Assembly (NCBI GenBank): GCA_021789895.1
Contig: JAJYIU010000009.1
Coordinates: 1 to 64,000 of the forward strand
Source: Acidobacteriota bacterium
GTDB taxonomy: Bacteria > Acidobacteriota > Terriglobia > Terriglobales > SCQP01
DNA: 64,000 bases
Direction: 5' to 3'
Shown: positions 1-64,000 of the stretch, one piece after another
Layout: each line of letters starts with the position of its first letter
Position numbering within the stretch: position 1 is the stretch's first letter
Position numbers and translations under genes: made by a program
Notes under the pieces: model-generated
What the model saw: the letters and a program-made list of their open reading frames with translations, nothing else
What the model was told of the DNA's origin: nothing
The model's database searches: none

Positions 1-2055
1 CTGCACGCGGAGGCGGGCGGCCGCGGCACGCCGGAGCCGGCGGCGGCGGGCGCGGCGCCGGGGCCGCCGGGAAGTTGGCGGGGCGCTGCCGCGCACAGCC
101 GCAACCTGATGCCGGTGCCGGCGGAGGCAAGCTGGCGGGAGGGAGCGATGGCGCTGAATTCCGGATTCAATGCCGCGCTGGGCGCCCACCGCGACCAACG
201 GCTGGAGGCGGCGCTGACGCGCACCCTGGCGACGCTCGGGCGCCGCACCGGATTGAGCATTGATCCTTTTCTGCGCGCGGAACCGGGAGCGGCCAACCTG
301 GTGGTGCACTGCCGCGCCGCCGGCCGCGCCGTGCCGGCGCTCGGCGAGGACGAAAGCTATACGCTCGAGATCGGGCCGCAGCGCGCCACGCTGGAGGCGG
401 CCACGGTTACCGGGGCGCTGCGCGGCTTGCAGACGCTGCTGCAATTACCCGAAACGAACGGCGGAGGATATGTGCTGCCCGCCTGCCGCATCCAAGACCG
501 GCCGCGCTTCCGCTGGCGCGGGCTGCTGCTGGATTGCAGCCGGCACTTCCAGCCGCTGGAGAACGTGCTGCGGACGCTGGACTGCATGGCGGCATTCAAG
601 TACAACGTCTTCCACTGGCATTTGAGCGACGATCAGGGATTCCGGGTGGAGTGCCGGCGGCATCCGCAGCTCACGCGCAAGGGCTCCGACGGGCAGTTCT
701 ATACCCAGGCGGAAGTGCGACAGGTTATCGCGTACGCCGCCGCGCGCGGAATCCGCATCGTGCCCGAGTTCGATATGCCGGCGCACTCGACCAGTTGGAT
801 GACGGGCTATCCGTTTCTGGGCAGCGCCCCGGGACCTTACCATATCGCGCGCACCTTCGGGGTGCACAACGCGGTAATGGACCCGACGCGGGCCACGACC
901 TACCGCTTCCTGAACAGCTTTTTTGCGGAGATGTCCGCGCTGTTTCCCGACGCCTACCTGCACATCGGAGGCGATGAAAACAACGGCCACGACTGGAGCG
1001 CCAATGCGCGCATTCAAGCCTACATGCGGCGGCACCGGATTGCGGACAAACGGGCGCTGCAGACGCTGTTCAACCGCCGCATCGAGCCGCTCGTGCGCCG
1101 GCATGGGAAAAAGATGATGGGCTGGGAAGAAATCCTGCATCCCCATCTGCCGCAGGACGTAGTGGTGGAGGCCTGGCTGAGCGTCGAGGCGCTGGGAAAA
1201 ATCGTCAGCCGCGGCTATCCCGGGATTCTTTCGGCCGGCTATTATCTCGATCTGATGTGGCCGGCGGCGCAGCACTATGCCGTGGATCCGATTCCCGCCA
1301 ACAGTCCGCTGACGGCCGGGCAGCGGGCGCGGGTGCTCGGCGGCGAGGCCTGCATGTGGGGCGAATACGTGCCGCCGCAGGTGCTGGACAGCCACATCTG
1401 GCCGCGCGCGGCGGCGATCGCGGAGCGCTTCTGGTCGCCGGCGGAGGTCAACGACGCGGACGACATGTACCGCCGGCTGGAGCCGGCCAGCCTGCAACTG
1501 GAAGACCTGGGCAGCACGCACCGCGCGCATGCGGGGCAACTGCTGCGCCGGCTGGCGGGGAACGAGCATCCGTATCCGCTGCAGGTTTTGACGCAGGCGA
1601 TCGAGCCGACCAAGGGCTATAGCTGGCACAGCCTGCCCTACAACATCTTCACTCCGCCCGACTGGATGATTTACGCCGTGCCGCCGGAAAGCGCAGCGCG
1701 GCGCTGGTTTCCAAAACTGGTGAACGCCTTCGTGCGGCAGCCGGCGGCGGCCAAGCCGCGGCAGCGGCTGCTGGGGCTGTTTGCAAGCTGGCAGCAGGCC
1801 TACGCCCAGTACCAGCCGCTGGCGGAACGCACGCCGCAGTTGCAACAACTGGCGCCGCTCTACGCCGCCCTGACCCAGGCCGGCGGTGTGGGCCAAGCCT
1901 GCGTCACAGCGCTGGCTTCCGGCCTAACCCTGCCGGCGGCGGAGGCGGCGGCGGCGCGCCGCCGCTTGCAACGCGCCGCGCAGCCGCACGCCGACCTGCT
2001 GCTGATCATGATTCCCGGGCTGGAAACGCTGCTCGAGCGGGCGGCGGGACGCTAA
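1..2055 (+). CDS. GH20 beta-N-acetylhexosaminidase, 5' end missing
   Basis: Predicted secreted enzyme releasing terminal GlcNAc/GalNAc from chitin fragments or glycans. The frame is open from base 1, and the sequence before the Met at 109 (ending AHSRNLMPVP) reads like the usual GH20 entry, so the true start and any signal peptide lie left of the window. Numbering from 109, residues ~1-130 form the GH20b-like N-domain and ~135-470 the TIM barrel. WHLSDDQGF marks an early barrel strand, and the GGDE motif supplies the Asp289-Glu290 pair used in substrate-assisted catalysis. A helical C-terminal region of about 170 residues follows. The next gene starts 10 bases downstream, suggesting co-transcription. 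The family call is firm; the exact substrate is not. Confidence 0.93.
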   Translation: MHAEAGGRGTPEPAAAGAAPGPPGSWRGAAAHSRNLMPVPAEASWREGAMALNSGFNAALGAHRDQRLEAALTRTLATLGRRTGLSIDPFLRAEPGAANLVVHCRAAGRAVPALGEDESYTLEIGPQRATLEAATVTGALRGLQTLLQLPETNGGGYVLPACRIQDRPRFRWRGLLLDCSRHFQPLENVLRTLDCMAAFKYNVFHWHLSDDQGFRVECRRHPQLTRKGSDGQFYTQAEVRQVIAYAAARGIRIVPEFDMPAHSTSWMTGYPFLGSAPGPYHIARTFGVHNAVMDPTRATTYRFLNSFFAEMSALFPDAYLHIGGDENNGHDWSANARIQAYMRRHRIADKRALQTLFNRRIEPLVRRHGKKMMGWEEILHPHLPQDVVVEAWLSVEALGKIVSRGYPGILSAGYYLDLMWPAAQHYAVDPIPANSPLTAGQRARVLGGEACMWGEYVPPQVLDSHIWPRAAAIAERFWSPAEVNDADDMYRRLEPASLQLEDLGSTHRAHAGQLLRRLAGNEHPYPLQVLTQAIEPTKGYSWHSLPYNIFTPPDWMIYAVPPESAARRWFPKLVNAFVRQPAAAKPRQRLLGLFASWQQAYAQYQPLAERTPQLQQLAPLYAALTQAGGVGQACVTALASGLTLPAAEAAAARRRLQRAAQPHADLLLIMIPGLETLLERAAGR

Positions 2056-2065
2056 GCTGCTAATC

Positions 2066-2623
2066 ATGGCGGGAATTGAACTCAGCCCGGAACAGCTGGA
2101 AAAGTTCATCGGCCTGCTGGTGAACTACATTGAGGAACAGCGCAAGCACTACCGGCCGGCGGCGGCGCCGCTGCCGCCATCCCAGCGAACCGGCCTTGCC
2201 AAATTCTTTCCCGCCGCGATCATGGATACGCGGGTGCTCAAGCTGGAAGGCGAACGCGTTCCCAATCCTGAGTTCCTCTCAGTGTTGAAGATCATGGGCA
2301 TCGGCCCGCTATTGGACCCGTCTTCGCTGCCGGCAGTGACGTTCGTGGATGTGATCGTCTTCCAGGTCCCCTATACGCCGGAAATGCTTTTCCACGAACT
2401 GGTGCATGCCGAACAATTCCGGCAACTGGGAACCCAAAAATTCATGCAGCACTATGTGAAAGGTTTTCTCGCCAGCGGACGATTCGAGGATATCTTGCTG
2501 GAGCGGCACGGGTTCGAGCTGGCCCGGCGGTACGCGCAGCAGCCGCAGGAAGCGTTTTCGGTGGCCGCGGCGGTGCAGGCATGGATTGAGCAGCAGTATC
2601 GGGCAGCCAGCACCAAGCATTAG
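2066..2623 (+). CDS. Small HExxH-motif protein, putative metallopeptidase
   Basis: A 185-residue protein of no family I can name. It contains HELVHAEQF at residues 110-118, an HExxH zinc-binding pattern (His110, Glu111, His114) of the metallopeptidase type. A later Glu-rich helix (RFEDILLERHGFE) might provide a third ligand. No signal peptide or membrane segment is visible, so a cytoplasmic location is likely. It lies 10 bases after the GH20 gene on the same strand and is probably co-transcribed with it. The motif could be structural rather than catalytic, so proteolytic activity is only a suggestion. Confidence 0.7.
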   Translation: MAGIELSPEQLEKFIGLLVNYIEEQRKHYRPAAAPLPPSQRTGLAKFFPAAIMDTRVLKLEGERVPNPEFLSVLKIMGIGPLLDPSSLPAVTFVDVIVFQVPYTPEMLFHELVHAEQFRQLGTQKFMQHYVKGFLASGRFEDILLERHGFELARRYAQQPQEAFSVAAAVQAWIEQQYRAASTKH

Positions 2624-2906
2624 CAGGCTCAATGAACCGTCAAGCTAACTGCATCCGCCGTTGTGAGACACCCAGATCGCATGATTGCAAGGGAATTCTG
2701 GGATAAACCCTTATTTAAGTTCGAGATTGATCGCACGATCGGGCAAAAAAAGACAGTATCAGCCGATCAAAAAAAAGAGGGTAGCGATTTTTTTTGCAAA
2801 ACGGCACCCGAGGCCAAATTTCGAGCATAACTAGATGATAATTCAATCGTTTAACCGGGTGCCGTTTTGTTTTTAAAACGGCACCCAAACGGCACCCCCA
2901 GACGTT
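2624..2906. other. Non-coding gap with ACGGCACCC repeats
   Basis: This 283-base stretch is AT-richer than its surroundings and contains no convincing gene. AAACGGCACCC-type words occur at 2797-2810, 2875-2886 and 2887-2898, with the complement at 2856-2869. The copies at 2857-2868 and 2875-2886 form a perfect 12-bp stem around a six-base loop, and 2797-2810 can pair with 2856-2869 instead. The hairpin lies just beyond the smpB stop, so it may act as an RNA 3' end structure. No T-tract follows it on the minus strand, so it is not a textbook terminator. I looked for tmRNA, a common smpB neighbour, and did not find it. Confidence 0.6.
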
Positions 2907-3371
2907 TCAGCGCCGGCCACGGGCCTTGAGGGCGGCGCGGGCTTCGCGTTCGGCTTCGCGGCGGCGTTCGGATTCGCGCTTATCGTAGAGCTGCTTGCCT
3001 TTCGCCAGGGCGATTTCGCATTTGACCCGCCCGCGCTTGAAATAGAGCCGCACCGGGATGAGGGTAAGGCCTTTTTCGCGGGTTTTGCCTTCGAGCTTGT
3101 CCATTTCGGCTTTATGCAGCAGCAGGCGGCGGCTGCGTTCCGGCTCGTGGCCGGCGTAGCCGGCGTTGCGGTAGGGGCTGATATGGCAGTTGAGCAGCTC
3201 GGCCTGGCCGGCGCGCACCAGCACGAAACTATCCTTAAGCTGCACCTGGCCGGCGCGCAGGGATTTGACCTCGCTGCCGGTGAGGGCCAGGCCGGCTTCC
3301 CAGGACTCCAGCAAGTGATAGTTATGCCGCGCTTGGCGGTTTTCGGCAATGATGCGACCGGCTTCGGCCAT
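2907..3371 (-). CDS. smpB: SsrA (tmRNA)-binding protein SmpB
   Basis: SmpB binds tmRNA and delivers it to stalled ribosomes for trans-translation. The 154-residue length is normal. The N-terminal beta-barrel signature is intact (ENRQARHNYHLLE, then ALTGSEVKSLR, then LKDSFVLV), as is the RRLLLHKAEMDKL segment. The basic, Arg/Lys-rich C-terminal tail is the part that enters the mRNA channel in this family. The gene is divergent from ilvD, sharing about 120 bases of upstream DNA. No tmRNA gene was found next to it. Confidence 0.96.
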   Translation of the reverse strand: MAEAGRIIAENRQARHNYHLLESWEAGLALTGSEVKSLRAGQVQLKDSFVLVRAGQAELLNCHISPYRNAGYAGHEPERSRRLLLHKAEMDKLEGKTREKGLTLIPVRLYFKRGRVKCEIALAKGKQLYDKRESERRREAEREARAALKARGRR

Positions 3372-3449
3372 GGAATCACTCCCGCGGGGCGGCCCTGCGC
3401 CCGGCCCCGCCTGCTACCAATCCGCAGAGTGGCCCCGCCGCTTATAGCG

Positions 3450-3455
3450 TACAAT
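3450..3455 (+). promoter_or_regulatory. Possible -10 element for ilvD
   Basis: TACAAT lies 38 bases before the chosen ilvD start, in an AT-rich patch of otherwise GC-rich DNA. No good -35 hexamer is visible at the expected spacing, so this is a weak call. Confidence 0.3.
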
Positions 3456-3492
3456 GTTGAATTTCAACGGGAAAGGCCGAGTAGGAGCATCC

Positions 3493-5211
3493 ATGCCAAG
3501 CGAGGACAACGAACTGCGCCAGTTGAAGCACCGCAGCCACGAAATCACCGAGGGCCGCGACCGCGCGCCGGCGCGCGCGATGTTCAAAGCGGTGGGCTTC
3601 AGCGACGCCGACCTGGCGCGGCCGATCGTCGGCATCGCCAACACCTGGATCGAGACCATGCCGTGCAACTTCCATCTACGCCGGCTGGCGGAAGAGGTCA
3701 AGGCGGGGGTGCGGGCGGCGGGCGCGACGCCGATGGAGTTCAACACGATCGCCATCAGCGACGGCGAGACGATGGGCACCGAGGGAATGCGGGCATCGCT
3801 GGTGAGCCGCGAGGTGGTGGCGGATTCGATCGAGTTGGTGTGCCGCGGCCAGTTATTCGACGCGGTGATCGCGCTGGTGGGCTGCGACAAGACCATCCCC
3901 GGGGCGGCGATGGCGCTGGCGCGGCTGAATCTGCCAGGGCTGGTGCTCTACGGCGGGACGATAGCGCCCGGACGCTATGAGGGACGCGACGTCAGCATTC
4001 AAGACGTTTTCGAGGCGGTGGGGGCGCATGCGGCGGGGCGCATCGGGGATGCCGAGTTGAAGGCGCTGGAAGACGCCGCCTGTCCCGGCGCGGGCGCCTG
4101 CGGCGGGCAATACACCGCCAACACCATGTCCACGGCAATGGAGCTGATCGGGCTCTCGCCGCTGGGCGCCAACAGCGTGCCGGCGCTGGACGCGCAAAAG
4201 GCCGCCATCGCGCGGCAGTGCGGCGCCTGGGTGATGGAGCTGCTGCGCCAGCGGCTGCGGCCGCTCGACATCCTGACCCCGCCGGCGTTCCACAACGCGA
4301 TTGCCGCGGTGGCGGCCAGCGGCGGCTCGACCAACGCGGTGCTGCACCTGCTGGCGATCGCGCGCGAGGCGGGGGTGGCGCTGACGCTGGAAGATTTCAG
4401 CGCCGTCAGCCGGCGCACCCCGCTGCTGGCCGATCTCAAGCCCGCCGGGCGCTTCATGGCGGTGGACGTGCACCGCGCGGGTGGGATTCCGGTGCTGGCG
4501 CGGCGGCTAGTGGCGGGCGGCTACGCGCAGGGCGACTGCCGCACGGTGACCGGGCGCACGCTGGCGGAAGAGGCCGCGGGCGCGGTGGAAACCGCGGGGC
4601 AGGAAGTCTTCGCGCCGCTGGAGCGCCCGCTCAAATCGAGCGGCGGGCTGGTGGTGCTGCGCGGCAACCTGGCGCCGCAGGGCGCGGTGGTGAAGCTGAG
4701 CGGACACGAGCGGCGGTATCATCGCGGCCCGGCGCGCGTATTCGAGTCGGAAGAAGAAGCGATGGCGGCGGTCACCGGCAGCCGTCCCGACCTGGCGCGG
4801 CTGCAGGCGGGGGACGTGGTGGTGATCCGCAACGAAGGGCCGCGCGGCGGGCCGGGGATGCGCGAGATGCTGGGGGTGACGGCGGCCATCGTCGGCGAAG
4901 GCCTGGGAGGCGAGCTGGCGCTGATTACCGATGGGCGGTTCAGCGGCGCCACGCATGGGCTGATGGCCGGCCATGTCGCTCCGGAGGCGGCTTGCGGCGG
5001 CCCCATCGCCGCGCTGCGCGAGGGCGACATGATCGTGCTCGATGCCGAGGCCGGCAAGCTGGAAGTCGAACTCGAACCCACGGCGCTGGAAGCCCGGCTG
5101 GCAGGCTGGCGTCCGCCGGCGCCGCGGTATGCGCGCGGGGTGTTTGCCCGCTACGCCGCGCTGGTCGGCTCGGCCGCGGACGGGGCGGTGCTGCAACTGC
5201 CGGGGAAATAA
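3493..5211 (+). CDS. ilvD: Dihydroxy-acid dehydratase
   Basis: Catalyses the third common step of valine/isoleucine synthesis, dehydrating 2,3-dihydroxy-3-methylvalerate or -isovalerate to the 2-oxo acid. The 572-residue length from this ATG fits the IlvD/Edd family. The conserved cysteines expected to hold the Fe-S cluster are Cys58 (MPCNF), Cys131 (GCDKTIPG) and Cys203 ([10 protein letters not shown]); GRFSGATHG is present near the C-terminus. I prefer the ATG at 3493 over the upstream in-frame codon at 3454 because AGGAG sits just before it and family proteins begin at this point. It is a single gene with no other ilv/leu genes nearby. Confidence 0.96.
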
Positions 5212-5227
5212 AGCCAGCTATCAGCCT

Positions 5228-5302
5228 TCAGTCGGCAGCATTGCTGCATAACGCCCGCAGGCGATCAACGCTCAGCCGGCAGCCGTGGCTGCGCAACGCC
5301 CG
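5228..5302 (+). repeat. Imperfect tandem 30-bp repeat
   Basis: Two imperfect copies (5228-5257 and 5272-5302) of a unit reading TCAGYCGGCAGC, a GCTGC inverse, then AACGCCCG, lying between the converging ilvD and DUF1015 genes. Each copy could fold through GCAGC/GCTGC, so the pair may serve as a bidirectional RNA end. No T-tract is present. Confidence 0.5.
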
Positions 5303-5326
5303 AAGTTCGCCGCCGCTAACGCGAAA

Positions 5327-6682
5327 TTATTCCAGGCGGTAGAGGGTCAGGCCGCTGAGCAGCTTGGGATAAAAGTCGGTGGATTTCTGCGGCATGACGC
5401 CGCCGGCGAAGGCGACGTCGCGAACCAGGGCGGGCGAGAGCGGGCGTAGCAGGAAGACCGCCTGCTGTTCCCGGGCGGCGACCTGCGCCAGGGCCGCGCG
5501 CGGGTCGCGTTCGTAGCCCAGGTAACGCTGCGCGCGCACGTCTTCGGGGGTGATGCCGAGACCGCGATGCAGCAGCAACTCGTGCAGAGCCAGCACGTCG
5601 AGCTGGCGCTGCGGCGCGGGACAGGCGGCGAGCAGGCGCTCGCGATCAGCCTCCGATTTCCAGCGGAAGAGATGCAGGCCGGGAGCGCCGGCCAGGGCCG
5701 CGGCCGCCACCACCGGTCTGCCGGGGCCGGCCTGCATGGCGGCTTCAATCTTCGGCCACTCGGCAGCCCATTGCGCCGGCGCCAAATCCAGTTGGGCGTG
5801 GGCAAAGAATTCGGCCGCGGCGGAAAGGAAGCGGGCGGGGTCGAAATGCGTCAGGCCGCCGGCCAGACGATGCGTGGGCAGCACGACCAGGCCGGGCGAA
5901 TCCAGATTGACGAAGGTCATCATGGCGAAGTTCCAGCCGGCTTGCGCGGGCGGCGCGCCAGGCTCCTTTGCCTGCCGTCCGGCCTGCTCGTTGCGCCAGG
6001 CGAGGGCAGTTTCGTAGCGGTGATGCCCGTCGGCGATGACCAACTGGCGCTCGCGCATGCCGGCCGCGAGGTGCGCGATCACTTCGCGATCGGTTTCGCG
6101 GAAGAGGAGGTGGCGCACGCCAAATTCATCGGTAACCTGCAGCAGCGGCGAGCGGGCGCGCTGCCAAATTTCGGCTTCGATCCGCTGCGCGGGATCGCTG
6201 TAGAGCATGAAGATCTGGCCGAAATGAGTGCGGGCGGCGCGCAGCAGCGCCAGGCGGTCGGCCTTGGGGCCGGCCAGCGTCTGCTCGTGGCGAAAGACGA
6301 CGCGGCGATCGTAGTCTTCCAGGCGTCCCAGCGCGATAAAGCCCTGGCGGGTCAGCTCGCGCGCGGCGCCGGGCGGGGTGAAGACCTGGCGATAAGGGTA
6401 GATCGCGGCCTCGTCCTCGCGCCGCAGCACGCCTTGCGCAATCCAATCGCGCAGCCGGGCGGCGGCGTCTTCGTAAGCCCGGGGCTCGGCCGGGCCGGCG
6501 CCGCCGTGGGATTCGGCCGGCGGCGAGGGCAGGATCAGGCGAGCCAGATTGTAGGGCGACAGTTCGAGGTAGCGCCGGTACATCGCCGGCGAGATTTTGT
6601 CGTAGGGCTGGGTGAACACGCCGCCGGGTTCTACGCGGGCGAGGTCATAGCGGTAGGCGCGAAAGGGAAGAATCTGGGCCAT
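5327..6682 (-). CDS. DUF1015 family protein
   Basis: A 451-residue conserved bacterial protein of unknown biochemical role. It matches the DUF1015 family from its first residues (AQILPFRAYRYD), through PYDKISPAMYRRYL, to IADGHHRYETALAWR and the C-terminal end. No signal peptide or membrane segment is seen. The open frame extends upstream to 6766, but the ATG at 6682 gives the family-typical N-terminus. It lies 80 bases downstream of folP on the same strand and may be co-transcribed with it. I cannot assign a reaction. Confidence 0.88.
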   Translation of the reverse strand: MAQILPFRAYRYDLARVEPGGVFTQPYDKISPAMYRRYLELSPYNLARLILPSPPAESHGGAGPAEPRAYEDAAARLRDWIAQGVLRREDEAAIYPYRQVFTPPGAARELTRQGFIALGRLEDYDRRVVFRHEQTLAGPKADRLALLRAARTHFGQIFMLYSDPAQRIEAEIWQRARSPLLQVTDEFGVRHLLFRETDREVIAHLAAGMRERQLVIADGHHRYETALAWRNEQAGRQAKEPGAPPAQAGWNFAMMTFVNLDSPGLVVLPTHRLAGGLTHFDPARFLSAAAEFFAHAQLDLAPAQWAAEWPKIEAAMQAGPGRPVVAAAALAGAPGLHLFRWKSEADRERLLAACPAPQRQLDVLALHELLLHRGLGITPEDVRAQRYLGYERDPRAALAQVAAREQQAVFLLRPLSPALVRDVAFAGGVMPQKSTDFYPKLLSGLTLYRLE

Positions 6683-6762
6683 AAAATTTATTATCCAGGG
6701 AAACCAGGACGGTTCGGCGGACGGGAGCCGAAGCTGCAAGGCGGGGTCGCGGCGGCGTTCTT

Positions 6763-7737
6763 TCAACCAGCGGGGGATTCGACGGGGTTGGCGGCCAGAA
6801 TCGCGTCGGCGACGCGGGCGGCGTCGCGTGCGGCGGCGACATCGTGCACGCGCACCAGGTGCGCGCCGTTGAGGATGGCCGCGGTGACTGCGGCCAGGGA
6901 GCCGTAGAGGCGGGCATCGGGCGGCGGTAGTTGGGGCGAGGCGCCAGGGACTGGCGGCGAAGGCGGAGCGGCGGGAGAAGGCGGAGCGGCCAGAGCGTAG
7001 CCGATAAAAGATTTTCGCGAAACCCCGGCCAGGAGGGGGCGGCCGAACGCATGCCAGGAATCGAAGCGCGCCAGCAGGGGAAAATTTTCGCCCAGGTTTT
7101 TGCCAAAGCCGAAGCCGGGATCGAGCACGATGCGATCTGCGGCGATGCCGGCGGCGCGGGCGCGGGCCAGCAGGGCGCGGAAGCCCCGTGTCACCTCGTC
7201 CACCGGATCGGCGAGCGGCGGAAGGCGGTGCATGGTAGCGAAGCAGCCGCGCAGGTGCATGAGCACCAGTCCGCAGCCGGCGCCGGCGGCGGTTGCGAGC
7301 ATGACGGGATCGGCCAGCCCAGACACGTCATTGATAATATCGGCGCCGGCGGCCAGGGCCGCGCGCGCGGTCTCGCCATGGCGTGTATCCACCGACAGCG
7401 GGATTTGGGGAAAGCGCCGGCGCAGGCGCTCGAGCGCGGGCAGCAGGCGCGCCTGTTCCTGCGGCGGCGGCAAAGGCTCGGCTGCGGGGCGGGTGGATTC
7501 GGCGCCGAGGTCGAGCAGATCGGCGCCGGCAGCCAGCGCCGCCTCGGCGGCTTCCACGACGGCGTCGGGGGGCAGGCGGCTGGCGGGGTAAAAGGAATCG
7601 GGGGTGAGATTGAGGATCGCCATCAACAAGGTGCGGCGGCCGAGCTCCAACCGGCGATCGCCGAGCTGCCAAATCCGGAGGGGGCGCGGGGAAATCATGG
7701 GCATGAGAGGCGGGTCCCAAGCGCCGGAACCGGCCAA
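6763..7737 (-). CDS. folP: Dihydropteroate synthase
   Basis: Condenses 6-hydroxymethyl-dihydropterin diphosphate with p-aminobenzoate in folate synthesis and is the sulfonamide target. The family signatures are present in order: ILNLTPDSFY, DLGAESTRP, LSVDTRHGETA, ADIINDVSG, DPGFGFGKN, LAGVSRKSFIG and VRVHDV. The protein is 324 residues from this start; Met12 and Met14 are alternative starts. A Pro/Ser/Ala-rich insertion of about 25 residues follows the SRKSFIG motif, just before the segment ending in RVHDV, and is not usual in the family. It is divergent from the secreted-protein gene at 7852. Confidence 0.95.
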   Translation of the reverse strand: MAGSGAWDPPLMPMISPRPLRIWQLGDRRLELGRRTLLMAILNLTPDSFYPASRLPPDAVVEAAEAALAAGADLLDLGAESTRPAAEPLPPPQEQARLLPALERLRRRFPQIPLSVDTRHGETARAALAAGADIINDVSGLADPVMLATAAGAGCGLVLMHLRGCFATMHRLPPLADPVDEVTRGFRALLARARAAGIAADRIVLDPGFGFGKNLGENFPLLARFDSWHAFGRPLLAGVSRKSFIGYALAAPPSPAAPPSPPVPGASPQLPPPDARLYGSLAAVTAAILNGAHLVRVHDVAAARDAARVADAILAANPVESPAG

Positions 7738-7851
7738 TGCAATAACGTTACAATGATTACCAGAAGACCGCTCTATAGGTTTATGCCAGCGTCAATTGCG
7801 GAGCGCTCCCGTCCATTGCCGAAATTAGAGAAAAAGCCAGGAGGTGCTGTC

Positions 7852-9255
7852 ATGCGAACACCATTGCGTGCGAGGGTGCGCATCGCGCTGGGGATAATCC
7901 TGACGCTGGGGCTGTACATCGCCGCCTGGGCGCAGGCCGCGCCGCGCCCGCCGGCTCCGGCGGCGAGCGTAACGGCAACCGATCCGGCGTATGTGAACGG
8001 CTACCGGGCCGGCTACCAGGCCGGAGCGCACGATCGCGCCGCGGCGCAAGCCTTCAATTTCCACAAATTTCTGGCCTACCAGGAAGCGCTCGCCGGCTAC
8101 CAGTCCAGCGCGGGCAGCCGCGCCGATTACCAGGCCAGCTTCCGCAGCGGATTCCAGGACGGCTATGGCGACGCCTACCAGGGGCGCCGGCCCAGCGTAG
8201 GCAGCGCGGCGGGGCAGGAAACCCAGGCCAGCCCCGCGCCAGGACCAGGGCCGGCAGCCACGCAAGCGCCAGGGCCAGGGCCGGCAGTTACACAAGCTCC
8301 GGCGACCGGGCCGGCAGCCGCTCCGGCGCCGGCTGCGCCGCCGGGGGTGTACGGGCCCACGCCGGCGCCGTCGCCGGCAACGCCCGCCGCGGTCACACTG
8401 ACGCCGCAGCAACAGCGCGCGCGCGCCATCGGCTACCGCGAAGGCTACAGCGCCGGGCAGTTCGACTCCGACCGCGGCGCCGCCAACGCTCCGCTCGCGA
8501 GCCGCGAATACCGGCAGGCTTCAGCCGGTTACAGCGCCAACCTGGGCAACTTCGCCGATTTCCAGCAGGAATTCCGCGACGGCTTCGTGCTCGGCTACGG
8601 CGACGGCTTCAATCACCGTCTGTATAACTCCGCCATCGGCCTGCGCACACGGAGCAGCGCCGCGATCGCGCCGATCCGGAACAACAATCTGGTCCTGCCC
8701 GCCGGCACCGTGATCCACGGCCTGCTCGACAGCTATCTCAGCACCAAGAGCAGCCACAAGGGCGATGCATTCAGCCTCACGGTGAACATTCCCGTTTATG
8801 CCGGCAATGGAGCGGTGGCGATTCCCTCCGGCAGCCGGATTGAAGGCACGCTCGCCACGGTCAAGCGCGGCGGATTTCTGGGCGGCTCGGCCGAATTGAT
8901 GCTGGATTACCAGCGCATCATTTTGCCCGGCGGGCACAATTACGCGCTGGTTGCCAGCACCACCGGCGTCAGCCGGCGAACGGCGCGCACCAACGGCGAA
9001 GGCGGGGTGGGGCAGCCCAATAAAAAAGGCCAGGATGTTCGCCACATCGGCGTGGAAGCCGGAACGCTGGGAGTCTTGGGCGGGATTTTTGGCGGGATGC
9101 GCGGGATCGCCACCGGCGTCATCGCCGGAACGATTCTGGGCACGGGCGGGGTGATCGCCAGCCGGAAACGCGATATACGGCTCTATACCGGCGACCATGT
9201 CGAGCTCAAGCTGAACAAGCCGTTGTCGCTGGAGCCGATCGCCGCCGGCATCTGA
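7852..9255 (+). CDS. Secreted protein with GYxxGYxxG repeats and TrbI/VirB10-like C-domain
   Basis: A 467-residue exported protein of unknown function. The ATG at 7852 follows a strong AGGAGGT ribosome site and starts a signal peptide ending near AWAQA. Repeated Tyr/Gly/Gln units (GYRAGYQAG, later GYREGYSAGQ and GYGDGF) occur in two blocks separated by a Pro/Ala/Thr-rich linker of about 75 residues. The last ~200 residues (VLPAGTVIHGLLDSYL, IPSGSRIEGTL) resemble the pore domain of TrbI/VirB10 proteins but contain no conjugation hallmark, followed by a Gly-rich hydrophobic stretch. No conjugation genes are nearby, so a secretion role is not implied. Confidence 0.75.
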   Translation: MRTPLRARVRIALGIILTLGLYIAAWAQAAPRPPAPAASVTATDPAYVNGYRAGYQAGAHDRAAAQAFNFHKFLAYQEALAGYQSSAGSRADYQASFRSGFQDGYGDAYQGRRPSVGSAAGQETQASPAPGPGPAATQAPGPGPAVTQAPATGPAAAPAPAAPPGVYGPTPAPSPATPAAVTLTPQQQRARAIGYREGYSAGQFDSDRGAANAPLASREYRQASAGYSANLGNFADFQQEFRDGFVLGYGDGFNHRLYNSAIGLRTRSSAAIAPIRNNNLVLPAGTVIHGLLDSYLSTKSSHKGDAFSLTVNIPVYAGNGAVAIPSGSRIEGTLATVKRGGFLGGSAELMLDYQRIILPGGHNYALVASTTGVSRRTARTNGEGGVGQPNKKGQDVRHIGVEAGTLGVLGGIFGGMRGIATGVIAGTILGTGGVIASRKRDIRLYTGDHVELKLNKPLSLEPIAAGI

Positions 9256-9277
9256 AGGGCGCTACACATTCCACCGC

Positions 9278-9376
9278 AATTTTGCCTCCATGCCTCCATA
9301 CCCCCTGCAAATCATTGCAATTACATAAGTTAAATATGGCGGCAAATTCAAAGTTGCCGCCATATTGCCACCATAG
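9278..9376 (+). repeat. Palindromic intergenic repeat, copy 1
   Basis: First of two near-identical copies of a roughly 98-bp AT-rich element. It begins AATTTTGCCTCCATGCC and ends TTGCC-CCATAG. Inside it, AATATGGCGGCAA (9333-9345) and its exact inverse (9354-9366) form a perfect 13-bp stem with the 8-base loop ATTCAAAG. The whole gap from 9256 to 9622 is non-coding apart from these repeats and a lone GGCGGCAGTG half-site near 9410. Confidence 0.85.
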
Positions 9377-9473
9377 AATCATTGCGGGGAATAATCATAG
9401 ATTCCCAATTTGGCGGCAGTGATTATCCAGATTAGTAAATTTTCCCAAACGAGCCTAATACACAACCCGCTGA

Positions 9474-9571
9474 AATTTTGCCTCCATGCCTCCATGCCAC
9501 TGCAAGTCATTGCAATTACATAAGTTAAATATGGCGGCAAATTCAAAGTTGCCGCCATATTGCCGCCATAG
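9474..9571 (+). repeat. Palindromic intergenic repeat, copy 2
   Basis: Second copy of the element, 195-196 bases after copy 1, with one single-base indel and a few substitutions. The 13-bp stem (9528-9540 and 9549-9561) and its 8-base loop are identical to copy 1. The perfect conservation of the stem-loop compared with the drifted flanks suggests selection or recent duplication. Confidence 0.85.
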
Positions 9572-9622
9572 AGTGATTGGACAGAACTTTTGTCCGACTT
9601 GACCATTCACGCAGCCGGCGCG

Positions 9623-12286
9623 CTAGCGGGCGCGGGTGGGGGGCACGTTCCAGCCGGAAGCTTCGACCACCGGCCGCCGGCCCTGCAACGCCGAGGCGGC
9701 GAAATAGACCGTCAGCCGGCGGCGTTCATGCGGCATCAGCTCGAAATCGTTGTCCGACCAGAACACCGGCCGCACATCTTCGCCCCGCGCTCCGGCCCGG
9801 ACTTTCAAGTGGACGAAGAAGGCCAGGCGCGGGCCGGGATTCACCACGGTGACATTTTCATAGACCCGACCGCGCCAGCGATGGGCGGCGGCGCGGAGGC
9901 GCAGGCGCGCGCGCGGCAGCGACCGCAGCGCATGAAAATCGGCAAAGCCGCTGAGCGGGGTGTAGTACCAGGTCGAGCGCGCCCAGTCGAAGACGTCGGG
10001 CCGGGTGGAGAGCCAGTAGAAGTTGCGGCTCAGCACCTTGCCGCCCGCGCCGGTCAGGCGCAGGCGTAAAAAGTAAGTGGTGGTCAGGTGCTGGAGCGCG
10101 GGCAGCTTCAACACCTCGCGGGCGCTATCGGCGGGGGCATTGACGCGCACGACGCGATGGAAGCGCCGCCGCAGGCCGAGGGTATAGACATCCACCCAGG
10201 CGTGCAGGCGGCGGTAATTCACCCGGCGCGAATTCACCACCGTGATGCCGCCATCGCCGTAGTTGTACTGTATGTGAATCGGCTGGCAGGCCTCGCGGGC
10301 GCCATAGAAGCCGCCGCCGGGCCGCAGGTCGTAATCGAACAGATGCCAGATCAGCGAGGGCCAGGCGTTGTTGAGCATCCACTGGATGACGCCGGTGGAG
10401 ACGTATTTGTGGCCGCCGTAGGCTTCATACATCGCCCGCTCGCCCTCGTAATCGGTCAACTGCGCGGTTTCGACGTAATCGTCGAGGCCGTGGGGAGCGC
10501 CATAGCGCTCGTCCATGGCGTGGTTGTAAACATCGAGGTTTTTGAACTGGCCGCCGCCGGCGTGAAAGAGCCAGGTGGAGTTGATCGGCCAAAGCTTGCC
10601 GGGAGGCAGGAACGAGCGCAGCGTCGCCAGCGAAGGAATGGCGGGGCCGGGACTGGTCTCGGTATTGAAGCCGTAAGCGCCGCCGTGGCGGGTGTCCAGG
10701 TCCCAATACGAGGGCGCCACGTACTGGTAGGGGCCGGTCATTTTCACGCCGGTCCAGCCGACGGTGGTTTTGCGCGCTGAAGCGGCAGCCACGGTGGGGT
10801 TGGGCCAGTGGTACTTGCGGAAGACGGCCAGGTACATGCGCTCGATGGGCGGCGGGGCGGCATTGTCGCTGCCGTAAAGGTAAGCCAGCAGGCTGGGGTG
10901 ATCGCGCAGGCGGCGGACCTGGTCGCGCAGCGAGGCGGCGGCGACCTTTTTGTCAATCGGGCGCCAATCGTTCCAATGCTCCCAGCGCGAGCAGCAGCAC
11001 CAGCCCTGCAAGACCAGAATGCCCATTCGGTCGCAGAGGGCGTAGAAGCTCTGGTTCATCGGCTTGCCTTCGAGCCGCACCGCGTTCAGGTTCATCGCCT
11101 TGAGATATTCGAGCTCGGTCCGGGTGCGCTGCGGTTTCAGGCGCAGCAGCATATCGGGCGACCAGCCGCCGCCGCGGATGAGGATGCGCTTGCCATTGAC
11201 GACGAAGACGCGGTGGCGGGCGGCGTCGACATAGGAAGTCATCTGGCGCACGCCGAAGCTCACCTGGCGGCGGTCGCTGAGCCGGCGGCCGGCGAAGAAG
11301 GAGAAGCGGGCGCGATAGAGCGGCTGGCGTCCGTATTGCCAGGGCCACCAGACGCGCGGATGGCGGAGATTGAGCCCGCGGTAAGCGGCGGGAGTGAAGA
11401 CCACGCGCCGGCTGGCGCCGGGCGGCAAATGCACCGGTTGCGAAAACACGCGGCCGGCTAATTGCAGCCGCAGCCGCCCGGTTACCGGAGCATCGCCGGC
11501 GTTGCGGAGGGTGGCGGCAACGGTGAGGTGGGCGACGGAGAGCGAGGGCAGATCGAAGCGCGTCGTCACCTGGGGATAGGCAATCGCCACCGGCCCGGAG
11601 GTGCGGATATAGACCTGGCGGAAGATGCCCATATCCTTATCGGCGGGCAGCGGATTCCAATCCACAAATGTCAGGCCGAGATCGTCGGGAGTGGGGGCGA
11701 AGACCTCGACCGCCAGGCAGTTGACGGCTCCGGGGCGGGTGGCGTGGGTGACATTGAAGCGCCAGGTGCGCCAAGTGCCCTGCACCCGATCGGGACCGGC
11801 GATTTCCTCTCCGTTGAGCCAGATCGCGGCGCGGTAGTTGATGCCGTTGAAGTGCAGCCAGAGCTGCCGGCCATTCCAGCCGGCGGGCAGTGAAAAGGTG
11901 GTGCGGTACCACCAGCCCACTGCGAATGGGCTGCCCGGCGGCATGGGCAGATTGGCGAAATTGGCTCCGACCGGATAGCTGGTGCCGGGCACCTGGCGCA
12001 GATTCATGCCGAAATCGGGATTGGGATAGACGCGGTCGCGCACCAGCGTGGCCAGCACCGTTCCCGGCATTTGCAGCGCCGGGAACCAGGCGCGGGTCTG
12101 AAACCCGCGGCGCGAAATTTCGGCGCCGCCGCTGGGCATGCCGGCGGAGGATTGGATCGCCCAGCCGTGGCTGAGCACCATAAGATTCGAGGCGCGGCGA
12201 TGCGGCGGGCGGGCGGCGGCGGTGGTGACGAATAAAACGAGGGATGAAAGGAAAAGGAACCCGTGACGATCTAAACGGCTGTACAT
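9623..12286 (-). CDS. GH2 exo-beta-D-glucosaminidase-like enzyme, secreted
   Basis: Predicted to remove beta-linked glucosamine (or mannose) from the non-reducing end of chitosan-like or glycan substrates. The 887-residue protein has a signal peptide (hydrophobic core FLFLSSLVLFV), a sugar-binding jelly-roll (~45-220), an Ig-like domain, the TIM barrel (~335-640) and C-terminal beta domains. The acid/base is Asp474 in a YGSD motif, the hallmark of the exo-glucosaminidase/endo-mannosidase branch of GH2, rather than the usual NE. The nucleophile is Glu543 in FNTETS. These positions agree closely with those known for the Amycolatopsis CsxA enzyme. With GH20 at the left edge it suggests hexosamine-polymer scavenging. 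The mannosidase alternative cannot be excluded. Confidence 0.88.
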   Translation of the reverse strand: MYSRLDRHGFLFLSSLVLFVTTAAARPPHRRASNLMVLSHGWAIQSSAGMPSGGAEISRRGFQTRAWFPALQMPGTVLATLVRDRVYPNPDFGMNLRQVPGTSYPVGANFANLPMPPGSPFAVGWWYRTTFSLPAGWNGRQLWLHFNGINYRAAIWLNGEEIAGPDRVQGTWRTWRFNVTHATRPGAVNCLAVEVFAPTPDDLGLTFVDWNPLPADKDMGIFRQVYIRTSGPVAIAYPQVTTRFDLPSLSVAHLTVAATLRNAGDAPVTGRLRLQLAGRVFSQPVHLPPGASRRVVFTPAAYRGLNLRHPRVWWPWQYGRQPLYRARFSFFAGRRLSDRRQVSFGVRQMTSYVDAARHRVFVVNGKRILIRGGGWSPDMLLRLKPQRTRTELEYLKAMNLNAVRLEGKPMNQSFYALCDRMGILVLQGWCCCSRWEHWNDWRPIDKKVAAASLRDQVRRLRDHPSLLAYLYGSDNAAPPPIERMYLAVFRKYHWPNPTVAAASARKTTVGWTGVKMTGPYQYVAPSYWDLDTRHGGAYGFNTETSPGPAIPSLATLRSFLPPGKLWPINSTWLFHAGGGQFKNLDVYNHAMDERYGAPHGLDDYVETAQLTDYEGERAMYEAYGGHKYVSTGVIQWMLNNAWPSLIWHLFDYDLRPGGGFYGAREACQPIHIQYNYGDGGITVVNSRRVNYRRLHAWVDVYTLGLRRRFHRVVRVNAPADSAREVLKLPALQHLTTTYFLRLRLTGAGGKVLSRNFYWLSTRPDVFDWARSTWYYTPLSGFADFHALRSLPRARLRLRAAAHRWRGRVYENVTVVNPGPRLAFFVHLKVRAGARGEDVRPVFWSDNDFELMPHERRRLTVYFAASALQGRRPVVEASGWNVPPTRAR

Positions 12287-12360
12287 GGAGCCACCTCCGG
12301 CGAACGTTCTATTCTACAAGGCCGAAGCGGCACGGCTGCGCCGCAGCGGCATGGACATGA

Positions 12361-12396
12361 CTTCTGCCCGGCGCGGCCGTTAACGCTTTAGGGCTA
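12361..12396 (+). repeat. Partial copy of dispersed GTTAAC repeat
   Basis: TGCCCGGCGCGGCCGTTAAC followed by GCTTTA resembles the 3' end of the repeat at 13701-13769 (TGCCCGGCTCGGCCGTTAAC, then GTTTTA). It lies between the GH2 and cytochrome genes. Only this end of the element is recognisable here. Confidence 0.5.
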
Positions 12397-12418
12397 ATTA
12401 CCGCCGCTGCCCGGCGGT

Positions 12419-13621
12419 TTAGCGGGTCAGCTGGGCGCGGGTAGCCGGGGGCGCGAAATCGGCGCGCGGCAGCGGCACATTCGCGCTCACCTGCCGCAGC
12501 GTGATGGTTTGCACGCCCTGCGGCTGATGCACGCGAATCCGGTAAGGGATTTTCACGCCTGAGACCAAGCGGTAATCGCCGAAATCGGTGGCTTCGGAGA
12601 GGACGCCAAGCGGGTTGCGGGTGAAGAGGATGCGGCGTCGCAGCAGGCCGCTCTGCCGGTCGAAGAAGAAGATGGCGAAGCCGCCGCGCCGCAGGGCGAA
12701 CACGCGGTAAGCGGGGCGCCCGTCGAGCGCTGCCAGGCCGACGCGCAGCCGTGTATAATCGCGCGCCAGGGCGAGGGCGGGAAACAAGGCCGATTCGGCG
12801 ATGGCAGTTTGCCGCTGGGCGCCGACCAGGATTTCCAGCCGCGGGCCCAACTGCTCCCAGGCGTTTTGGCCATCGAAGCCGTTGGCGAAGCTGCCGCGCG
12901 GGGTGGTGATCACGGTGCGCGCCAGGCCGGGGGCGCGGCGCTCGATGCGGATGGAAAATTGGGGGCCGCGGCCGGAGCTGAGGGCGCCGCTCTCGACCAG
13001 GCTGTGGATGGCGGCGAGCGCCGATGCTCCGCCCAGGGCGCGCAGGTAACGGGCTTGAATTTCGACCGGGCTGGGCAGACCCGCGGCCGAGACGCGCGGC
13101 GGGCGTCCCGTGCGAGCCCTGGAGGCGGGCGGCATGCCCGCAGGCGGCGGTGCAGCCCCGGGCGCCCCGGCGCCAGGCAGGGCTATGCCGGCCAGCGGCG
13201 GAATGCCCACCGGGCTATGGCGGCCGCGGTGGCAGGTATAGCAGGTCACGACCGGATTGCCGTGAAAATTCCGGCCGTCAATCGCCAGCAGCATGCGCAT
13301 CATGCGGCGCGCGGTGCGCTTGGGGCGCTTGGTGTCTTTGTAAAACGCGCCTTCGACATGGCAGAACGTGCAGCGCACGCCCAGCGCCACGGTGATGTAT
13401 TGCATGGTGGGAATCAGCTCGCCGGCGGGAATCGTCTTCAGCACCTTAAGATTGCGGAACACGGTCGAAGCGGGCTGGTGGGCATTGGCAATGGCTTCAG
13501 CCGGGGTGGGCAGGCGAACGGGGCGCCGGGGAGGCGGCGGCGGGGCCTGTCCCCAAGCTGTGGCGGCGAAAGCGCCCCATACGGCCAGAGAAATCAGTGC
13601 GCGCCGGCGAAGCAGGTTCAT
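12419..13621 (-). CDS. Reaction-centre-type dihaem cytochrome c with C-terminal sorting-like domain
   Basis: A 400-residue exported cytochrome. A signal peptide (ending near TAWGQA) precedes a domain like the photosynthetic reaction-centre cytochrome c subunit, with two CXXCH sites: Cys84-Cys87-His88 (CTFCH) and Cys127-Cys130-His131 (CYTCH). Met73 is placed to be an axial ligand. Such two-haem versions are common in non-phototrophic acidobacteria, so this does not indicate phototrophy. After a Pro/Ala/Gly linker (~145-180), residues ~190-400 resemble an outer-membrane lipoprotein-sorting (LolA-like) beta domain. A role in periplasmic electron transfer is likely; the partner is unknown. Confidence 0.85.
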   Translation of the reverse strand: MNLLRRRALISLAVWGAFAATAWGQAPPPPPRRPVRLPTPAEAIANAHQPASTVFRNLKVLKTIPAGELIPTMQYITVALGVRCTFCHVEGAFYKDTKRPKRTARRMMRMLLAIDGRNFHGNPVVTCYTCHRGRHSPVGIPPLAGIALPGAGAPGAAPPPAGMPPASRARTGRPPRVSAAGLPSPVEIQARYLRALGGASALAAIHSLVESGALSSGRGPQFSIRIERRAPGLARTVITTPRGSFANGFDGQNAWEQLGPRLEILVGAQRQTAIAESALFPALALARDYTRLRVGLAALDGRPAYRVFALRRGGFAIFFFDRQSGLLRRRILFTRNPLGVLSEATDFGDYRLVSGVKIPYRIRVHQPQGVQTITLRQVSANVPLPRADFAPPATRAQLTR

Positions 13622-13700
13622 GACGAGTCCTCGTTGTGAAAGCTAAGCCAATACACTACCTTACCTGAATCCTGGACGGCTTGGCGGCGGGCCGGCGGCG

Positions 13701-13769
13701 CGGCCGCACCCACGCACCGCGTGGGTGCCCGTTCTCAAGCAGAAATGCTGCCCGGCTCGGCCGTTAACG
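13701..13769 (+). repeat. Dispersed GTTAAC repeat with 9-bp hairpin
   Basis: A 69-bp element whose reverse complement is similar to 25296-25367 and whose end matches 12361-12396. It contains a perfect 9-bp stem CACCCACGC/GCGTGGGTG (13707-13715 and 13719-13727) with a 3-base loop, and ends CGGCCGTTAACG. It lies 18 bases before the aldo/keto reductase start, so it probably forms part of that gene's leader or promoter. Confidence 0.65.
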
Positions 13770-13787
13770 TTTTATGCTTAGGCACAG

Positions 13788-14738
13788 ATGGAATACCGCC
13801 TCCTTGGCCGCACCGGGCTGCAGCTTTCGGCGATCGGCTTTGGCGCCGCGCCGCTGGGCGGAGTCTATCATCCGACCAGCGGCGCGGAGGCTTGCCGCGC
13901 GGTGCGTGCGGCCATTGACGCCGGCATCAACTTTTTCGACGTCGCGCCGTATTACGGCCTCACGCTGGCGGAAAGCCGGCTGGGGGAGGCGCTCGAGGGC
14001 CGGCGCGGGGAAATCATTCTCTGCTCCAAGTGCTGCCGATTCGGGCTGGACGAATTCGATTTTTCCGCCCGCCGCGTCGCTACCAGCCTAGAGGAATCGC
14101 TTGCCCGGCTGCGCACCGATCATCTGGATCTATTCATCGCCCACGATATAGAGTTCGGCGGCCTGCGGCAGGTGGTGGAGGAGACGCTGCCGGCGATGCA
14201 GCGCGCCCGCGAGGCGGGCAAGGTGCGGTATCTGGGCGTTTCGGGATACCCGCTGGGCGTGCTGGCCTACGCCGCGCGGCAGTCGCCACTCGATTTCGTG
14301 CTTTCCTATTGCCACGACAATCTGATGAACACGCGGCTGCAAAGCGAGTTGCTGCCGGTGGCGCGCGAGTTGGGGCTGGGGCTGATCAATGCCTCGCCAT
14401 TGCATATGGGGGTGCTGACCGAGGGCGGGCCGCCCGAGTGGCATCCCGCGCCGGCGGCGGTGCTGGAAGCAGGGCGCAAGGTGGTGGAAATCTGCCGCCG
14501 GCATGGAACGCCGGTGGCGACGGCGGCGCTGCGTTTCGCGCTGGATGAGCCCGGCTTGAGTTCGGTGCTGGTGGGCATGACCAGCGTCGAGGAGCTGGAA
14601 ACCAACCTGCGCGCGCTCGATTACCGCCTGCCGCCCGAGTTGCTGGAGGCAATCGGGCGCGCGGTCGCCCCGGTGCGGGACTTGGAATGGGCTTCCGGAC
14701 GGGAACACCCGGAATTGCCGGGGCGCCCTCCGGCTTAA
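13788..14738 (+). CDS. Aldo/keto reductase, L-galactose dehydrogenase-like
   Basis: Predicted NAD(P)-dependent oxidation of L-galactose or the related 6-deoxy sugar L-fucose to the lactone. The 316-residue protein has the AKR tetrad Asp51, Tyr56 (FFDVAPYYG), Lys81 (LCSKC) and His119 (IAHDIEFG). Long stretches match plant L-galactose dehydrogenase very closely, for example the FDFSARRV, LSYCHDN, SPLHMGVLTE and GPPEWHPA segments. The next gene on the same strand, 174 bases on, is a FucP-type sugar transporter, which supports a role in L-fucose/L-galactose use. Cytoplasmic; no signal peptide. Confidence 0.88.
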   Translation: MEYRLLGRTGLQLSAIGFGAAPLGGVYHPTSGAEACRAVRAAIDAGINFFDVAPYYGLTLAESRLGEALEGRRGEIILCSKCCRFGLDEFDFSARRVATSLEESLARLRTDHLDLFIAHDIEFGGLRQVVEETLPAMQRAREAGKVRYLGVSGYPLGVLAYAARQSPLDFVLSYCHDNLMNTRLQSELLPVARELGLGLINASPLHMGVLTEGGPPEWHPAPAAVLEAGRKVVEICRRHGTPVATAALRFALDEPGLSSVLVGMTSVEELETNLRALDYRLPPELLEAIGRAVAPVRDLEWASGREHPELPGRPPA

Positions 14739-14912
14739 TCGCTAAGCACGGCAAACAAGGCGGCAAGGCGGGGCCAAAACCTGGGCAGTGGGCTCAAATC
14801 CCCAATGTTTACGTTAAAATTCGGGGCACGCGGGCCGGCGCCGGATTGCGTTTTGGCAGCGGCTGGGGCAAGATGGGCCGACTGCGCCTGACCGCCTCCC
14901 GGAGAACTGCCG

Positions 14913-16259
14913 TTGAATACATCTTCCCCCGCCCGCCGTGCTGAAACCGCTCGCCGCGCGCCGCTGTTCCTGCCCGGTTTCGGCCTGCTGTTTTTTCTGG
15001 TGTCGGCGCTGTTTTACCTCTGGGCACTGCCCAACAATCTCAACGATATTCTGATCAAGCAGTTCATGGACGCCTTTGCCATGTCGCGCGGCATGGCGGG
15101 GCTGGTGCAATCGGCGTTTTATCTGGGCTACTTCCTGCTGGCCATCCCGGCGGCGCTACTGATGCAAAAGTTCGGCTACAAGCCCGGGCTGGTGACGGGA
15201 TTGTTGCTTTTCGCCGGCGGCGCGTTCCTATTCTGGCCGGCGGCGCTGGAGCAATCCTATGCATTTTTCCTGCTGGCGTTGTTCATCATCGCCAGCGGGC
15301 TGTCGTTTCTCGAAACCGGCGCCAACAGCTTCATTGCCCACCTGGGGGATGCGTCGCGGTCGGAACAACGGCTGAACCTGGCGCAATCGTTCAACCCGCT
15401 GGGCTCGATTACCGCGGTCTGGATCGGCACCTACTTCATCCTCTCCGGGGTCGAACTCTCGCCCGCCCAGATCGCCGCCGCCAAGCGCGCGGGCACCTAC
15501 GCCGCGTACGTGCGCAGCGAGAATCTGCGGGTGATTCCGCCGTACATGGTGATTGTGGGCATCCTGCTGGCGATGGCGCTGCTGATCGGGCGGGCGCGAT
15601 TTCCGCCGGAATCTGCGGCGGCGGAGTCGCTGGAACTGGAAAAAGGCAGTTTCGCCCGGCTTTTCGGTTATCGCCACCTGGTGCTGGCGGTGGTGGCGCA
15701 GTTCTTTTATGTCGGCGCCCAGGTGGGCACCTGGAGCTATACCATCGCCTACGTGCAGAGCTACGCCCATGCCGGCGAGAAGATCGCCGGCTACGTGCTG
15801 ACCGCCAGCCTGGTGCTGTTCGCCGCCGGGCGCTGGGTAGCGACCGGACTGATGCGCTTCGTTTCCGCCCGCGTGCTGATGGGCCTGTATTGCCTGATCA
15901 ACGCCGGCCTGCTGGCGGTCGCGGTGGGGGCGCCCCACCTGCCGGGCTTGAACCTCCACGGCCAGATTGCCGCCGGCTGGGGAGGAGTGGACGCGCTGGC
16001 GCTTTCCAGCTTTTTCATGTCGCTGATGTTTCCGACGATCTTCGCGCTGGGGGTGAAAGGGCTGGGCCCCGACCGCAAGCTGGGCGGCTCGATCATCATC
16101 ATGGCGATCATCGGCGGCGGGGTGCTGACGCCGCTGATCGGGTGGCTATCCAAAGCCGGCATGGCCGTCGCGATGACGATCCCGCTGGCCTGCTACGTTT
16201 TTATCGCCTGGTTCAGCCTCTATGGCGCGAAAGCCGGCGAGCGGGCGCCGGCCACGTAG
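14913..16259 (+). CDS. fucP: FucP-type L-fucose/sugar:H+ symporter (MFS)
   Basis: A 12-TM major facilitator transporter of the FucP branch, expected to import L-fucose or a related sugar with protons. The 448-residue length and N-terminal alignment fit. The two residues essential in E. coli FucP have counterparts in NNLNDIL (Asp) and SFLETGAN (Glu). The start is a TTG at 14913 preceded by GGAGA; it gives the expected short cytoplasmic N-terminus, and no in-frame ATG occurs before the first membrane helix. A TTAAAAT box near 14813 could be its promoter. Glucose/galactose-type members look similar, so the exact substrate is open. Confidence 0.87.
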   Translation: MNTSSPARRAETARRAPLFLPGFGLLFFLVSALFYLWALPNNLNDILIKQFMDAFAMSRGMAGLVQSAFYLGYFLLAIPAALLMQKFGYKPGLVTGLLLFAGGAFLFWPAALEQSYAFFLLALFIIASGLSFLETGANSFIAHLGDASRSEQRLNLAQSFNPLGSITAVWIGTYFILSGVELSPAQIAAAKRAGTYAAYVRSENLRVIPPYMVIVGILLAMALLIGRARFPPESAAAESLELEKGSFARLFGYRHLVLAVVAQFFYVGAQVGTWSYTIAYVQSYAHAGEKIAGYVLTASLVLFAAGRWVATGLMRFVSARVLMGLYCLINAGLLAVAVGAPHLPGLNLHGQIAAGWGGVDALALSSFFMSLMFPTIFALGVKGLGPDRKLGGSIIIMAIIGGGVLTPLIGWLSKAGMAVAMTIPLACYVFIAWFSLYGAKAGERAPAT

Positions 16260-16274
16260 GCGGCAGAGCCGCCG

Positions 16275-17207
16275 CTAGCGGCCGTGCGGGGGCAACAGAT
16301 GCCGGGCGGCGGAATTGGCGGCGGCCTTGGCGGCGGCGGCGGTCTGGGCGGAAGGATGGAACAGCGGCCGGTTGGTGCGCTGAAACCCGGACGAGAGGTT
16401 CAGCCAGATACCTACCACCAGCAGCGGGGCCAGCGCCCAGAGCGCCTTCAGGCGATTTCGGCGCGAGACTTTTTCCTCTTTTTCCCAGCGAAACAAGGGC
16501 GCCGCCAGCCCCAGCGAGGCGATAAACGACAGCACCAGGCCGATGATCTCGGGCCAGTGCTGCGCGACGCCCTGGTTGCCGAGCATCATCATCTGGCTGG
16601 CGATCACCATCAGCGTCGGCGGCAGGAACAGGGAAAGTTTCTGGAGATAGTGCGGCAACTGCGACAACGGCACGGTGCTGCCGGTGAGGAACAGCATGGC
16701 GAAGAAGAGGATGTTATTGACCGCCTGCGCTTCCTGCATGGTGTTGATCACCCCGGCCACGATCAGCCCCAGCCCGCCCAGCGACAGGAAACCGAGGGAG
16801 AAGACCAGCCACAATCCGAATAGCGAGCCCTGCAGTGGCATGTGGAACATCCAGATCGCCAGGGCGAATTGAAACACCACGACAGGGAGATAAAGCAGGT
16901 AATTGGCGATCAGGCGGCTGACGATTACGTCTAGGGCGGTGATCGGCGCCAGATGATAGCGGCGCAGCATGTCGCGCTCGCGCATCATCACAATCTGCAT
17001 GCCCAGGCCCATCAATCCGCTGCTGATCACGGATAGGCTGACCAGCGGGCCCATCACTTGCGCCACCGCATTCGGGTTGCCGCGCGCGAACAGGCCTGCG
17101 TAGATGAAGAAAAACGCCATCGGCATGATGAACATGAAAAAGAAGGCGATTTTAATGCGATAGGAGAGCTTGACCTGCACCCAGGTCATTTTCCAGATCT
17201 TATGCAT
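16275..17207 (-). CDS. ABC-2 type transporter permease
   Basis: Integral membrane subunit of an ABC exporter. The 310 residues contain about six TM helices (first helix FFFMFIMPMAFFFIYAGLF), the ABC-2 pattern with a long loop after helix 1, and a seventh hydrophobic segment near residue 255 before an Ala-rich C-terminal tail. Its start overlaps the ATPase stop by eight bases on the same strand, so the two are translationally coupled and form one exporter. The substrate cannot be deduced; drug, lipid or polysaccharide export are all possible. Confidence 0.9.
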   Translation of the reverse strand: MHKIWKMTWVQVKLSYRIKIAFFFMFIMPMAFFFIYAGLFARGNPNAVAQVMGPLVSLSVISSGLMGLGMQIVMMRERDMLRRYHLAPITALDVIVSRLIANYLLYLPVVVFQFALAIWMFHMPLQGSLFGLWLVFSLGFLSLGGLGLIVAGVINTMQEAQAVNNILFFAMLFLTGSTVPLSQLPHYLQKLSLFLPPTLMVIASQMMMLGNQGVAQHWPEIIGLVLSFIASLGLAAPLFRWEKEEKVSRRNRLKALWALAPLLVVGIWLNLSSGFQRTNRPLFHPSAQTAAAAKAAANSAARHLLPPHGR

Positions 17208-18132
17208 GCTCGATTCTCCTTCCCGTCATGCGCAGGTAAACGTCTTCCAGGGTGGCCTGGGCCACGTGGGCTTCGAGCAACTCGTTGCCGGCGCGGTCGG
17301 CGTGCACCGCCAGCGCGGCCAGCATCTTGCCGGCGCTGGGGCCGCGCAGGATGTACTCGGGCCGGCCGTCGCTCTGGGTGGCCTCGGTCACGCCCGGCAG
17401 CGCGGTCAGGGTTTGCAGCGGGATGGGCTGCTTGAGCGTCACCTCGAGTCGGTCGCCTTCGCCCAGGTTGCGGATGAGCTCCTTCGGCGGGCTGATGGCG
17501 TGCAGCGTGCCCTGGCTGAGAATGCCGACCAGGTCGCACAGCCGCTCGGCTTCTTCGATGTAGTGGGTGCTAAGCAGGATGGTGGTGCCCTGTTGGCGTA
17601 TGCGCAAAATGAGCTGGTGCAACTCGCGCCGGATCTGCGCATCGAGCCCGGTGGTGGGCTCGTCGAGAAACAATACTTTCGGGTTGCCCACCAGCGCCAG
17701 CGCCAGCGCCACCCGCTGCTTTTCTCCGCCGGAAAGATACTGAAAATAGACGCTGCGCTTGGCCACCAGCCCGACCAGGTCGAGCAGGCTGTTCAGCGGC
17801 ATGGGATGGGCGTAAAAGGTGCCGAACAGGTCGAGCACTTCTTCCACGCGGATTTTGTCCTGCAGCGAAGTCGTTTGCAATTGCGCCCCGATCAACTGCT
17901 TGACCCGTATGGCATCGCGCACCGGATCGAGCCCCATCACCCTTATCTGGCCGCCATCGGGCGCGCGCAACCCTTCAATCATCTCGATAATCGAGGTTTT
18001 GCCCGCTCCGTTCGGTCCCAGCAAGCCGAAGATAGTGCGTTCGGGAATGCTGAAGCTGACGCCCCGCACCGCTTCCAACGCGCCATAGTTTTTCCGCAGA
18101 TCGCGCACTTCGACTGCCGGCGTTGCGTTCAT
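17200..18132 (-). CDS. ABC transporter ATP-binding protein
   Basis: ATPase of the exporter formed with the overlapping ABC-2 permease. The 310 residues carry Walker A (GPNGAGKTS), the ABC signature (YLSGGEKQR), Walker B with the catalytic Glu (VLFLDEPTTGLD) and the switch His (LLSTHYIEEAE). The C-terminal ~80 residues after the nucleotide-binding domain form the extension seen in DrrA/CcmA-type ATPases. The signature has Glu-Lys where Gln-Gln is commonest, which is a tolerated variant. Confidence 0.94.
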   Translation of the reverse strand: MNATPAVEVRDLRKNYGALEAVRGVSFSIPERTIFGLLGPNGAGKTSIIEMIEGLRAPDGGQIRVMGLDPVRDAIRVKQLIGAQLQTTSLQDKIRVEEVLDLFGTFYAHPMPLNSLLDLVGLVAKRSVYFQYLSGGEKQRVALALALVGNPKVLFLDEPTTGLDAQIRRELHQLILRIRQQGTTILLSTHYIEEAERLCDLVGILSQGTLHAISPPKELIRNLGEGDRLEVTLKQPIPLQTLTALPGVTEATQSDGRPEYILRGPSAGKMLAALAVHADRAGNELLEAHVAQATLEDVYLRMTGRRIEHA

Positions 18133-18310
18133 GCCGTTATTACGCCCTCCAGCTTTTTACAATATCAGGCCTCGGGGGGTGAATTTCGGCTATCTTCATG
18201 CCTCCCAGACGTTTGGGCTGCATAAATTGCTGCGTTCTCCCGGCGGGCGGCGCGCGTATATATAAAGGTAAAAGGAACGACGGACCGCCGGGCTGCGTAG
18301 CCCCAACTGT

Positions 18311-19045
18311 ATGGCCTGGATCTCCAATCCACCCGCGCTTGCCGAGTTGACCCCGGGTTTCCCCTGCGGCGCCGCCGAAGCGCCGGCGAATCTGCCGGCC
18401 ACGCCCAGCGCCCCCCTATCGGCGGCGGCTGAGGCGAGCGCGGAAGCATGCGCGATTGTGCCCGGCGACGAACGGGGCTTTGCCGAGCTGATTCGCCGGC
18501 ATGAAGCCATGGTGTTCAGCCTGGCGTTATATTTTCTGCGCGATGCGGCCGAAGCCGAAGAGCTGGCGCAGGATGTCTTTCTTACGCTGTATCAACACCG
18601 GCAAAAGATCGAATCCGCGCGCCACCTGACCCATTGGCTGCGGCAAGTGACCTGCCGGCGATGCCTCGACCGGCGCCGCCGGCTGCGGTCGCTGCGCGCT
18701 TTCAGCAACGCCGACGAATTGGGCCAGGATTGGCCGGCGGTGCCGGTGGTGGAGACCGATCCCTGGCTGGCGCGCCGGCTGCGGCAGTTGCTGGCCTCGC
18801 TGCCGGCGCGCCAGCGCCTGGCGCTGCTGCTGCGCTATCAGCAGGATCTGCAGCCGGAAGAGATTGCCGCGGTGTTGCGGCTGCCGCGCGCCACCGTAAA
18901 AAGCCTGTTGCGGCGCGGGCTGATCCGCCTGCGCCGTCGCCTGCCGCCGGCGCTGCGTCCCGGCGGGAACGAAAGCCGCAATGCCGCCGAGCCCGAAGCG
19001 GCGGCAACGGATTTGCCAAATAACGCTCGAGGAGAGCAACCGTGA
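18311..19045 (+). CDS. ECF-type sigma-70 family RNA polymerase sigma factor
   Basis: First gene of a three-gene operon. Of 244 residues, the first ~50 are a low-complexity Ala/Pro-rich extension. Region 2 follows (~55-120; DERGFAELIRRHEAMVFSLA, then DAAEAEELAQDVFLTLY), and region 4 (~160-210) contains the helix-turn-helix QPEEIAAVLRLPRATVKSLL. The stop codon overlaps the GTG start of the next gene, which looks like its anti-sigma partner. The start chosen is the first ATG; a start nearer residue 45 would also make a complete sigma factor. Confidence 0.9.
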   Translation: MAWISNPPALAELTPGFPCGAAEAPANLPATPSAPLSAAAEASAEACAIVPGDERGFAELIRRHEAMVFSLALYFLRDAAEAEELAQDVFLTLYQHRQKIESARHLTHWLRQVTCRRCLDRRRRLRSLRAFSNADELGQDWPAVPVVETDPWLARRLRQLLASLPARQRLALLLRYQQDLQPEEIAAVLRLPRATVKSLLRRGLIRLRRRLPPALRPGGNESRNAAEPEAAATDLPNNARGEQP

Positions 19046-19437
19046 AGTCCCGCGATGAAGTTTCCTGGCTGGAGCCCGAGCTGCGCGCCGCGCTCGCCGG
19101 CCGCCATCCTTCGCCCGATTTTGCCTGGCGCGCCGCCGCGCGCGCAGTCGCCCTGCCGGCGCGCAGCTCGGACGCGGCAAGATCGCGGTTCGGGAGCGCG
19201 CGCGCCTGGCGCTTCAGCTTCAGCCTCGCCGCCGGCCTGATCGCCGTGTTGGCGCTGAGCTTGAGCCTGCGCCCGCCCGCGCCGGCGCCCCGGGCGAAAT
19301 TCACTCCCCAGGCGCAGCAGGTGCAGCACCAGCTTCAGTTTGCTTTTCAATTCACGCGCGTCCGGCTGCGGCGCATCGTGTTGCGCGCCCTGCCCGGATT
19401 GCATCGCGCAGATTCACAACGAGGAGAAACATTATGA
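19042..19437 (+). CDS. Single-TM protein, probable anti-sigma factor
   Basis: A 131-residue protein started by GTG at 19042, overlapping the sigma factor stop by four bases and preceded by GAGGAGA. A cytoplasmic N-terminal part of about 70 residues precedes one membrane helix (SFSLAAGLIAVLALSLSL), followed by a short outer part. There is no HxxxCxxC zinc motif, so if it is an anti-sigma factor it is not of the classic zinc-containing type. The assignment rests on gene order and topology, not on sequence similarity. Confidence 0.7.
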   Translation: MKSRDEVSWLEPELRAALAGRHPSPDFAWRAAARAVALPARSSDAARSRFGSARAWRFSFSLAAGLIAVLALSLSLRPPAPAPRAKFTPQAQQVQHQLQFAFQFTRVRLRRIVLRALPGLHRADSQRGETL

Positions 19438-20096
19438 AAACGACCGCCTTCATTCTCTTGCGCCGGCTGGCTGCCGGGGTTTTATTGACGCTGCCGGCCG
19501 CCGCTCCCGCCGCCTGGGCGCAGAACGCCGGCATGCCGCCCATGGCCGAGCCGGGCCGCATCCTGTTCCACCTCGGCACGCTGGTGAAAAGAGCCAGCAA
19601 ATACACCCAGGTTTCGCTCGACCGCTCGATGATTCAGATGTTTCTCAGTGCGGCCCAAACCCAGCCCGGGCAAGCGGGCCAAGCCGCGCATGCGTTTCGC
19701 GGATTGAAAGGCGTCTATGTGCAAGACCTGAAATTCGCCCGCCCGGGCGAATATTCCATGGCCACCATCGCCGCGATCGCGCGGCAGTTGCGCAATCCTG
19801 CCTGGATCACGATCGTGCGCTCGCGCAGCGCCCACGAAAACGTCTGGGTCTCGGTGCAGCGCAACCGCGAGCTGATTACGGCGCTGGCGGTGGTGGACGC
19901 CAAGCCCCGGGAGCTGGCGCTGGTCAATATCGTCGGCCCGATTCGGCTCAATGAGTTGGGCTCATTGAGCGGCCTAGCGGGCATGGACCTCTCCAAGCTG
20001 GGCGCGAAAGGGCACGGCCGCGCGCGCCTGCACGTGCCTCCGCCGCCTCCTCCGCCGCCGGGGCCGCATATGCCGCCGCCGGCGGGCTCGCATTGA
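19434..20096 (+). CDS. DUF4252 domain-containing exported protein
   Basis: A 220-residue protein, third in the sigma/anti-sigma operon with an ATGA overlap to the preceding gene. A signal peptide (core LAAGVLLTLPAAAPAAWA) is followed by a DUF4252-like domain (~50-185) with the GLKGVYVQDLKF and WVSVQRNRELITALAVV segments, then a Pro-rich tail with a run of eight prolines. The function of the domain is unknown. In this operon it may be the envelope sensor or output of the ECF system, but that is inference. Confidence 0.78.
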   Translation: MKTTAFILLRRLAAGVLLTLPAAAPAAWAQNAGMPPMAEPGRILFHLGTLVKRASKYTQVSLDRSMIQMFLSAAQTQPGQAGQAAHAFRGLKGVYVQDLKFARPGEYSMATIAAIARQLRNPAWITIVRSRSAHENVWVSVQRNRELITALAVVDAKPRELALVNIVGPIRLNELGSLSGLAGMDLSKLGAKGHGRARLHVPPPPPPPPGPHMPPPAGSH

Positions 20097-20130
20097 TGGC
20101 GGGAAAAGAACGCGGACGCTTAGCAGGAAT

Positions 20131-20403
20131 TCAGCGCGGCGGCGGCACGTAGCCGGGCGGGGCTTCCGCGCCGGTACCGAAGAAGAAGACCTGCATCTGC
20201 TCCTGAATCAGCTTCTGGGCTTCCGGCGTCCAGGGCGCCAGCCGGTATTCATTGAGCAGCATCTTGGCGTAGTCTTTCCACATCGCCCACGCCTCGGCCG
20301 AAACCTGTTCGTAGATGCGCTGTCCCAGCTCGCCCGGCCAAGGCGGCTCGTCCAAGCCCGGCAGGTCGCGCCCCAACTTTACGCAATGCACCATCCGCGC
20401 CAT
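20131..20403 (-). CDS. yggX: Probable Fe(2+)-trafficking protein YggX
   Basis: A small cytoplasmic protein (90 residues) linked in enterobacteria to iron handling and protection of Fe-S enzymes from oxidants. It has the family N-terminus with Cys7 (MVHCVKLG), then PPWPGELGQRIYEQVS, WKDYAKMLLNEYRL and the C-terminal EQMQVFFFG. Length is normal. It lies 44 bases from the end of the M56 gene on the same strand; that gene ends further left in transcription order, so yggX is the downstream-most gene of the cluster here. Confidence 0.93.
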   Translation of the reverse strand: MARMVHCVKLGRDLPGLDEPPWPGELGQRIYEQVSAEAWAMWKDYAKMLLNEYRLAPWTPEAQKLIQEQMQVFFFGTGAEAPPGYVPPPR

Positions 20404-20447
20404 GGTTTTAGCCTAACAGAGATTGGCGCGGGCACGGCCGCGGCTGA

Positions 20448-22976
20448 TCATTGCCGCTGCTGTGGCCGGACGGGCTTGACCGGCTTGGCGGGCTTGACCG
20501 GTTTGACCGGCGGGGCGGGTTTGACCGGATGGGCAATACCGGTGCGCATGGCGCGTTGCAGCAGTTGTTGAAGTTGCCGCCGCATGCTCTGCTGCCGCGC
20601 GCGCAGCGCCCGCATACGGCGCTGAAAGCGGGACTGGATGCGGGCCATCTGCTGCTGCATTTGCCGCTGGGCGAGCGCCATTTTTTGCTGCATCTCGGCC
20701 CAGTTATGGCGGCGCAGCCGCTCCATGCCCGCCCGCGCCTGCGCCATCTGCTGCGCATAACTCCTTTGCCACTGGCTTTGCCATTGCGCCTGGGCGCGCT
20801 CGAACTGCTGCTGCGCGGCCGCCATGCGGCGCTGCGCCGCCTGCATCTGCGCTGCGGCCGCGGCCATGGATTGCTGCCATTGCTGCCGGGCGCGCTCCAT
20901 TTCTTTTTGCCACTGCTGCCGCGCCTGCGGTGTGCCGGGCGCGCTGCCCGGCGGCGGCGGGATTTGCGCCAGGCTCGGCTGCCCGCCGGAAAAGGAGGGC
21001 ATGGCCAGGCGCTGCCGCTGCAATTCAGTCAACGCTTGCTGCATCGCCTTTTGCCCGGCCTGCAGTTGCGACTGCAACTGAGCGCGCGAGAGCCACTGCT
21101 GCCGCTGCAACTGGAGTTGCAATCCGGCCAGCGATTGCTGCCATTTTTTTTGGCCGGCCATGAGCTGCGCCTGCAACTGGCTGCTGGAAAGCCACTGCTG
21201 GCGTTGCAGCCGTTTTTGTATGCGGGCCAGCGATTGCGCCAGCAAAGCCTGCCCGGCTTGCGACTGCCCTTCCAGATGCTCGAGCATGTGCTGCGGGCTG
21301 AGCAAGGAGGGAGGGACGCCGGGGCTCCAGGAAAAATGCATGCTCATGGGAGCGGAGAGGCCGGCAATGATTCTGCTTGCCGCCTTCAGCACCTTCGGAT
21401 CGCGGATGATGTAGCTTTTGCCGCCGCTGCGAAACCATAGATATTCGCCCGCTGGCGCGGCGTGGCCGTTGATGGCGGCGAGGGCGCGCACATGCAATTT
21501 CCCCGCGCGGTAACTCACGCGGCCGCTGGAAAAAGTGAAATGGCGAGTATGCAGCACATAGGCGCTAACGGCGGGCTGGGAGAGGGGATGCGGCCGGGGC
21601 GCCGATGGCCGCCGGGCGCCCGGCAGTGCGGGTGCGGGCGTAGCGCGCGGCGCGGCGGCGGCCGGAGGATGGCCGGTGAACTTTTGGCCGGCCGCCTGCG
21701 ACGCCGCCGGTTTCCAAGCCGACGGCCGCAGGGCCGCCGGCTTGACCGCGCCCAGGTGCAGACCGGCCAGCGAGTAAATCAGAGGGCCGGCCACGATCGC
21801 GGCTAGACGGGCGCCACGCCTTCCGGCCGGCGGCGGCGCCGGCTCCAGCAGGCATTCCAGCCGCCGCGCCATGCGGCTAGGCTGCGCCAGCGGCGACTCT
21901 ACGCCGCGCCCGGGCCAAGTCCAGGCCCAGGGCTGCGGCATGCGCAAGCGCTCGATGAAGCCCAGCAGCATGGCGGCATAATCCGCCGCCGGCGCGCCAC
22001 TGGCGACGGCGGCCTCGTCGGCCGCCAATTCCGATAATTCGTGCAGCCGCCGGTCGAGCCACCAGCTCAGCGGATTGAACCAGAACAGGCAGACATGCAG
22101 GCCGCTCAGCAGCCGGTGCAGGTAATCGCGCCGGGCAATGTGCGCCAGCTCGTGCGCGAGCACCATGCGCAACCTGGCCTCATCCCAGGCGCCGCAGTCA
22201 GCCGGCAGCAACACCACCGCGCGTGGCCAGCCGGTGGTCAGCGGCGCCGGCGCGGCGGCGATGCGCAGCGAAGGAATCCACTGCAAGCCCAAGCGCCGGC
22301 ATTCTTGTTCGAGCACCTGGCGCGCCAGCGGCAGCGCCGCGTTTTTTCCGGAGCGCGTCAGCCGGCGGCTCAAGATCCAGGCTCCCAGCCAGCGCAAGCC
22401 TAGCAATGCGGCAATCGCCAGATAAAGCGCGAACCCGATCTCACCCAGCAGCGGCCAGAAGCCCGGCGCCGGGCGCGGCGCCCCGCTGGCAAGCGTTGCC
22501 GGCGCAGCCGGCAAACCGGCATGGCTGCGCGCGGGGCTGGAGCGGGAAGGCGGCGGCGGGGTGGCAAAGCCGGCATCCATCGCGCCGGCCGGCGGCAGTT
22601 GCGATGCCGGCAAATTTCCGAGAAAGGCATGCTTCAGCTTTGACGAAATTCCTGCAGGTTGACTTGCCGGAATCCAGGCCGGCGCGGAGAGGGGGGCGAC
22701 CGCGGCGAGCGGCGCGGCCGCGGGCGCCGGCGCGGCGGCCGGCGCCCGGGGGGCCGAGAAAGGCCACGGCACCGCCAGGCGATAGCCCGGCAGCCAGGAG
22801 AGGAACGGCATCAGCAGGGCGGCGTAGAGCAAGCCGCGCCACCAGCGGGAAAGCGTGGCCGCCGGCCAGCGGCGGCGGTGCAGCCATAGCGCCAGAATCA
22901 GGCCCAGCATCCCCGCCCGCAGCGCCGGAAGCGCCAGCCAATGCCAGAAGCGTTCCATCCAGATAGGGGAAAGCAT
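20448..22976 (-). CDS. BlaR1-type M56 membrane peptidase with Gln-rich repeat tail
   Basis: A zinc membrane peptidase expected to sense an envelope signal and inactivate the BlaI-type repressor encoded just upstream. The 842 residues have N-terminal TM helices, the zinc motif HELAH (His275, Glu276, His279) and the third-ligand region ELSELAADEA. The penicillin-binding sensor domain of true BlaR1 is absent. Instead, residues ~480-840 are very rich in Gln, Arg and Met and probably coiled-coil. Two 33-residue tandem repeats around 575-645 share LQRQQWLS and QAGQK/MAGQK words, and the end is a Pro/Lys/Val repeat. A good AAGGAG site precedes the ATG, 63 bases after blaI. Confidence 0.88.
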   Translation of the reverse strand: MLSPIWMERFWHWLALPALRAGMLGLILALWLHRRRWPAATLSRWWRGLLYAALLMPFLSWLPGYRLAVPWPFSAPRAPAAAPAPAAAPLAAVAPLSAPAWIPASQPAGISSKLKHAFLGNLPASQLPPAGAMDAGFATPPPPSRSSPARSHAGLPAAPATLASGAPRPAPGFWPLLGEIGFALYLAIAALLGLRWLGAWILSRRLTRSGKNAALPLARQVLEQECRRLGLQWIPSLRIAAAPAPLTTGWPRAVVLLPADCGAWDEARLRMVLAHELAHIARRDYLHRLLSGLHVCLFWFNPLSWWLDRRLHELSELAADEAAVASGAPAADYAAMLLGFIERLRMPQPWAWTWPGRGVESPLAQPSRMARRLECLLEPAPPPAGRRGARLAAIVAGPLIYSLAGLHLGAVKPAALRPSAWKPAASQAAGQKFTGHPPAAAAPRATPAPALPGARRPSAPRPHPLSQPAVSAYVLHTRHFTFSSGRVSYRAGKLHVRALAAINGHAAPAGEYLWFRSGGKSYIIRDPKVLKAASRIIAGLSAPMSMHFSWSPGVPPSLLSPQHMLEHLEGQSQAGQALLAQSLARIQKRLQRQQWLSSSQLQAQLMAGQKKWQQSLAGLQLQLQRQQWLSRAQLQSQLQAGQKAMQQALTELQRQRLAMPSFSGGQPSLAQIPPPPGSAPGTPQARQQWQKEMERARQQWQQSMAAAAAQMQAAQRRMAAAQQQFERAQAQWQSQWQRSYAQQMAQARAGMERLRRHNWAEMQQKMALAQRQMQQQMARIQSRFQRRMRALRARQQSMRRQLQQLLQRAMRTGIAHPVKPAPPVKPVKPAKPVKPVRPQQRQ

Positions 22977-23039
22977 GATTGAACTCCTTCACGCGGCGGC
23001 GGCACTCATGAAAGAATGCCGGCAGCCATCGAATTTGCG

Positions 23040-23483
23040 CTATCCGCCGGTTTCGCCGCCGCCGGGCGACAGCGAGTGCGGCTTCGCCCGTTCCCCCGAG
23101 CGCTGCTTGATGCGGCGCGCCAGCCGCTCCAGCTCGGCCGGATCCAGGCCTTCGTGCTCGACCAGCCCGACCAGCAACTGCTCGACCGAGCCGCCGCAAA
23201 AGCGTTCGAGCACCTGGCGCGCCGCCGCCGCCGCCACCGCTGGCCGCGGCTGCCGCGCTTCGTAAATGAACGTCCGGCCTTCCAGCCGGTGCCGGCAATA
23301 GCCCTTTTCTTCCAGCCGGCGCAGGATGGTGCGAATGCTCGAATCCTTGAGCGTGCGCAGCGGGCGAAGTTGTTCCCGGCAAGTCTCGGCGGTCAGGGCA
23401 CCGCCGCGCCAGAGACAATCCATCACCTGCTGTTCAAGTGGGCTCAGGGCAGGCTGGGCGGAGGGGGATTTGGTGCGAAACAT
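23040..23483 (-). CDS. BlaI/MecI/CopY family transcriptional repressor
   Basis: A 147-residue winged-helix repressor: residues ~13-75 form the DNA-binding domain (LSPLEQQVMDCLW, DSSIRTILRRLEEKGY) and the rest the dimer domain (VLERFCGGSVEQLLVGLVEH). It precedes the M56 peptidase on the same strand, the normal BlaI-BlaR1 arrangement. The ATG lies directly against a TACA/TGTA operator with no ribosome site before it, suggesting a leaderless or near-leaderless message and autorepression. Confidence 0.93.
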   Translation of the reverse strand: MFRTKSPSAQPALSPLEQQVMDCLWRGGALTAETCREQLRPLRTLKDSSIRTILRRLEEKGYCRHRLEGRTFIYEARQPRPAVAAAAARQVLERFCGGSVEQLLVGLVEHEGLDPAELERLARRIKQRSGERAKPHSLSPGGGETGG

Positions 23484-23526
23484 TGTAACGCTACAATTTG
23501 TAACACTAGGGGGCGGCGGCTGTCAA
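23482..23526 (-). promoter_or_regulatory. BlaI promoter and TACA/TGTA operator
   Basis: On the minus strand TTGACA (23526-23521) is followed, 18 bases on, by TACAAA (23502-23497), a good sigma70 pair with a start site expected near 23490. The same DNA holds overlapping dyads, ATTGTA-N4-TACAAT (23482-23497) and the perfect TACAATTTGTA (23492-23502), which fit the TACA/TGTA half-sites known for BlaI-family repressors. The operator covers the -10 box and touches the ATG at 23483, leaving a leader of about seven bases. Confidence 0.7.
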
Positions 23527-23556
23527 GGGCGAAAATTTACCGTTTTAAACCGCGCT

Positions 23557-24729
23557 TCAGCGGATGCCGGCCAGCAGGTCGAAGGTGAGCTGGTCGAGGC
23601 GCTCGTAGGGGAGTCGCCTTTTCAGCATGGCGTCTTTGTCGAAGCGGTGGCGCAGCAGCGCCGCCGCGCCCGTGGCCGAATAGGCGCCGGTGGCCGGCAG
23701 GCTGGGCGGGGCGGCGGCCAGTTCGGCCAGGATCGCCTGGATGTCGCGGTCGGCATTCCAGCGCTCGGCCTTGGCCTTGAGCACGAGGTAGCTGCGCATG
23801 CAGCCGCGGGCAAAGTCCTTGACCCCTTCGTAGTCTTCGGTGCGGTAGGCATGGGCGTCGAAGTGGCGGGGGCCGTCGTAGCCGGCGTCTTCCAGGAACT
23901 TCACCAGCCAGAAGGCCGCCTTGAGGTTGGCGGAGCCGAAGCGCAGGTCCTGATCGAAGCGGCCGGGCATTTGATCGTTCAGATCAATGTGAAAGAGCTT
24001 GCCCGCCTCCCAGGCCTGGGCGACGCCGTGCATGAAGTTCAGGCCGGCCATGGTTTCGTGCGCGAATTCCGGATTGACGCCTACCATCTCGGGATGATCG
24101 AGGGTGGGAATGAAGCCGAGGTAATGGCCGGTGGTGGCCATGTAGATATCGCCGCGAGGCTCGTTGGGCTTGGCCTCGAGCGCGAAGCGGAAGCCGTATT
24201 TTTTATCCAGGTTATAGGCGCAGAGATAGTTCACCGCCTCACGCAGGCGCTTGACGGCCTCATCGGCGCGGCGGCAAGCGTCGGTTTCGACGCCCTCGCG
24301 CCCGCCCCAGAGGACGAAGATTCTGGCGCCCAGCTCGGCGCCGAGATCCATGGCCTGCATGGTTTTTTGCAGGGCATACGCGCGCACTTCGGGATCGTTG
24401 GCGGTGAAGGCGCCATCGCGAAAGACGGGGTGATAGAAGAGCGAGACCGTGGCCATCGGGACGACGATGCCGTGATCCCGGCAGGCCGCCTGAAAGGCTT
24501 TTACGATGCGGTCGCGCTCGGCGGGGGGCGAATCCATCGGCACCAGGTCGTTATCGTGCAGGTTCACGCCCCAGGCGCCGGCCTCGCCCAGCAGCTTGAC
24601 CGCTTCGACGGGCGGGAGCACCGGCCGCACGCAATCGCCAAACGGATCGCGGCCACGGTTGGCGACCGTCCAGAGGCCGAAGGAAAATTTATGTTCGGGC
24701 CGGGGTTGATAGAGATCAGCATTTGCCAT
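23557..24729 (-). CDS. xylA: Xylose isomerase
   Basis: Interconverts D-xylose and D-xylulose (and glucose/fructose). The 390-residue length and sequence match the short class I enzymes typified by Streptomyces. The catalytic His58 and Asp61 lie in NLHDND, with metal-site segments [20 protein letters not shown] and [15 protein letters not shown] all present. I start at the ATG at 24729 ([20 protein letters not shown]), which matches the family, although the frame is open for over 600 bases upstream. No xylulokinase is nearby; two GH39 beta-xylosidase-like genes lie 20 kb away. Confidence 0.96.
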
Positions 24730-24849
24730 GCGATGAATTTTAGCAAGCGCCAGCCCGGCACGGCGCCGGTGAAGCCGGGCGGTCCGGCAAAAAATTAACG
24801 CATACTGGAAAATGCTTTCGTTCTGCATACCATACGCCGGGGAGGGCGA

Positions 24850-25236
24850 TTGCCGATGGCCGAATGGCGGGGAAGACTTTCCGACTGGTGCTACGCCGTG
24901 TTCCGCATTGTGGTGGGGCTGCTGTTTGCCTGTCACGGAGCGGAAAAACTGTTTGGCGCCTGGACGGGCCATAGCGAACTTTCCGACCCGCTGATGGCGG
25001 CCGCCGGGGGGATCGAGTTTTTTGGCGGGCTGCTGGTGGCGCTGGGGGTTGGGACCGGCCCGGCTGCTTTTCTGGCCAGCGGCGAGATGGCGGTGGCGTA
25101 TTTCAGGGTGCACGCGCGCCGCGGTTTCTGGCCGATCCGCAACGGGGGCGAACTGGCCGTGCTCTACTGCTTTGCGTTTCTCTTCATCGCCTTTCGCGGC
25201 GCCGGGCCGATTGGCCTGGGGCGATCGCGGCGCTAG
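24850..25236 (+). CDS. DoxX family membrane protein
   Basis: A 128-residue inner-membrane protein with about four TM helices and the DoxX-type features [19 protein letters not shown], then [14 protein letters not shown] and the C-terminal ALLF-like helix. DoxX-like proteins are associated with quinone/redox processes in some organisms, but most have no known role. The start is either TTG 24850 or ATG 24856, both after GGAGG at 24841. Divergent from xylA. Confidence 0.87.
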
Positions 25237-25295
25237 GCGGCGGGACGGCGATCCCGGGCGGCATGCGCGCGGAGTGGGCGGACGCGCGCAGCCAG

Positions 25296-25367
25296 CGTTA
25301 ACGGCGCCGGGTCGGACCGCATTTCCATCCGGGAACGGGTGCCCGCGCGGTGCGTGGATGGCGGCCG
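25296..25367 (-). repeat. Dispersed GTTAAC repeat, inverted copy
   Basis: The reverse complement of this stretch is clearly related to 13701-13769: CGTTAACGGC, GCATTT, GAACGGG, GCGCGGTGCGTGG and GCGGCCG occur in the same order with small indels. The 9-bp hairpin of the other copy is degenerate here. It lies in the gap between doxX and the terminator of the haem-porin operon. Confidence 0.6.
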
Positions 25368-25374
25368 TGCCGCT

Positions 25375-25408
25375 AAAAAACGGCGGCCGGACAACGGGTC
25401 CGGCCGCC
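25375..25408 (-). terminator. Intrinsic terminator of cupredoxin/haem-porin operon
   Basis: On the minus strand a perfect 10-bp GC-rich stem (25408-25399 with 25391-25382, 7-base loop) is followed immediately by G and six T (25380-25375). It begins 34 bases after the haem-porin stop. This is the clearest Rho-independent terminator in the window. Confidence 0.88.
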
Positions 25409-25441
25409 AATTCCGTCCTAGAGGAGGCTCATTTTATTTAT

Positions 25442-26788
25442 TTAAAACATCAGCCAGAAATTCAAATACACGGTGTTGTTATCGCTGGCATTCCGGCCGG
25501 CGCCGTCGTAATTGGTGGAGGCGCCATTGAATTTCGTGAAGCCCAGGTAATAGGCTTCCAGCTCGATGTTCTGCACCGGCCAGTAGCCGAAATGGAGCAG
25601 GTAGCCGGTGCTTTGTGGGCTGCCGTTGTTGCTGCCGTTGACGGCGCCGGTGGGATACAGGGTGGGGTCGGCGGTGCCGTTGGTGGCGAAAGCGCCGCCG
25701 CCGGCGTTGTAGCGATTGCCGAAATGGTAGATGCCATCGAGCTTGAAGGTGTGCAGCTTATGTTGCGCGAGAGCGGCGTTGCCGGCGGCGTAGGTAGCGG
25801 CCAGGTTTGAACTCTCGTGGATGTAGGTCGTGTGCAGGGTCAGAGTATCGCTGCCGAGGTGGCGTTCGTACTGGGCATCGGCGGCGGCATCGGTGTAGCG
25901 GTCCTCGGTTCCGCCGATGGTATTGGGGAAGCTGGCGACGTGCAGGCCGTAGGTGCCGATTTCGAGGTAGTTCAGGCCGTTACCCCAGGTAGTCTGGAAG
26001 GCGCCGCGCCAATAGGGCGCCACGCCGGAGATGTTGATGCCGAAGTTTTTGCCGTCGGGCGGCTGCGGGCCGCCGATATGCATGGAGCGATAGACGGTAA
26101 AGTCGCCGTAGAAGTGATGGTTATACATGGCGTAGGCGCCCACGCCGCCGACATCCTGCGCCAGGCCGCCGTCAATCAGGGTCGCGGCCATGGGCGAAGG
26201 CGAGCTGTCGGGCCCCGACCAGGGAAAGCCCCAGGCCGGCGTATCGTTCCACAAATCCTCGACGGTGGGATTGTTGTTCAGATCGAGCCCGTACACCAGC
26301 GGGGTGCTGCCAAAATAATGAATGTTGGCGTAGCGTATATCGGTGTTATCCATCGAGAAATGGTCGCCTTGGGTGTTATAGGTGACCTGTATGAAGCTGC
26401 CCATGTGTTCGGTCAGTTCGCCCGCCAGGAACAAGCTCAACTGCTGGGGAAACTCGATATTGCCGTTTTGGGTGCCAGGCTGCGCCTTGCGGGTGAGCGT
26501 GTCGGAGATTTGAAACATCGCCGAGAGCGGCAGATTGCCGTTCAACCACAGCCCCGCCTGTTTTTTGGTGCCCGGCTGCGAGACCTTGGGCATGATTTTT
26601 CCGCTCAAGGTATAGCCATTCAGTTTGAACTGGCGGCCGAAGTCGGTCAGTTCGGGAAAAGTGATGTGGCAGCGGCTGCAGGGCAAGCCGGTCTGGCGGG
26701 CGAAGCTGGGCACCGCCCAAGCCGCGCCCGAGGCGGCCATCGCCAGCAGCGACACACCTATCCATTGCCTCACCATCGTCGTACGCAT
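25442..26788 (-). CDS. Cyc2-like fused monohaem cytochrome c-porin
   Basis: A predicted outer-membrane protein placing one c-type haem at the mouth of a beta-barrel. A signal peptide (to about residue 25) is followed at once by VPSFARQTGLPCSRCH, with the haem site Cys37-Cys40-His41. The FARQTG-CXXCH-FPELTDFGRQFKLNGY arrangement is the signature of the Cyc2 family of Fe(II)-oxidising cytochrome-porins. The remaining ~390 residues alternate as amphipathic beta strands and end in Phe (NFWLMF), the usual barrel-assembly signal. The 448-residue length suits the family. It is downstream of a cupredoxin gene in the same unit. Iron oxidation is plausible but unproven; related proteins occur in organisms not known to oxidise iron. 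Confidence 0.85.
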   Translation of the reverse strand: MRTTMVRQWIGVSLLAMAASGAAWAVPSFARQTGLPCSRCHITFPELTDFGRQFKLNGYTLSGKIMPKVSQPGTKKQAGLWLNGNLPLSAMFQISDTLTRKAQPGTQNGNIEFPQQLSLFLAGELTEHMGSFIQVTYNTQGDHFSMDNTDIRYANIHYFGSTPLVYGLDLNNNPTVEDLWNDTPAWGFPWSGPDSSPSPMAATLIDGGLAQDVGGVGAYAMYNHHFYGDFTVYRSMHIGGPQPPDGKNFGINISGVAPYWRGAFQTTWGNGLNYLEIGTYGLHVASFPNTIGGTEDRYTDAAADAQYERHLGSDTLTLHTTYIHESSNLAATYAAGNAALAQHKLHTFKLDGIYHFGNRYNAGGGAFATNGTADPTLYPTGAVNGSNNGSPQSTGYLLHFGYWPVQNIELEAYYLGFTKFNGASTNYDGAGRNASDNNTVYLNFWLMF

Positions 26789-26829
26789 GAGTCCTCCGGA
26801 ATACGAATCTTGAGAGGTTGCAGTCCGGG

Positions 26830-26857
26830 CGCAGCCGGGGCCAATTCCCCGGCTGCG
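26830..26857 (-). other. Intercistronic hairpin between cupredoxin and haem-porin genes
   Basis: CGCAGCCGGGG and its exact inverse form an 11-bp stem with a 6-base loop in the 87-base gap between the two genes. No T-tract follows on the minus strand, so it is more likely an RNA-stability or processing element setting the ratio of the two products than a terminator. Confidence 0.65.
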
Positions 26858-26875
26858 TTCGGAATGTTCATTTAA

Positions 26876-27496
26876 TTATTTGCTCAAATTGAAATTGACT
26901 GTAGTTGTACTCGAACCCACCGCGACCGTACGGGTCTGCTGCTGCCGCCCTTCATGCCAGGCGACGACGCGGTAGTGGCCCGCCGGCAGCCCTTTGAGTT
27001 GATACGAGCCGGAGCGCTGGGTGGTGGTGAAATACTGCGTGGGCACGACCACGATATAAGCGCTCATATCCGGGTGCAGCGTGCAGCGCAGGTGCACCAC
27101 GCCGGGATGGGTGAAACGGAAGCTCAGCGTCTGGCCGGGAGCGGCATTGCCCAGGTTTTTCGCCAAAGCGCGATTGCCGCCGATAGCTTTCCAGGAGACG
27201 TTGTGCTTGACCGTATCGTTATTGTGGAACACCACCGTCGCGCCCACCGGCACGGCCAGCACGTGCGGCTGAAAAGCCGTCCATTTCTGGTCCAGGGTGT
27301 AGGTTTTGGATGCGACCGGGGTGTAGTGCGCGGGCCCGATGGCCCAGACGACTGAACGCGGCGGCGGGGGCGGAAAGGCCCCGGGCATTGCCTTCGGCGG
27401 CGGACCGCCGTTTACCTTGCCGTGGATGCCGCCGGTGGCACCCAGCGCCGTCAAACTTAACAACGACAGTACTGCTAAATTCCGTAAGGTACGCAT
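26876..27496 (-). CDS. Exported cupredoxin with carboxypeptidase-regulatory-like domain
   Basis: A predicted periplasmic type-1 copper protein. The 206 residues start at an ATG with a strong AGGAGGA site; upstream in-frame Met codons lack one. A signal peptide (core LAVLSLLSLTALGA) is followed by a cupredoxin fold split around a Pro-rich segment. Candidate copper ligands are His98 (VKHNVSW), Cys138, His141 and Met144 (CTLHPDM), a complete blue-copper set with the compact C-X2-H-X2-M loop. The C-terminal ~50 residues (GSYQLKGLPAGHYRVVAWHEG) form a carboxypeptidase-regulatory-like beta domain. First gene of the unit with the haem-porin, so it may accept its electrons. Confidence 0.86.
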   Translation of the reverse strand: MRTLRNLAVLSLLSLTALGATGGIHGKVNGGPPPKAMPGAFPPPPPRSVVWAIGPAHYTPVASKTYTLDQKWTAFQPHVLAVPVGATVVFHNNDTVKHNVSWKAIGGNRALAKNLGNAAPGQTLSFRFTHPGVVHLRCTLHPDMSAYIVVVPTQYFTTTQRSGSYQLKGLPAGHYRVVAWHEGRQQQTRTVAVGSSTTTVNFNLSK

Positions 27497-27517
27497 TATG
27501 AGTCCTCCTGCAATATG

Positions 27518-27536
27518 CATGGGCTTGAGGCCCATG
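27518..27536 (-). other. Leader hairpin before cupredoxin gene
   Basis: CATGGGC-TTGAG-GCCCATG, a perfect 7-bp stem with a 5-base loop (27518-27524 and 27530-27536). It would lie in the first part of the cupredoxin leader if transcription starts from the sigma54-like site at 27551-27566, just ahead of the ribosome site. Confidence 0.5.
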
Positions 27537-27550
27537 GCACTTTACAGTTA

Positions 27551-27566
27551 TGCATGAATTTTGCCA
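27551..27566 (-). promoter_or_regulatory. Sigma54-like promoter of cupredoxin/haem-porin operon
   Basis: Minus strand reads TGGCAAAATTCATGCA, matching TGGCAYG-N4-TTGCW at 9 of 12 defined positions with the invariant GG and GC exactly ten bases apart. The predicted start is near 27540, giving a 44-base leader. The neighbouring divergent operon encodes an NtrC-family sigma54 activator. Confidence 0.6.
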
Positions 27567-27655
27567 ATCTCCGCCGCACGGCATTGGATTTCCGACGGCC
27601 ATCATATTTTCCTAATAAATACAGGCATTTGAGCGCGCCGCAAAGAATCCGAGGC

Positions 27656-27679
27656 AGGGTGGAGGTGGAATTACACCCT
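27656..27679. promoter_or_regulatory. Inverted repeat, possible activator site
   Basis: AGGGTG-N12-CACCCT lies about 90-115 bases upstream of the cupredoxin sigma54-like promoter, at the distance typical of enhancer sites for NtrC-type activators. It is also just before the kinase promoter candidate. No second copy was found elsewhere, so the assignment is tentative. The rest of the 27497-27796 gap shows no gene. Confidence 0.35.
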
Positions 27680-27705
27680 TCCGCCCCCTGAGTGAAAAGA
27701 CGCAC

Positions 27706-27721
27706 TGGTGTGGGATATGCC
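27706..27721 (+). promoter_or_regulatory. Weak sigma54-like promoter before kinase/regulator operon
   Basis: TGGTGTGGGATATGCC keeps GG-N10-GC and matches the sigma54 consensus at 8 of 12 positions. The start would be near 27732, leaving a 65-75-base leader. It is weaker than the other candidates and could be chance in GC-rich DNA. Confidence 0.35.
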
Positions 27722-27796
27722 CAGGGTTGGACGGGAAGCAGATCGGTAGCCGCGGCCGGCGGGAGCCGATGCTGGCCATGAATTTACCGCATTTAA

Positions 27797-29362
27797 TTGA
27801 TAGTGCGCGTGTTCTGGACGACTTGGCAGAGGGCGTGCAGGTTAGCGCTGTGGCCTTTGAGGCAATGGGATGATAGTTTTAGAAGCATCGTGCAGGCACA
27901 CGCACTCGATTCGCCGGTTCTTTGCCCCTATCTTGCATGGCTGCGGTTCTCGCCGGATGGCGGCGTGCTGGCGGCCAGTCCCGCCGCCGCCCGGCTGCTG
28001 GGCTACGAGCAGCCGGAGGAATTGGCAGAGCGGCATCCCCTCGGAGCGGAGAGCTGGCAGCGCTGGCAGGAATGGGTCCGGCAAGCGCCCGGCCAGGCTT
28101 TGGAATTATCGCTGCTTACCCGCAATGGCGGCTCGATTTGGGTGCTGATGAGCGGCTGCCAGTCCGGCGCTGAGATTACAGAAGGATGGCTGGTGGAAGT
28201 CACGCATTACAAGCAACAGGAAGCCACGCTGGCGCGGACTCTGCTAAGCGGGCGGGAGCATGAGCAGGCGGAGCGGCGGTTTCGCGCGCTGATGGAATCG
28301 GCTCCGGATGCGATTCTGATCAGTTCCGGTTCAGGGCGCATCCTGATGGCGAACCAGCAGACGGAAAAGCTGCTGGGCTGTCCGCGTTCGGAGATTCTGG
28401 GGCGCATGATCGAAGATTTCATGCCCGAGCGCTATCGCGAACATCATCGCGAACTGCGCTCGGGCTATAATCGCGAGCCTCGAACCCGGCAGATGGGGAC
28501 CGGGCTGGATTTATATGCGCGGCGTCGGGACGGCCGGGAGATTCCGGTAGAAATCAGCCTCAGTCCGATTGAAATTGACGGCGAATGGGTGGTGGCCAGC
28601 GCCATCCGCGATGTCAGCGAGCGCAAGCGCGCCGAGGCAGCGATGCGCCGGCTGCATCAGTTGGAGCTGGCGCAGACCGAACACCTGGCCAGCCTGGGGG
28701 AAATCGCGGCTGGACTGGCGCACGAGATCAAGAACCCGCTGGCGGGGATCGCGGCGGTGCTGGAAGTGCTGGCCGGCAGCTTTGGCGACGCCACCGAGGC
28801 GCGCGAGTTGATGTCGGAAGTGCAGCAGCAGGTGGTGCGGATCCGCTCGATCGTGGACGAGCTGCTCAATTACGCGCGGCCCCGGCCGCCGGCGCTGGTG
28901 CCCGGCGACTTGAACGAAGCGGTGGCGCGGGCGGTGCAGTTCGCGCTGCCGCGGGCGCAACTGCGGCAGTTGCGGCTGACCTTCCTGCCGCGGCAATTGC
29001 CCGAGCTGGAGCACGATCCGGAGCAGATCCAGCGCATGGTGCTCAACCTGGTGATGAACGCGATCGAGGCGCTGCCGCCGGGGGGGCAGATAGACGTCCA
29101 AACCCAGTTTGAAGCCGCCGCCGAGGCGGCTACCATCAATGTGCGCGACGACGGCCCCGGCATCGCGCTCGAGGAGCAGGAAAAGATCTTTCGCCCGTTT
29201 TACACCACCAAGGGCAAGCACGGCACCGGGCTGGGGCTCTCGCTCTGCCGGCGGATCGCCGAATTACACGGCGGCTCGATCCAGGTTCACAGCCGTCCCG
29301 GCGAAGGCAGCCGTTTCGAGGTGAAGCTGCCGCTGCATATTCCCAGCGAGGCGGCGCGGTGA
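27797..29362 (+). CDS. Soluble PAS-domain sensor histidine kinase
   Basis: Sensor partner of the NtrC-type regulator whose GTG start overlaps this stop by four bases. The ~521 residues contain no membrane helix, so the kinase is cytoplasmic. A PAS-like region (~45-140) is followed by a clear PAS domain (~160-275; ESAPDAILISSGSGRILMAN), a HisKA helix with phospho-acceptor His309 (GLAHEIKNPL) and a HATPase with N, G1 and G2 boxes (NLVMNAIEAL, DDGPGIA, KHGTGLGLSL). It resembles NtrB-like kinases. The start is uncertain: TTG 27797, GTG 27803 and GTG 27809 are all possible and none has a good ribosome site. Confidence 0.9.
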   Translation: MIVRVFWTTWQRACRLALWPLRQWDDSFRSIVQAHALDSPVLCPYLAWLRFSPDGGVLAASPAAARLLGYEQPEELAERHPLGAESWQRWQEWVRQAPGQALELSLLTRNGGSIWVLMSGCQSGAEITEGWLVEVTHYKQQEATLARTLLSGREHEQAERRFRALMESAPDAILISSGSGRILMANQQTEKLLGCPRSEILGRMIEDFMPERYREHHRELRSGYNREPRTRQMGTGLDLYARRRDGREIPVEISLSPIEIDGEWVVASAIRDVSERKRAEAAMRRLHQLELAQTEHLASLGEIAAGLAHEIKNPLAGIAAVLEVLAGSFGDATEARELMSEVQQQVVRIRSIVDELLNYARPRPPALVPGDLNEAVARAVQFALPRAQLRQLRLTFLPRQLPELEHDPEQIQRMVLNLVMNAIEALPPGGQIDVQTQFEAAAEAATINVRDDGPGIALEEQEKIFRPFYTTKGKHGTGLGLSLCRRIAELHGGSIQVHSRPGEGSRFEVKLPLHIPSEAAR

Positions 29363-30843
29363 AACCTTCCATCCTGATCGTGGACGACGAGAAGCTGCTG
29401 CGCTGGCCGCTGCGCCGCAAATGCGAGGCGTGGGGCTATGAGGTGGAGGAAGCCGCCGATTGCGCCGCGGCGCTGGCGGCGGTGCGCGCCAATTCGCCCG
29501 ATCTGCTGCTGCTCGACGTGCGGCTGCCGGATGGCAACGGGGTGGAACTGCTGCGCCGGCTGCGCGACGAAGGCAGCCTGGCGCCGGCGGTGATGATCAC
29601 CGCCGACCCGCGCATTGACGACGTCAAGAGCGCCATCCGGCTGGGCGCCTACGATTACCTGACCAAGCCGATCGATTTCGAAGCGCTGCAGATCACCATC
29701 GCCAACGCGCTGGAAACCAGCCGGCTGCGCCAGGAAGTGGGCACGCTGCGCGATCAGATGCAGCGCCAGACGGCGCCGTTGGAAGTGATCGGCGCCTCGC
29801 CCAAGCTGCTGACGCTGATCGGGTTCGTGCGCAAGGTGGCCGCCAGCGAAGCCAGCGCCATCCTGATTCAAGGCGAGAGCGGCACCGGCAAAGACCTGTT
29901 CGCGCGGGCGCTGCATGCCGGCTCGGCCCGCCGCGACCGTCCCTTTGTCGCCATCAACTGTTCCGCCATCCCCGAGCAACTGCTCGAATCCGAGCTTTTC
30001 GGCCATGAGCGCGGCGCCTTTACCGACGCAAAAACCGCGAAGAAAGGCTTGCTGGAGAGCGCCGACGGCGGCACCCTGTTTCTCGATGAAATCGGCGAGA
30101 TGCCGATGCTGCTGCAAGCCAAACTGCTGCGGGTGCTGGAGGAACAGAACTTCCGCCGCGTGGGCGGGCTGAAGGATATCGTGGTGGACGTGCGCATCAT
30201 TGCCGCCTCGAACCGCAACCTGGAAGACGCGGTGCGCGCCGGGCAATTTCGCCAGGATCTGTTCTACCGCCTGATGGTGATACCGATCTTCATTCCTCCG
30301 CTGCGGCAGCGGCGGGAAGACATCGAACCGCTGAGTCAATTTTTTGTCGCCCACTATAACCGGCGATTCCGGAAAAACATTCGCGGGCTCAGTCCGGAGG
30401 CGCGCGAGTTGATGCAGGCGTACGACTGGCCGGGCAACGTGCGCGAACTGAAGAACGCCATCCAGCGGGCGATGATTCTGGAAGACGGGGAATGGATCCG
30501 GCCGACTTACCTGCCGCTGCACAGCGAAGGCGCGGAACTGATGACCTCGAAGGAAGCCTTTCCCAACGCGTCCGCGGCGGCGAGCAGCCCGGAATGGCAG
30601 CAACTGCCATCGGGGCGGATGCTGCCGAAACTGGAAATTCCCGCGTCCGGCACCTCGCTGGAAGAGATGGAACGCGCCATGGTGGAGCAGGCGCTGCTGC
30701 AGGCCAACGGCAATCAATCGAAAGCCGCCCGCCTGCTCGATATCAGCCGCGATGCGCTGCGTTACAAGATGAAGAAGTTCCACCTCGACGGCGGCGGGGA
30801 GCACGAGGAGCCCGCCGCGGCGGCACAACCCCACCCGCTCTAA
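29359..30843 (+). CDS. NtrC-family sigma54-dependent response regulator
   Basis: A transcription activator for sigma54 promoters, controlled by phosphorylation from the kinase upstream (GTG start, four-base overlap). Of 494 residues, ~1-120 are the receiver domain with phospho-acceptor Asp53 (LLLLDVRLP). Residues ~140-375 are the AAA+ domain with Walker A GESGTGK (172-178) and GAFTDA (219-224), a common variant of the sigma54-contacting GAFTGA loop, then LFLDEIGEM. The FIS-type helix-turn-helix near the C-terminus is NQSKAARLLDISRDALRYKM. Sigma54-like sites occur in the gap immediately upstream of this operon and at two more places downstream. Confidence 0.95.
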   Translation: MKPSILIVDDEKLLRWPLRRKCEAWGYEVEEAADCAAALAAVRANSPDLLLLDVRLPDGNGVELLRRLRDEGSLAPAVMITADPRIDDVKSAIRLGAYDYLTKPIDFEALQITIANALETSRLRQEVGTLRDQMQRQTAPLEVIGASPKLLTLIGFVRKVAASEASAILIQGESGTGKDLFARALHAGSARRDRPFVAINCSAIPEQLLESELFGHERGAFTDAKTAKKGLLESADGGTLFLDEIGEMPMLLQAKLLRVLEEQNFRRVGGLKDIVVDVRIIAASNRNLEDAVRAGQFRQDLFYRLMVIPIFIPPLRQRREDIEPLSQFFVAHYNRRFRKNIRGLSPEARELMQAYDWPGNVRELKNAIQRAMILEDGEWIRPTYLPLHSEGAELMTSKEAFPNASAAASSPEWQQLPSGRMLPKLEIPASGTSLEEMERAMVEQALLQANGNQSKAARLLDISRDALRYKMKKFHLDGGGEHEEPAAAAQPHPL

Positions 30844-30868
30844 GCACCGCAGCCCGCGCCCGTCCCGG

Positions 30869-30887
30869 CCGCCGCGCTGAGCGGCGG
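30869..30887. terminator. Convergent-gene hairpin
   Basis: CCGCCGC-GCTGA-GCGGCGG, a perfect 7-bp GC stem in the 49-base gap between the converging regulator and VIT genes. It may end transcription from both sides, but no T-tract is present on either strand. Confidence 0.35.
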
Positions 30888-30892
30888 CGGAA

Positions 30893-31609
30893 TCAAAGCC
30901 AATGCCGCAGATCGCGACCGACCAGGAAAGCGAGGCCGGCGGCACCGAGGCCGATGGCGAGGGTTTCCAGGGCGGAGCGCCACCAGGCCTGTTCCGACCA
31001 GCGGCTTTTCCCCGCCCCGATGGCAAAAAACATGAGCGCGGTCACGCCGGCGGCGAGGCGCAGCGGGTGGCTAAAATCTCCGAAATAGGGCAGCAAGGGC
31101 ACCAGGCCGCAAAGCACGAAAGCGATAAATGTACTGGCGCTGGCGCGCAGCGGCGAGCGCTGCGCCCGGGCCAGGCCATATTCCTCGGTCAACATCAGGC
31201 TTACCCATTGTTCCCGGTTGCAGGTTATGACCTCGACGGCGCGTTCCAGCTCGGCGCCGTTAAAACCTTTGGATTGAAAGATCTGGCGGACCTCTTCCCG
31301 TTCGCCTTCGGGGTGCAGCTCGATATGGCGGCGCTCGCGCGCCTGCAACCGCTGATAATCGTCGCGCTCGGCTTTCGTGCCCAGATAATTGCTCGCCGCC
31401 ATGGAAAAGCCGTCAGCCAGCACATTGGCGCAGCCCAGCAGCAAAAGCACTGAACGCGCCACATCCCCACCCGCCGAACCGGCGACTACCGCCATGGTCG
31501 TCACCGCGCCGTCAAGGCCGCCGTAGAGCCAGTCCCGCAGATAATTGGCCGCCGGCCGCGCCAGCCGTTGCGCAATCGCCTCGTAAGTGTGCTCGTGCTC
31601 CAACTGCAT
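30893..31609 (-). CDS. VIT1/CCC1 family iron/manganese transporter
   Basis: A membrane protein expected to move Fe(II) or Mn(II) out of the cytoplasm. From the ATG at 31609 it has 238 residues. The family signature around helix 1-2 (DWLYGGLDGAVTTMAVVAG, then GCANVLADGFSMAASNYLG) is followed by the cytosolic acidic metal-binding helices (ERRHIELHPEGEREEVRQIF) and three more TM helices. The in-frame ATG at 31645 would add 12 residues; neither start has a strong ribosome site. It is divergent from the iron-sulfur repair gene, sharing a TGAC-N4-GTCA dyad upstream. Confidence 0.88.
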   Translation of the reverse strand: MQLEHEHTYEAIAQRLARPAANYLRDWLYGGLDGAVTTMAVVAGSAGGDVARSVLLLLGCANVLADGFSMAASNYLGTKAERDDYQRLQARERRHIELHPEGEREEVRQIFQSKGFNGAELERAVEVITCNREQWVSLMLTEEYGLARAQRSPLRASASTFIAFVLCGLVPLLPYFGDFSHPLRLAAGVTALMFFAIGAGKSRWSEQAWWRSALETLAIGLGAAGLAFLVGRDLRHWL

Positions 31610-31735
31610 GGCGGGCTTCCAAGTATGCGGAAACACTATTTGCATAATGAAGCTAACACATCGCGGCCCAGCCGGCGCAGAATGGAATGCCGCCGCCGGC
31701 GGCATGTCCGCCCGGCTATGGAAACGGCCGGCGGC

Positions 31736-31749
31736 ATGACGGACGTCAT
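31736..31749. promoter_or_regulatory. FNR/CRP-type dyad between VIT and RIC genes
   Basis: ATGAC-GGAC-GTCAT is a perfect dyad with the NTGA(Y)-N4-(R)TCAN architecture of FNR-family sites (consensus TTGAT-N4-ATCAA). Its centre is about 61 bases before the RIC start codon. The FNR-like regulator encoded at 35519-36346 has an FNR-type recognition helix, so it is a candidate ligand. No clear -10 box is seen at the class II position. Confidence 0.45.
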
Positions 31750-31803
31750 ATTGAATCGGCGGCAAGCATCCAAAACTGGTATTGAGGACTGAGGATCGGG
31801 AAC

Positions 31804-32538
31804 ATGCCATCCACCCTTGATCGAAATCAAACCCTGGGCGAGCTGGTAGCACGCCAGCCGGCCGCCGCCCCCGTGCTCGAGCATTATCAGATGGACTACT
31901 GCTGCGGCGGCTCAACCAAGATCGAGGCAGCCTGCTCCAGCGCGGGCATAACGGTCGAACAATTGAGCCGGGAAATAGCAGCGGCAGCGCCGGTGAACGG
32001 GACCACCGCAACCGATTGGACTCAGGCGGCACTGCCGGACCTGATCGCGCATATCGTCGCAGCCTATCATCAACGCTTGCGCGCCTGGCTGCCGGAGCTC
32101 GAAGCCCTGGCAAGCAAAGTAGTGCGCGCGCATGGAAGCCAGCACGCAGAATTAGAGTCCCTCCGGCTTCAGCTTGAAAGCCTGGCGACCGAGCTTCGCT
32201 CGCACATGGAAAAGGAAGAATATATTCTCTTCCCGTATATTGAACAATTGGCGCAGCTTACTCCCGGGCAGGCGGGGCATGCCCGGCCGTCGTTCGGCAG
32301 CTTGCGGCATCCGTTGAGCGTCATGCTGCGGGAGCATGCCGACGCCGGCGAGGCCCTGGCGGCCATGCGGCGTCTGTCGGGCGATTATGTAATGCCGGGC
32401 GATGCCTGCCCCTCCTGGCGCAGATTTTATTCAAGCCTGGCGGAGCTGGAAGCGGAGCTGCATGCGCATATACATCTGGAAAACCAGATTCTGTTTCCCC
32501 GTGCGGAAGAGCTGGAGAAAGCGGTAGAGGACGCATAA
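31804..32538 (+). CDS. RIC family iron-sulfur cluster repair di-iron protein (ScdA/YtfE-like)
   Basis: Repairs Fe-S clusters damaged by nitric oxide or oxidants by means of a hemerythrin-like di-iron site. Of 244 residues, ~1-55 are the ScdA N-terminal domain with the paired Cys33-Cys34 (MDYCCGG) and ~75-240 the four-helix hemerythrin domain. The ligand segments are AYHQRLR, SHMEKEEYILFP, RHPLSVMLREHADAG and HAHIHLENQILFP; all expected His/Glu ligands are present. Its promoter region carries an FNR-type dyad. A paralogue lacking the N-domain lies 193 bases downstream. Confidence 0.93.
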   Translation: MPSTLDRNQTLGELVARQPAAAPVLEHYQMDYCCGGSTKIEAACSSAGITVEQLSREIAAAAPVNGTTATDWTQAALPDLIAHIVAAYHQRLRAWLPELEALASKVVRAHGSQHAELESLRLQLESLATELRSHMEKEEYILFPYIEQLAQLTPGQAGHARPSFGSLRHPLSVMLREHADAGEALAAMRRLSGDYVMPGDACPSWRRFYSSLAELEAELHAHIHLENQILFPRAEELEKAVEDA

Positions 32539-32574
32539 AAAGAAACGCGAACGCGTTAAAACACGCATGCGGGT

Positions 32575-32590
32575 TGCGGCATATGCCGCA
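32575..32590. promoter_or_regulatory. 16-bp perfect palindrome, possible enhancer site
   Basis: TGCGGCATATGCCGCA lies between the two hemerythrin-type genes, about 75-90 bases upstream of the sigma54-like promoter at 32664. It is positioned as an activator site for the NtrC-type regulator, but could equally be an RNA hairpin after the RIC gene. Confidence 0.4.
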
Positions 32591-32663
32591 GCCGCGGTGG
32601 AGAATTACCCATTTTTTCATGATTTCGAAAAGTAAAACTTAACCGCACCAAAAGTTTCCCGGC

Positions 32664-32679
32664 TGGCATCCTATATGCA
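32664..32679 (+). promoter_or_regulatory. Sigma54-like promoter of hemerythrin paralogue
   Basis: TGGCATCCTATATGCA matches TGGCAYG-N4-TTGCW at 10 of 12 defined positions, with GG and GC ten bases apart, in an AT-rich gap. The predicted start near 32690 gives a leader of about 42 bases containing a GGAGG ribosome site. It is one of the two best sigma54 matches in the window. Confidence 0.65.
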
Positions 32680-32731
32680 GTTTCAATTTACAGACTGCGC
32701 CGCTACACAGCCTGCATGACGGAGGCCGGCG

Positions 32732-33292
32732 ATGAAATCACCTCCTACCAGCGCTCCATTTCACGGCAGGACAGAGGACGAACTGGCCGCGGTGCTTGGT
32801 TTTCTGCTCAAATCTCATCTTCACCTGCGCGGCAGCTTACCACAGCTCATGCGGCTGGCTGAGAACGTGGTCGAGCATCATGTGATGGATCACCCTGAAC
32901 TGGATGAAATCTGGACCTGCGCGGCCCGCCTGAATTCCAAGTTGCTGATTCACATGGATAAAGAAGAAAAGGTGCTCTTTCCACGCATCGAGCGGCTGCT
33001 GGCGACACTCGCGCCGGTCTCGCCCGAGCCGGCGTGCGACAACTTGCCCGCCTGCATTGAACAGTTGGCGCGTGAACATGCAGAGATCGAAACCTCGCTC
33101 TCCGGGATACGGCATGCTTCCGACGGCTACCGGCTGCCGGAGGGAGCCTGCACCTCCTGGCGTAATCTTTATCGCCAACTCGAAACTTTGGAAGCGGAAC
33201 TGCACCGCAATTTCGGGCTGGAAGAAAACATACTGATTCCCCTGGCGGCACGGAAGGAAGCAGCGCAGCAGTCGCTCTCCACGTCCGCCTAA
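32732..33292 (+). CDS. Hemerythrin-domain RIC paralogue lacking one iron ligand
   Basis: A 186-residue paralogue of the RIC hemerythrin domain, without the CC-containing N-domain. Matching segments are KSHLHLRGSLPQL, IHMDKEEKVLFP, REHAEIETSL and a final LEENILIP. In the last helix the RIC pattern H-x-x-x-E (His at the i-4 position to the Glu) is replaced by Asn160 before Glu164, so one di-iron ligand appears lost. It may bind one iron, use a different ligand, or act as a sensor/partner of the full RIC. A sigma54-like promoter precedes it. Confidence 0.87.
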   Translation: MKSPPTSAPFHGRTEDELAAVLGFLLKSHLHLRGSLPQLMRLAENVVEHHVMDHPELDEIWTCAARLNSKLLIHMDKEEKVLFPRIERLLATLAPVSPEPACDNLPACIEQLAREHAEIETSLSGIRHASDGYRLPEGACTSWRNLYRQLETLEAELHRNFGLEENILIPLAARKEAAQQSLSTSA

Positions 33293-33358
33293 AAGCCGGC
33301 CAATCCTGGCGGCGGCACAGCCGCTTCCACAGCCATTTACGTTCGCCCGCCTATGGGT

Positions 33359-33372
33359 GGCGTCGGCTTGGC
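33359..33372 (+). promoter_or_regulatory. Marginal GG-N10-GC site before YwiC-like gene
   Basis: The GG/GC spacing fits sigma54, but the flanks (TGGCGT, TGGCG) match poorly and the local DNA is GC-rich. A 6-bp hairpin AGCCCG-TATC-CGGGCT lies at 33390-33405. Recorded only as a weak possibility; the rest of the 33293-33458 gap shows nothing clear. Confidence 0.15.
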
Positions 33373-33458
33373 GCGAGAATTGCTGTAATAGCCCGTATCC
33401 GGGCTCGAAAAGGCCGATTGAACCCTAAAAAGGCAAATTTTCGAGCGAGCACGCTGGT

Positions 33459-34334
33459 ATGGGGCTAAATAACACACAAACGGTTGGGGCATTTGACACA
33501 GCCGCCATGGTCGAGGCAAGCGATCGCCAGGGCGATTCACAGCGGCCGAAGCCGAAGCGTAAGCGCATAGTACTGCTGCTCCCGCATGAACATGGCGCCT
33601 ATGGCCAACTTGGCTTCCCGCTTATCACAGTGTGGCTACTAGGCCGGCCGGGTTGGCTGGCGGCTGCGGTGACACTCGCCTGCGTGGCCGGTTTTTGGCT
33701 GCATGAACCGGCCATGATCCTGGCCGGACGGCGGGGAGAGCGGCGAAAAAGCGCGTTTAGCCGCGCCGCCTGGATCGAGGCGGGGATACTGGGCGCCTTG
33801 GCCGCCGCCGCGGGCGCAGGCGCGTGGATGGCGGCAGGAAGGGAGCTGCGCTGGAGCCTGGGGTTATATCCCGCCTTGGCGCTGCTGGTTGCGGAGGGCT
33901 GCCGGCGCGGCTTGGACCGCAAGCCGGGATTTGAGTTGTTCTCCTGCCTGGGTTTGGCGCTTTGTTCTTTCCCGGTGGGACTAGCCGCCGGCATATCCGC
34001 CAGGCGGATGGCGGCGATCGCGGCCATCTGGGGGCTGGTGCAATGCGGCTCGGTCATGGCTGTCCATGGGATCATTGCCCGCGCCAAGCGCCGCCCGGGT
34101 GCGATGGCCGGGTCTGCGGTGGCGGTATTGGCCACGCCGATGCTGCTGCTGGCCGCAGCCGGCATGAAATACCCTGCGTGGCAGCGGTTTGCCATCCCGC
34201 TGATGCCGGCGCTGGCGATCGCCGGGCTGCTCTATTTCCGCGCGCCATCGCCACGGCACCTGCGCCGCCTGGGCTGGGCCCTGATCGGGTCGAATGTCCT
34301 CACCTTATGGCTCTTGCCGGGAGTGCGGCTGTGA
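33459..34334 (+). CDS. YwiC-like membrane protein
   Basis: A 291-residue polytopic membrane protein of the YwiC-like family. After a charged N-terminal ~45 residues it has the family motif LLPHEHGAYGQLGFPL, then about eight TM helices. Its function is unknown. In Bacillus subtilis ywiC lies beside fnr and narK, and here it precedes a radical SAM gene and an fnr-like gene, so the neighbourhood is recurrent and hints at anaerobic or nitrogen-oxide metabolism. Its TGA stop overlaps a GTG that could start the next frame. Confidence 0.83.
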   Translation: MGLNNTQTVGAFDTAAMVEASDRQGDSQRPKPKRKRIVLLLPHEHGAYGQLGFPLITVWLLGRPGWLAAAVTLACVAGFWLHEPAMILAGRRGERRKSAFSRAAWIEAGILGALAAAAGAGAWMAAGRELRWSLGLYPALALLVAEGCRRGLDRKPGFELFSCLGLALCSFPVGLAAGISARRMAAIAAIWGLVQCGSVMAVHGIIARAKRRPGAMAGSAVAVLATPMLLLAAAGMKYPAWQRFAIPLMPALAIAGLLYFRAPSPRHLRRLGWALIGSNVLTLWLLPGVRL

Positions 34335-34348
34335 AAGGTGGAATCTCT

Positions 34349-35434
34349 ATGTTCGAACGTCCAGATTTCAATCAGACGCCGTGGGTCGTGATTTGGGAAG
34401 TCACGCAGGCCTGCGGGCTGGCTTGCGTTCATTGCCGCGCATCGGCGCGTCCGCTGCGCGATCCGCGCGAGCTAAGCACGGATGAAGGCAAGCGGCTGCT
34501 GCGGGAGGTGCGGGCGATGGGCGCGCCGGTGCTGGTGTTTACCGGCGGCGACCCGCTGGAACGGCCCGACATTTACGAGCTGGTCAGCTACTCGGCCAGC
34601 ATCGGGCTGGCGCCGGCCCTGACCCCGAGCGCCACGCCGAGGCTGACGGAAGCCGCGGTGGAAGATTTGAAGAAAGCCGGGCTGGTGCGGCTGGCGCTCA
34701 GCCTGGATGGCGCCATCGCCGAAACCCACGACCGCTTTCGCGGCATCGAGGGCTCGTTCGAGCAGACCCTGTCGGCCGTCGGCTGGGCGCGCCGCCTTGG
34801 GCTGGAAATTCAAATCAACACCACGCTGACGCGTACCAACCAGCATGAGCTGGAGCAGATTGCCGAGCTGTTGAGCGCGTGGGGAATCAAAACCTGGAGC
34901 GTTTTCTTTCTCGTCCCCACCGGACGCGCGCGCTATCAGGACATGCTCAATGCGGTAGAAACCGAAAATGCATTCGAACGGCTGTACGCGGTGGCGCGCC
35001 GCGACCTGTTCCCGGTGCGTACCACCGAGGCGCTCCACTACCGCCGGTTCCTGCTGCAGCGCAAAAAGGAGGGGGCGCCGCAGACGGCGCCAAATCCCTG
35101 GGCGCCGCGTGGGCTGCCGCGCGGCGTCAGCGACGGTTCCGGGTTCGTTTTTATCTCGCATATCGGCGATGTTTTCCCCAGCGGGTTTCTGCCGCTTTCC
35201 GGCGGGAATATCCGCACCCAGCCGCTCGCCGATATCTATCGTCACAGCCCGATCTTCCGCGCCTTGCGCGACCACGATCAGTTGCGCGGGAAATGCGGTA
35301 TCTGTGAATTCCGCCACATTTGCGGCGGGTCGCGCGCGCGCGCTTACGCCTTGACCGGAGACTGGCTGGCTTCGGATCCGACCTGCCTCTACGAACCGGC
35401 ATCCCGTTCGCTGGGCAAGGTGGCGAGCAGTTAG
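34349..35434 (+). CDS. Radical SAM/SPASM protein, related to haem-modifying NirJ/Ahb types
   Basis: A [4Fe-4S] radical SAM enzyme of 361 residues. The SAM-cluster cysteines are Cys22, Cys26 and Cys29 (ACGLACVHCR), followed by the FTGGDPLERPD and LALSLDG motifs of the barrel. The C-terminal SPASM-like region (KCGICEFRHICGGSRARA, then DPTCLYEP) should bind an auxiliary cluster. It looks like the TIGR04053-type subgroup, which shares its overall plan with NirJ and AhbC/AhbD of haem d1 and alternative haem synthesis. The substrate is unknown. The ATG at 34349 follows AAGGTGG; a GTG at 34331 overlapping the YwiC stop is an alternative. Confidence 0.87.
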   Translation: MFERPDFNQTPWVVIWEVTQACGLACVHCRASARPLRDPRELSTDEGKRLLREVRAMGAPVLVFTGGDPLERPDIYELVSYSASIGLAPALTPSATPRLTEAAVEDLKKAGLVRLALSLDGAIAETHDRFRGIEGSFEQTLSAVGWARRLGLEIQINTTLTRTNQHELEQIAELLSAWGIKTWSVFFLVPTGRARYQDMLNAVETENAFERLYAVARRDLFPVRTTEALHYRRFLLQRKKEGAPQTAPNPWAPRGLPRGVSDGSGFVFISHIGDVFPSGFLPLSGGNIRTQPLADIYRHSPIFRALRDHDQLRGKCGICEFRHICGGSRARAYALTGDWLASDPTCLYEPASRSLGKVASS

Positions 35435-35518
35435 CTCTGCGCTGCGGCAAACGATTCCAGCGCTGAGGCATTAAGAAAGCTGATATCTGGCGGAAAAGCC
35501 CGGGTTCCGGCCAGGTGT

Positions 35519-36346
35519 TCAGCGCCGGGCCCGGGACCGGTTGTGGCCGTTCGCGGCAGCGGCTAACTCCAGCGTTGACTCCGGCGCGGGCTCGTCGGGT
35601 TCGCCGTCGGGTTCCCGCGCCAATTCATTCGCGGCCAGGGTTTCGGGCACGCTCCAATTGCGGCCGATGCGCTGGAGCCGGTGTTTATCGAGCAAAATAA
35701 ACTCGCCTTTGTGTTTTTCCTGCAGCAGCCCCTGGCGTTTAAAATTTTTCAACTGGCGGCTGATGGTCTCCGCCGAAGCGCCAATCATTTCACCCAGTTC
35801 GGAACGGCTCAGCCGGATGGGCAGGTAGATGCCGCGCGTGACGCTGGTGCCATACTGCGCCGCCAGGTCGAGAAGGGCCGAGGCCAGCCGCCGGCGGGTG
35901 TTGCTATAAGCCGAGCGGGCATAGTGGTTTCCGATCTGACGCGCCCAGGAGGCGATGCCCCGGATTACCTCTTTGGCCAGGGGGCCGGGCAGCTCCAGCA
36001 TTTTCTCGAACTTTTCCCGGTCGAGGGAGGTGACGACGGTATCCTGCAGCGCGGTGGCGCGGGCAAAATGCCCATTGGCAAACATGTCTTCCAGCCCGAT
36101 CATCTGCCCGGGAGTAATAATGGCCAGCATGGCCACTCCGCCGCCGCCCTCGCGGCGCTCTAGTTTGACCGCCCCCGAGCACAGCCAGTGCATCTGGCCG
36201 CAATCGCCATCCTGAAGGTAGAGCGTATCGCCGCGCAAAAGCATTTGCCGTACCAGCCCTTCGGCAACCCCGGTATCGGATTGAGCGCAAAGTTGATGTA
36301 TATGGCAGGTTTCACATTGAGGATCGTGGCCGAGCTGAAAGGGCAT
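35519..36346 (-). CDS. Crp/Fnr family regulator with FNR-type cysteines
   Basis: A 275-residue regulator. The N-terminus has Cys11, Cys14 and Cys20 (CETCHIHQLC), the same CX2CX5C spacing as the [4Fe-4S] ligands of E. coli FNR; Cys49 and Cys56 are candidates for the fourth ligand. The cyclic-nucleotide-fold domain (~30-115) leads to the dimer helix and a helix-turn-helix (~180-200) with ETISR (Glu193, Ser196, Arg197), the residues with which FNR reads TTGAT sites. The C-terminal ~35 residues are an acidic, Pro/Glu-rich extension. It converges with the radical SAM gene. A strong sigma54-like promoter precedes it. Confidence 0.92.
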   Translation of the reverse strand: MPFQLGHDPQCETCHIHQLCAQSDTGVAEGLVRQMLLRGDTLYLQDGDCGQMHWLCSGAVKLERREGGGGVAMLAIITPGQMIGLEDMFANGHFARATALQDTVVTSLDREKFEKMLELPGPLAKEVIRGIASWARQIGNHYARSAYSNTRRRLASALLDLAAQYGTSVTRGIYLPIRLSRSELGEMIGASAETISRQLKNFKRQGLLQEKHKGEFILLDKHRLQRIGRNWSVPETLAANELAREPDGEPDEPAPESTLELAAAANGHNRSRARR

Positions 36347-36381
36347 AATTACTCACCTATCCTTAGACCAGTCACTTTTCG

Positions 36382-36397
36382 GGCAATTGCAATGCCA
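36382..36397 (-). promoter_or_regulatory. Sigma54-like promoter of fnr-like gene
   Basis: The minus strand reads TGGCATTGCAATTGCC, matching TGGCAYG-N4-TTGCW at 10 of 12 positions with perfect GG-N10-GC spacing and an intact TTGC. The predicted start near 36371 leaves a 25-base leader containing GGTGAG before the ATG at 36346. Confidence 0.65.
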
Positions 36398-36654
36398 TAA
36401 ACGGGGGAGCGGGGTTGCTATTGCCATAGCCGTCGTTTTTCATTGTCCAGCATCAAATTAAGCCGATGAATCAACTGCAACGGGGGTGCAGGAAAACCCG
36501 CAAATACCTGATCGGGCTGCGTGTATTAACCCATGGCTGGGCAATTTGACTCAGCCGGGGAGCGGCGGCTGGAAGGCGGGTTTCCCCGGGGCAACCCTCA
36601 TTCGATAGCCGTTTCTATTGTCCGCGCCTGCTAACCGGTTCAGCCGCGTCCCGC
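36398..36654. other. Non-coding gap
   Basis: No gene is supported in this part of the 308-base gap between the fnr-like gene and the DUF3857 stop. A 20-base near-perfect palindrome centred on CCCCGGGG (36578-36597) lies about 58 bases beyond the DUF3857 gene's stop and could mark its RNA end, although no T-tract follows. Two CAACGGGGG-like words occur near 36397 and 36477. Confidence 0.5.
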
Positions 36655-39600
36655 TTATTTGCCGGCGGCGGCGGCCAGTGTACCTTGCAGCCGTATATGG
36701 TCGGCGCCGGTAACGGCCAGGGCGAAATCGCGGAAATTCTGATACCGGCCGGGAGGAATCAGCAGCGGCGGCAGGTCGAGCACGCGATCGTAATGGATCA
36801 CGTTGCCCTGGCGGCTGAACGCGGAGGTAAAGACGCCATAGCCGCCGCTGAGTTTATCCGAGGCGGGCAGGCCGGCGAGATTGAAGTTGGCCGGCAGGTC
36901 GAGTTCGACGTGGGTAATGCCAAACAGGGTGGAAGGCAGAATCAGCGGGTATTTGCGATAGGAGAGCGAGGCAAAACGGCGGAGCAGGCCGACCGGGTTG
37001 ACCAGGTGGGGAATCGTCCACTGGTTGCCGGTGATGGTGGCAAACCCGGCGGCGTCGCCCTGAATATGGATCAGCAGCGCCCGTTCCTGGTGGTGAAGAT
37101 TTTCAATCTGCCCGCTGCTGGCAATCCCGTTGGGATAAGTCCCGAGCAACAACTGCTGATAGATTTGCGGCAGGCGGGAAGCGGGCTGGCTTTCGAGCGC
37201 CTGGCGGATCTGTTGCGCATCCAGGCCGCGAAACTCCAGGGTCAAATTCACCTGGGCCGAGCCGTCGGGCTGTAATTGGGCGCGGACGGTTTCGACCGTG
37301 GCATCGAGGGTCGAGCCCGATTCGGGGACATTCGTCAGCGGCGAAGATGGCTCGTTGCCCGCCAACAGCGCCTGTCCGCCGCGAACCGCCGGGGCGATGT
37401 AGCCGGGCTGGGCGAAGCGCTGATTCAGGTCATACCAGTGCCGCGCATCCGCCGGCCCGACGCAAACCAGCGGATAGGTGAACTGATAGAGGTTGGGAAT
37501 TTTGATGCTGGAATCGTCGGTGACCGCTCGCGCCAGCGCCAATTGCCAATGAACGCGCGCGGCGCTGAGCAAGCCAAGAAAAACCGCCAGCCGGCTGCCG
37601 CTGCGGCCCTGGAAAGCCTGCGCCGCGGGCGAAAAATCGCGCCCCGGCGCCGGGCGTATGCGCTTGGCCACCCAGTCAAACAAGCGATCGGCTTTGGCCG
37701 CGTCGCTTCCCAGGCCGGCGGTCAATTGCAGCGCCTTGGCCTGCATGGCGGGGGTATAGCGCCGCACCGCATAAAGCCGGTCGGCCCAATAGGCGGCAAT
37801 CTGGCGCCACCGCAGGGGGCTGCTGACCCAGACTTTGGGGACCAGGCGCTGGTACGGCGGCATGTTGGGCTCGGAAATGACCATGCGGGTTTTTTGAATC
37901 AGCCATTCCCGCGATGTCCAATTGCTCCCGTGCTTGACTTTCGGTTTGCCGGGAAAGCGCGCCTGCTGGATGGCAAGTGGAAAATGCCGCGGGCTGAGCA
38001 CGATGTAATCGGAGTAGTTGTAAGGCTCGCGGTTGGAATTGAAGATGAAGTACATATCGTTGTCGAGCGCGTGATTGACCACGGTCGAGGCGGGAAAATG
38101 CTGTATATATTCGGTCTCAATATAATCGCCCGGCTCCAGCGCGGGCATGGAGATGCTGGTGCGGCCGCCCACCTGGTCGGGCAGCCAGATGCTGCCGTCC
38201 GGCTTGAGCGTGCGCAGCGTCAGCAGGTCGCTGCCGGGCGGAATCTGCACCGTGCCATGCATGGCGATGCCGGTTTTATCGAGCACGCGGAAGATCTGGT
38301 GTATATACGCGTCGCGGCTGTCATCGGGATTAATGCGGTCCACCATCTGATCGAAAACCAGGATGGCGGAGGCATTCGGATATTGGGCCGCGTCCGGGGC
38401 ATGGGCCAGGATTTGGCGCGCGGAGTGATACCAGGGCTGCCAGAATTTATCCGCGGACAAAAAATCGGCATCGCGGCGGAGGCCGTAGCGATTGACATCG
38501 TGTGCATTGAGCCAGGCAATCTCGGCCGCCTCGCCGCGGGCCTGGCCAATCGCACCCGCGGCCGTTTGCGCCAGCTTCCAATCGTTGGGCAAAGCCTGGG
38601 TATCGGCTTCGGCCGCCTGGGCGGCGCTGGCAATATCCCCTGCCGCAAGCAGGGCCTGTATGCGGTCACGGCGCAAGCGCGCGGAGCTGGGATCGCGTTG
38701 AATCGCCAGCGTCAGCAAGCGCGCCGCGCGGCGGGGACGGCCATGCTGCAGCCAGTACATCCCCAGATAAGGAATGGCGCGCGGCTGGCGGGCGAAATGC
38801 GTCAATATTTGCTGCGCCAGCCGCGCCTGATTCAGTTGCGCGAAGCCGGCTGCATCCCCGAGCGAGCTCCAGTCGCTGGGGGTCTCGGCCCAAGCCTGGC
38901 GCAGGGCGCGCAGCGCTTCCGGCGTCCAACCCTGGTGGCGGAAAAAAAGAAACGCCTGCCAATCGCAACCGGCCAATCCTCGTCCCCAACAGCGCTCGAA
39001 AGCGGAGGCGGCGGCGCCGGTCTTGCCCTGCGATTGGGCAATTTCGGCGAGCCGCAGCCAGGCCGGCCAGGCGCGTGGATCATCGGCCAAGGCATGCTGC
39101 GCGGCCGCGGTCGCCTGCGCCGCCGACCAGCCCGGTCCCGCATCGGGCAGGCTTACATTCGCTTCCGCCAGCGCCAACCATGCCGGCACGGAGCGCGGCG
39201 CCAGTTGGACCGCCTGGAGCAGGAGATGACGCGCCGCCACCGCATTGCCATCTTCCAATTCCTCGCTCGCCTCGAGCCAGATGGCCACCGGGTTCGGCTG
39301 CGCGGCTTGCGCCCCCCAGGCCGCCAGCGTGGGCGGCGGGGGCAGCAGCCGCGGCGGCGGCGCCAGCCGCGCGCCCGCCGGCAATTGCCCGCGGCTGAGC
39401 AGCGGGACGCCATCTTCGGCGCGCAGCATCAGGTTGAAAACCCGCTCGCCGTCGCCGGCCAGCATCACCACCACCCGGTTCCAGCCAGCCGCCAGCCGTA
39501 GCCGCGCCACCACGGTATCGCCGGCATACCGCCCGCGGCGATCGTTCACGGCCACCGGCTCGCCATTGATCCACACCCGCAGCGAGCTGGGCGAATAAAT

Positions 39601-40434
39601 TCGCAAGCCGGCGGTCACCGCGAGCGGAGCGCGCAGAAAGCCGATCGCATAGAGCGCGCCGCGCCCGCGCCAGTCGAGCGGAAACAGCACGCCGCCGCGG
39701 CGCGCGTCGTAGGGTTGGGCCGCGCGGATGAGTGCGCCGTCGCGATAGGGGCCTTGCGGCTGCGTGACGATCGGCTGCGTCGCATCGAAGGCGAGATTGG
39801 GCCAAAAGCCAAACGGCCCATAGAGCTGCCAGAACTCCGGGCGTCCGGCGCTGGCCAGCGCCGCGGCCGCATTTGCGGAAGCGGCGGCAGCACGGGGGGA
39901 CAATGCCGGCGGCGGAAGTTGCAGCAGCAGCCGGCCCAGCATATAAGCGGTGACCGGATCCTGCAGCGGGCGCTTGAGCAGGCCGCGCAATTCGGCGGCG
40001 GCGCCGGCCAGCAGCGCGCCTTGATCGCCCAGATGCGCGCTTAAGAACCGCGCCGCCCATTCCGACGCGGGATCGTTGGGCGCGAGGCGCACCAACGCCA
40101 GCGCGGCGCGTGAAGCCTGGCGCTGGTTGCCTTCGCTGCTCGCGATGGAAAATTCCGTCCACAACGCCGCGCGGCTGCCGGGATTCGCGGCCAGCGCCCG
40201 GCGCAACTCCTGCCGCGCCGCCTGCTTTTGCGCCGGCGTGCCGTAGAACCAATCCCGCCAGGCGCGCGCGCCCAGGCTGAGGCCGCGGGCCGGGAGCGGG
40301 CGCGAAAGGCGATTCAGAAAACTGGGAATCGGCGCCGGCGCGACGCCCCGCATCGCCGGCGCCGCCGCCAGCGCCATCAACAGGGAACACAGCGCCGCGG
40401 TGGCCGAACGCGGCCCGGGCATGGAAATCTTCAT
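36655..40434 (-). CDS. DUF3857/transglutaminase-like giant protein with degenerate catalytic site
   Basis: A 1259-residue exported protein (signal peptide with core AALCSLLMALAAAPAM) and paralogue of the gene that overlaps its start. Layout: TPR-like helical repeats with a galactose-binding-like insert (~200-650), a DUF3857 beta domain (~680-870), a transglutaminase-like domain (~880-1020) and a C-terminal beta region. At the catalytic positions Cys is replaced by Ser945 (GRSGSRLAVF where the paralogue has GDCKDKASLL) and His by Tyr (TYPLVCV for DHAIVYV), while the Asp region survives. It should therefore be catalytically dead. It begins with an ATGA overlap, so it is translated with the active-site-containing paralogue and may be its partner. 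Confidence 0.85.
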   Translation of the reverse strand: MKISMPGPRSATAALCSLLMALAAAPAMRGVAPAPIPSFLNRLSRPLPARGLSLGARAWRDWFYGTPAQKQAARQELRRALAANPGSRAALWTEFSIASSEGNQRQASRAALALVRLAPNDPASEWAARFLSAHLGDQGALLAGAAAELRGLLKRPLQDPVTAYMLGRLLLQLPPPALSPRAAAASANAAAALASAGRPEFWQLYGPFGFWPNLAFDATQPIVTQPQGPYRDGALIRAAQPYDARRGGVLFPLDWRGRGALYAIGFLRAPLAVTAGLRIYSPSSLRVWINGEPVAVNDRRGRYAGDTVVARLRLAAGWNRVVVMLAGDGERVFNLMLRAEDGVPLLSRGQLPAGARLAPPPRLLPPPPTLAAWGAQAAQPNPVAIWLEASEELEDGNAVAARHLLLQAVQLAPRSVPAWLALAEANVSLPDAGPGWSAAQATAAAQHALADDPRAWPAWLRLAEIAQSQGKTGAAASAFERCWGRGLAGCDWQAFLFFRHQGWTPEALRALRQAWAETPSDWSSLGDAAGFAQLNQARLAQQILTHFARQPRAIPYLGMYWLQHGRPRRAARLLTLAIQRDPSSARLRRDRIQALLAAGDIASAAQAAEADTQALPNDWKLAQTAAGAIGQARGEAAEIAWLNAHDVNRYGLRRDADFLSADKFWQPWYHSARQILAHAPDAAQYPNASAILVFDQMVDRINPDDSRDAYIHQIFRVLDKTGIAMHGTVQIPPGSDLLTLRTLKPDGSIWLPDQVGGRTSISMPALEPGDYIETEYIQHFPASTVVNHALDNDMYFIFNSNREPYNYSDYIVLSPRHFPLAIQQARFPGKPKVKHGSNWTSREWLIQKTRMVISEPNMPPYQRLVPKVWVSSPLRWRQIAAYWADRLYAVRRYTPAMQAKALQLTAGLGSDAAKADRLFDWVAKRIRPAPGRDFSPAAQAFQGRSGSRLAVFLGLLSAARVHWQLALARAVTDDSSIKIPNLYQFTYPLVCVGPADARHWYDLNQRFAQPGYIAPAVRGGQALLAGNEPSSPLTNVPESGSTLDATVETVRAQLQPDGSAQVNLTLEFRGLDAQQIRQALESQPASRLPQIYQQLLLGTYPNGIASSGQIENLHHQERALLIHIQGDAAGFATITGNQWTIPHLVNPVGLLRRFASLSYRKYPLILPSTLFGITHVELDLPANFNLAGLPASDKLSGGYGVFTSAFSRQGNVIHYDRVLDLPPLLIPPGRYQNFRDFALAVTGADHIRLQGTLAAAAGK

Positions 40435-43400
40435 GGAATCCGCCTGCGCGAAGAGGTTGCCGTGGCGCCGGGGAAGGCCGCCGCGCCGGCCGGGCCCGCC
40501 GACTGGCGGCTCAGCACGATGCCGGCATCCAGCTTGGCATCCACCTGCAGCCAGAAGCGGCGAAAGGCCGGATATTCGGCCACGGGAATCACCGCCTGGC
40601 GGGTCACCAGCCGCATCGCCAACTGCAGCCGGTCATTTTGCCATTGCGCGGTGTAATCGAATTGCGCGAACGGTCGAACGAGATGCAGCGGGGCGGGCGG
40701 GGTGAGGGTCCAGCCGGCCGGAATGTCAATGTCGAGCGTTTCCGTCTGTAACCCGGGTGAGCCGATATGCGCCGGGGTGCGGCGCGCCGCCAGCGGGGCC
40801 ATGCGCGGCACCCAGACCATCGGCTCCAGTTGGCGCGGCAACAGCAGGCTGCCATCCGCCTGGGGAGCGGCAAAGCGCGGCGCCAGGGCGCGAAACACAA
40901 TCGTCAACGGGCGGTCGTAATGGTTGGCGTTGATCGCGCGCGCGCGGGAAACGGACAAGCCGGGAAGCTCGCTGCGCAGCATGGCCTGGATCACGCCGGC
41001 CCGGCGGCCGGGAATCTGCATGCCATGACGGAAATAAGGGGCCTGCTGGCCGACCACGGTCAACTCTTCCCGGAAGTTCAACTGCCCGTCGGATTGCAGT
41101 CGGGCGGTCACCGTCCGCGCGATCGAATTCATGGCCGCCGGCAGCACCGGGGTAATGACCGGGGCCTGGATCATGGCCGCGGCCGGCGCCGGCGAGGGCT
41201 TGGGATCGAGCCCATCGGCGCGCAGATCGGCGCTCACTGGAATGCGGAACACCAGCGCGTCCTGATCGAGGGCGGGCAGCTCGCGCGCCCCGTTGTACTC
41301 CGCCGTGCCGTCAAGATACCAGTCGAGTTCGGGCACATAGACGATGGCATGATCGAAATCGCCGACTGCCGGAATGCGGGTGGAGATATGGCCCAGATCG
41401 GCGGTGCGCACCAGCACGATATCGGCGGCGATGCCGGCGCGCGCCAGCATCGCCACCAGCAGCGAGGCTTTATCTTTGCAGTCGCCGAAACGCCGGCGAA
41501 AAACATCGCTGACCGGGTACGGGCGGTAGCCATGGATGCCGAATTCCAGCGCCACGTAATGCGTGTTGCGGATGACGTAGCTGTAAATCGCCTTGACCTT
41601 GGCCGCATCCCCGTTCAGCCCGCGCACCAGCCCGTCGGTGGTTCGCTTCAGGGCGTCGCTCATGACGAAAGTGTCGCGGATCAGCCCCTGGTACCAGCGC
41701 GCGAAGGCCGGCCAGGTCTTGAAGGCCGAAACGATGATATAGGGAATCTGCTCGATCGAGGGCGGCCCGTTGGGCTCATTCGTAAACGCCGGTTCGTTGC
41801 GCAGCCGCCAGCGGTACACCTTCATGCCGTCGCGGGTTTCCACCGGCGCCTTGCCGGGGAAGCGCACCGCGTCGGAATAGATGGGCAACTCCGCCGGCGC
41901 CAGCACCACCAGTTGCTGGAACAGCGACGGCGCCGAAGTTTGAAACGGCTGCAGCTCGCCGAAATAATTGCCGTAGAGCGATTCCAGCGTGGTCGGCAGG
42001 ATGCGGTAGGCAATCTGCACGTAGTCGCCCGGGCTCAGCGAGGGCAACTCGACGTAATGATTGCGGACGTTGTAGTAGGTTTCATAGCCGACCGATTGGT
42101 TGATCAACTGATCGCCGGGTTCGGCGGCATCGGCGGTGGTGCCGTCGGCGTGATAAACGCGCGCGGCCAGAAAATAGACCGCCTGCCGTCGGGGATCGTA
42201 GGTGACGGCGTAGCTGGCGAGTTCCTCCGCGCCCACCGGGTTGTTGACGCGGAAGATCTGCTGCACGTAGCGGCCGACGTTGCCGGAAGGAAAGATGCGC
42301 ACCACGGTGGTGCTGGCCACGATGCCGATCGGGCCGGCCAGCAGCGCCGCCGGAGTCGAGCGCCGCAGCGCCGCAATCTGCCGGGCGGCAGCCACGCGGT
42401 AGGGATTATAGAAGCTGGCCTGCTGCTTGCCGCCCTGCAGCAGCCGCAGGCGCTGGGCCAGCGCCGAATTCTGCGGATTGAGTTTGAGCGATGCCACCCA
42501 GGCCTGCCGCGCCGCCGCCGGCTGCCCGGCGTTGTATTCCAGATCGCCCAGCCGCCGCCAGAGCTGCGCGCCCTGCGGCTGCACTCGCAGCCCGGCGCGA
42601 AGCGTGCGGCGGGCGGCGGCATAATTGCCTTCGCCGGCTTCAATTTCGGCCAGCATCCATTGCACGCGGCTGGTGGAATCCTGGGCCAGCACCGCCCTCA
42701 ACGTGCGCGCCGCGGCGCGCGCGTCGCCATTATTCAATTGCTCGTATGCCAGCCGGTGGTACACGGCCGCGCTGATGCGATCGTCGCGCCAGGCCTGCGC
42801 GGCCCAAGCCTGGGCGTCGGCATGCAAACCGAGCGCGGCCAGGGTATTGGTCATCGGCGCCGCCAGGGCATTGATGGCGGCGGCGCCGGCGCCGCGCAGC
42901 TGCCGTTCCAGTTGCAGCGCCTGCGCCTTCAATCCCACGCCGGCGTACGTTTCCACCAGGCCCAAGGCGGCCTGCGGCGCGCGCAACAGCATGGCGGCCG
43001 GCAGGGGAACCGCTCCCGGCGCGGCCTGCGCGCCGCGCGCCAGGAGCGCGGCTTCAAAATCCCGCCGCGCCGGCCTGAATTCATTTCGGCTGAGCTCAAT
43101 GTTGCCGCGCTGCACCAGCGCTTCGGCATAGCCCGGCCCCGGGCCGGCGTCCAGCACGCGCCGCAAGGTGCGGTAAGCGCGCCCCTGGTTGGTATCCATT
43201 TCGGCAAAATCCAACTCAATGCGCCGCAGCGGCAGCGCCGCCGCCCCCTGCGGCGCGGCGCCGCCCGGGGCGGCCAGCGCCTCGGCCTGCTCGAAGGCGG
43301 AAGCCAAATCCTGGCTGCCGCGATTGAAGTTGGCTTTTTGGTACAGGATCCAGGCGTAATGCTGCCAGCCGGCGGCGGTGGTCGCCGCCGCCCGCGCCAT

Positions 43401-44333
43401 CGCCGTCAGGTCGGCGACGGTGAATTTCGGCGGCGGCTGCGCCGCCCGGTTCGGGGCCGGGTGTGGATGTCCGCTGGAGATCAGCCGCAGCGGGCGGCCG
43501 CCGGGGGTGGTGACGCGCAACGCAAACGTCCAAAGCCCGTTTTCCAGAATGCCGTCTTTCACCAGCACTTCATTCCAGCCGGCGGCCAGCCGCGCCGCCA
43601 CAGTGTGCATATCGAAGCCGTCGCCGGGATGGATTTCCGCCTCTGAAAACAGGAGTTGGCCGTTCACCCAAAGCCGGGTCGAGCCGCTGTCGGAGAGCCG
43701 CAGCGCCACCTTTTGCGCCTGCGGCGAGTACACCCAGGTGGCCAGATACGCCGCGACCCCCTGGCTCGGGCTGAAAAAACGCCACAGCTTCGCCCGGCCC
43801 ACGCTGGCTGGCCAGATCAGGGGACGCCAGCCCACATTGCCGGAATGGCCGCTGTAATGCGCCGCCAGATTGATTCCGCGCTCCGGCCCATTGACATGGG
43901 CGATGGCATCCGGCGTGGCGTCGTCAAAGGGCCCCACGATTTGCCAGTCGCGGAGCAAATTCAGGCGCTGCCAGGTAGCCGCGGCCGCTGCCCTATCGCC
44001 CAGCCGTTCCTGTTCGCGCGCGATCTGGTTGTCGAGTTCCGCCGCAATCAGCGGCGGCTGCGGCGCGGCCGCCAGCCGCTGCCAGGCCGCCAGCGCCTGC
44101 CTCGGATTGGGCAGCCAGGGACGCAAATATTCCATCCGGTTGAGCGCTGCCGCTCGCGACGGCTGGCTGCGCGCCGCCTGAAAACGGCGGTAGGCCGCCT
44201 CAAAACGCGACTGCGGAGTGTTCGCCGCGGCCGGCGCCGCCGCCCGTGCCGGCGCCGCGCCGGCGCAGCCCAGCAGGAAAGCAGCGGCCGAAAAGAAAAA
44301 AAACGATTTTGCAGCGGCTGGAGGTGGTCTCAT
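40431..44333 (-). CDS. DUF3857/transglutaminase-like giant protein with intact triad
   Basis: A 1300-residue predicted exported or surface protein, first of an overlapping pair. A hydrophobic N-terminus (FFFFSAAAFLLGCAGAAPA) may be a signal or lipoprotein sequence with Cys in the LLGC position. TPR-like repeats (~40-650) contain a galactose-binding-like insert near 120-270; DUF3857 spans ~690-890 and the transglutaminase-like core ~900-1010. The papain-like triad is present: Cys952 (GDCKDKA), His995 (FDHAIVY) and Asp1008 (YLDGTAEY). A beta-rich C-terminal region follows. The family is common in acidobacteria and Bacteroidetes, with no established substrate; cross-linking or proteolysis of envelope proteins is possible. 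Confidence 0.87.
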   Translation of the reverse strand: MRPPPAAAKSFFFFSAAAFLLGCAGAAPARAAAPAAANTPQSRFEAAYRRFQAARSQPSRAAALNRMEYLRPWLPNPRQALAAWQRLAAAPQPPLIAAELDNQIAREQERLGDRAAAAATWQRLNLLRDWQIVGPFDDATPDAIAHVNGPERGINLAAHYSGHSGNVGWRPLIWPASVGRAKLWRFFSPSQGVAAYLATWVYSPQAQKVALRLSDSGSTRLWVNGQLLFSEAEIHPGDGFDMHTVAARLAAGWNEVLVKDGILENGLWTFALRVTTPGGRPLRLISSGHPHPAPNRAAQPPPKFTVADLTAMARAAATTAAGWQHYAWILYQKANFNRGSQDLASAFEQAEALAAPGGAAPQGAAALPLRRIELDFAEMDTNQGRAYRTLRRVLDAGPGPGYAEALVQRGNIELSRNEFRPARRDFEAALLARGAQAAPGAVPLPAAMLLRAPQAALGLVETYAGVGLKAQALQLERQLRGAGAAAINALAAPMTNTLAALGLHADAQAWAAQAWRDDRISAAVYHRLAYEQLNNGDARAAARTLRAVLAQDSTSRVQWMLAEIEAGEGNYAAARRTLRAGLRVQPQGAQLWRRLGDLEYNAGQPAAARQAWVASLKLNPQNSALAQRLRLLQGGKQQASFYNPYRVAAARQIAALRRSTPAALLAGPIGIVASTTVVRIFPSGNVGRYVQQIFRVNNPVGAEELASYAVTYDPRRQAVYFLAARVYHADGTTADAAEPGDQLINQSVGYETYYNVRNHYVELPSLSPGDYVQIAYRILPTTLESLYGNYFGELQPFQTSAPSLFQQLVVLAPAELPIYSDAVRFPGKAPVETRDGMKVYRWRLRNEPAFTNEPNGPPSIEQIPYIIVSAFKTWPAFARWYQGLIRDTFVMSDALKRTTDGLVRGLNGDAAKVKAIYSYVIRNTHYVALEFGIHGYRPYPVSDVFRRRFGDCKDKASLLVAMLARAGIAADIVLVRTADLGHISTRIPAVGDFDHAIVYVPELDWYLDGTAEYNGARELPALDQDALVFRIPVSADLRADGLDPKPSPAPAAAMIQAPVITPVLPAAMNSIARTVTARLQSDGQLNFREELTVVGQQAPYFRHGMQIPGRRAGVIQAMLRSELPGLSVSRARAINANHYDRPLTIVFRALAPRFAAPQADGSLLLPRQLEPMVWVPRMAPLAARRTPAHIGSPGLQTETLDIDIPAGWTLTPPAPLHLVRPFAQFDYTAQWQNDRLQLAMRLVTRQAVIPVAEYPAFRRFWLQVDAKLDAGIVLSRQSAGPAGAAAFPGATATSSRRRIP

Positions 44334-44556
44334 AAACAGTCAAACAGGCAGGGGTGGGCGATGGTTGCGGCAATTCCAGCAGCGGCATCCCACGCCATCG
44401 GCGGAATCGCGAGCGGAAGAAAAACCGCAGAAATTATACCCGGGGCATAAAGCATGCTTATGAGACCAATTCTGTAGGGTTGCGCATTCGGGCTGGGGCC
44501 TTTTGCATAATTATAAAGGGAAGCCGCTGCTGCAAGACAAATCTCAGCATACAGGT

Positions 44557-45039
44557 ATGGCGGTCCATAGCGCAGGCTTGTTGATGTATCGCCGCCGCGG
44601 CGGCGAGGTGGAAATCCTGCTCGTTCATGCCGGGGGGCCTTTTTGGGCGCGTAAAAATCAAGGCGCCTGGTTCATCCCCAAAGGAGAGCTCGAAGCCGGC
44701 GAAGATCGGCTCGCCGGCGCCCGCCGCGAATTTAGCGAAGAGACCGGCTTTCCCTGCCCGGCGAGCGCGGCGGAATCCGCCTATCTCCCGCTGGGCGAGA
44801 CCCGGCGGAGCGGGGGCAAAACTATCCATATATATGCTTTTGCCGGGGATTGCGATCCCGCGGCTGTGCGCAGCAATACTTTCGAGCTGGAATGGCCGCC
44901 GCATTCCGGCCGGCGGCAAGTCTTTCCGGAAGTGGATCGGGCCGCTTTTTTCCCGCTCTCCGCCGCCGCCGAATTCCTCCATCCCGGCGAATGCGTCTTC
45001 CTCACCCGCCTGGCCGAGGCCCTCGCCGTTGGGCGGTAA
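44557..45039 (+). CDS. Nudix hydrolase
   Basis: A 160-residue pyrophosphohydrolase with a perfect Nudix box at residues 43-65: G-x5-E-x7-REFSEETGF, the divalent metal-binding loop-helix that cleaves nucleoside diphosphates linked to another group. It resembles the subgroup beginning SAGLLMYRR, whose substrates are often unknown. The frame extends to a TTG at 44503, but the ATG at 44557 gives the usual N-terminus. The upstream gap (44334-44556) has no other gene and no clear promoter. Confidence 0.92.
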   Translation: MAVHSAGLLMYRRRGGEVEILLVHAGGPFWARKNQGAWFIPKGELEAGEDRLAGARREFSEETGFPCPASAAESAYLPLGETRRSGGKTIHIYAFAGDCDPAAVRSNTFELEWPPHSGRRQVFPEVDRAAFFPLSAAAEFLHPGECVFLTRLAEALAVGR

Positions 45040-45110
45040 TGATTGCGTGAATGTAAATACCCCGGCGGCGCTGAGGCCGGCTTGTATACTGGCGGCAGCG
45101 GAGACTGGCG

Positions 45111-46667
45111 ATGTACATGCAGCGCAGCCTGGCAATTTCATGCGTCGGGGCTTTCGCCTTCGCGCTCGCTCCGGGCGGGTCCGCGGCGGCGCGCCGCGCT
45201 TCACCGCGCCCCTTGCGCCCGCCTGCGCCCGCCGCCCGCACGCTCTTGCGCATTAACCTGAATGCGCCCACGCGGCCGTTCCCCCACTTCTGGGAACGCA
45301 TGTTCGGCTCCGGACGCGCAATTCTGGCGCTGCGCGCCAGTTATCGCCGCGATCTGGCCGCAGTGCGCCGGGCTACGGGCTTTCGCTACATCCGCTTTCA
45401 CGGCATCTTCGACCGCGGCGTCGGCATTGTGCACCTCGCTCCAAACGGGCAGGCGGTTTATAACTGGTCTTACCTCGACCAGATCTATGACGGCCTGCTT
45501 GCCCAAGGGGTGCGCCCGTATGTCGAGCTGAGCTTCATGCCGCGCCAACTCGCGGCGAATCCGGCCCGGCAGGGTTTCTGGTACCACCCCTTCATCGCGC
45601 CGCCGAAAAGTTATACCCAATGGTCGGCGCTGATTCGTCATTTCGCCCGCCACCTGATCGCCCGTTATGGGCTGGCGGAAGTTTCGCGCTGGTATTTCGA
45701 GGTCTGGAACGAGCCTAATATCGGCTTCTGGGCCGGGGTGCCGAAGCAGGCAACTTACTTTCAGCTCTATGACGCCACCGCGCGCGCGCTCAAAAGCGTC
45801 AGCCCGCGATTGCGGGTCGGCGGCCCGTCCACCGCGCAGGCCGCCTGGGTGCCGGCCTTCATTGCCCACTGCGCAAAAAACCATGTCCCACTGGATTTCG
45901 TCTCCACCCACGTCTATGGAAACGACAGCCCGCGCGTGATCGGCGCCCACCATGCTGTCTCGCGCCGGGTGCTGGTGGCGCTGGCGGTGGCGAAGGTCTA
46001 TCGCCAGGTCAAGGCCTCGCCGCGGCCGCATCTGCCCATTATCTTCAGCGAATACAATGCCAGCTACAGCAACCAGGTGCCGGTCACCGATTCCCCTTAC
46101 ATGGGGCCCTGGCTGGCCAATACCATACGCCTCTGTGCCGGCAAAGTCAGCATCATGTCCTATTGGGCCTTCTCCGACGTCTTCGAGGAAGGGGGAGTGA
46201 TTCACACCCCCTTTTACGGCGGCTTCGGGTTGCTGGCCGAAGATCATATTCCCAAGCCCGCGTTCAACGCCTTTCGGCTGCTGCACGAGTTGGGCACGCG
46301 CCGGCTGCCGCTGGCCTCCGATGCCGCCCTCGCCACGCTCGATGCGGCGGGCAACGCCGCGCTCGCGCTCTGGAATTACGCTCCGGTGGCGGGCGGCGGC
46401 GCGCCGCGGCGATTCACGTTGGCCTTTTCCGGGCTGGGTCGCGGCCGCCGGGTGTACATACAGGTGCTCGATCCGCGCCACGGCAATGCGCTGGCCGCCT
46501 GGCGGGCGATGGGCAGTCCGGCATTTCCCTCGCGCCGCCAGGTGCGCGCCCTGCGCCGCGCCGCGCGTCTGCCGCAGCCGCGCCTGGCCTATGTTTCACC
46601 CGCGCATCCACGCCTGCGGCTGACGCTGGCGCCATACGCGCTGGCGCTGGTGCGCCTGCCGCGCTGA
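45111..46667 (+). CDS. GH39-like beta-xylosidase, secreted
   Basis: Predicted exported glycosidase acting on xylo-oligosaccharides or related beta-glycosides. The 518-residue protein has a signal peptide (core LAISCVGAFAFALA), a TIM barrel with acid/base Glu201 (VWNEPN) and nucleophile Glu314 (IFSEYN), and a C-terminal beta domain. YWAFSDVFEEGG is typical of GH39. A second GH39-like gene lies 2 kb away on the opposite strand, and xylA is in the same window. Iduronidase-type specificity, also in GH39, is unlikely in this context but cannot be excluded by eye. Confidence 0.88.
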   Translation: MYMQRSLAISCVGAFAFALAPGGSAAARRASPRPLRPPAPAARTLLRINLNAPTRPFPHFWERMFGSGRAILALRASYRRDLAAVRRATGFRYIRFHGIFDRGVGIVHLAPNGQAVYNWSYLDQIYDGLLAQGVRPYVELSFMPRQLAANPARQGFWYHPFIAPPKSYTQWSALIRHFARHLIARYGLAEVSRWYFEVWNEPNIGFWAGVPKQATYFQLYDATARALKSVSPRLRVGGPSTAQAAWVPAFIAHCAKNHVPLDFVSTHVYGNDSPRVIGAHHAVSRRVLVALAVAKVYRQVKASPRPHLPIIFSEYNASYSNQVPVTDSPYMGPWLANTIRLCAGKVSIMSYWAFSDVFEEGGVIHTPFYGGFGLLAEDHIPKPAFNAFRLLHELGTRRLPLASDAALATLDAAGNAALALWNYAPVAGGGAPRRFTLAFSGLGRGRRVYIQVLDPRHGNALAAWRAMGSPAFPSRRQVRALRRAARLPQPRLAYVSPAHPRLRLTLAPYALALVRLPR

Positions 46668-46774
46668 AAACGGCTCGCCACCGGCCCGCGCGTGCGGGGC
46701 CGCGCAGATCGTCAACCCCGCTCTTGCGCGGAGCGTTTACTGCCCGCCGCCAAAGTTATAATGAGCGAACCCGC

Positions 46775-47443
46775 ATGTCCGCTCAGCATTCCACCACGTC
46801 GCCGGGCCCGCGCAGCCGCCTGCGGCGGCTGCCGCAGCGCGGCTCGCATGAGACGGCCGCCATCCACGCCATTCTCGACGCCGGCTTTCTGGCGCATATC
46901 GGCTTTCAGGTGAACGGACAGCCGTTCGTCATCCCCACCCTCTATGGCCGCGAGCAAAACACTCTCTTTCTGCACGGCTCCGCCGCCAGCCGCATGCTGG
47001 ATACGCTCGAAGGCGGCGCGCCCGCCTGCGTCAACGTCGTGCTGGTGGATGGCCTGGTGCTGGCCCGCTCGGCCTTTCATCATTCCATGAATTACCGCTC
47101 GGTCGTGGCCTTCGGCGAGGCACGGAAAATCGCCGCGCCGGAGCGGAAAGTGGAGGCGCTGCGCGTGATTTCCGAACACCTGCTCGCCGGCCGCTGGGCC
47201 GACGTGCGCCCGCCCAGCCCGCAGGAGCTGAAGGCCACCGCCGTCATCGAATTCACCATCGCCGAGGCTTCGGCCAAGGTGCGCAGCGGCCCGCCCATGG
47301 ACGACGAAGAAGATTACTCCTGGCCGGTATGGGCCGGGGTGCTGCCGCTGGCGCTCGCGCCGCAGCCCCCGGTCCCCGATCCGCGGCTCGCCCCCGGCAT
47401 CGCCCCGCCGCGCTACGCACTCGCATTCCGCCGCCGCACCTGA
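46775..47443 (+). CDS. Pyridoxamine 5'-phosphate oxidase-like flavin-binding protein
   Basis: A 222-residue split-barrel protein likely to bind FMN or a related cofactor. The segments ILDAGFLAHIGFQVNGQPFVIPTLY, LFLHGSAASRML and the later NYRSVVAFGEA match the pyridoxamine-oxidase-like (Pyridox_ox_2) group, of which most members have no known substrate. It starts at the ATG at 46775; a nearer-upstream ATG at 46761 is out of frame. The direction is the same as the neighbouring GH39 and amidohydrolase genes. No signal peptide. Confidence 0.85.
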   Translation: MSAQHSTTSPGPRSRLRRLPQRGSHETAAIHAILDAGFLAHIGFQVNGQPFVIPTLYGREQNTLFLHGSAASRMLDTLEGGAPACVNVVLVDGLVLARSAFHHSMNYRSVVAFGEARKIAAPERKVEALRVISEHLLAGRWADVRPPSPQELKATAVIEFTIAEASAKVRSGPPMDDEEDYSWPVWAGVLPLALAPQPPVPDPRLAPGIAPPRYALAFRRRT

Positions 47444-47488
47444 AAGTTGTCCCGGAGCGCTTCAGGGCTCCGGGTTCATACCGCGTTC

Positions 47489-48598
47489 ATGCCATCCCCG
47501 CCCCGCCCCCTCACCCTCGACGATTTCCAACCCGGCAGCGCCCTGCGCCGCCGGAAAACGGAACTGCGCCAGGCGCGATACCCGGCAATTGATTTCCACA
47601 CCCATCTCACCTTTCCCAACGACGCGCACTATGGCGTCGCCGTCGGCGAGCGGCTGAATTTTCTCATCACCCCCGAAGCCGCGCTGGACATCATGCGCCA
47701 GTGCAATCTCCGCTTGCTGGTCGATCTGACCGGCGGCGCAGGGCCGGAACTGGAAGCCGCAGTCGCCCGCTTCCCCGCGGCTCACCCCGGACGCTTTGCC
47801 GTTTTCACCGAGCCCGGCTGGGAACGCGCCGGCGAACCGGGCTATGCCCGTTTTCAAGCCGAGGCCATCGAGCAAGCCTATCGCGCCGGCGCCCGCGGCC
47901 TGAAGGTGCTCAAGACGCTGGGATTGTATTTGCGCGACGGCGGTGCCCCCGGCCCGCTGGTCGCGGTAGACGACCCGCGCTTCGATCCCATGTGGGAGGC
48001 CTGCGCCGGGCTCGGCATCCCGGCTGCCATTCATACCGCCGATCCGGATGCCTTTTTTCTACCCCTCGACCGCTTCAACGAGCGCTTTGAAGAGCTGAGC
48101 CATCATCCCGACTGGTCGTTCCACGGCGCGCAATGGCCGGAAAAGCGGGCCTTGCTTGCCGCCCGCAACCGCGTCTTTGCGCGCCATCCCCGCACCCGCT
48201 TCGTCGCGCTGCACGTGGCCAATCACCCCGAAGATCTCGACGAAGTCTCCGCGCTGCTCGATCAGTTTCCGAACGTCAGCGTGGATATCGCCGCCCGCAT
48301 CAACGAGCTCGGACGCCAGCCCCGCCGCGCGCGGCAGTTTTTCGACCGCTACCAGGACCGCATCCTGTTCGGCACCGATGCGACCCCCGGCCAGCGCGAA
48401 ATGCCGCAGCAGATTTTCGGCCCCGAGCTCTACCGCATCTATTTTCGCTTCCTCGAAACCGAAGACGAATATTTCGACTATGCCCCGGTCGCCGTGCCGC
48501 CCCAGGGCCGCTGGCGCATCTATGGCCTCGGCTTGCCGGATTCGATCCTGCGCAAAGTGTATTTTGAAAACGCCGCGCGGCTGTTGGGCGTGGATTAG
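47489..48598 (+). CDS. Metal-dependent amidohydrolase (amidohydrolase-2 type)
   Basis: A 369-residue TIM-barrel hydrolase or decarboxylase. The metal motif HxH is present as His37-His39 (IDFHTHL), with later segments AAIHTADPDA, ALHVANHPEDL and LFGTDATPG (catalytic Asp) typical of the PF04909 group. Family members hydrolyse or decarboxylate aromatic and lactone-type substrates; I cannot choose one here. ATG 47489 is preferred over the upstream TTG 47447. It follows the flavin-binding gene by 45 bases and may share its transcript. Confidence 0.85.
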   Translation: MPSPPRPLTLDDFQPGSALRRRKTELRQARYPAIDFHTHLTFPNDAHYGVAVGERLNFLITPEAALDIMRQCNLRLLVDLTGGAGPELEAAVARFPAAHPGRFAVFTEPGWERAGEPGYARFQAEAIEQAYRAGARGLKVLKTLGLYLRDGGAPGPLVAVDDPRFDPMWEACAGLGIPAAIHTADPDAFFLPLDRFNERFEELSHHPDWSFHGAQWPEKRALLAARNRVFARHPRTRFVALHVANHPEDLDEVSALLDQFPNVSVDIAARINELGRQPRRARQFFDRYQDRILFGTDATPGQREMPQQIFGPELYRIYFRFLETEDEYFDYAPVAVPPQGRWRIYGLGLPDSILRKVYFENAARLLGVD

Positions 48599-48629
48599 CC
48601 CGCGCGGCATCCGCATCCGGGCGCGGCCG

Positions 48630-50384
48630 CTACCAGCGGATTCGCAGCAGCGATAGCCCCGGACAAGGCAGGCGAAATCTCAAGGCCAGCGTTCCGCCCG
48701 GAGCCGGCCTTCGCGCGGGAGCCTGCAGCCGCGCCAGCCGGCTTGCCCGCTGGAGGGCCCGCAACTGGGCCGGATTGGGCGCCGCCGGCCGGCCCATGGC
48801 GAGCCAGACCGTGTACGCGTTGCTGTGCCGGTGATCAATGCGGAATTGCGCCACCCGGAGGCGTCCGTGCGCCGGCAGGCCGGCAATCCGCAGCTCGATT
48901 TCTTGACTTCCGCTTTTCGCGGCCGGACGCTGGTCGGCATAGTTCCAGAGCAGCACTTCAACCTCGCGCCGGCGGCGCGTGGCGATGCCGTCCACGTCGT
49001 CCTCGCCCGGCGGCACTCCTTGGCGCAGCAGTTGCACCAGCGGAATCGCGCCGGAGCTGCGCAGGCGCAAGCGCTGCGAGCCCAGCCTGCCGAACATCCG
49101 AAAGCCGTTGAGCACCGGCAGGTCAATGCCGTTGGTGGCCAATTGCCGCAGGCCGGAAAAGTACGGCAGGCCCTCGAATTCGAAGGCCCAGGTGACCGCC
49201 GTTTCGCAGCGCACCCGATCGCGCCGCTCGAGGCCGGCAATCGCCTTGATGACGGCGGCGTTATAGGCGGGATAGACGGTTCCATTGCGGTAATCCACTC
49301 CCGGGTCGCGGCGCGGCGAGCAGGCGGCGCAGCCTTCGGGATCGTTTTCGCCCAAAACGATCGGGGTGCGGTGAAACGCGCGCGAGGCGGCCACGATGCG
49401 GAATCCGGCGTCAATGGATTGCAATTGCGCGGCCAGCCCCATGCGCTGGCGTCCATGCTCCATCCGGGCGTCGCCTTTAGGATGAAAGCTGATGAAATCG
49501 AGCGGCGCGCCGCGTCCGCCGGTGGCGGCATTGCGCCCCCGGGCGCAGTGCTGCAGAAAAGCGCGTAAAAAGGCGGCCGCGCGCGGCGCCCGCGGTCCGG
49601 TCGTTTCCGGCCCGCCGATCACGGCGCCGGGAATCGCCCGGTGCAGGGCGGCGGCGCTGGTATCGTAAAGCCTGAAATACTCCTCCGCCGTGCCGTGCCA
49701 ATAAGGAATGTCCGGCTCGTTCCAGACTTCCCAGCGCCAGCGCCGCACCGCGGCGCTGCCATAGCGCCGGCGCAGATGCCGGGCCACGGCATACACCAGC
49801 CCGCCCCAGCGGCGATAGCTTTGGGGCGGATAGCTCCAGCCGGTAAAGAGCGGGCCGACGGGAAAATGATGCGCATACGGGTGCGGATGGGTCGAGAGCG
49901 CTTTGGGCATGAAGCCCAGCTCCACATCGGGAACCACGCCGGCCTGGCGATACGCATCGAAAATGGCGTCGAGAATGGCCCAGTGATAAACCGGGCGGCC
50001 CTGGGCATCTTCGCTATAGACTCCGCTGGCGCCCCATTTCAGCCGCACACTGGCACGCCCCGACGTGAACAGGTTATGGGCGCGTATATAAACCGGCGCT
50101 GGCGTAAGCGCCGCCAGCTCGCGCAGCAGCCGCCGGCCGTGCGCCGTCGTCGTGGTGTTCAGCTCGTCATAGCCGAACCCGTTCCAGAGCGGGCGCCAGG
50201 CGCTAACCGGCGCGCCGGCGTTGACGGTAATCCTGACCGCGGCGGGTGGCTGGGCGGCGAGCAGGAACGGAATGAAAGACAATAATATGGTCAGCATTAT
50301 CCATCGTGCGAAATTCGGAATTGGATAATGTATTCCGGTCGATTGCCCAATATCACTCGATTTTGAATTCTTGCTTTTGGCCAT
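48630..50384 (-). CDS. GH39-like glycoside hydrolase, secreted
   Basis: A 584-residue relative of the GH39-like protein at 45111. The acid/base is Glu223 (VWNEPDIPYW) and the nucleophile Glu346 (VLGENDPEG). The first ~29 residues are polar, then MLTILLSFIPFLLAAQ looks like a signal peptide, so the true start may be the ATG at 50297. The barrel is followed by a beta domain with a VLLWNYADQ strand. Its start lies one base after the stop of the TPR gene on the same strand, so the two are probably co-transcribed. It faces the amidohydrolase gene tail to tail. Confidence 0.83.
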   Translation of the reverse strand: MAKSKNSKSSDIGQSTGIHYPIPNFARWIMLTILLSFIPFLLAAQPPAAVRITVNAGAPVSAWRPLWNGFGYDELNTTTTAHGRRLLRELAALTPAPVYIRAHNLFTSGRASVRLKWGASGVYSEDAQGRPVYHWAILDAIFDAYRQAGVVPDVELGFMPKALSTHPHPYAHHFPVGPLFTGWSYPPQSYRRWGGLVYAVARHLRRRYGSAAVRRWRWEVWNEPDIPYWHGTAEEYFRLYDTSAAALHRAIPGAVIGGPETTGPRAPRAAAFLRAFLQHCARGRNAATGGRGAPLDFISFHPKGDARMEHGRQRMGLAAQLQSIDAGFRIVAASRAFHRTPIVLGENDPEGCAACSPRRDPGVDYRNGTVYPAYNAAVIKAIAGLERRDRVRCETAVTWAFEFEGLPYFSGLRQLATNGIDLPVLNGFRMFGRLGSQRLRLRSSGAIPLVQLLRQGVPPGEDDVDGIATRRRREVEVLLWNYADQRPAAKSGSQEIELRIAGLPAHGRLRVAQFRIDHRHSNAYTVWLAMGRPAAPNPAQLRALQRASRLARLQAPARRPAPGGTLALRFRLPCPGLSLLRIRW

Positions 50385-50385
50385 T

Positions 50386-51312
50386 TTAATTTGCCGGTTT
50401 AACGTCTGGCGTCAGCGGCAGGCAGGCCATCTGATCTTTTGCAGGGCAATATTTCCGTTCCTCCTTGCACGCACGCCGGCGATGCTTTAGCTTAATTTCC
50501 ACAAAATGCGCATAGATACAGAAATTGGAACGGTAATACTTGTCGCTGGGCTTTTCCAGCGACAAGGCTTTGGGATATTGAATACGTGCCAACTGAATTT
50601 GATTCAAATAATCATAGGCACGCGCCAGGTTCCAGTTGTCGATTGGATCGGCAGGCGCCAGCGCTACCGCACGCTGGATATGTGGCAAGCCCTTCTGATC
50701 TTCGCCGAGCATTTCGTATGCGGCACCGATATTGCCTTCGATTCGATGCGAGTTGGGATATTTTTTTTCCAACACATTCAATAAAAGCAGGGACAACCGA
50801 AATTGCCGGTCTTCAAAGAATTGATTGGGATATTGAATCCAATTACTCAAGGCATGCGGACCGCTATAAATCGTGCAACTTCTAGCCAGTGCCTTAGCCA
50901 TGGCGTTATAGAGTTGGGCGCGCTTTAAAATATATAGCCGGCCATTATGTAGAGTTAAATCTTGCGGCGCCAGCTTTAAAGCTGCATTTAGATGGGCTAA
51001 GGCGCGTTTTGCCGCCTTGGGTAAAAAGCAACCGTGAATCATACCTCCTTTTTGGTCATTGCCTTCCAGGCAGATAACATCCTGTCCATCAAGGTCGATA
51101 TTGGCCAGGCATTTTTGCGCCTCTACCTGAGTAGCCGTATCGCTCGCACGCAGCGCCGCTTGACAGAGTTGACGCGCCTGTTTAATTTTGCCGTTCTGGA
51201 ACAATGGCACCCATTTCGCCTTCAGAACCGCTGCTGGTGATGCGAATGCGGCGCTAGCATTAAGGAGAACGACCATGGCCAGGCCGTAAATTTGCCGTAT
51301 AAGCATTTTCAT
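50386..51312 (-). CDS. Exported TPR-like protein of lower GC content
   Basis: A 308-residue protein with signal peptide (core IYGLAMVVLLNASAAFA) from the ATG at 51312; the frame extends to 51396. It has helix-turn-helix repeats of TPR type (for example AHLNAALKLAPQDLTLHNGRL and HIQRAVALAPADPIDNWNLARA) and several cysteines towards the C-terminus (CIY, CKEERKYC, CLPL) that may form disulfides. Its codon use is clearly less GC-rich than all neighbours, suggesting recent acquisition. It precedes the GH39-like gene by one base. No function can be named. Confidence 0.78.
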   Translation of the reverse strand: MKMLIRQIYGLAMVVLLNASAAFASPAAVLKAKWVPLFQNGKIKQARQLCQAALRASDTATQVEAQKCLANIDLDGQDVICLEGNDQKGGMIHGCFLPKAAKRALAHLNAALKLAPQDLTLHNGRLYILKRAQLYNAMAKALARSCTIYSGPHALSNWIQYPNQFFEDRQFRLSLLLLNVLEKKYPNSHRIEGNIGAAYEMLGEDQKGLPHIQRAVALAPADPIDNWNLARAYDYLNQIQLARIQYPKALSLEKPSDKYYRSNFCIYAHFVEIKLKHRRRACKEERKYCPAKDQMACLPLTPDVKPAN

Positions 51313-51401
51313 CTCTGGGACGGAAGAATATGTGATTATGATGAAACTGCGAACACGAATACACAAGTATATAAAGTGGCGACGATGCTGTTTCAACCAG
51401 T

Positions 51402-52628
51402 TTAATCGCGGCGGGAAAGATTAAACAGTCTGAGCTGCGCACCGGCGCGCCGGCGCCGCGCACTACCAAACACCGTACGGCCCTGCAGCGAAGGCGAAAG
51501 CTCGCGTTCGCGCGCGATCACCGCCGGAAAATCGGCTGCCGGCTCGAGCCCGCGTTCGACCGCGCGGGCGAGGCGGTCGAGGCGGCAAAAGGCATCGAGT
51601 TTTTCGCTGCGCTCCACCCGTCCGGCGTCCAGTCCGCGGCGCAGCACGGCGATGGTTTCATCGTAGGTTTTGAGCGGTACCGGAAAGGGATGGCCGTCTT
51701 TGCCGCCGTGCGCGAAGGCAAAGCGCGCCGGGTCGTGAAACCGCGCCGGCGCGCCGTGTACGACTTCGGCCACCAGCGCCAGCGCCTGCAGCGTGCGCGG
51801 CCCCAGCCCTTCGACTAGCAGCAGGTTGGCGAAATCGCGCAGCTCGCGCTCCTGCGCCACGGCCAGCACCGCGCCCAATCGCTTCAGATCCAAGTCTTGC
51901 GCCCGCACCTCGTGCCGCCGCGGCATCGCCAGCCGGCGCGCCTCGCCCAGGGTCTTGAGCACCGGCTGGCCGGCCAGCTCCAGCATGGCCTGTTGCGCGC
52001 GGCCGGCGCGCGCGTCCACCAGGTTGAGAATGACGCCCTGCGGCCGGCCGTGAATGGCGGTGTGCGGGTCGGCGGTGAAATCGCCGGCCGTGGCCGAATG
52101 CCAATGATAGCGGCGCGCCATGCCTGTGCCGGCGTTCATGCCCTGCTGCACCACCGCCCATTCGCCCGCGGCGCTGATGGCGAAGGCGTGCAGGTAAAGT
52201 TGAAAGCCGTCGGCGACGGCGTTGTTGTCGATGCGGGCGGTCAACCGGCTGGCGCGCGCCAGCGCGTTGCCGTCGAGCCCGCCGGCGGCTGCGGCATAGG
52301 CGCGCAACTCGTCCGGGGTGCGGCGCGAGTGCCGGCCGCGGCCGCCGCAAATGGTCAAACCGAATTCCGCCGCCCGGGGCTGGATCGCGCGCTTCAGCGC
52401 TCCCACGACGGCGGTGGTGATGCCGGAGGAATGCCAGTCCATGCCCAGCACGCAGCCCAGCGCCTGAAACCAGAACGGATCGCTCAGCCGGGTGAGGAGC
52501 CCGGAGGGGCCATAGCCGGCTAGTATATGCTCGACCACCGCCTCGCCTAGCCGCGCCATGCGCCCGGCCAGCCAGGCCGGTACGCGGCCGCCGTGCAAGG
52601 GAAGGTCGGCAAAACCGGAGCGCGGCAT
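51402..52628 (-). CDS. DUF763 family protein
   Basis: A 408-residue protein matching DUF763 from its first residues (MPRSGFADLPLHGGRVP), through GKDGHPFPVPLKTYDETIAVL to the C-terminus. The family has no assigned activity. The middle region (~260-345), with LLLVEGLGPRTLQALALVAE, looks like a helix-hairpin-helix DNA-binding motif, so action on nucleic acid is possible. The ATG at 52628 is chosen over the upstream frame because it begins the conserved region. No signal peptide. Confidence 0.86.
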   Translation of the reverse strand: MPRSGFADLPLHGGRVPAWLAGRMARLGEAVVEHILAGYGPSGLLTRLSDPFWFQALGCVLGMDWHSSGITTAVVGALKRAIQPRAAEFGLTICGGRGRHSRRTPDELRAYAAAAGGLDGNALARASRLTARIDNNAVADGFQLYLHAFAISAAGEWAVVQQGMNAGTGMARRYHWHSATAGDFTADPHTAIHGRPQGVILNLVDARAGRAQQAMLELAGQPVLKTLGEARRLAMPRRHEVRAQDLDLKRLGAVLAVAQERELRDFANLLLVEGLGPRTLQALALVAEVVHGAPARFHDPARFAFAHGGKDGHPFPVPLKTYDETIAVLRRGLDAGRVERSEKLDAFCRLDRLARAVERGLEPAADFPAVIARERELSPSLQGRTVFGSARRRRAGAQLRLFNLSRRD

Positions 52629-52949
52629 AGTCTGATTATTGCGCCCGCCGCCGCCGGCGAATGCCGCCAACCCGCGTCCGGCGCCGCCACCAGGCGGCGC
52701 CGGACGCTTATCTTCGCACTTTATGGCAAGAAATCGGCTATAAGCCGGATCCGGCCGGGGCACGAAATTTATTTCGCGTGGGTTTCGTATAGCAAGTGAA
52801 TCGCGGCGGCTTCCGGCGAATGCAGCTCGGCTGCGGCTTTGCCGGCTTGCCGCCCGATGATCGGAATCACTGCGGCGGCAAGGGGATAGGTGTTATTAAG
52901 TCTTTGCGGGCAACCTGCCTCGACACCTTACCGGGCGCAACTGTGACGC
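52629..52949. other. Divergent promoter gap with 15-bp hairpin
   Basis: A 321-base gap between DUF763 and the efflux operon, with no supported gene. The main feature is a perfect 15-bp stem GCGTCCGGCGCCGCC and its inverse (52674-52688 and 52693-52707) with the loop ACCA. It lies 46 bases from the DUF763 start and 240 from the adaptor gene. AT-rich DNA at 52708-52800 may hold promoters for either side; I see no clear hexamer pair. Confidence 0.6.
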
Positions 52950-54170
52950 ATGGCTGAATCCCCCAAGGCGGACCTGAGTAGCCTGCGCATCGCCGAGCAT
53001 AAGCGCGGCGCGGCGCGCACCGGAAGGCGGATTGGCATTCTTTTGGCCATTCTGTTCGTGGTGCTGGTGCTGGGCGGCGCGTATTTCGCCTATACCCATC
53101 GCGCCCCCGCCGTGCAGGTGGCCACCGTGGATGCGCCCGGCGCCGGCCCGCCGGCGTTGCTGAACGCCAGCGGCTACGTCACCCCGCAGCGGCGCGCCAC
53201 CGTGGCGGCCAAGATCACCGGACGCGTCGTCGGCGTCTATTTCACCGAAGGTATGCGGGTGCAAAAAGGATTCGTGCTGGCGCGGCTGGACGATTCCGAC
53301 GCGCAAAAACAGTTGGCCGCGGCCATCGCCGACCGGAATGCAACCCGGGCCGGCATTCTCGATTTGCAGGTGCAGTTGCAAAACGCGCGCGTGGACCTGC
53401 GCCGCGCCCGCTTGCTGCTCGCCGCCGGAGTGCAAACGCAGCAAAATCTCGACAACGCGCGCATGGCGGTCAACAGCCTGCAGGCACGGATTGATTATGC
53501 CCGCGCCGAAGTGCTGGCCGGTAATGCGCGCATTCAGGAAGCCCGGCAGGCGGTCGAAAACTGCGTCATCCGCGCGCCGTTTGCCGGCATCGTCGTCTCC
53601 AAAGATGCCCAGGTGGGCGAAATGGTCTCGCCCATTTCCGCCGGCGGCGGTTTCACCCGCACCGGCATCGCCACTATCGTGGACATGAACTCGAATGAAA
53701 TCGAGGTGGATGTCAATGAAAACTACATCGCCCGGGTGAAGCCGAAACAGCCGGTGACGGCGGTGCTCGATGCCTATCCCGGCTGGAAAATCCCCTGCCG
53801 GGTGCGCACCATCATTCCCACCGCCGATCGGGAGAAGGCGACGGTCAAGGTGCGCATCGCCTTCGACCGCCTCGATCCGCGCATCCTGCCCGATATGGGC
53901 GTCAAGGTGACGTTTTACCGCCGGCCCAGGCGGGGCGAAACCAAGCCTTTGGCGGGCGTGCTGGTGCCGGCCGCGGCGGTGCGCCGCCAGGGCGGGCAGG
54001 CGGTGGTTTTCCTGGTGCAAGGCGGCCGCGTCGCCCGCCGTGCGGTCAAGCTCGGCGGCCGCGATGGCGCGAACGCCCGCATCCTGGCCGGGCTTTCGCC
54101 CGGCGATCGGGTGGTCGTCGGCGGCCCGGCCAATCTCCGCGATGGCGAGGCCGTGGCTGTCCGGCCTTGA
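52950..54170 (+). CDS. MacA/RND-type periplasmic adaptor (membrane fusion protein)
   Basis: First gene of a four-gene efflux or lipoprotein-export system. The 406 residues have a short cytoplasmic N-terminus, one TM helix (~27-48), a lipoyl-like hairpin (SGYVTPQRRATVAAKITGRV and later CVIRAPFAGIVVSKDAQVG), a coiled-coil hairpin (~115-200) and beta-barrel domains. It is expected to bridge the FtsX-type permeases to the outer membrane or substrate. No outer-membrane TolC-like gene is in the window. Spacing to the ATPase gene is 53 bases. Confidence 0.92.
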   Translation: MAESPKADLSSLRIAEHKRGAARTGRRIGILLAILFVVLVLGGAYFAYTHRAPAVQVATVDAPGAGPPALLNASGYVTPQRRATVAAKITGRVVGVYFTEGMRVQKGFVLARLDDSDAQKQLAAAIADRNATRAGILDLQVQLQNARVDLRRARLLLAAGVQTQQNLDNARMAVNSLQARIDYARAEVLAGNARIQEARQAVENCVIRAPFAGIVVSKDAQVGEMVSPISAGGGFTRTGIATIVDMNSNEIEVDVNENYIARVKPKQPVTAVLDAYPGWKIPCRVRTIIPTADREKATVKVRIAFDRLDPRILPDMGVKVTFYRRPRRGETKPLAGVLVPAAAVRRQGGQAVVFLVQGGRVARRAVKLGGRDGANARILAGLSPGDRVVVGGPANLRDGEAVAVRP

Positions 54171-54223
54171 GCCGCCGCGGCCGGAATTTCCCGGGCAGCG
54201 GTTGCGCCAGAGACGGGAGAACA

Positions 54224-54964
54224 ATGATGATCAGCGTGAATGGCAACCAGGCGAACAGCTTGATTCAGGTGCGCGGGTTGGATAAAACCTACCGCCGCGG
54301 CAACGAAGACATACACGTGCTGCAGGGCCTGAACCTCGACGTGGACCAGGGCGATTTCGTCGCCTTCATGGGCCCCAGCGGCTCCGGCAAAACCACCCTG
54401 CTCAACCTGCTTGGCGGGCTCGACCTGCCGACGCGCGGCAGCGTCACCGTCGCCGGCGACGAGATCACCCACATGTCGCGCCGCCGGCTGACCCAATGGC
54501 GGGCCCGGCACGTGGGCTTCATCTTCCAGATGTACAACCTGATTCCGGTGCTGACCGCGTTGCAGAATGTCGAGTTGCCGCTGCTGCTTACCCGGCTTTC
54601 GCGAGCGGAGCGCCGCCGGCACGTGGAGACCGCACTCGCCATCGTCGGCTTGTCCGACCGCATGCAACACTTCCCCCGCCAGCTCTCCGGCGGCCAGGAA
54701 CAGCGGGTGGCGATCGCCCGCGCCATCGTCGCCGACCCCACCTTTTTGCTTTGCGACGAGCCCACCGGCGACCTCGACCGCAAGAGCGCCGACGAGGTCA
54801 TGGACCTGCTCCAGCGCCTGGTGAACGAGCATCGCAAAACGGTGCTGATGGTGACCCACGACCCGCTGGTGGCGCGCATCGCGAAATTGACGCTGCACCT
54901 GGAAAAAGGCGTGCTGGTGGAAGCCGGCGCCCGCCAGGACGCGGCTGCGGGAGCGGTCTCGTGA
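54224..54964 (+). CDS. MacB/LolD-type ABC transporter ATP-binding protein
   Basis: ATPase of the efflux system. The 246 residues have Walker A (GPSGSGKTT), Q-loop (FIFQMYNLIP), ABC signature with a Gln-to-Glu variant (LSGGQEQR), Walker B (FLLCDEPTGDLD) and switch His (MVTHDP). It starts at an ATG after GGGAGA; a second ATG follows directly. The stop overlaps the GTG start of the first permease. This subgroup works with FtsX-type permeases in drug, siderophore or lipoprotein export. Confidence 0.94.
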   Translation: MMISVNGNQANSLIQVRGLDKTYRRGNEDIHVLQGLNLDVDQGDFVAFMGPSGSGKTTLLNLLGGLDLPTRGSVTVAGDEITHMSRRRLTQWRARHVGFIFQMYNLIPVLTALQNVELPLLLTRLSRAERRRHVETALAIVGLSDRMQHFPRQLSGGQEQRVAIARAIVADPTFLLCDEPTGDLDRKSADEVMDLLQRLVNEHRKTVLMVTHDPLVARIAKLTLHLEKGVLVEAGARQDAAAGAVS

Positions 54965-56112
54965 AATACGCCCGCCTGATCTTCGCCAATCTGCTGCGCA
55001 AGAAAACCCGTCTGGCGCTGACCATCGGCTCGTTCGCGGCGGCGCTGTTCCTGTTCGCCCTGCTGGGCGTGGTCGGGAACACCTTCAGCCTGGCCAACGG
55101 CGTCGTCAGCGCGCATCGCCTGGTGATCACCAACCGCACCTCCATCATCAACCTGCTGCCGCTCTCCTACCGCGACCAGATCCTGCGCGTCCCCGGCGTG
55201 CAGTCCATCACCCACAACAACTGGTTCGGCGGCGTTTACCAGGACCCCAAAAACTTCTTTCCCCAGTTCGTCATCGATCCTCAAAACCAGCGCCGCGTCT
55301 ATCCCGAGCTGATCGTCCCCAAGGCGCAATGGCAAACGTTTTTAAACGACCGCATGGGCGCCGTGGTGGGCGCCGCCACCGCGCGGCGCTTCGGCTGGAA
55401 GCTCGGCGATCGCATTCCCCTCACCACCACCCTGTACGGCCTGGCCGGCAAGGTCTGGGATTTCAACCTCGATGGCATCTATCATGGCACCCAGCCCCAG
55501 GACGATCAAACCCAGTTCTGGATCCAGTGGGCATACTACAAAGAAAGCGTGCCGCCGCAATTGCAAGGCCAGGTGGGCTGGTATGTGCTGCGCATCCGGA
55601 ATCCGGACGATGCCCCCCGCATCGCCAGGGCCGTAGATCGGATGTTCATCAATTCGCCCAACGAAACCCGCACCGAAACCGAATCCGCCTTTGCCGCCGG
55701 TTGGGTCAAGCAGTTCGCCAACATTAAATTGCTGATCCTCTCCATCGGCAGCGTCGTCTTCTTTACCCTGCTGCTGGTCACCGGCAATACTATGGCCACC
55801 TCGGTGCGGGAACGCACCGCCGAGCTGGCCATCCTGAAAGCCATTGGCTTTTCCGACCGCGCCGTGCTCGGCTTCATCCTCGCCGAATCGCTGCTCATCG
55901 CCCTGGCCGGCTGCATCGGCCTGGTCTTCGCCGGCGTGCTCATCCCCGCCCTCGGACAACCGCTCGCCGGACTGCTGCCCGCCCTCGTCGTCACCCCCGC
56001 GGTGCTCGGCTATGGCGTGCTGGCGGCCGTGGCCGTCGGCTTCGCCAGCGCGCTGCTGCCCGCCCTCAGCGCCCGGCGCCTGCGCGTCGTGGACGCGCTG
56101 CGGAGGGTTTGA
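54961..56112 (+). CDS. FtsX-type ABC permease 1
   Basis: A 383-residue permease with the MacB/FtsX topology: TM1 (LTIGSFAAALFLFALLG), a periplasmic domain of about 230 residues and three C-terminal TM helices, with the coupling segment TAELAILKAIGFSDRAVL. GTG start overlapping the ATPase stop by four bases, so translation is coupled. It forms the membrane part with the next gene, giving a heterodimer rather than the MacB homodimer. Confidence 0.91.
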   Translation: MKYARLIFANLLRKKTRLALTIGSFAAALFLFALLGVVGNTFSLANGVVSAHRLVITNRTSIINLLPLSYRDQILRVPGVQSITHNNWFGGVYQDPKNFFPQFVIDPQNQRRVYPELIVPKAQWQTFLNDRMGAVVGAATARRFGWKLGDRIPLTTTLYGLAGKVWDFNLDGIYHGTQPQDDQTQFWIQWAYYKESVPPQLQGQVGWYVLRIRNPDDAPRIARAVDRMFINSPNETRTETESAFAAGWVKQFANIKLLILSIGSVVFFTLLLVTGNTMATSVRERTAELAILKAIGFSDRAVLGFILAESLLIALAGCIGLVFAGVLIPALGQPLAGLLPALVVTPAVLGYGVLAAVAVGFASALLPALSARRLRVVDALRRV

Positions 56113-56113
56113 C

Positions 56114-57400
56114 ATGCTGCTGAAACTGCTCTTCGGCCTGGGGCTCGCGCTGGCCGCGGCGGCCGCGCTGCTCTTGCTGCTCCTGATCGTGGGCGGCATT
56201 CTGGCCGGCCTGCTCGCCCCCTTCCTCGGCGCGGTGCCGGTTTCCTATAACTTCCGCAGCCTGCGCGTGCGCTGGGCTTCCACCCTGGTCGCCATCCTGG
56301 GCATCGCCGGCACCGTCGGCGTCTTCGTCGCCATGCTCTCGCTCGCCCACGGCTTCCACGCCACCCTGGTCGCCTCCGGCTCGCCCGGTAATGCCCTGGT
56401 CATGCGCGCCGGCTCGACTTCGGAAATGATGGGCGGCATTACCCTCGACTCCATCCGCATCGTGCAGGATAAGCCCGGCGTCGCCCACACCCCCGCCGGC
56501 GCGCCGCTGGTCACCCAGGAAGTGGTCGGCGTCATTCCGATCCCGCTCATCCGCACCGGCACCGATACCAACGTGCAGGTGCGCGGCGTCTCCGCCAACG
56601 TGCTCCAGATCCGCAAGTTCGTCCAGCTCGCGCAGGGACGCATGTTCACCCCCGGCCTGGATGAGGTGGTGGTCGGGAAAAATGCCTTGCAAACCTACCG
56701 TGGCCTGGCGCTGGGCGATACGTTGCACTTCGGCGGCGTGCGCTGGAAAGTGGTCGGCATTTTCAATGCCGGCGGCTCGGCCTTCGATTCCGAAATCTGG
56801 TGCGACGCGCGCATCCTCAGCCAGGTCTTGCAGCGTCCGCCGGATATCTTCCAGTCCGCCACCGTCCATCTGACCTCGCCCGCCGCGTTTCAGCGCTTCA
56901 AAGATGCCATCACTTCCGATCCGCGGCTGAATCTCGAAGTCGAACGCGAAGTGGATTATTACGCCAATCAGTCTTCGACCATGACTCGCCTCATCACCGT
57001 GCTCGGCGGCCTGGTGGCCTTGATCATGGCCGTCGGCGCCGTCTTTGGCGCGCTCAATACCATGATGGCGGCCATTTCCGAGCGCGGCCGCGAGATCGCC
57101 ACCCTGCGCGCGCTCGGCTTTTCGAGTTGGAACGTGGTGCTGTCGTTCTTGTTCGAGTCGCTGCTGATCGCCTTCATCGCCGGCCTGCTCGGCTGCCTGG
57201 CCGTGCTGCCGCTCAATGGCTGGACCACCAGCACCATGAACATGCAATCGTTCTCCAACGTCGCCTTCGCCTTTCAGATCACCTTCGGCTTGCTGTCGCT
57301 GGGAGTCGCTTTCGCGCTGGTTATGGGAGTGCTGGGCGGCCTGTTGCCGGCCGTGCGCGCCGCCCGGCGCCCGGTCGCCCTCGCCCTGCGCGAACTCTGA
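56114..57400 (+). CDS. FtsX-type ABC permease 2
   Basis: A 428-residue permease, second half of the exporter. An extra N-terminal hydrophobic helix (LFGLGLALAAAAALLLLLLIVGG) precedes the usual TM1, followed by the periplasmic domain and three TM helices with REIATLRALGFSSWNVV. GGAGG stands just before the ATG, one base after the upstream stop. The additional helix is absent from permease 1 and may alter membrane insertion. Confidence 0.91.
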   Translation: MLLKLLFGLGLALAAAAALLLLLLIVGGILAGLLAPFLGAVPVSYNFRSLRVRWASTLVAILGIAGTVGVFVAMLSLAHGFHATLVASGSPGNALVMRAGSTSEMMGGITLDSIRIVQDKPGVAHTPAGAPLVTQEVVGVIPIPLIRTGTDTNVQVRGVSANVLQIRKFVQLAQGRMFTPGLDEVVVGKNALQTYRGLALGDTLHFGGVRWKVVGIFNAGGSAFDSEIWCDARILSQVLQRPPDIFQSATVHLTSPAAFQRFKDAITSDPRLNLEVEREVDYYANQSSTMTRLITVLGGLVALIMAVGAVFGALNTMMAAISERGREIATLRALGFSSWNVVLSFLFESLLIAFIAGLLGCLAVLPLNGWTTSTMNMQSFSNVAFAFQITFGLLSLGVAFALVMGVLGGLLPAVRAARRPVALALREL

Positions 57401-57476
57401 CCCGCCATCGTCTTGGCCATTTCATCCGGAATGCCGCTTGATTCCACTGTGGAGCTATATGGCCCGCCGCTGGCGT

Positions 57477-57517
57477 TGTGACACTAACGTGGCGCTAAAG
57501 ACTGCATTAGTGTCACA
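57477..57517. repeat. TGTGACACTAA inverted repeat
   Basis: TGTGACACTAA (57477-57487) and its exact inverse (57507-57517) are separated by 19 bases. Two more TGTGACA words lie at about 57556 and 57692, all within the 287-base gap between the efflux operon and the serine hydrolase gene. It may be a regulator site or RNA stem; nothing else is recognised in the gap. Confidence 0.6.
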
Positions 57518-57687
57518 TGGAAGTTATAGATATGGCTTGGCTTAAGTGGCCTGTGACACTGGCGCAACTAAAGTCGCACCCGGCCGTTTTGCGTTTGCAA
57601 AGTATGCATTCGCCGTTTGTGCATTCGCCGGTTCCGGCGAATCCGGTTTCCGCGCTGCTGCCAGGCCGGCGCGCCTGACGCACCGCA

Positions 57688-58923
57688 TTAATGTGACATC
57701 TCTAAATCCGCGGCGCGCTGCGCCAGCGCGGCGAGATCCGCGTCGGTGCGGTTGGCGAGCAGGATGATGGTGAGATGGCTGCGGGTAAAGCGCTCGATGT
57801 AGGAATGAAAGCCGATCGTGCTGCCGTAATGCCACATGCGGCGATGGCCGCGATAGGGGTCGAGAAACCATCCAAAGCCGTAAGCCAGCGGCGCCCCGGC
57901 TTCGGCGGCGCGGGGCAGATCGCTGGCGGCGGCGGGCAGCACGGGCGCGGAAGTTTCGGGCGTGATTGCCGGCCGGAACTCCGCCGCGCTGAGCAGCGTG
58001 TGCCGGCGCAGCGCGTCGTCCCACTTCGCCAGGTCGGTGAGCGAGCTGTAGATGCCGCCGTCGCCGAGCGTCGCCGAGGTCGGGCTTTGGTCGCTTTCCA
58101 GCCAGACGCCGGCGTCAAGGGTGTAGCCGTAGGCGCGTTGAAACACGGGGTCGCGCCCATAGACGTGCGCCACGGTGTGATCCATGCGCAGCGGGGCGAA
58201 GATGCGCCGGCGTAAAAACCGGGGGAACGGCATGCCGGAGACTTTCTCGACGATCATGGCGAGAATGCAGTAGCCGGTGTTGCTGTATTCCCAGCGCGAG
58301 CCGGGCGGGAATTTCGTGCCCGTCTGCCGCTCGGCCAGCGCCAGCACCTGCGCGTCGCTGATCTGGGGAATCTCGTTCCAGTCCTTGCCGGCGTACATTT
58401 TAGCCATCAGGTCTTCATAGGCGATCAGCCCGGAGGTGTGCTGCAGCAGGTTGCGCACCGTGATCTTGCGCCCGTAGCGGGGAAAGTCGGGAAAAATTTC
58501 GGTCAGCGGCTCGTCGTAGCGGAGCTTGCCGTCGTGTACGAGCAGCATGATCGCCATCGCCGTGAATTGTTTGGTGCAGGAGGCCAGCCGGAAATTGGTG
58601 CGCGGCGTGATCGGAAGGTTGGAGCGCAGGTCGCGCATTCCGTAGGCGCGTTCGAACAGCGTGCGCCCGTTGCGGCGTATGAGCACGGCGATGCCGGGCT
58701 GCCGCGGCGAGGTCACCAGCGGGGCGAAGATGGCATGGAATCGCGCTGCCGTCCGGCGGGTGTTGACTGCCCGGCGTGGCGCCGCTCGCCCGACGGGCGC
58801 CACCGGCCGCGGCGCCGCGGCGGCGGCCGCCATCAACCCCGCCGCGACCGGCGCGGCCGCCAGCCGCGCCAGCCGACGCCGCCGGAATCGTAATGGCGTG
58901 GTTTTCGCAAACCGGGATTTCAT
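57688..58923 (-). CDS. Serine hydrolase of the beta-lactamase class C/esterase family
   Basis: A 411-residue exported hydrolase. A basic N-terminus and hydrophobic Ala-rich segment form a signal or Tat-like peptide (RRRRLARLAAAPVAAG). The catalytic motifs are Ser115-x-x-Lys118 (ASCTKQF) and Tyr-Ser-Asn (WEYSNTGYC); the third motif is HYGSTIGF. Proteins of this type are mostly esterases, D-aminopeptidases or carboxypeptidases rather than drug-inactivating beta-lactamases, and I would not infer resistance from it. It is a single gene. Confidence 0.9.
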   Translation of the reverse strand: MKSRFAKTTPLRFRRRRLARLAAAPVAAGLMAAAAAAPRPVAPVGRAAPRRAVNTRRTAARFHAIFAPLVTSPRQPGIAVLIRRNGRTLFERAYGMRDLRSNLPITPRTNFRLASCTKQFTAMAIMLLVHDGKLRYDEPLTEIFPDFPRYGRKITVRNLLQHTSGLIAYEDLMAKMYAGKDWNEIPQISDAQVLALAERQTGTKFPPGSRWEYSNTGYCILAMIVEKVSGMPFPRFLRRRIFAPLRMDHTVAHVYGRDPVFQRAYGYTLDAGVWLESDQSPTSATLGDGGIYSSLTDLAKWDDALRRHTLLSAAEFRPAITPETSAPVLPAAASDLPRAAEAGAPLAYGFGWFLDPYRGHRRMWHYGSTIGFHSYIERFTRSHLTIILLANRTDADLAALAQRAADLEMSH

Positions 58924-59214
58924 AGCGCGGGCGTTCCCTCCATCGCCGTCTTGGCCATCATAAATTTAATTGGCTTAGTCCGGCAGGCCGCGGCCAGTCG
59001 GCGATGGGGGCATTGCCTTCGTCGAAAGTTTGCAGGCCGGCTGGAAAAATGGTTCCGGAACGGCGCCCTGGCAGACAGCAATTGCCGGCAAGCCTGCCAG
59101 CATGGCGGCAATCGCCAGTCGCGCGCGCGCATGCGCTCCAGTACCGCGCATAGCGCATGCTAGCACGATCGGTTTGCGCGCTCTTGCGTGCCATAATGGC
59201 TTGAATTGGCTGCG

Positions 59215-59300
59215 GCCCGGGTGGCGAAATTGGCAGACGCACGGGACTTAAAATCCCGAGTCCGGCGACGGACGTGCCGGTTCGAGTCCGGCCCCGGGCA
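59215..59300 (+). tRNA. tRNA-Leu (anticodon UAA)
   Basis: An 86-base class II tRNA. The acceptor stem GCCCGGG pairs with CCCGGGC, the D-arm contains GGCAGACG, the anticodon loop CTTAAAA gives UAA, a variable arm of leucine type follows (GTCCGGCGACGGAC) and the T-arm is GCCGG-TTCGAGT-CCGGC. The discriminator is A. The next bases are CTA, so the 3' CCA is not encoded. The preceding 291-base gap from 58924 shows no other gene. Confidence 0.96.
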
Positions 59301-59332
59301 CTAGAATTTCAATAAAATACAATCATCCCTGT

Positions 59333-60163
59333 ATGCCGCTGGTCATTACCCAAGTGGATGCCTTCACCAACCGCCCGTTCGCCGGCAATCCCGCCGCCGT
59401 CTGCCTGCTGCCCGCGCCCGCCGCGCCGGACTGGATGCAGCAAGTCGCGCGCGAGATGAACCTCTCCGAAACCGCGTTCCTGGTCGTGCGCCCTGGCGGC
59501 GGCTACGATTTACGCTGGTTCACCCCCGCCGCCGAAGTCCCGCTCTGCGGACACGCCACCCTCGCCAGCGCCCACGTGCTTTGGGAAGAAGGACGTTTAC
59601 AACCTGGCGAGGTCGCCCGCTTTTTTACCCGCAGCGGCGAATTGCGCGCCGGGCGCCGCGACGGCTGGATCGAGCTCGATTTCCCCGCCTGCGCCGTCGC
59701 TCCCGCCACCTCGCCGCCAGGGCTGCTGGAAGCTCTGGCGGGCGCGAAGGGCAATCCCCTGGGGGTGCGCTTTACCGGATTGCGTCCCGGCATGCCGCCG
59801 CAGCCGCCCGATTACCTGGTCGAGCTCGACTCCGAGCAGGCGGTGCGCGAGCTCGAGCCCGACCATGGCCGCTTGAAGCATCTTCCGCTGCGGGCCGTCA
59901 TCGTCACCGCCCGCGCCGCGTCTCCCGATTGCGACTTCGTTTCGCGCTTTTTCGCCCCCGGCGTCGGCGTCGAAGAAGACCCCGTCACCGGCTCAGCCCA
60001 TTGCGCCCTGACCCCGTATTGGTCCGCCCGGCTGGGCAAAAGCGAGCTCACCGCCTACCAGGCCTCGGCGCGCGGCGGCTGGCTGCGGCTGCGCCCTGCC
60101 GGCGAGCGTGTGAAAATTGCCGGCCAGGCGGTCACCGTCTTGCGCGGCGAGCTGCTGGGTTAG
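59333..60163 (+). CDS. PhzF family isomerase-like protein
   Basis: A 276-residue protein of the PhzF (diaminopimelate-epimerase-like) fold. The catalytic Glu46 (NLSETAFL), the RWFTPAAEVPLCGHATLA segment and GVEEDPVTGSAHC are all present. True PhzF isomerises a phenazine precursor, but most family members act on unknown substrates and there are no other phenazine genes here, so no phenazine synthesis is implied. Its stop codon overlaps the stop of the converging GH2 gene. Confidence 0.91.
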   Translation: MPLVITQVDAFTNRPFAGNPAAVCLLPAPAAPDWMQQVAREMNLSETAFLVVRPGGGYDLRWFTPAAEVPLCGHATLASAHVLWEEGRLQPGEVARFFTRSGELRAGRRDGWIELDFPACAVAPATSPPGLLEALAGAKGNPLGVRFTGLRPGMPPQPPDYLVELDSEQAVRELEPDHGRLKHLPLRAVIVTARAASPDCDFVSRFFAPGVGVEEDPVTGSAHCALTPYWSARLGKSELTAYQASARGGWLRLRPAGERVKIAGQAVTVLRGELLG

Positions 60164-62394
60164 CCCGCCTGGAAGCGGTAGCGCTCGCGCAGCCGCCGGC
60201 CGGAGGCGCTGCGCGCGCGGGCTTCGAGCGCATGCCGCCCGGCGGCAAGGTTGTCGAGTTTCCAGGTAAAAACGCCATCGCGGCCGGCAGTTTCCCCCAG
60301 CGAGCGCCCGTCCAGCCATAGCTCGACTCGGGCGCAGTTGGAGTAGGCTTTGAACTCGGCCGCGCCGGCGGGCCGGGTTACAAACCGGCGGCCGTTCAAA
60401 TGCAGCATCGGCCGTTTCGTCCACTGCGCCTGGTAGAAATAGAAGGCGTCTTTGCGGGTGCGCCGGTCGAAGCTGACCAGGCCTTTGTCGTTTTCCCCGC
60501 GCCGGTCGCCTTCATGGCGCCGCGCCGAAGCGAAATCGTAGAGCACCCAGATCAGGGTATTCCACAGCCAGGGACGCTGCCGCATCGCTCCCCAGGCGGC
60601 TTCGTGCACCACGCACTGCCATTCCTCGGGATGCCAGTGGCCGCCCGGCTTGGGCTGGCGCGCCGGGAATTCGTGCTGGCGCAGGCTGGCGCCGGCGCCG
60701 TACTCGCTGACTCCGATGGCGCGCCGCGGCGCGCGCCCGCGCACGCGTTGATAAATCTGGTCGAGCCCGTCCGGCCAATCGGCGGGCGTGCCGCGGTACC
60801 AGCCAAAGTAGCGGTTGTAGCAGATGACGTCGGTAATGAAGTTGATCGGATGCAGCGCGGATTGATCGGTGGCGGCGGTGGTGAGGCGCGAGGGGTCGAG
60901 CTGTCGTGCCGATTGCTGCAGCTCGAACAACTGCTGCCAGGGAAGGGTGATTTTCCCGGCTTGGGCGTCGGCCTCGAGCAGCGCCGCGGCCGCCATCCCG
61001 CGTTTGCCCTGGTAGTCGAAGCGCAGCTCGTTATACAGGCTCCAGAAACACACGCTGGGGTGATTGAAATTCTGCTTGATCAGCTCGATCAACTGCTGGT
61101 GCGCATTCCCGACGAAGGCGGTCGTGGATTCCAGCCGGTTGACCAGGCCGAGTTCGGTCCAGACCACGATGCCGTTGTGGTCGGCGGCGTCGTAGGACGG
61201 CTGCGCGTGCTGATAATGCGGCAGGCGGACGGAGGTGGCGCCCAGCTCGGCGAGGGTGCGGTAATCCTCGGCCAGCAAAGCATAGGGAACGGCGCGCCCC
61301 AGCCCGGGACGGTCCTGATGCATGTTGGCGCCGTGCAGCGGATAGCGGCGCCCGTTGAGGCGGAAGCCGTCCTCCGGGGTGACGGTGAATTGGCGCACGC
61401 CGAAGTTTTGCGCCAGGCGGTCGAGCTCACGCCCGCCGGGCTGGCGCAGCCGCAGCTCGATGCGGTAGAGGTAAGGATCGTCGCGGCCCTGCCAGAGCCG
61501 CGGATGGGGCAGGCGCATGCGGGCGGCGCTGATGGCGTTGAGCGCGCCCGGCGCAAGCCGGCGGCGGGCATGGGCGCGGGCGGCGATGCGCCCGCGCCGG
61601 TCGCGCGCCAGCCATTCCAGTTCCACCGTGACCGGACGCGCGGTGGCATTGCGCAGCATCGCGCGCAGCTCCAGCGCGGCGGCCGTGGGCGTCACCCGGC
61701 GGGCGAGGATGTAAACCCCCGGCGAGGCATAGTCGAGCGGGGAGATGGAAACCGGCGAGAGCGCCAGCAAGCGGACTTCGCGGTAGAGCCCGCCGAAAAT
61801 GTTGAAATCGCCTTGCAAGGGCGGCACGTCGGCCTGCCACCGGTTATCTACGCGCACGGCGAGCAGGTTGTCGCCCCCGGGACGCAGCGCGGAGGTGGCG
61901 TCGAAACAGAAAGCGGCGAAGTTGCCGCGGTGCTGCCCGAGATGCCGGCCGTTGAGATAGACGTCGGCCACGGTGGCGGCGCCGTCGAAATACAGAAAAT
62001 AACTGCCCCGGCTGCGCGCCAGCGGACGCGGCAGCCGCAGGTGCAGCCGGTACCATCCCACCCCGCGGTAGAACTGGCCGTCTTTTTCGGCGGCGCCGTT
62101 GGGCAGCCCCGGCGCCGGCTTGGCCGGCCACTCGAGCGGGAAGGCGTGCGGCAGCGCCACCGGCTGCCAGCCGCGGTCGTCGAAGCCGGGGGCTTCGGCG
62201 CCGGCGGCATCTTCGCGCAGAAAACGCCAGCCGCCGGGCAGCGGCAGCTCGCGGCGCGGCCCGGCATCTTTCATCGCCGCGGCCAGCGGCGCGAGTGGGG
62301 CCAGGGTTTCGGCGGCGGCCAGCGCGGCGGAGCCCTGCAGCAGTTGCCGGCGGGAAGGGCGGGAGTTGGTTTTCACGCCGCTAGTGTAAGCCAT
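60160..62394 (-). CDS. GH2 beta-galactosidase-like enzyme with Tat signal
   Basis: A 744-residue exported glycoside hydrolase. The N-terminus has a Tat-type SRRQLLQG motif and an Ala-rich core. A sugar-binding domain (~60-210) and an Ig-like domain precede the barrel, with acid/base Glu456 (LYNELRF) and nucleophile Glu564 (VSEYGAG); C-terminal beta domains include a VELWLDGRSLG strand. These are standard GH2 catalytic contexts, unlike the Asp-containing paralogue at 9623. Beta-galactosidase or beta-glucuronidase-like activity is likely; substrate unassigned. The frame extends 12 codons upstream to 62430; the Met at 62394 better fits a Tat peptide. Confidence 0.87.
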   Translation of the reverse strand: MAYTSGVKTNSRPSRRQLLQGSAALAAAETLAPLAPLAAAMKDAGPRRELPLPGGWRFLREDAAGAEAPGFDDRGWQPVALPHAFPLEWPAKPAPGLPNGAAEKDGQFYRGVGWYRLHLRLPRPLARSRGSYFLYFDGAATVADVYLNGRHLGQHRGNFAAFCFDATSALRPGGDNLLAVRVDNRWQADVPPLQGDFNIFGGLYREVRLLALSPVSISPLDYASPGVYILARRVTPTAAALELRAMLRNATARPVTVELEWLARDRRGRIAARAHARRRLAPGALNAISAARMRLPHPRLWQGRDDPYLYRIELRLRQPGGRELDRLAQNFGVRQFTVTPEDGFRLNGRRYPLHGANMHQDRPGLGRAVPYALLAEDYRTLAELGATSVRLPHYQHAQPSYDAADHNGIVVWTELGLVNRLESTTAFVGNAHQQLIELIKQNFNHPSVCFWSLYNELRFDYQGKRGMAAAALLEADAQAGKITLPWQQLFELQQSARQLDPSRLTTAATDQSALHPINFITDVICYNRYFGWYRGTPADWPDGLDQIYQRVRGRAPRRAIGVSEYGAGASLRQHEFPARQPKPGGHWHPEEWQCVVHEAAWGAMRQRPWLWNTLIWVLYDFASARRHEGDRRGENDKGLVSFDRRTRKDAFYFYQAQWTKRPMLHLNGRRFVTRPAGAAEFKAYSNCARVELWLDGRSLGETAGRDGVFTWKLDNLAAGRHALEARARSASGRRLRERYRFQAG

Positions 62395-62441
62395 AAGATC
62401 GAGTGCCGCATCCGCGCGCTCCTGGTGCATACTGGCGTCGA

Positions 62442-63233
62442 ATGACTATGCGCCTGCAGCCGTTTTTGGCGGTGTTGCTCCTGCTGCCCGCCTCGGCCCC
62501 AAAGCCTGCCCGCGGCATCGACGCCGCCGTTGCTGATTCCCGCCGTGCCTTACTCCGCCAGGCGTCCCATGCCCGCCCGCAGCCGCAAGGGCGCATCCTC
62601 GTACGGCAGTGGCATGGACAATATAGCGGGGAGATTGCCCCCCGGCATCTCATCATCGGCAGCGAAACCCAATGGAAAAATATTTGGGCGGAATTGCAGC
62701 CCGCAACCCCGGCGCCGCGGATAGATTTTTCCCGGCAGCGCGCCGTGGCGGTGTTTGCCGGCCAGAAGCCCACCGCCGGCTATATCGTGAAATTCGGCGC
62801 GCCCACCCGGCAGGGCCGGCGGCTGATCGTGCCTTTTTGCGTGCAGGCGCCGCGAGGCATGGCGGCTGAAGTGCTCAGCCAGCCGTGGGGAGTGGCCATC
62901 GTCGCCGTTACGGGACGAAACGTGATTGCGGTAGACGATTGCAAGCCCGCTGCCGTGGCAAAGCTGGCGGCGGGCGCCATCGCCGGCCGCGTAACCGACC
63001 AGAAAAATTCTCCCGTCCCGCTGGTGCGGGTGACGGCCGGGCGCGCTCCTCATGGCGGGAAGTACTCGACGGAAACCCGGCGGAATGGCGCCTATCGGCT
63101 CAACCGTATCCAGCCAGGTTTGTACCGTGTGCGGTTCGTCAACCCCGGTTTTCAGGTCGTCGTTTTTCGCGGCGTGAAGGTGCCGCCAGGGAAAACGGTG
63201 AGGTTAAACGTACGTTTGCGGATTAAGCCTTAG
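62442..63233 (+). CDS. Exported PrcB-like protein with carboxypeptidase-regulatory-like domain
   Basis: A 263-residue secreted protein. A signal peptide (core LQPFLAVLLLLPASA) is followed by a domain of about 110 residues with AVAVFAGQKPTAGYIVKF, the pattern of the PrcB C-terminal (protease complex subunit) domain. The last ~80 residues (IAGRVTDQKNSPVPLVRV, NGAYRLNRIQPGLYRV) form a carboxypeptidase-regulatory-like beta sandwich of the sort that often links surface proteins. No catalytic residues are recognised. The start may be ATG 62442 or 62448. It is divergent from the GH2 gene, with 47 bases between. Confidence 0.78.
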   Translation: MTMRLQPFLAVLLLLPASAPKPARGIDAAVADSRRALLRQASHARPQPQGRILVRQWHGQYSGEIAPRHLIIGSETQWKNIWAELQPATPAPRIDFSRQRAVAVFAGQKPTAGYIVKFGAPTRQGRRLIVPFCVQAPRGMAAEVLSQPWGVAIVAVTGRNVIAVDDCKPAAVAKLAAGAIAGRVTDQKNSPVPLVRVTAGRAPHGGKYSTETRRNGAYRLNRIQPGLYRVRFVNPGFQVVVFRGVKVPPGKTVRLNVRLRIKP

Positions 63234-63244
63234 CGGGTTGGCGC

Positions 63245-64000
63245 TCATTCATATCGTATGGAGGCAAGCGGGTTGACCCGGGCGGCGGCGCGGGCAGGCA
63301 GATAGCTGGCGGCAAAGCCGGCGAGCGCCAGCGCCAAAAGTCCTAACGCATAGGTGGCCGGATCGAAGGCACCGACGCCGAAGAGCAGCGCGGCAAGTGC
63401 ATGCATCAGCGCCCAGGCGCCGGCCAGCCCCAGCGCCAGCCCCAGCCCGACCAGCAGCATGCCTTCTTTGACAATCAGGCCGAGAATGTTTCCCGGCGAG
63501 GCGCCCAGCGCCATGCGCACGCCGATTTCGCCTTGCCGGCGGGTGACGCGGTAGCTCAGCACGCCGTAGATGCCGGCGACGGCCAGCAGCAGGGCGAAAG
63601 CGGCAAAGGCGCCGAGCAGCCAGCCGCGAAACTCCGCCGGCGCGGTTTGCGAGTGGTACAGCCGGCGCATCGAGCTGACGCCGTACAGCGGCAAATCGGG
63701 ATTGAGGCTGGCCAGCGCGTCGCGTAAATCGGCGATGGCGGCGCCGGCGCCGCGCGTATCGAGCGCCACCACCATATACCTGTTGCCTTCTCCGATCGCC
63801 TGATACATTTCCGGCCAGGAAGGCTGTTGGAGCGAATCGCGCGTATCCGCGGCAATGCCAATGACCTGATATTTTGGCCCGCCCTCCGGCGATTGGGAAA
63901 AGACCTGCTGCAGCGCGTTTTTCCCCGGCCAGTACATCCGGGCCATGGCCGTGTTGATGATGACCGGGATGGGGGCGAAATGGGCAAAAGCCTGCTGAAA
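63245..64000 (-). CDS. MacB/FtsX-type ABC permease, N-terminal part missing
   Basis: The frame is open to the right edge of the window (the minus-strand frame begins in FAPIPVIINTAMARMYWPGK), so this is the C-terminal ~250 residues of a larger gene. It contains the end of the periplasmic domain (SLNPDLPLYGVSSM) and three TM helices with the coupling loop RRQGEIGVRMALGASPGNIL, ending LASIRYE. This is the pattern of the large ADOP-type permeases of acidobacteria, which usually have two such halves. The transported substrate is unknown. Confidence 0.9.
   Translation of the reverse strand, partial: FQQAFAHFAPIPVIINTAMARMYWPGKNALQQVFSQSPEGGPKYQVIGIAADTRDSLQQPSWPEMYQAIGEGNRYMVVALDTRGAGAAIADLRDALASLNPDLPLYGVSSMRRLYHSQTAPAEFRGWLLGAFAAFALLLAVAGIYGVLSYRVTRRQGEIGVRMALGASPGNILGLIVKEGMLLVGLGLALGLAGAWALMHALAALLFGVGAFDPATYALGLLALALAGFAASYLPARAAARVNPLASIRYE

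Follow-up and report, generated by a model that had tools for sequence, protein, structure and literature searches.

A conserved gene pair of a cupredoxin and a Cyc2-like haem-porin behind a sigma-54 type promoter in Acidobacteriota, a candidate module for electron uptake

The 64,000-nucleotide stretch of acidobacterial DNA analysed here (the window; contig JAJYIU010000009.1) carries a gene for a Cyc2-like fused cytochrome-porin (cyc2) together with one for an exported blue-copper protein (cup), and the pair recurs behind the same type of promoter in relatives of the same family. We hold it somewhat probable, at roughly 58%, that the two proteins serve inward electron transfer, in which a donor in solution, most probably Fe2+, would supply electrons that reach the respiratory chain by way of the haem and then the copper. 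The features concerned are collected in Table 1.

Table 1. Coordinates of the gene pair, its putative control elements and regulators, and the haem-cupredoxin hybrid genes. Positions are those of the window unless a locus is named.
Feature	Position	Strand	Details
Intrinsic terminator after cyc2	25381..25409	-	12-bp stem, T6
Cyc2-like fused cytochrome-porin	25442..26788	-	448 aa; ATG; signal peptide; one CxxCH; 16-strand barrel predicted
Cyc2 signature AVPSFARQTGLPCSRCHITFPEL	26648..26716	-	residues 25-47; motif per PMC8406198
Intercistronic hairpin	26824..26863	-	17-bp, GC-rich, no T-run
Exported cupredoxin with C-terminal CarboxypepD_reg domain	26876..27496	-	206 aa
Type-1 copper ligands H98, C138, H141, M144	27065..27205	-	C-x2-H-x2-M loop; present throughout the true cupredoxins examined in this family
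Sigma-54 type -24/-12 element TTGGCAAAATTCATGCA	27551..27567	-	54 nt upstream of cupredoxin ATG
PAS-containing histidine kinase	27797..29362	+	Pfam; divergent from pair
NtrC-family sigma-54 activator	29359..30843	+	Pfam: receiver, AAA+, Fis HTH; GAFTDA loop
Haem-cupredoxin hybrid, own genome contig 46	L198:7215-8138
Haem-cupredoxin hybrid	L122:6788-7831
Haem-cupredoxin hybrid	L124:6794-7813
Haem-cupredoxin hybrid	L125:2969-3988

The Cyc2 motif has been described as AxPxFAR[QK][TY] followed by CxxCH and, four residues downstream, by PxL, a combination termed unique to Cyc2 (Keffer et al., 2021; PMC8406198). The haem-porin of the window carries all three parts (AVPSFARQT at residues 25-33, CSRCH at 37-41 and P45-x-L47), and the reading frames of haem-porin and cupredoxin both lie exactly where a preliminary description had placed them, on the minus strand. 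It also exceeds the length of at least 365 aa expected of an exported Cyc2, with a hydrophobic N-terminus that ends, by eye, in AWA. The same description had read a terminal Phe as a sign of a barrel and had proposed a structure model as a check; the protein does close with ...LNFWLMF, and an AlphaFold2 model drawn from 56 homologues (mean pLDDT 80.9), which contains no haem and is of low confidence in the N-terminal haem segment (residues ~20-85), predicts 16 strands between residues 88 and 447. This model matches general and phosphate-selective porins, OprO/OprP included, at a Z of about 22 (Foldseek, VIA-align), and the strand number given for the Cyc2 barrel is likewise 16 (PMC8406198). 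Pfam and NCBIfam gave no match to the haem-porin, and a PDB sequence search found no Cyc2. Proteobacteria have full-length homologues with identities as low as 33-42%, and both the haem-porin and the cupredoxin are under purifying selection (dN/dS 0.12-0.13 against the nearest relative), which together argue that the signal is not due to chance. The proteobacterial sequences compared by similarity search matched at 28-40% identity (E 8e-39 to 3e-79). On motif, length and predicted barrel we therefore term the protein Cyc2-like, the compared sequences being uncharacterised homologues. It shares with the Cyc2 proteins of A. ferrooxidans and Mariprofundus and with Cyt572 of Leptospirillum a signal peptide, the motif, a length above 365 aa and a 16-strand barrel that matches OprO/OprP (PMC8406198), but it differs from them in belonging to an acidobacterial clade, in its sigma-54 promoter and in having a cupredoxin-CarboxypepD_reg protein as its partner instead of Cyc1 or another cytochrome c.

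The partner matches the Pfam families Copper-bind (1.4e-6, residues 69-150) and CarboxypepD_reg (1.6e-10, residues 146-204). Its model (pLDDT 87.6) has the cupredoxin sandwich fold, with plastocyanin and amicyanin at a Z of about 14 (rmsd 1.6 A over 86-88 residues), and the His/Cys/His/Met set of a type-1 copper site is invariant and was found as the preliminary description had listed it. The ligand loop of rusticyanin is longer, C-x4-H-x4-M. The spacing C138-x2-H141-x2-M144 observed here rules out a rusticyanin, so that the parallel drawn earlier with rusticyanin stands for the role of blue-copper partner and falls for the loop and fold; judged from its sequence and predicted structure, the cupredoxin is plastocyanin/amicyanin-like. 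It shares the C-x2-H-x2-M spacing with amicyanin, but it also carries the fused CarboxypepD_reg domain, reaches only 32.2 bits against the cut-off of 110.2 for the amicyanin equivalog TIGR02657, which rejects that identity, and has no amine dehydrogenase among the neighbours seen. The CarboxypepD_reg domain, which had been called unusual, is part of the standard architecture of this cupredoxin family in Acidobacteriota.

The haem of the porin might instead serve another substrate, such as copper, phenolics or amines, with the cupredoxin acting in the manner of amicyanin as carrier for a separate periplasmic dehydrogenase. We regard this as quite improbable: amicyanin and plastocyanin are indeed the closest solved cupredoxins, and similar cupredoxins on proteobacterial plasmids are annotated as 'methylamine utilization protein', but next to the pair in the window no dehydrogenase gene was seen, and what recurs beside the cupredoxin is a haem-porin, belonging to either of two divergent classes.

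The cup gene precedes cyc2 on the same (minus) strand with 87 nt between them, and the order sigma-54 box, cup, hairpin, cyc2 and terminator delimits a bounded bicistronic unit. The promoter element follows the GG-N10-GC pattern typical of sigma-54 sites. A TTGGC-N8-TGCW box lies 36-54 nt ahead of the cupredoxin start codon at all nine cup-cyc2 pair loci, three of which come from one genus; a scripted screen recovered the same box at 3/82 of the remaining cyc2 loci, and in random stretches at a rate of 0.9%. The element is thus conserved at pair promoters in a genome that encodes RpoN, as expected of a sigma-54 regulon. A sigma-70 promoter call (27567-27539) was discounted, as it overlaps the sigma-54 element and scores at the shuffled background. 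A GC-rich stem also follows the cup stop codon at the other pair loci examined, at a similar place and with a different sequence; we would guess that the hairpin helps to raise cupredoxin above porin output. The pair promoter is probably activated by the PAS kinase and NtrC-type regulator encoded next to it, as their position suggests, and homologues of both are linked to the pair in five relatives. The NtrC-type regulator and three relatives have GAFTDA in place of GAFTGA in the sigma-54 contact loop.

Downstream of the regulators (30896-33292) lie a VIT1-family iron/manganese transporter gene and two hemerythrin-domain genes, one of them RIC-type (ScdA_N), with VIT1 and hemerythrin counterparts at the same place in the nearest relative. 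Sigma-54 control, these neighbours and the lack of a detectable RuBisCO gene in the genome would all suit a module for iron or metal stress, in which oxidation of Fe2+ outside the periplasm limits Fenton damage, electrons pass to an oxidase without energetic use, and VIT1 and the hemerythrins respond together with the pair. This we judge rather unlikely, as the VIT1/hemerythrin linkage is found in the closest relative and only weakly elsewhere, and most members of the family adjoin energy-conserving complexes.

A one-off association is ruled out by the family-wide retention of the pair, which occurs in the same order and on the same strand in eight relatives of the same family; the preliminary description had named its absence from all relatives as grounds for rejection. 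The sampled haem-porins of these pairs form one clade with an SH-aLRT of 100, in a quick tree for which SH-aLRT was the sole support measure. Homologues of the haem-porin were found in 27/60 near-relative genomes and Cyc2-like genes in 81/297 sampled Acidobacteriota, so that a Cyc2-like gene in an acidobacterium is ordinary and not the rarity first supposed. Two signature classes can be told apart, FARQTG, to which the window's protein belongs, and FAR[K]Y. The best 80 of 577 matches in a scan of genome contigs were all from Acidobacteriota except one labelled Gammaproteobacteria; among these 80 most are MAGs, and the named genomes include the isolate Acidipila rosea and Granulicella. Bin names can be read as pointing to a mine-waste origin for many of the matching genomes. 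The contig labelled Gammaproteobacteria (REEB218; L176) carries a cyc2 of acidobacterial type and may be a misassigned MAG.

The company that cyc2 keeps in Acidobacteriota is largely respiratory. At 79 of 92 distinct FARQTG cyc2 loci a redox gene lies at most four genes away: a bc complex at 51, a cupredoxin at 25, a c-type cytochrome at 21 and an alternative complex III at six, so that complex III of either kind is present at 57/92. These counts come from a simple ORF caller, which failed to call at least one pair known to exist (L044), and the contigs differed in length. The 13 loci with no redox neighbour within four genes, several of them on short contigs, were counted against the uptake reading. 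Six loci combine cyc2-cup with a bc complex (L150, L157, L189, L190, L148 and L172), most with an intervening GltD-like FAD/4Fe-4S oxidoreductase that might serve to reduce NAD(P)+, and cyc2-cup-GltD-Rieske-cytb operons occur. At L051 (genome G008; identical to L121) cyc2 is followed by pentahaem cytochrome, molybdopterin-type, Fe-S and NrfD proteins, an alternative complex III set, parts of which are also close to cyc2 at L044, L052, L117, L127 and L149. In the sister family, divergent FARKY haem-porins have a cupredoxin immediately downstream at 5/9 fetched loci. Among the proteobacterial plasmid homologues (six distinct regions), a c-type cytochrome lies within ~0.5 kb downstream in five and ~2 kb upstream in the sixth, and one region also has a HiPIP. 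The differing neighbours therefore suggest that haem-porins of one kind work with a variety of soluble carriers, which in Acidobacteriota are often copper proteins. The plasmid CP084173.1 (L110), labelled Acidithiobacillus ferrooxidans YQ-N3, has the cyc2-region layout and tblastn score of Acidiphilium cryptum pACRY03, which reflects either transfer or contamination from co-culture.

Neighbouring genes prove neither the donor nor the direction of flow. A bc complex or alternative complex III could just as well send quinol electrons out through the two proteins of the pair, with Fe(III), humics or some other external compound as acceptor. Such outward transfer we think unlikely: the protein has a single haem only, characterised Cyc2 proteins run inward, and the haem of A. 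ferrooxidans Cyc2 has a high potential (560 mV at pH 4.8, as quoted in PMC5371394), which is ill-suited to reducing acceptors other than Fe(III) at low pH.

For the inward direction and for Fe2+ as donor we rely on what is known of the Cyc2 family (PMC8406198) and of the A. ferrooxidans pathway (PMC10654088; PMC4725956), and infer by analogy that the pair would act as an inducible electron-uptake module. The 16-strand barrel would lie in the outer membrane and the one c-type haem on the N-terminal segment, a placement of the haem borrowed from Cyc2. A soluble one-electron donor, most likely Fe2+, would enter the pore and reduce the haem, from which the type-1 copper protein of the periplasm would accept the electron; this protein, presumably docking to the porin, would fill the slot held in Proteobacteria by a c-type cytochrome such as Cyc1. 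From there electrons could reach the inner-membrane chain, downhill to haem-copper oxidases or uphill through a bc complex or alternative complex III. These last steps are a reconstruction, since the bc complex and oxidases of this genome lie on contigs other than that of the pair. One sigma-54 promoter would drive both genes in response to a putative trigger. As the genome shows no RuBisCO, uptake would offer a heterotroph supplementary energy or a defence against Fe2+.

Parts of this arrangement have precedents. The rus operon of A. ferrooxidans reads cyc2-cyc1-cup-coxBACD-rus (PMC10654088) and likewise encodes an outer-membrane Cyc2 alongside a periplasmic blue-copper protein, whereas the operon described here has two genes only, lacks cyc1 and coxBACD, and encodes a copper protein with an extra domain that is not rusticyanin-like. 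The acidophile Ferrovum myxofaciens also has a Cyc2-like protein with a cupredoxin as proposed intermediate (PMC4725956), but in this betaproteobacterium they are described as pathway members and not as a two-gene sigma-54 operon. Acidobacteria have been placed near Cyc572 in a similarity network (PMC10654088). A search of the open-access literature, mostly titles and abstracts, returned no description of a cup-cyc2 pair in Acidobacteria, and a cupredoxin pairing common to a whole acidobacterial family seems to be undescribed. The barrel family and the combination of Cyc2 with a copper protein in Acidithiobacillus and Ferrovum are thus known already; new are the plastocyanin/amicyanin-like partner with its extra domain, the retention of a two-gene sigma-54 operon throughout a family and the widespread association of cyc2 with complex III genes in Acidobacteriota.

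Uncultured organisms are the source of most Cyc2 sequences, and the role of Cyc2 outside recognised iron oxidisers is open (Keffer et al., 2021; PMC8406198). In the isolate Acidipila rosea DSM 103428 a full-length homologue lies in a cyc2-Rieske-cytb operon, which makes the proposed uptake testable in culture, and the conserved sigma-54 promoter offers a direct route to the inducer. Soils are rich in Acidobacteriota (PMC7661733); if the operon takes up electrons from Fe2+, heterotrophs would run part of the soil iron cycle.

The genome itself encodes further copies of both partners. Another haem-porin, encoded on contig 13 and 62% identical to the first, has no redox neighbour and was likewise counted against the uptake reading. 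The additional cupredoxin (contig 54; 74-75% identity) lacks a sigma-54 box. One Rieske-cytochrome b/c unit (contig 70), three haem-copper oxidases (COX1) and RpoN were also found. In the window, a BlaI-like repressor and a BlaR1-type M56 peptidase are encoded at 20448-23483.

The genome also contains a haem-cupredoxin hybrid. Such hybrids, of 307-347 aa, align to the cupredoxin on both flanks, have lost all four copper ligands and carry an inserted cytochrome c domain (CBB3-type). Near full-length hybrids were found in this genome and four others, all of the window's family, plus one partial copy, among the 60 genomes searched. It is conceivable, though we advance it tentatively, that inducible uptake operons leading from a Cyc2-type haem-porin through a plastocyanin-like copper protein to a bc complex or alternative complex III are numerous in Acidobacteriota and have gone unrecognised, that iron-assisted heterotrophy is common in acid soils, in peat and in mine waste, and that one family has rebuilt its carrier, with an inserted haem domain in place of the copper site. 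In three genomes the hybrid gene is oriented divergently from a second cyc2; the copy in the window's own genome adjoins genes for a pentahaem cytochrome and a molybdopterin-type protein that resemble ActA/ActB.
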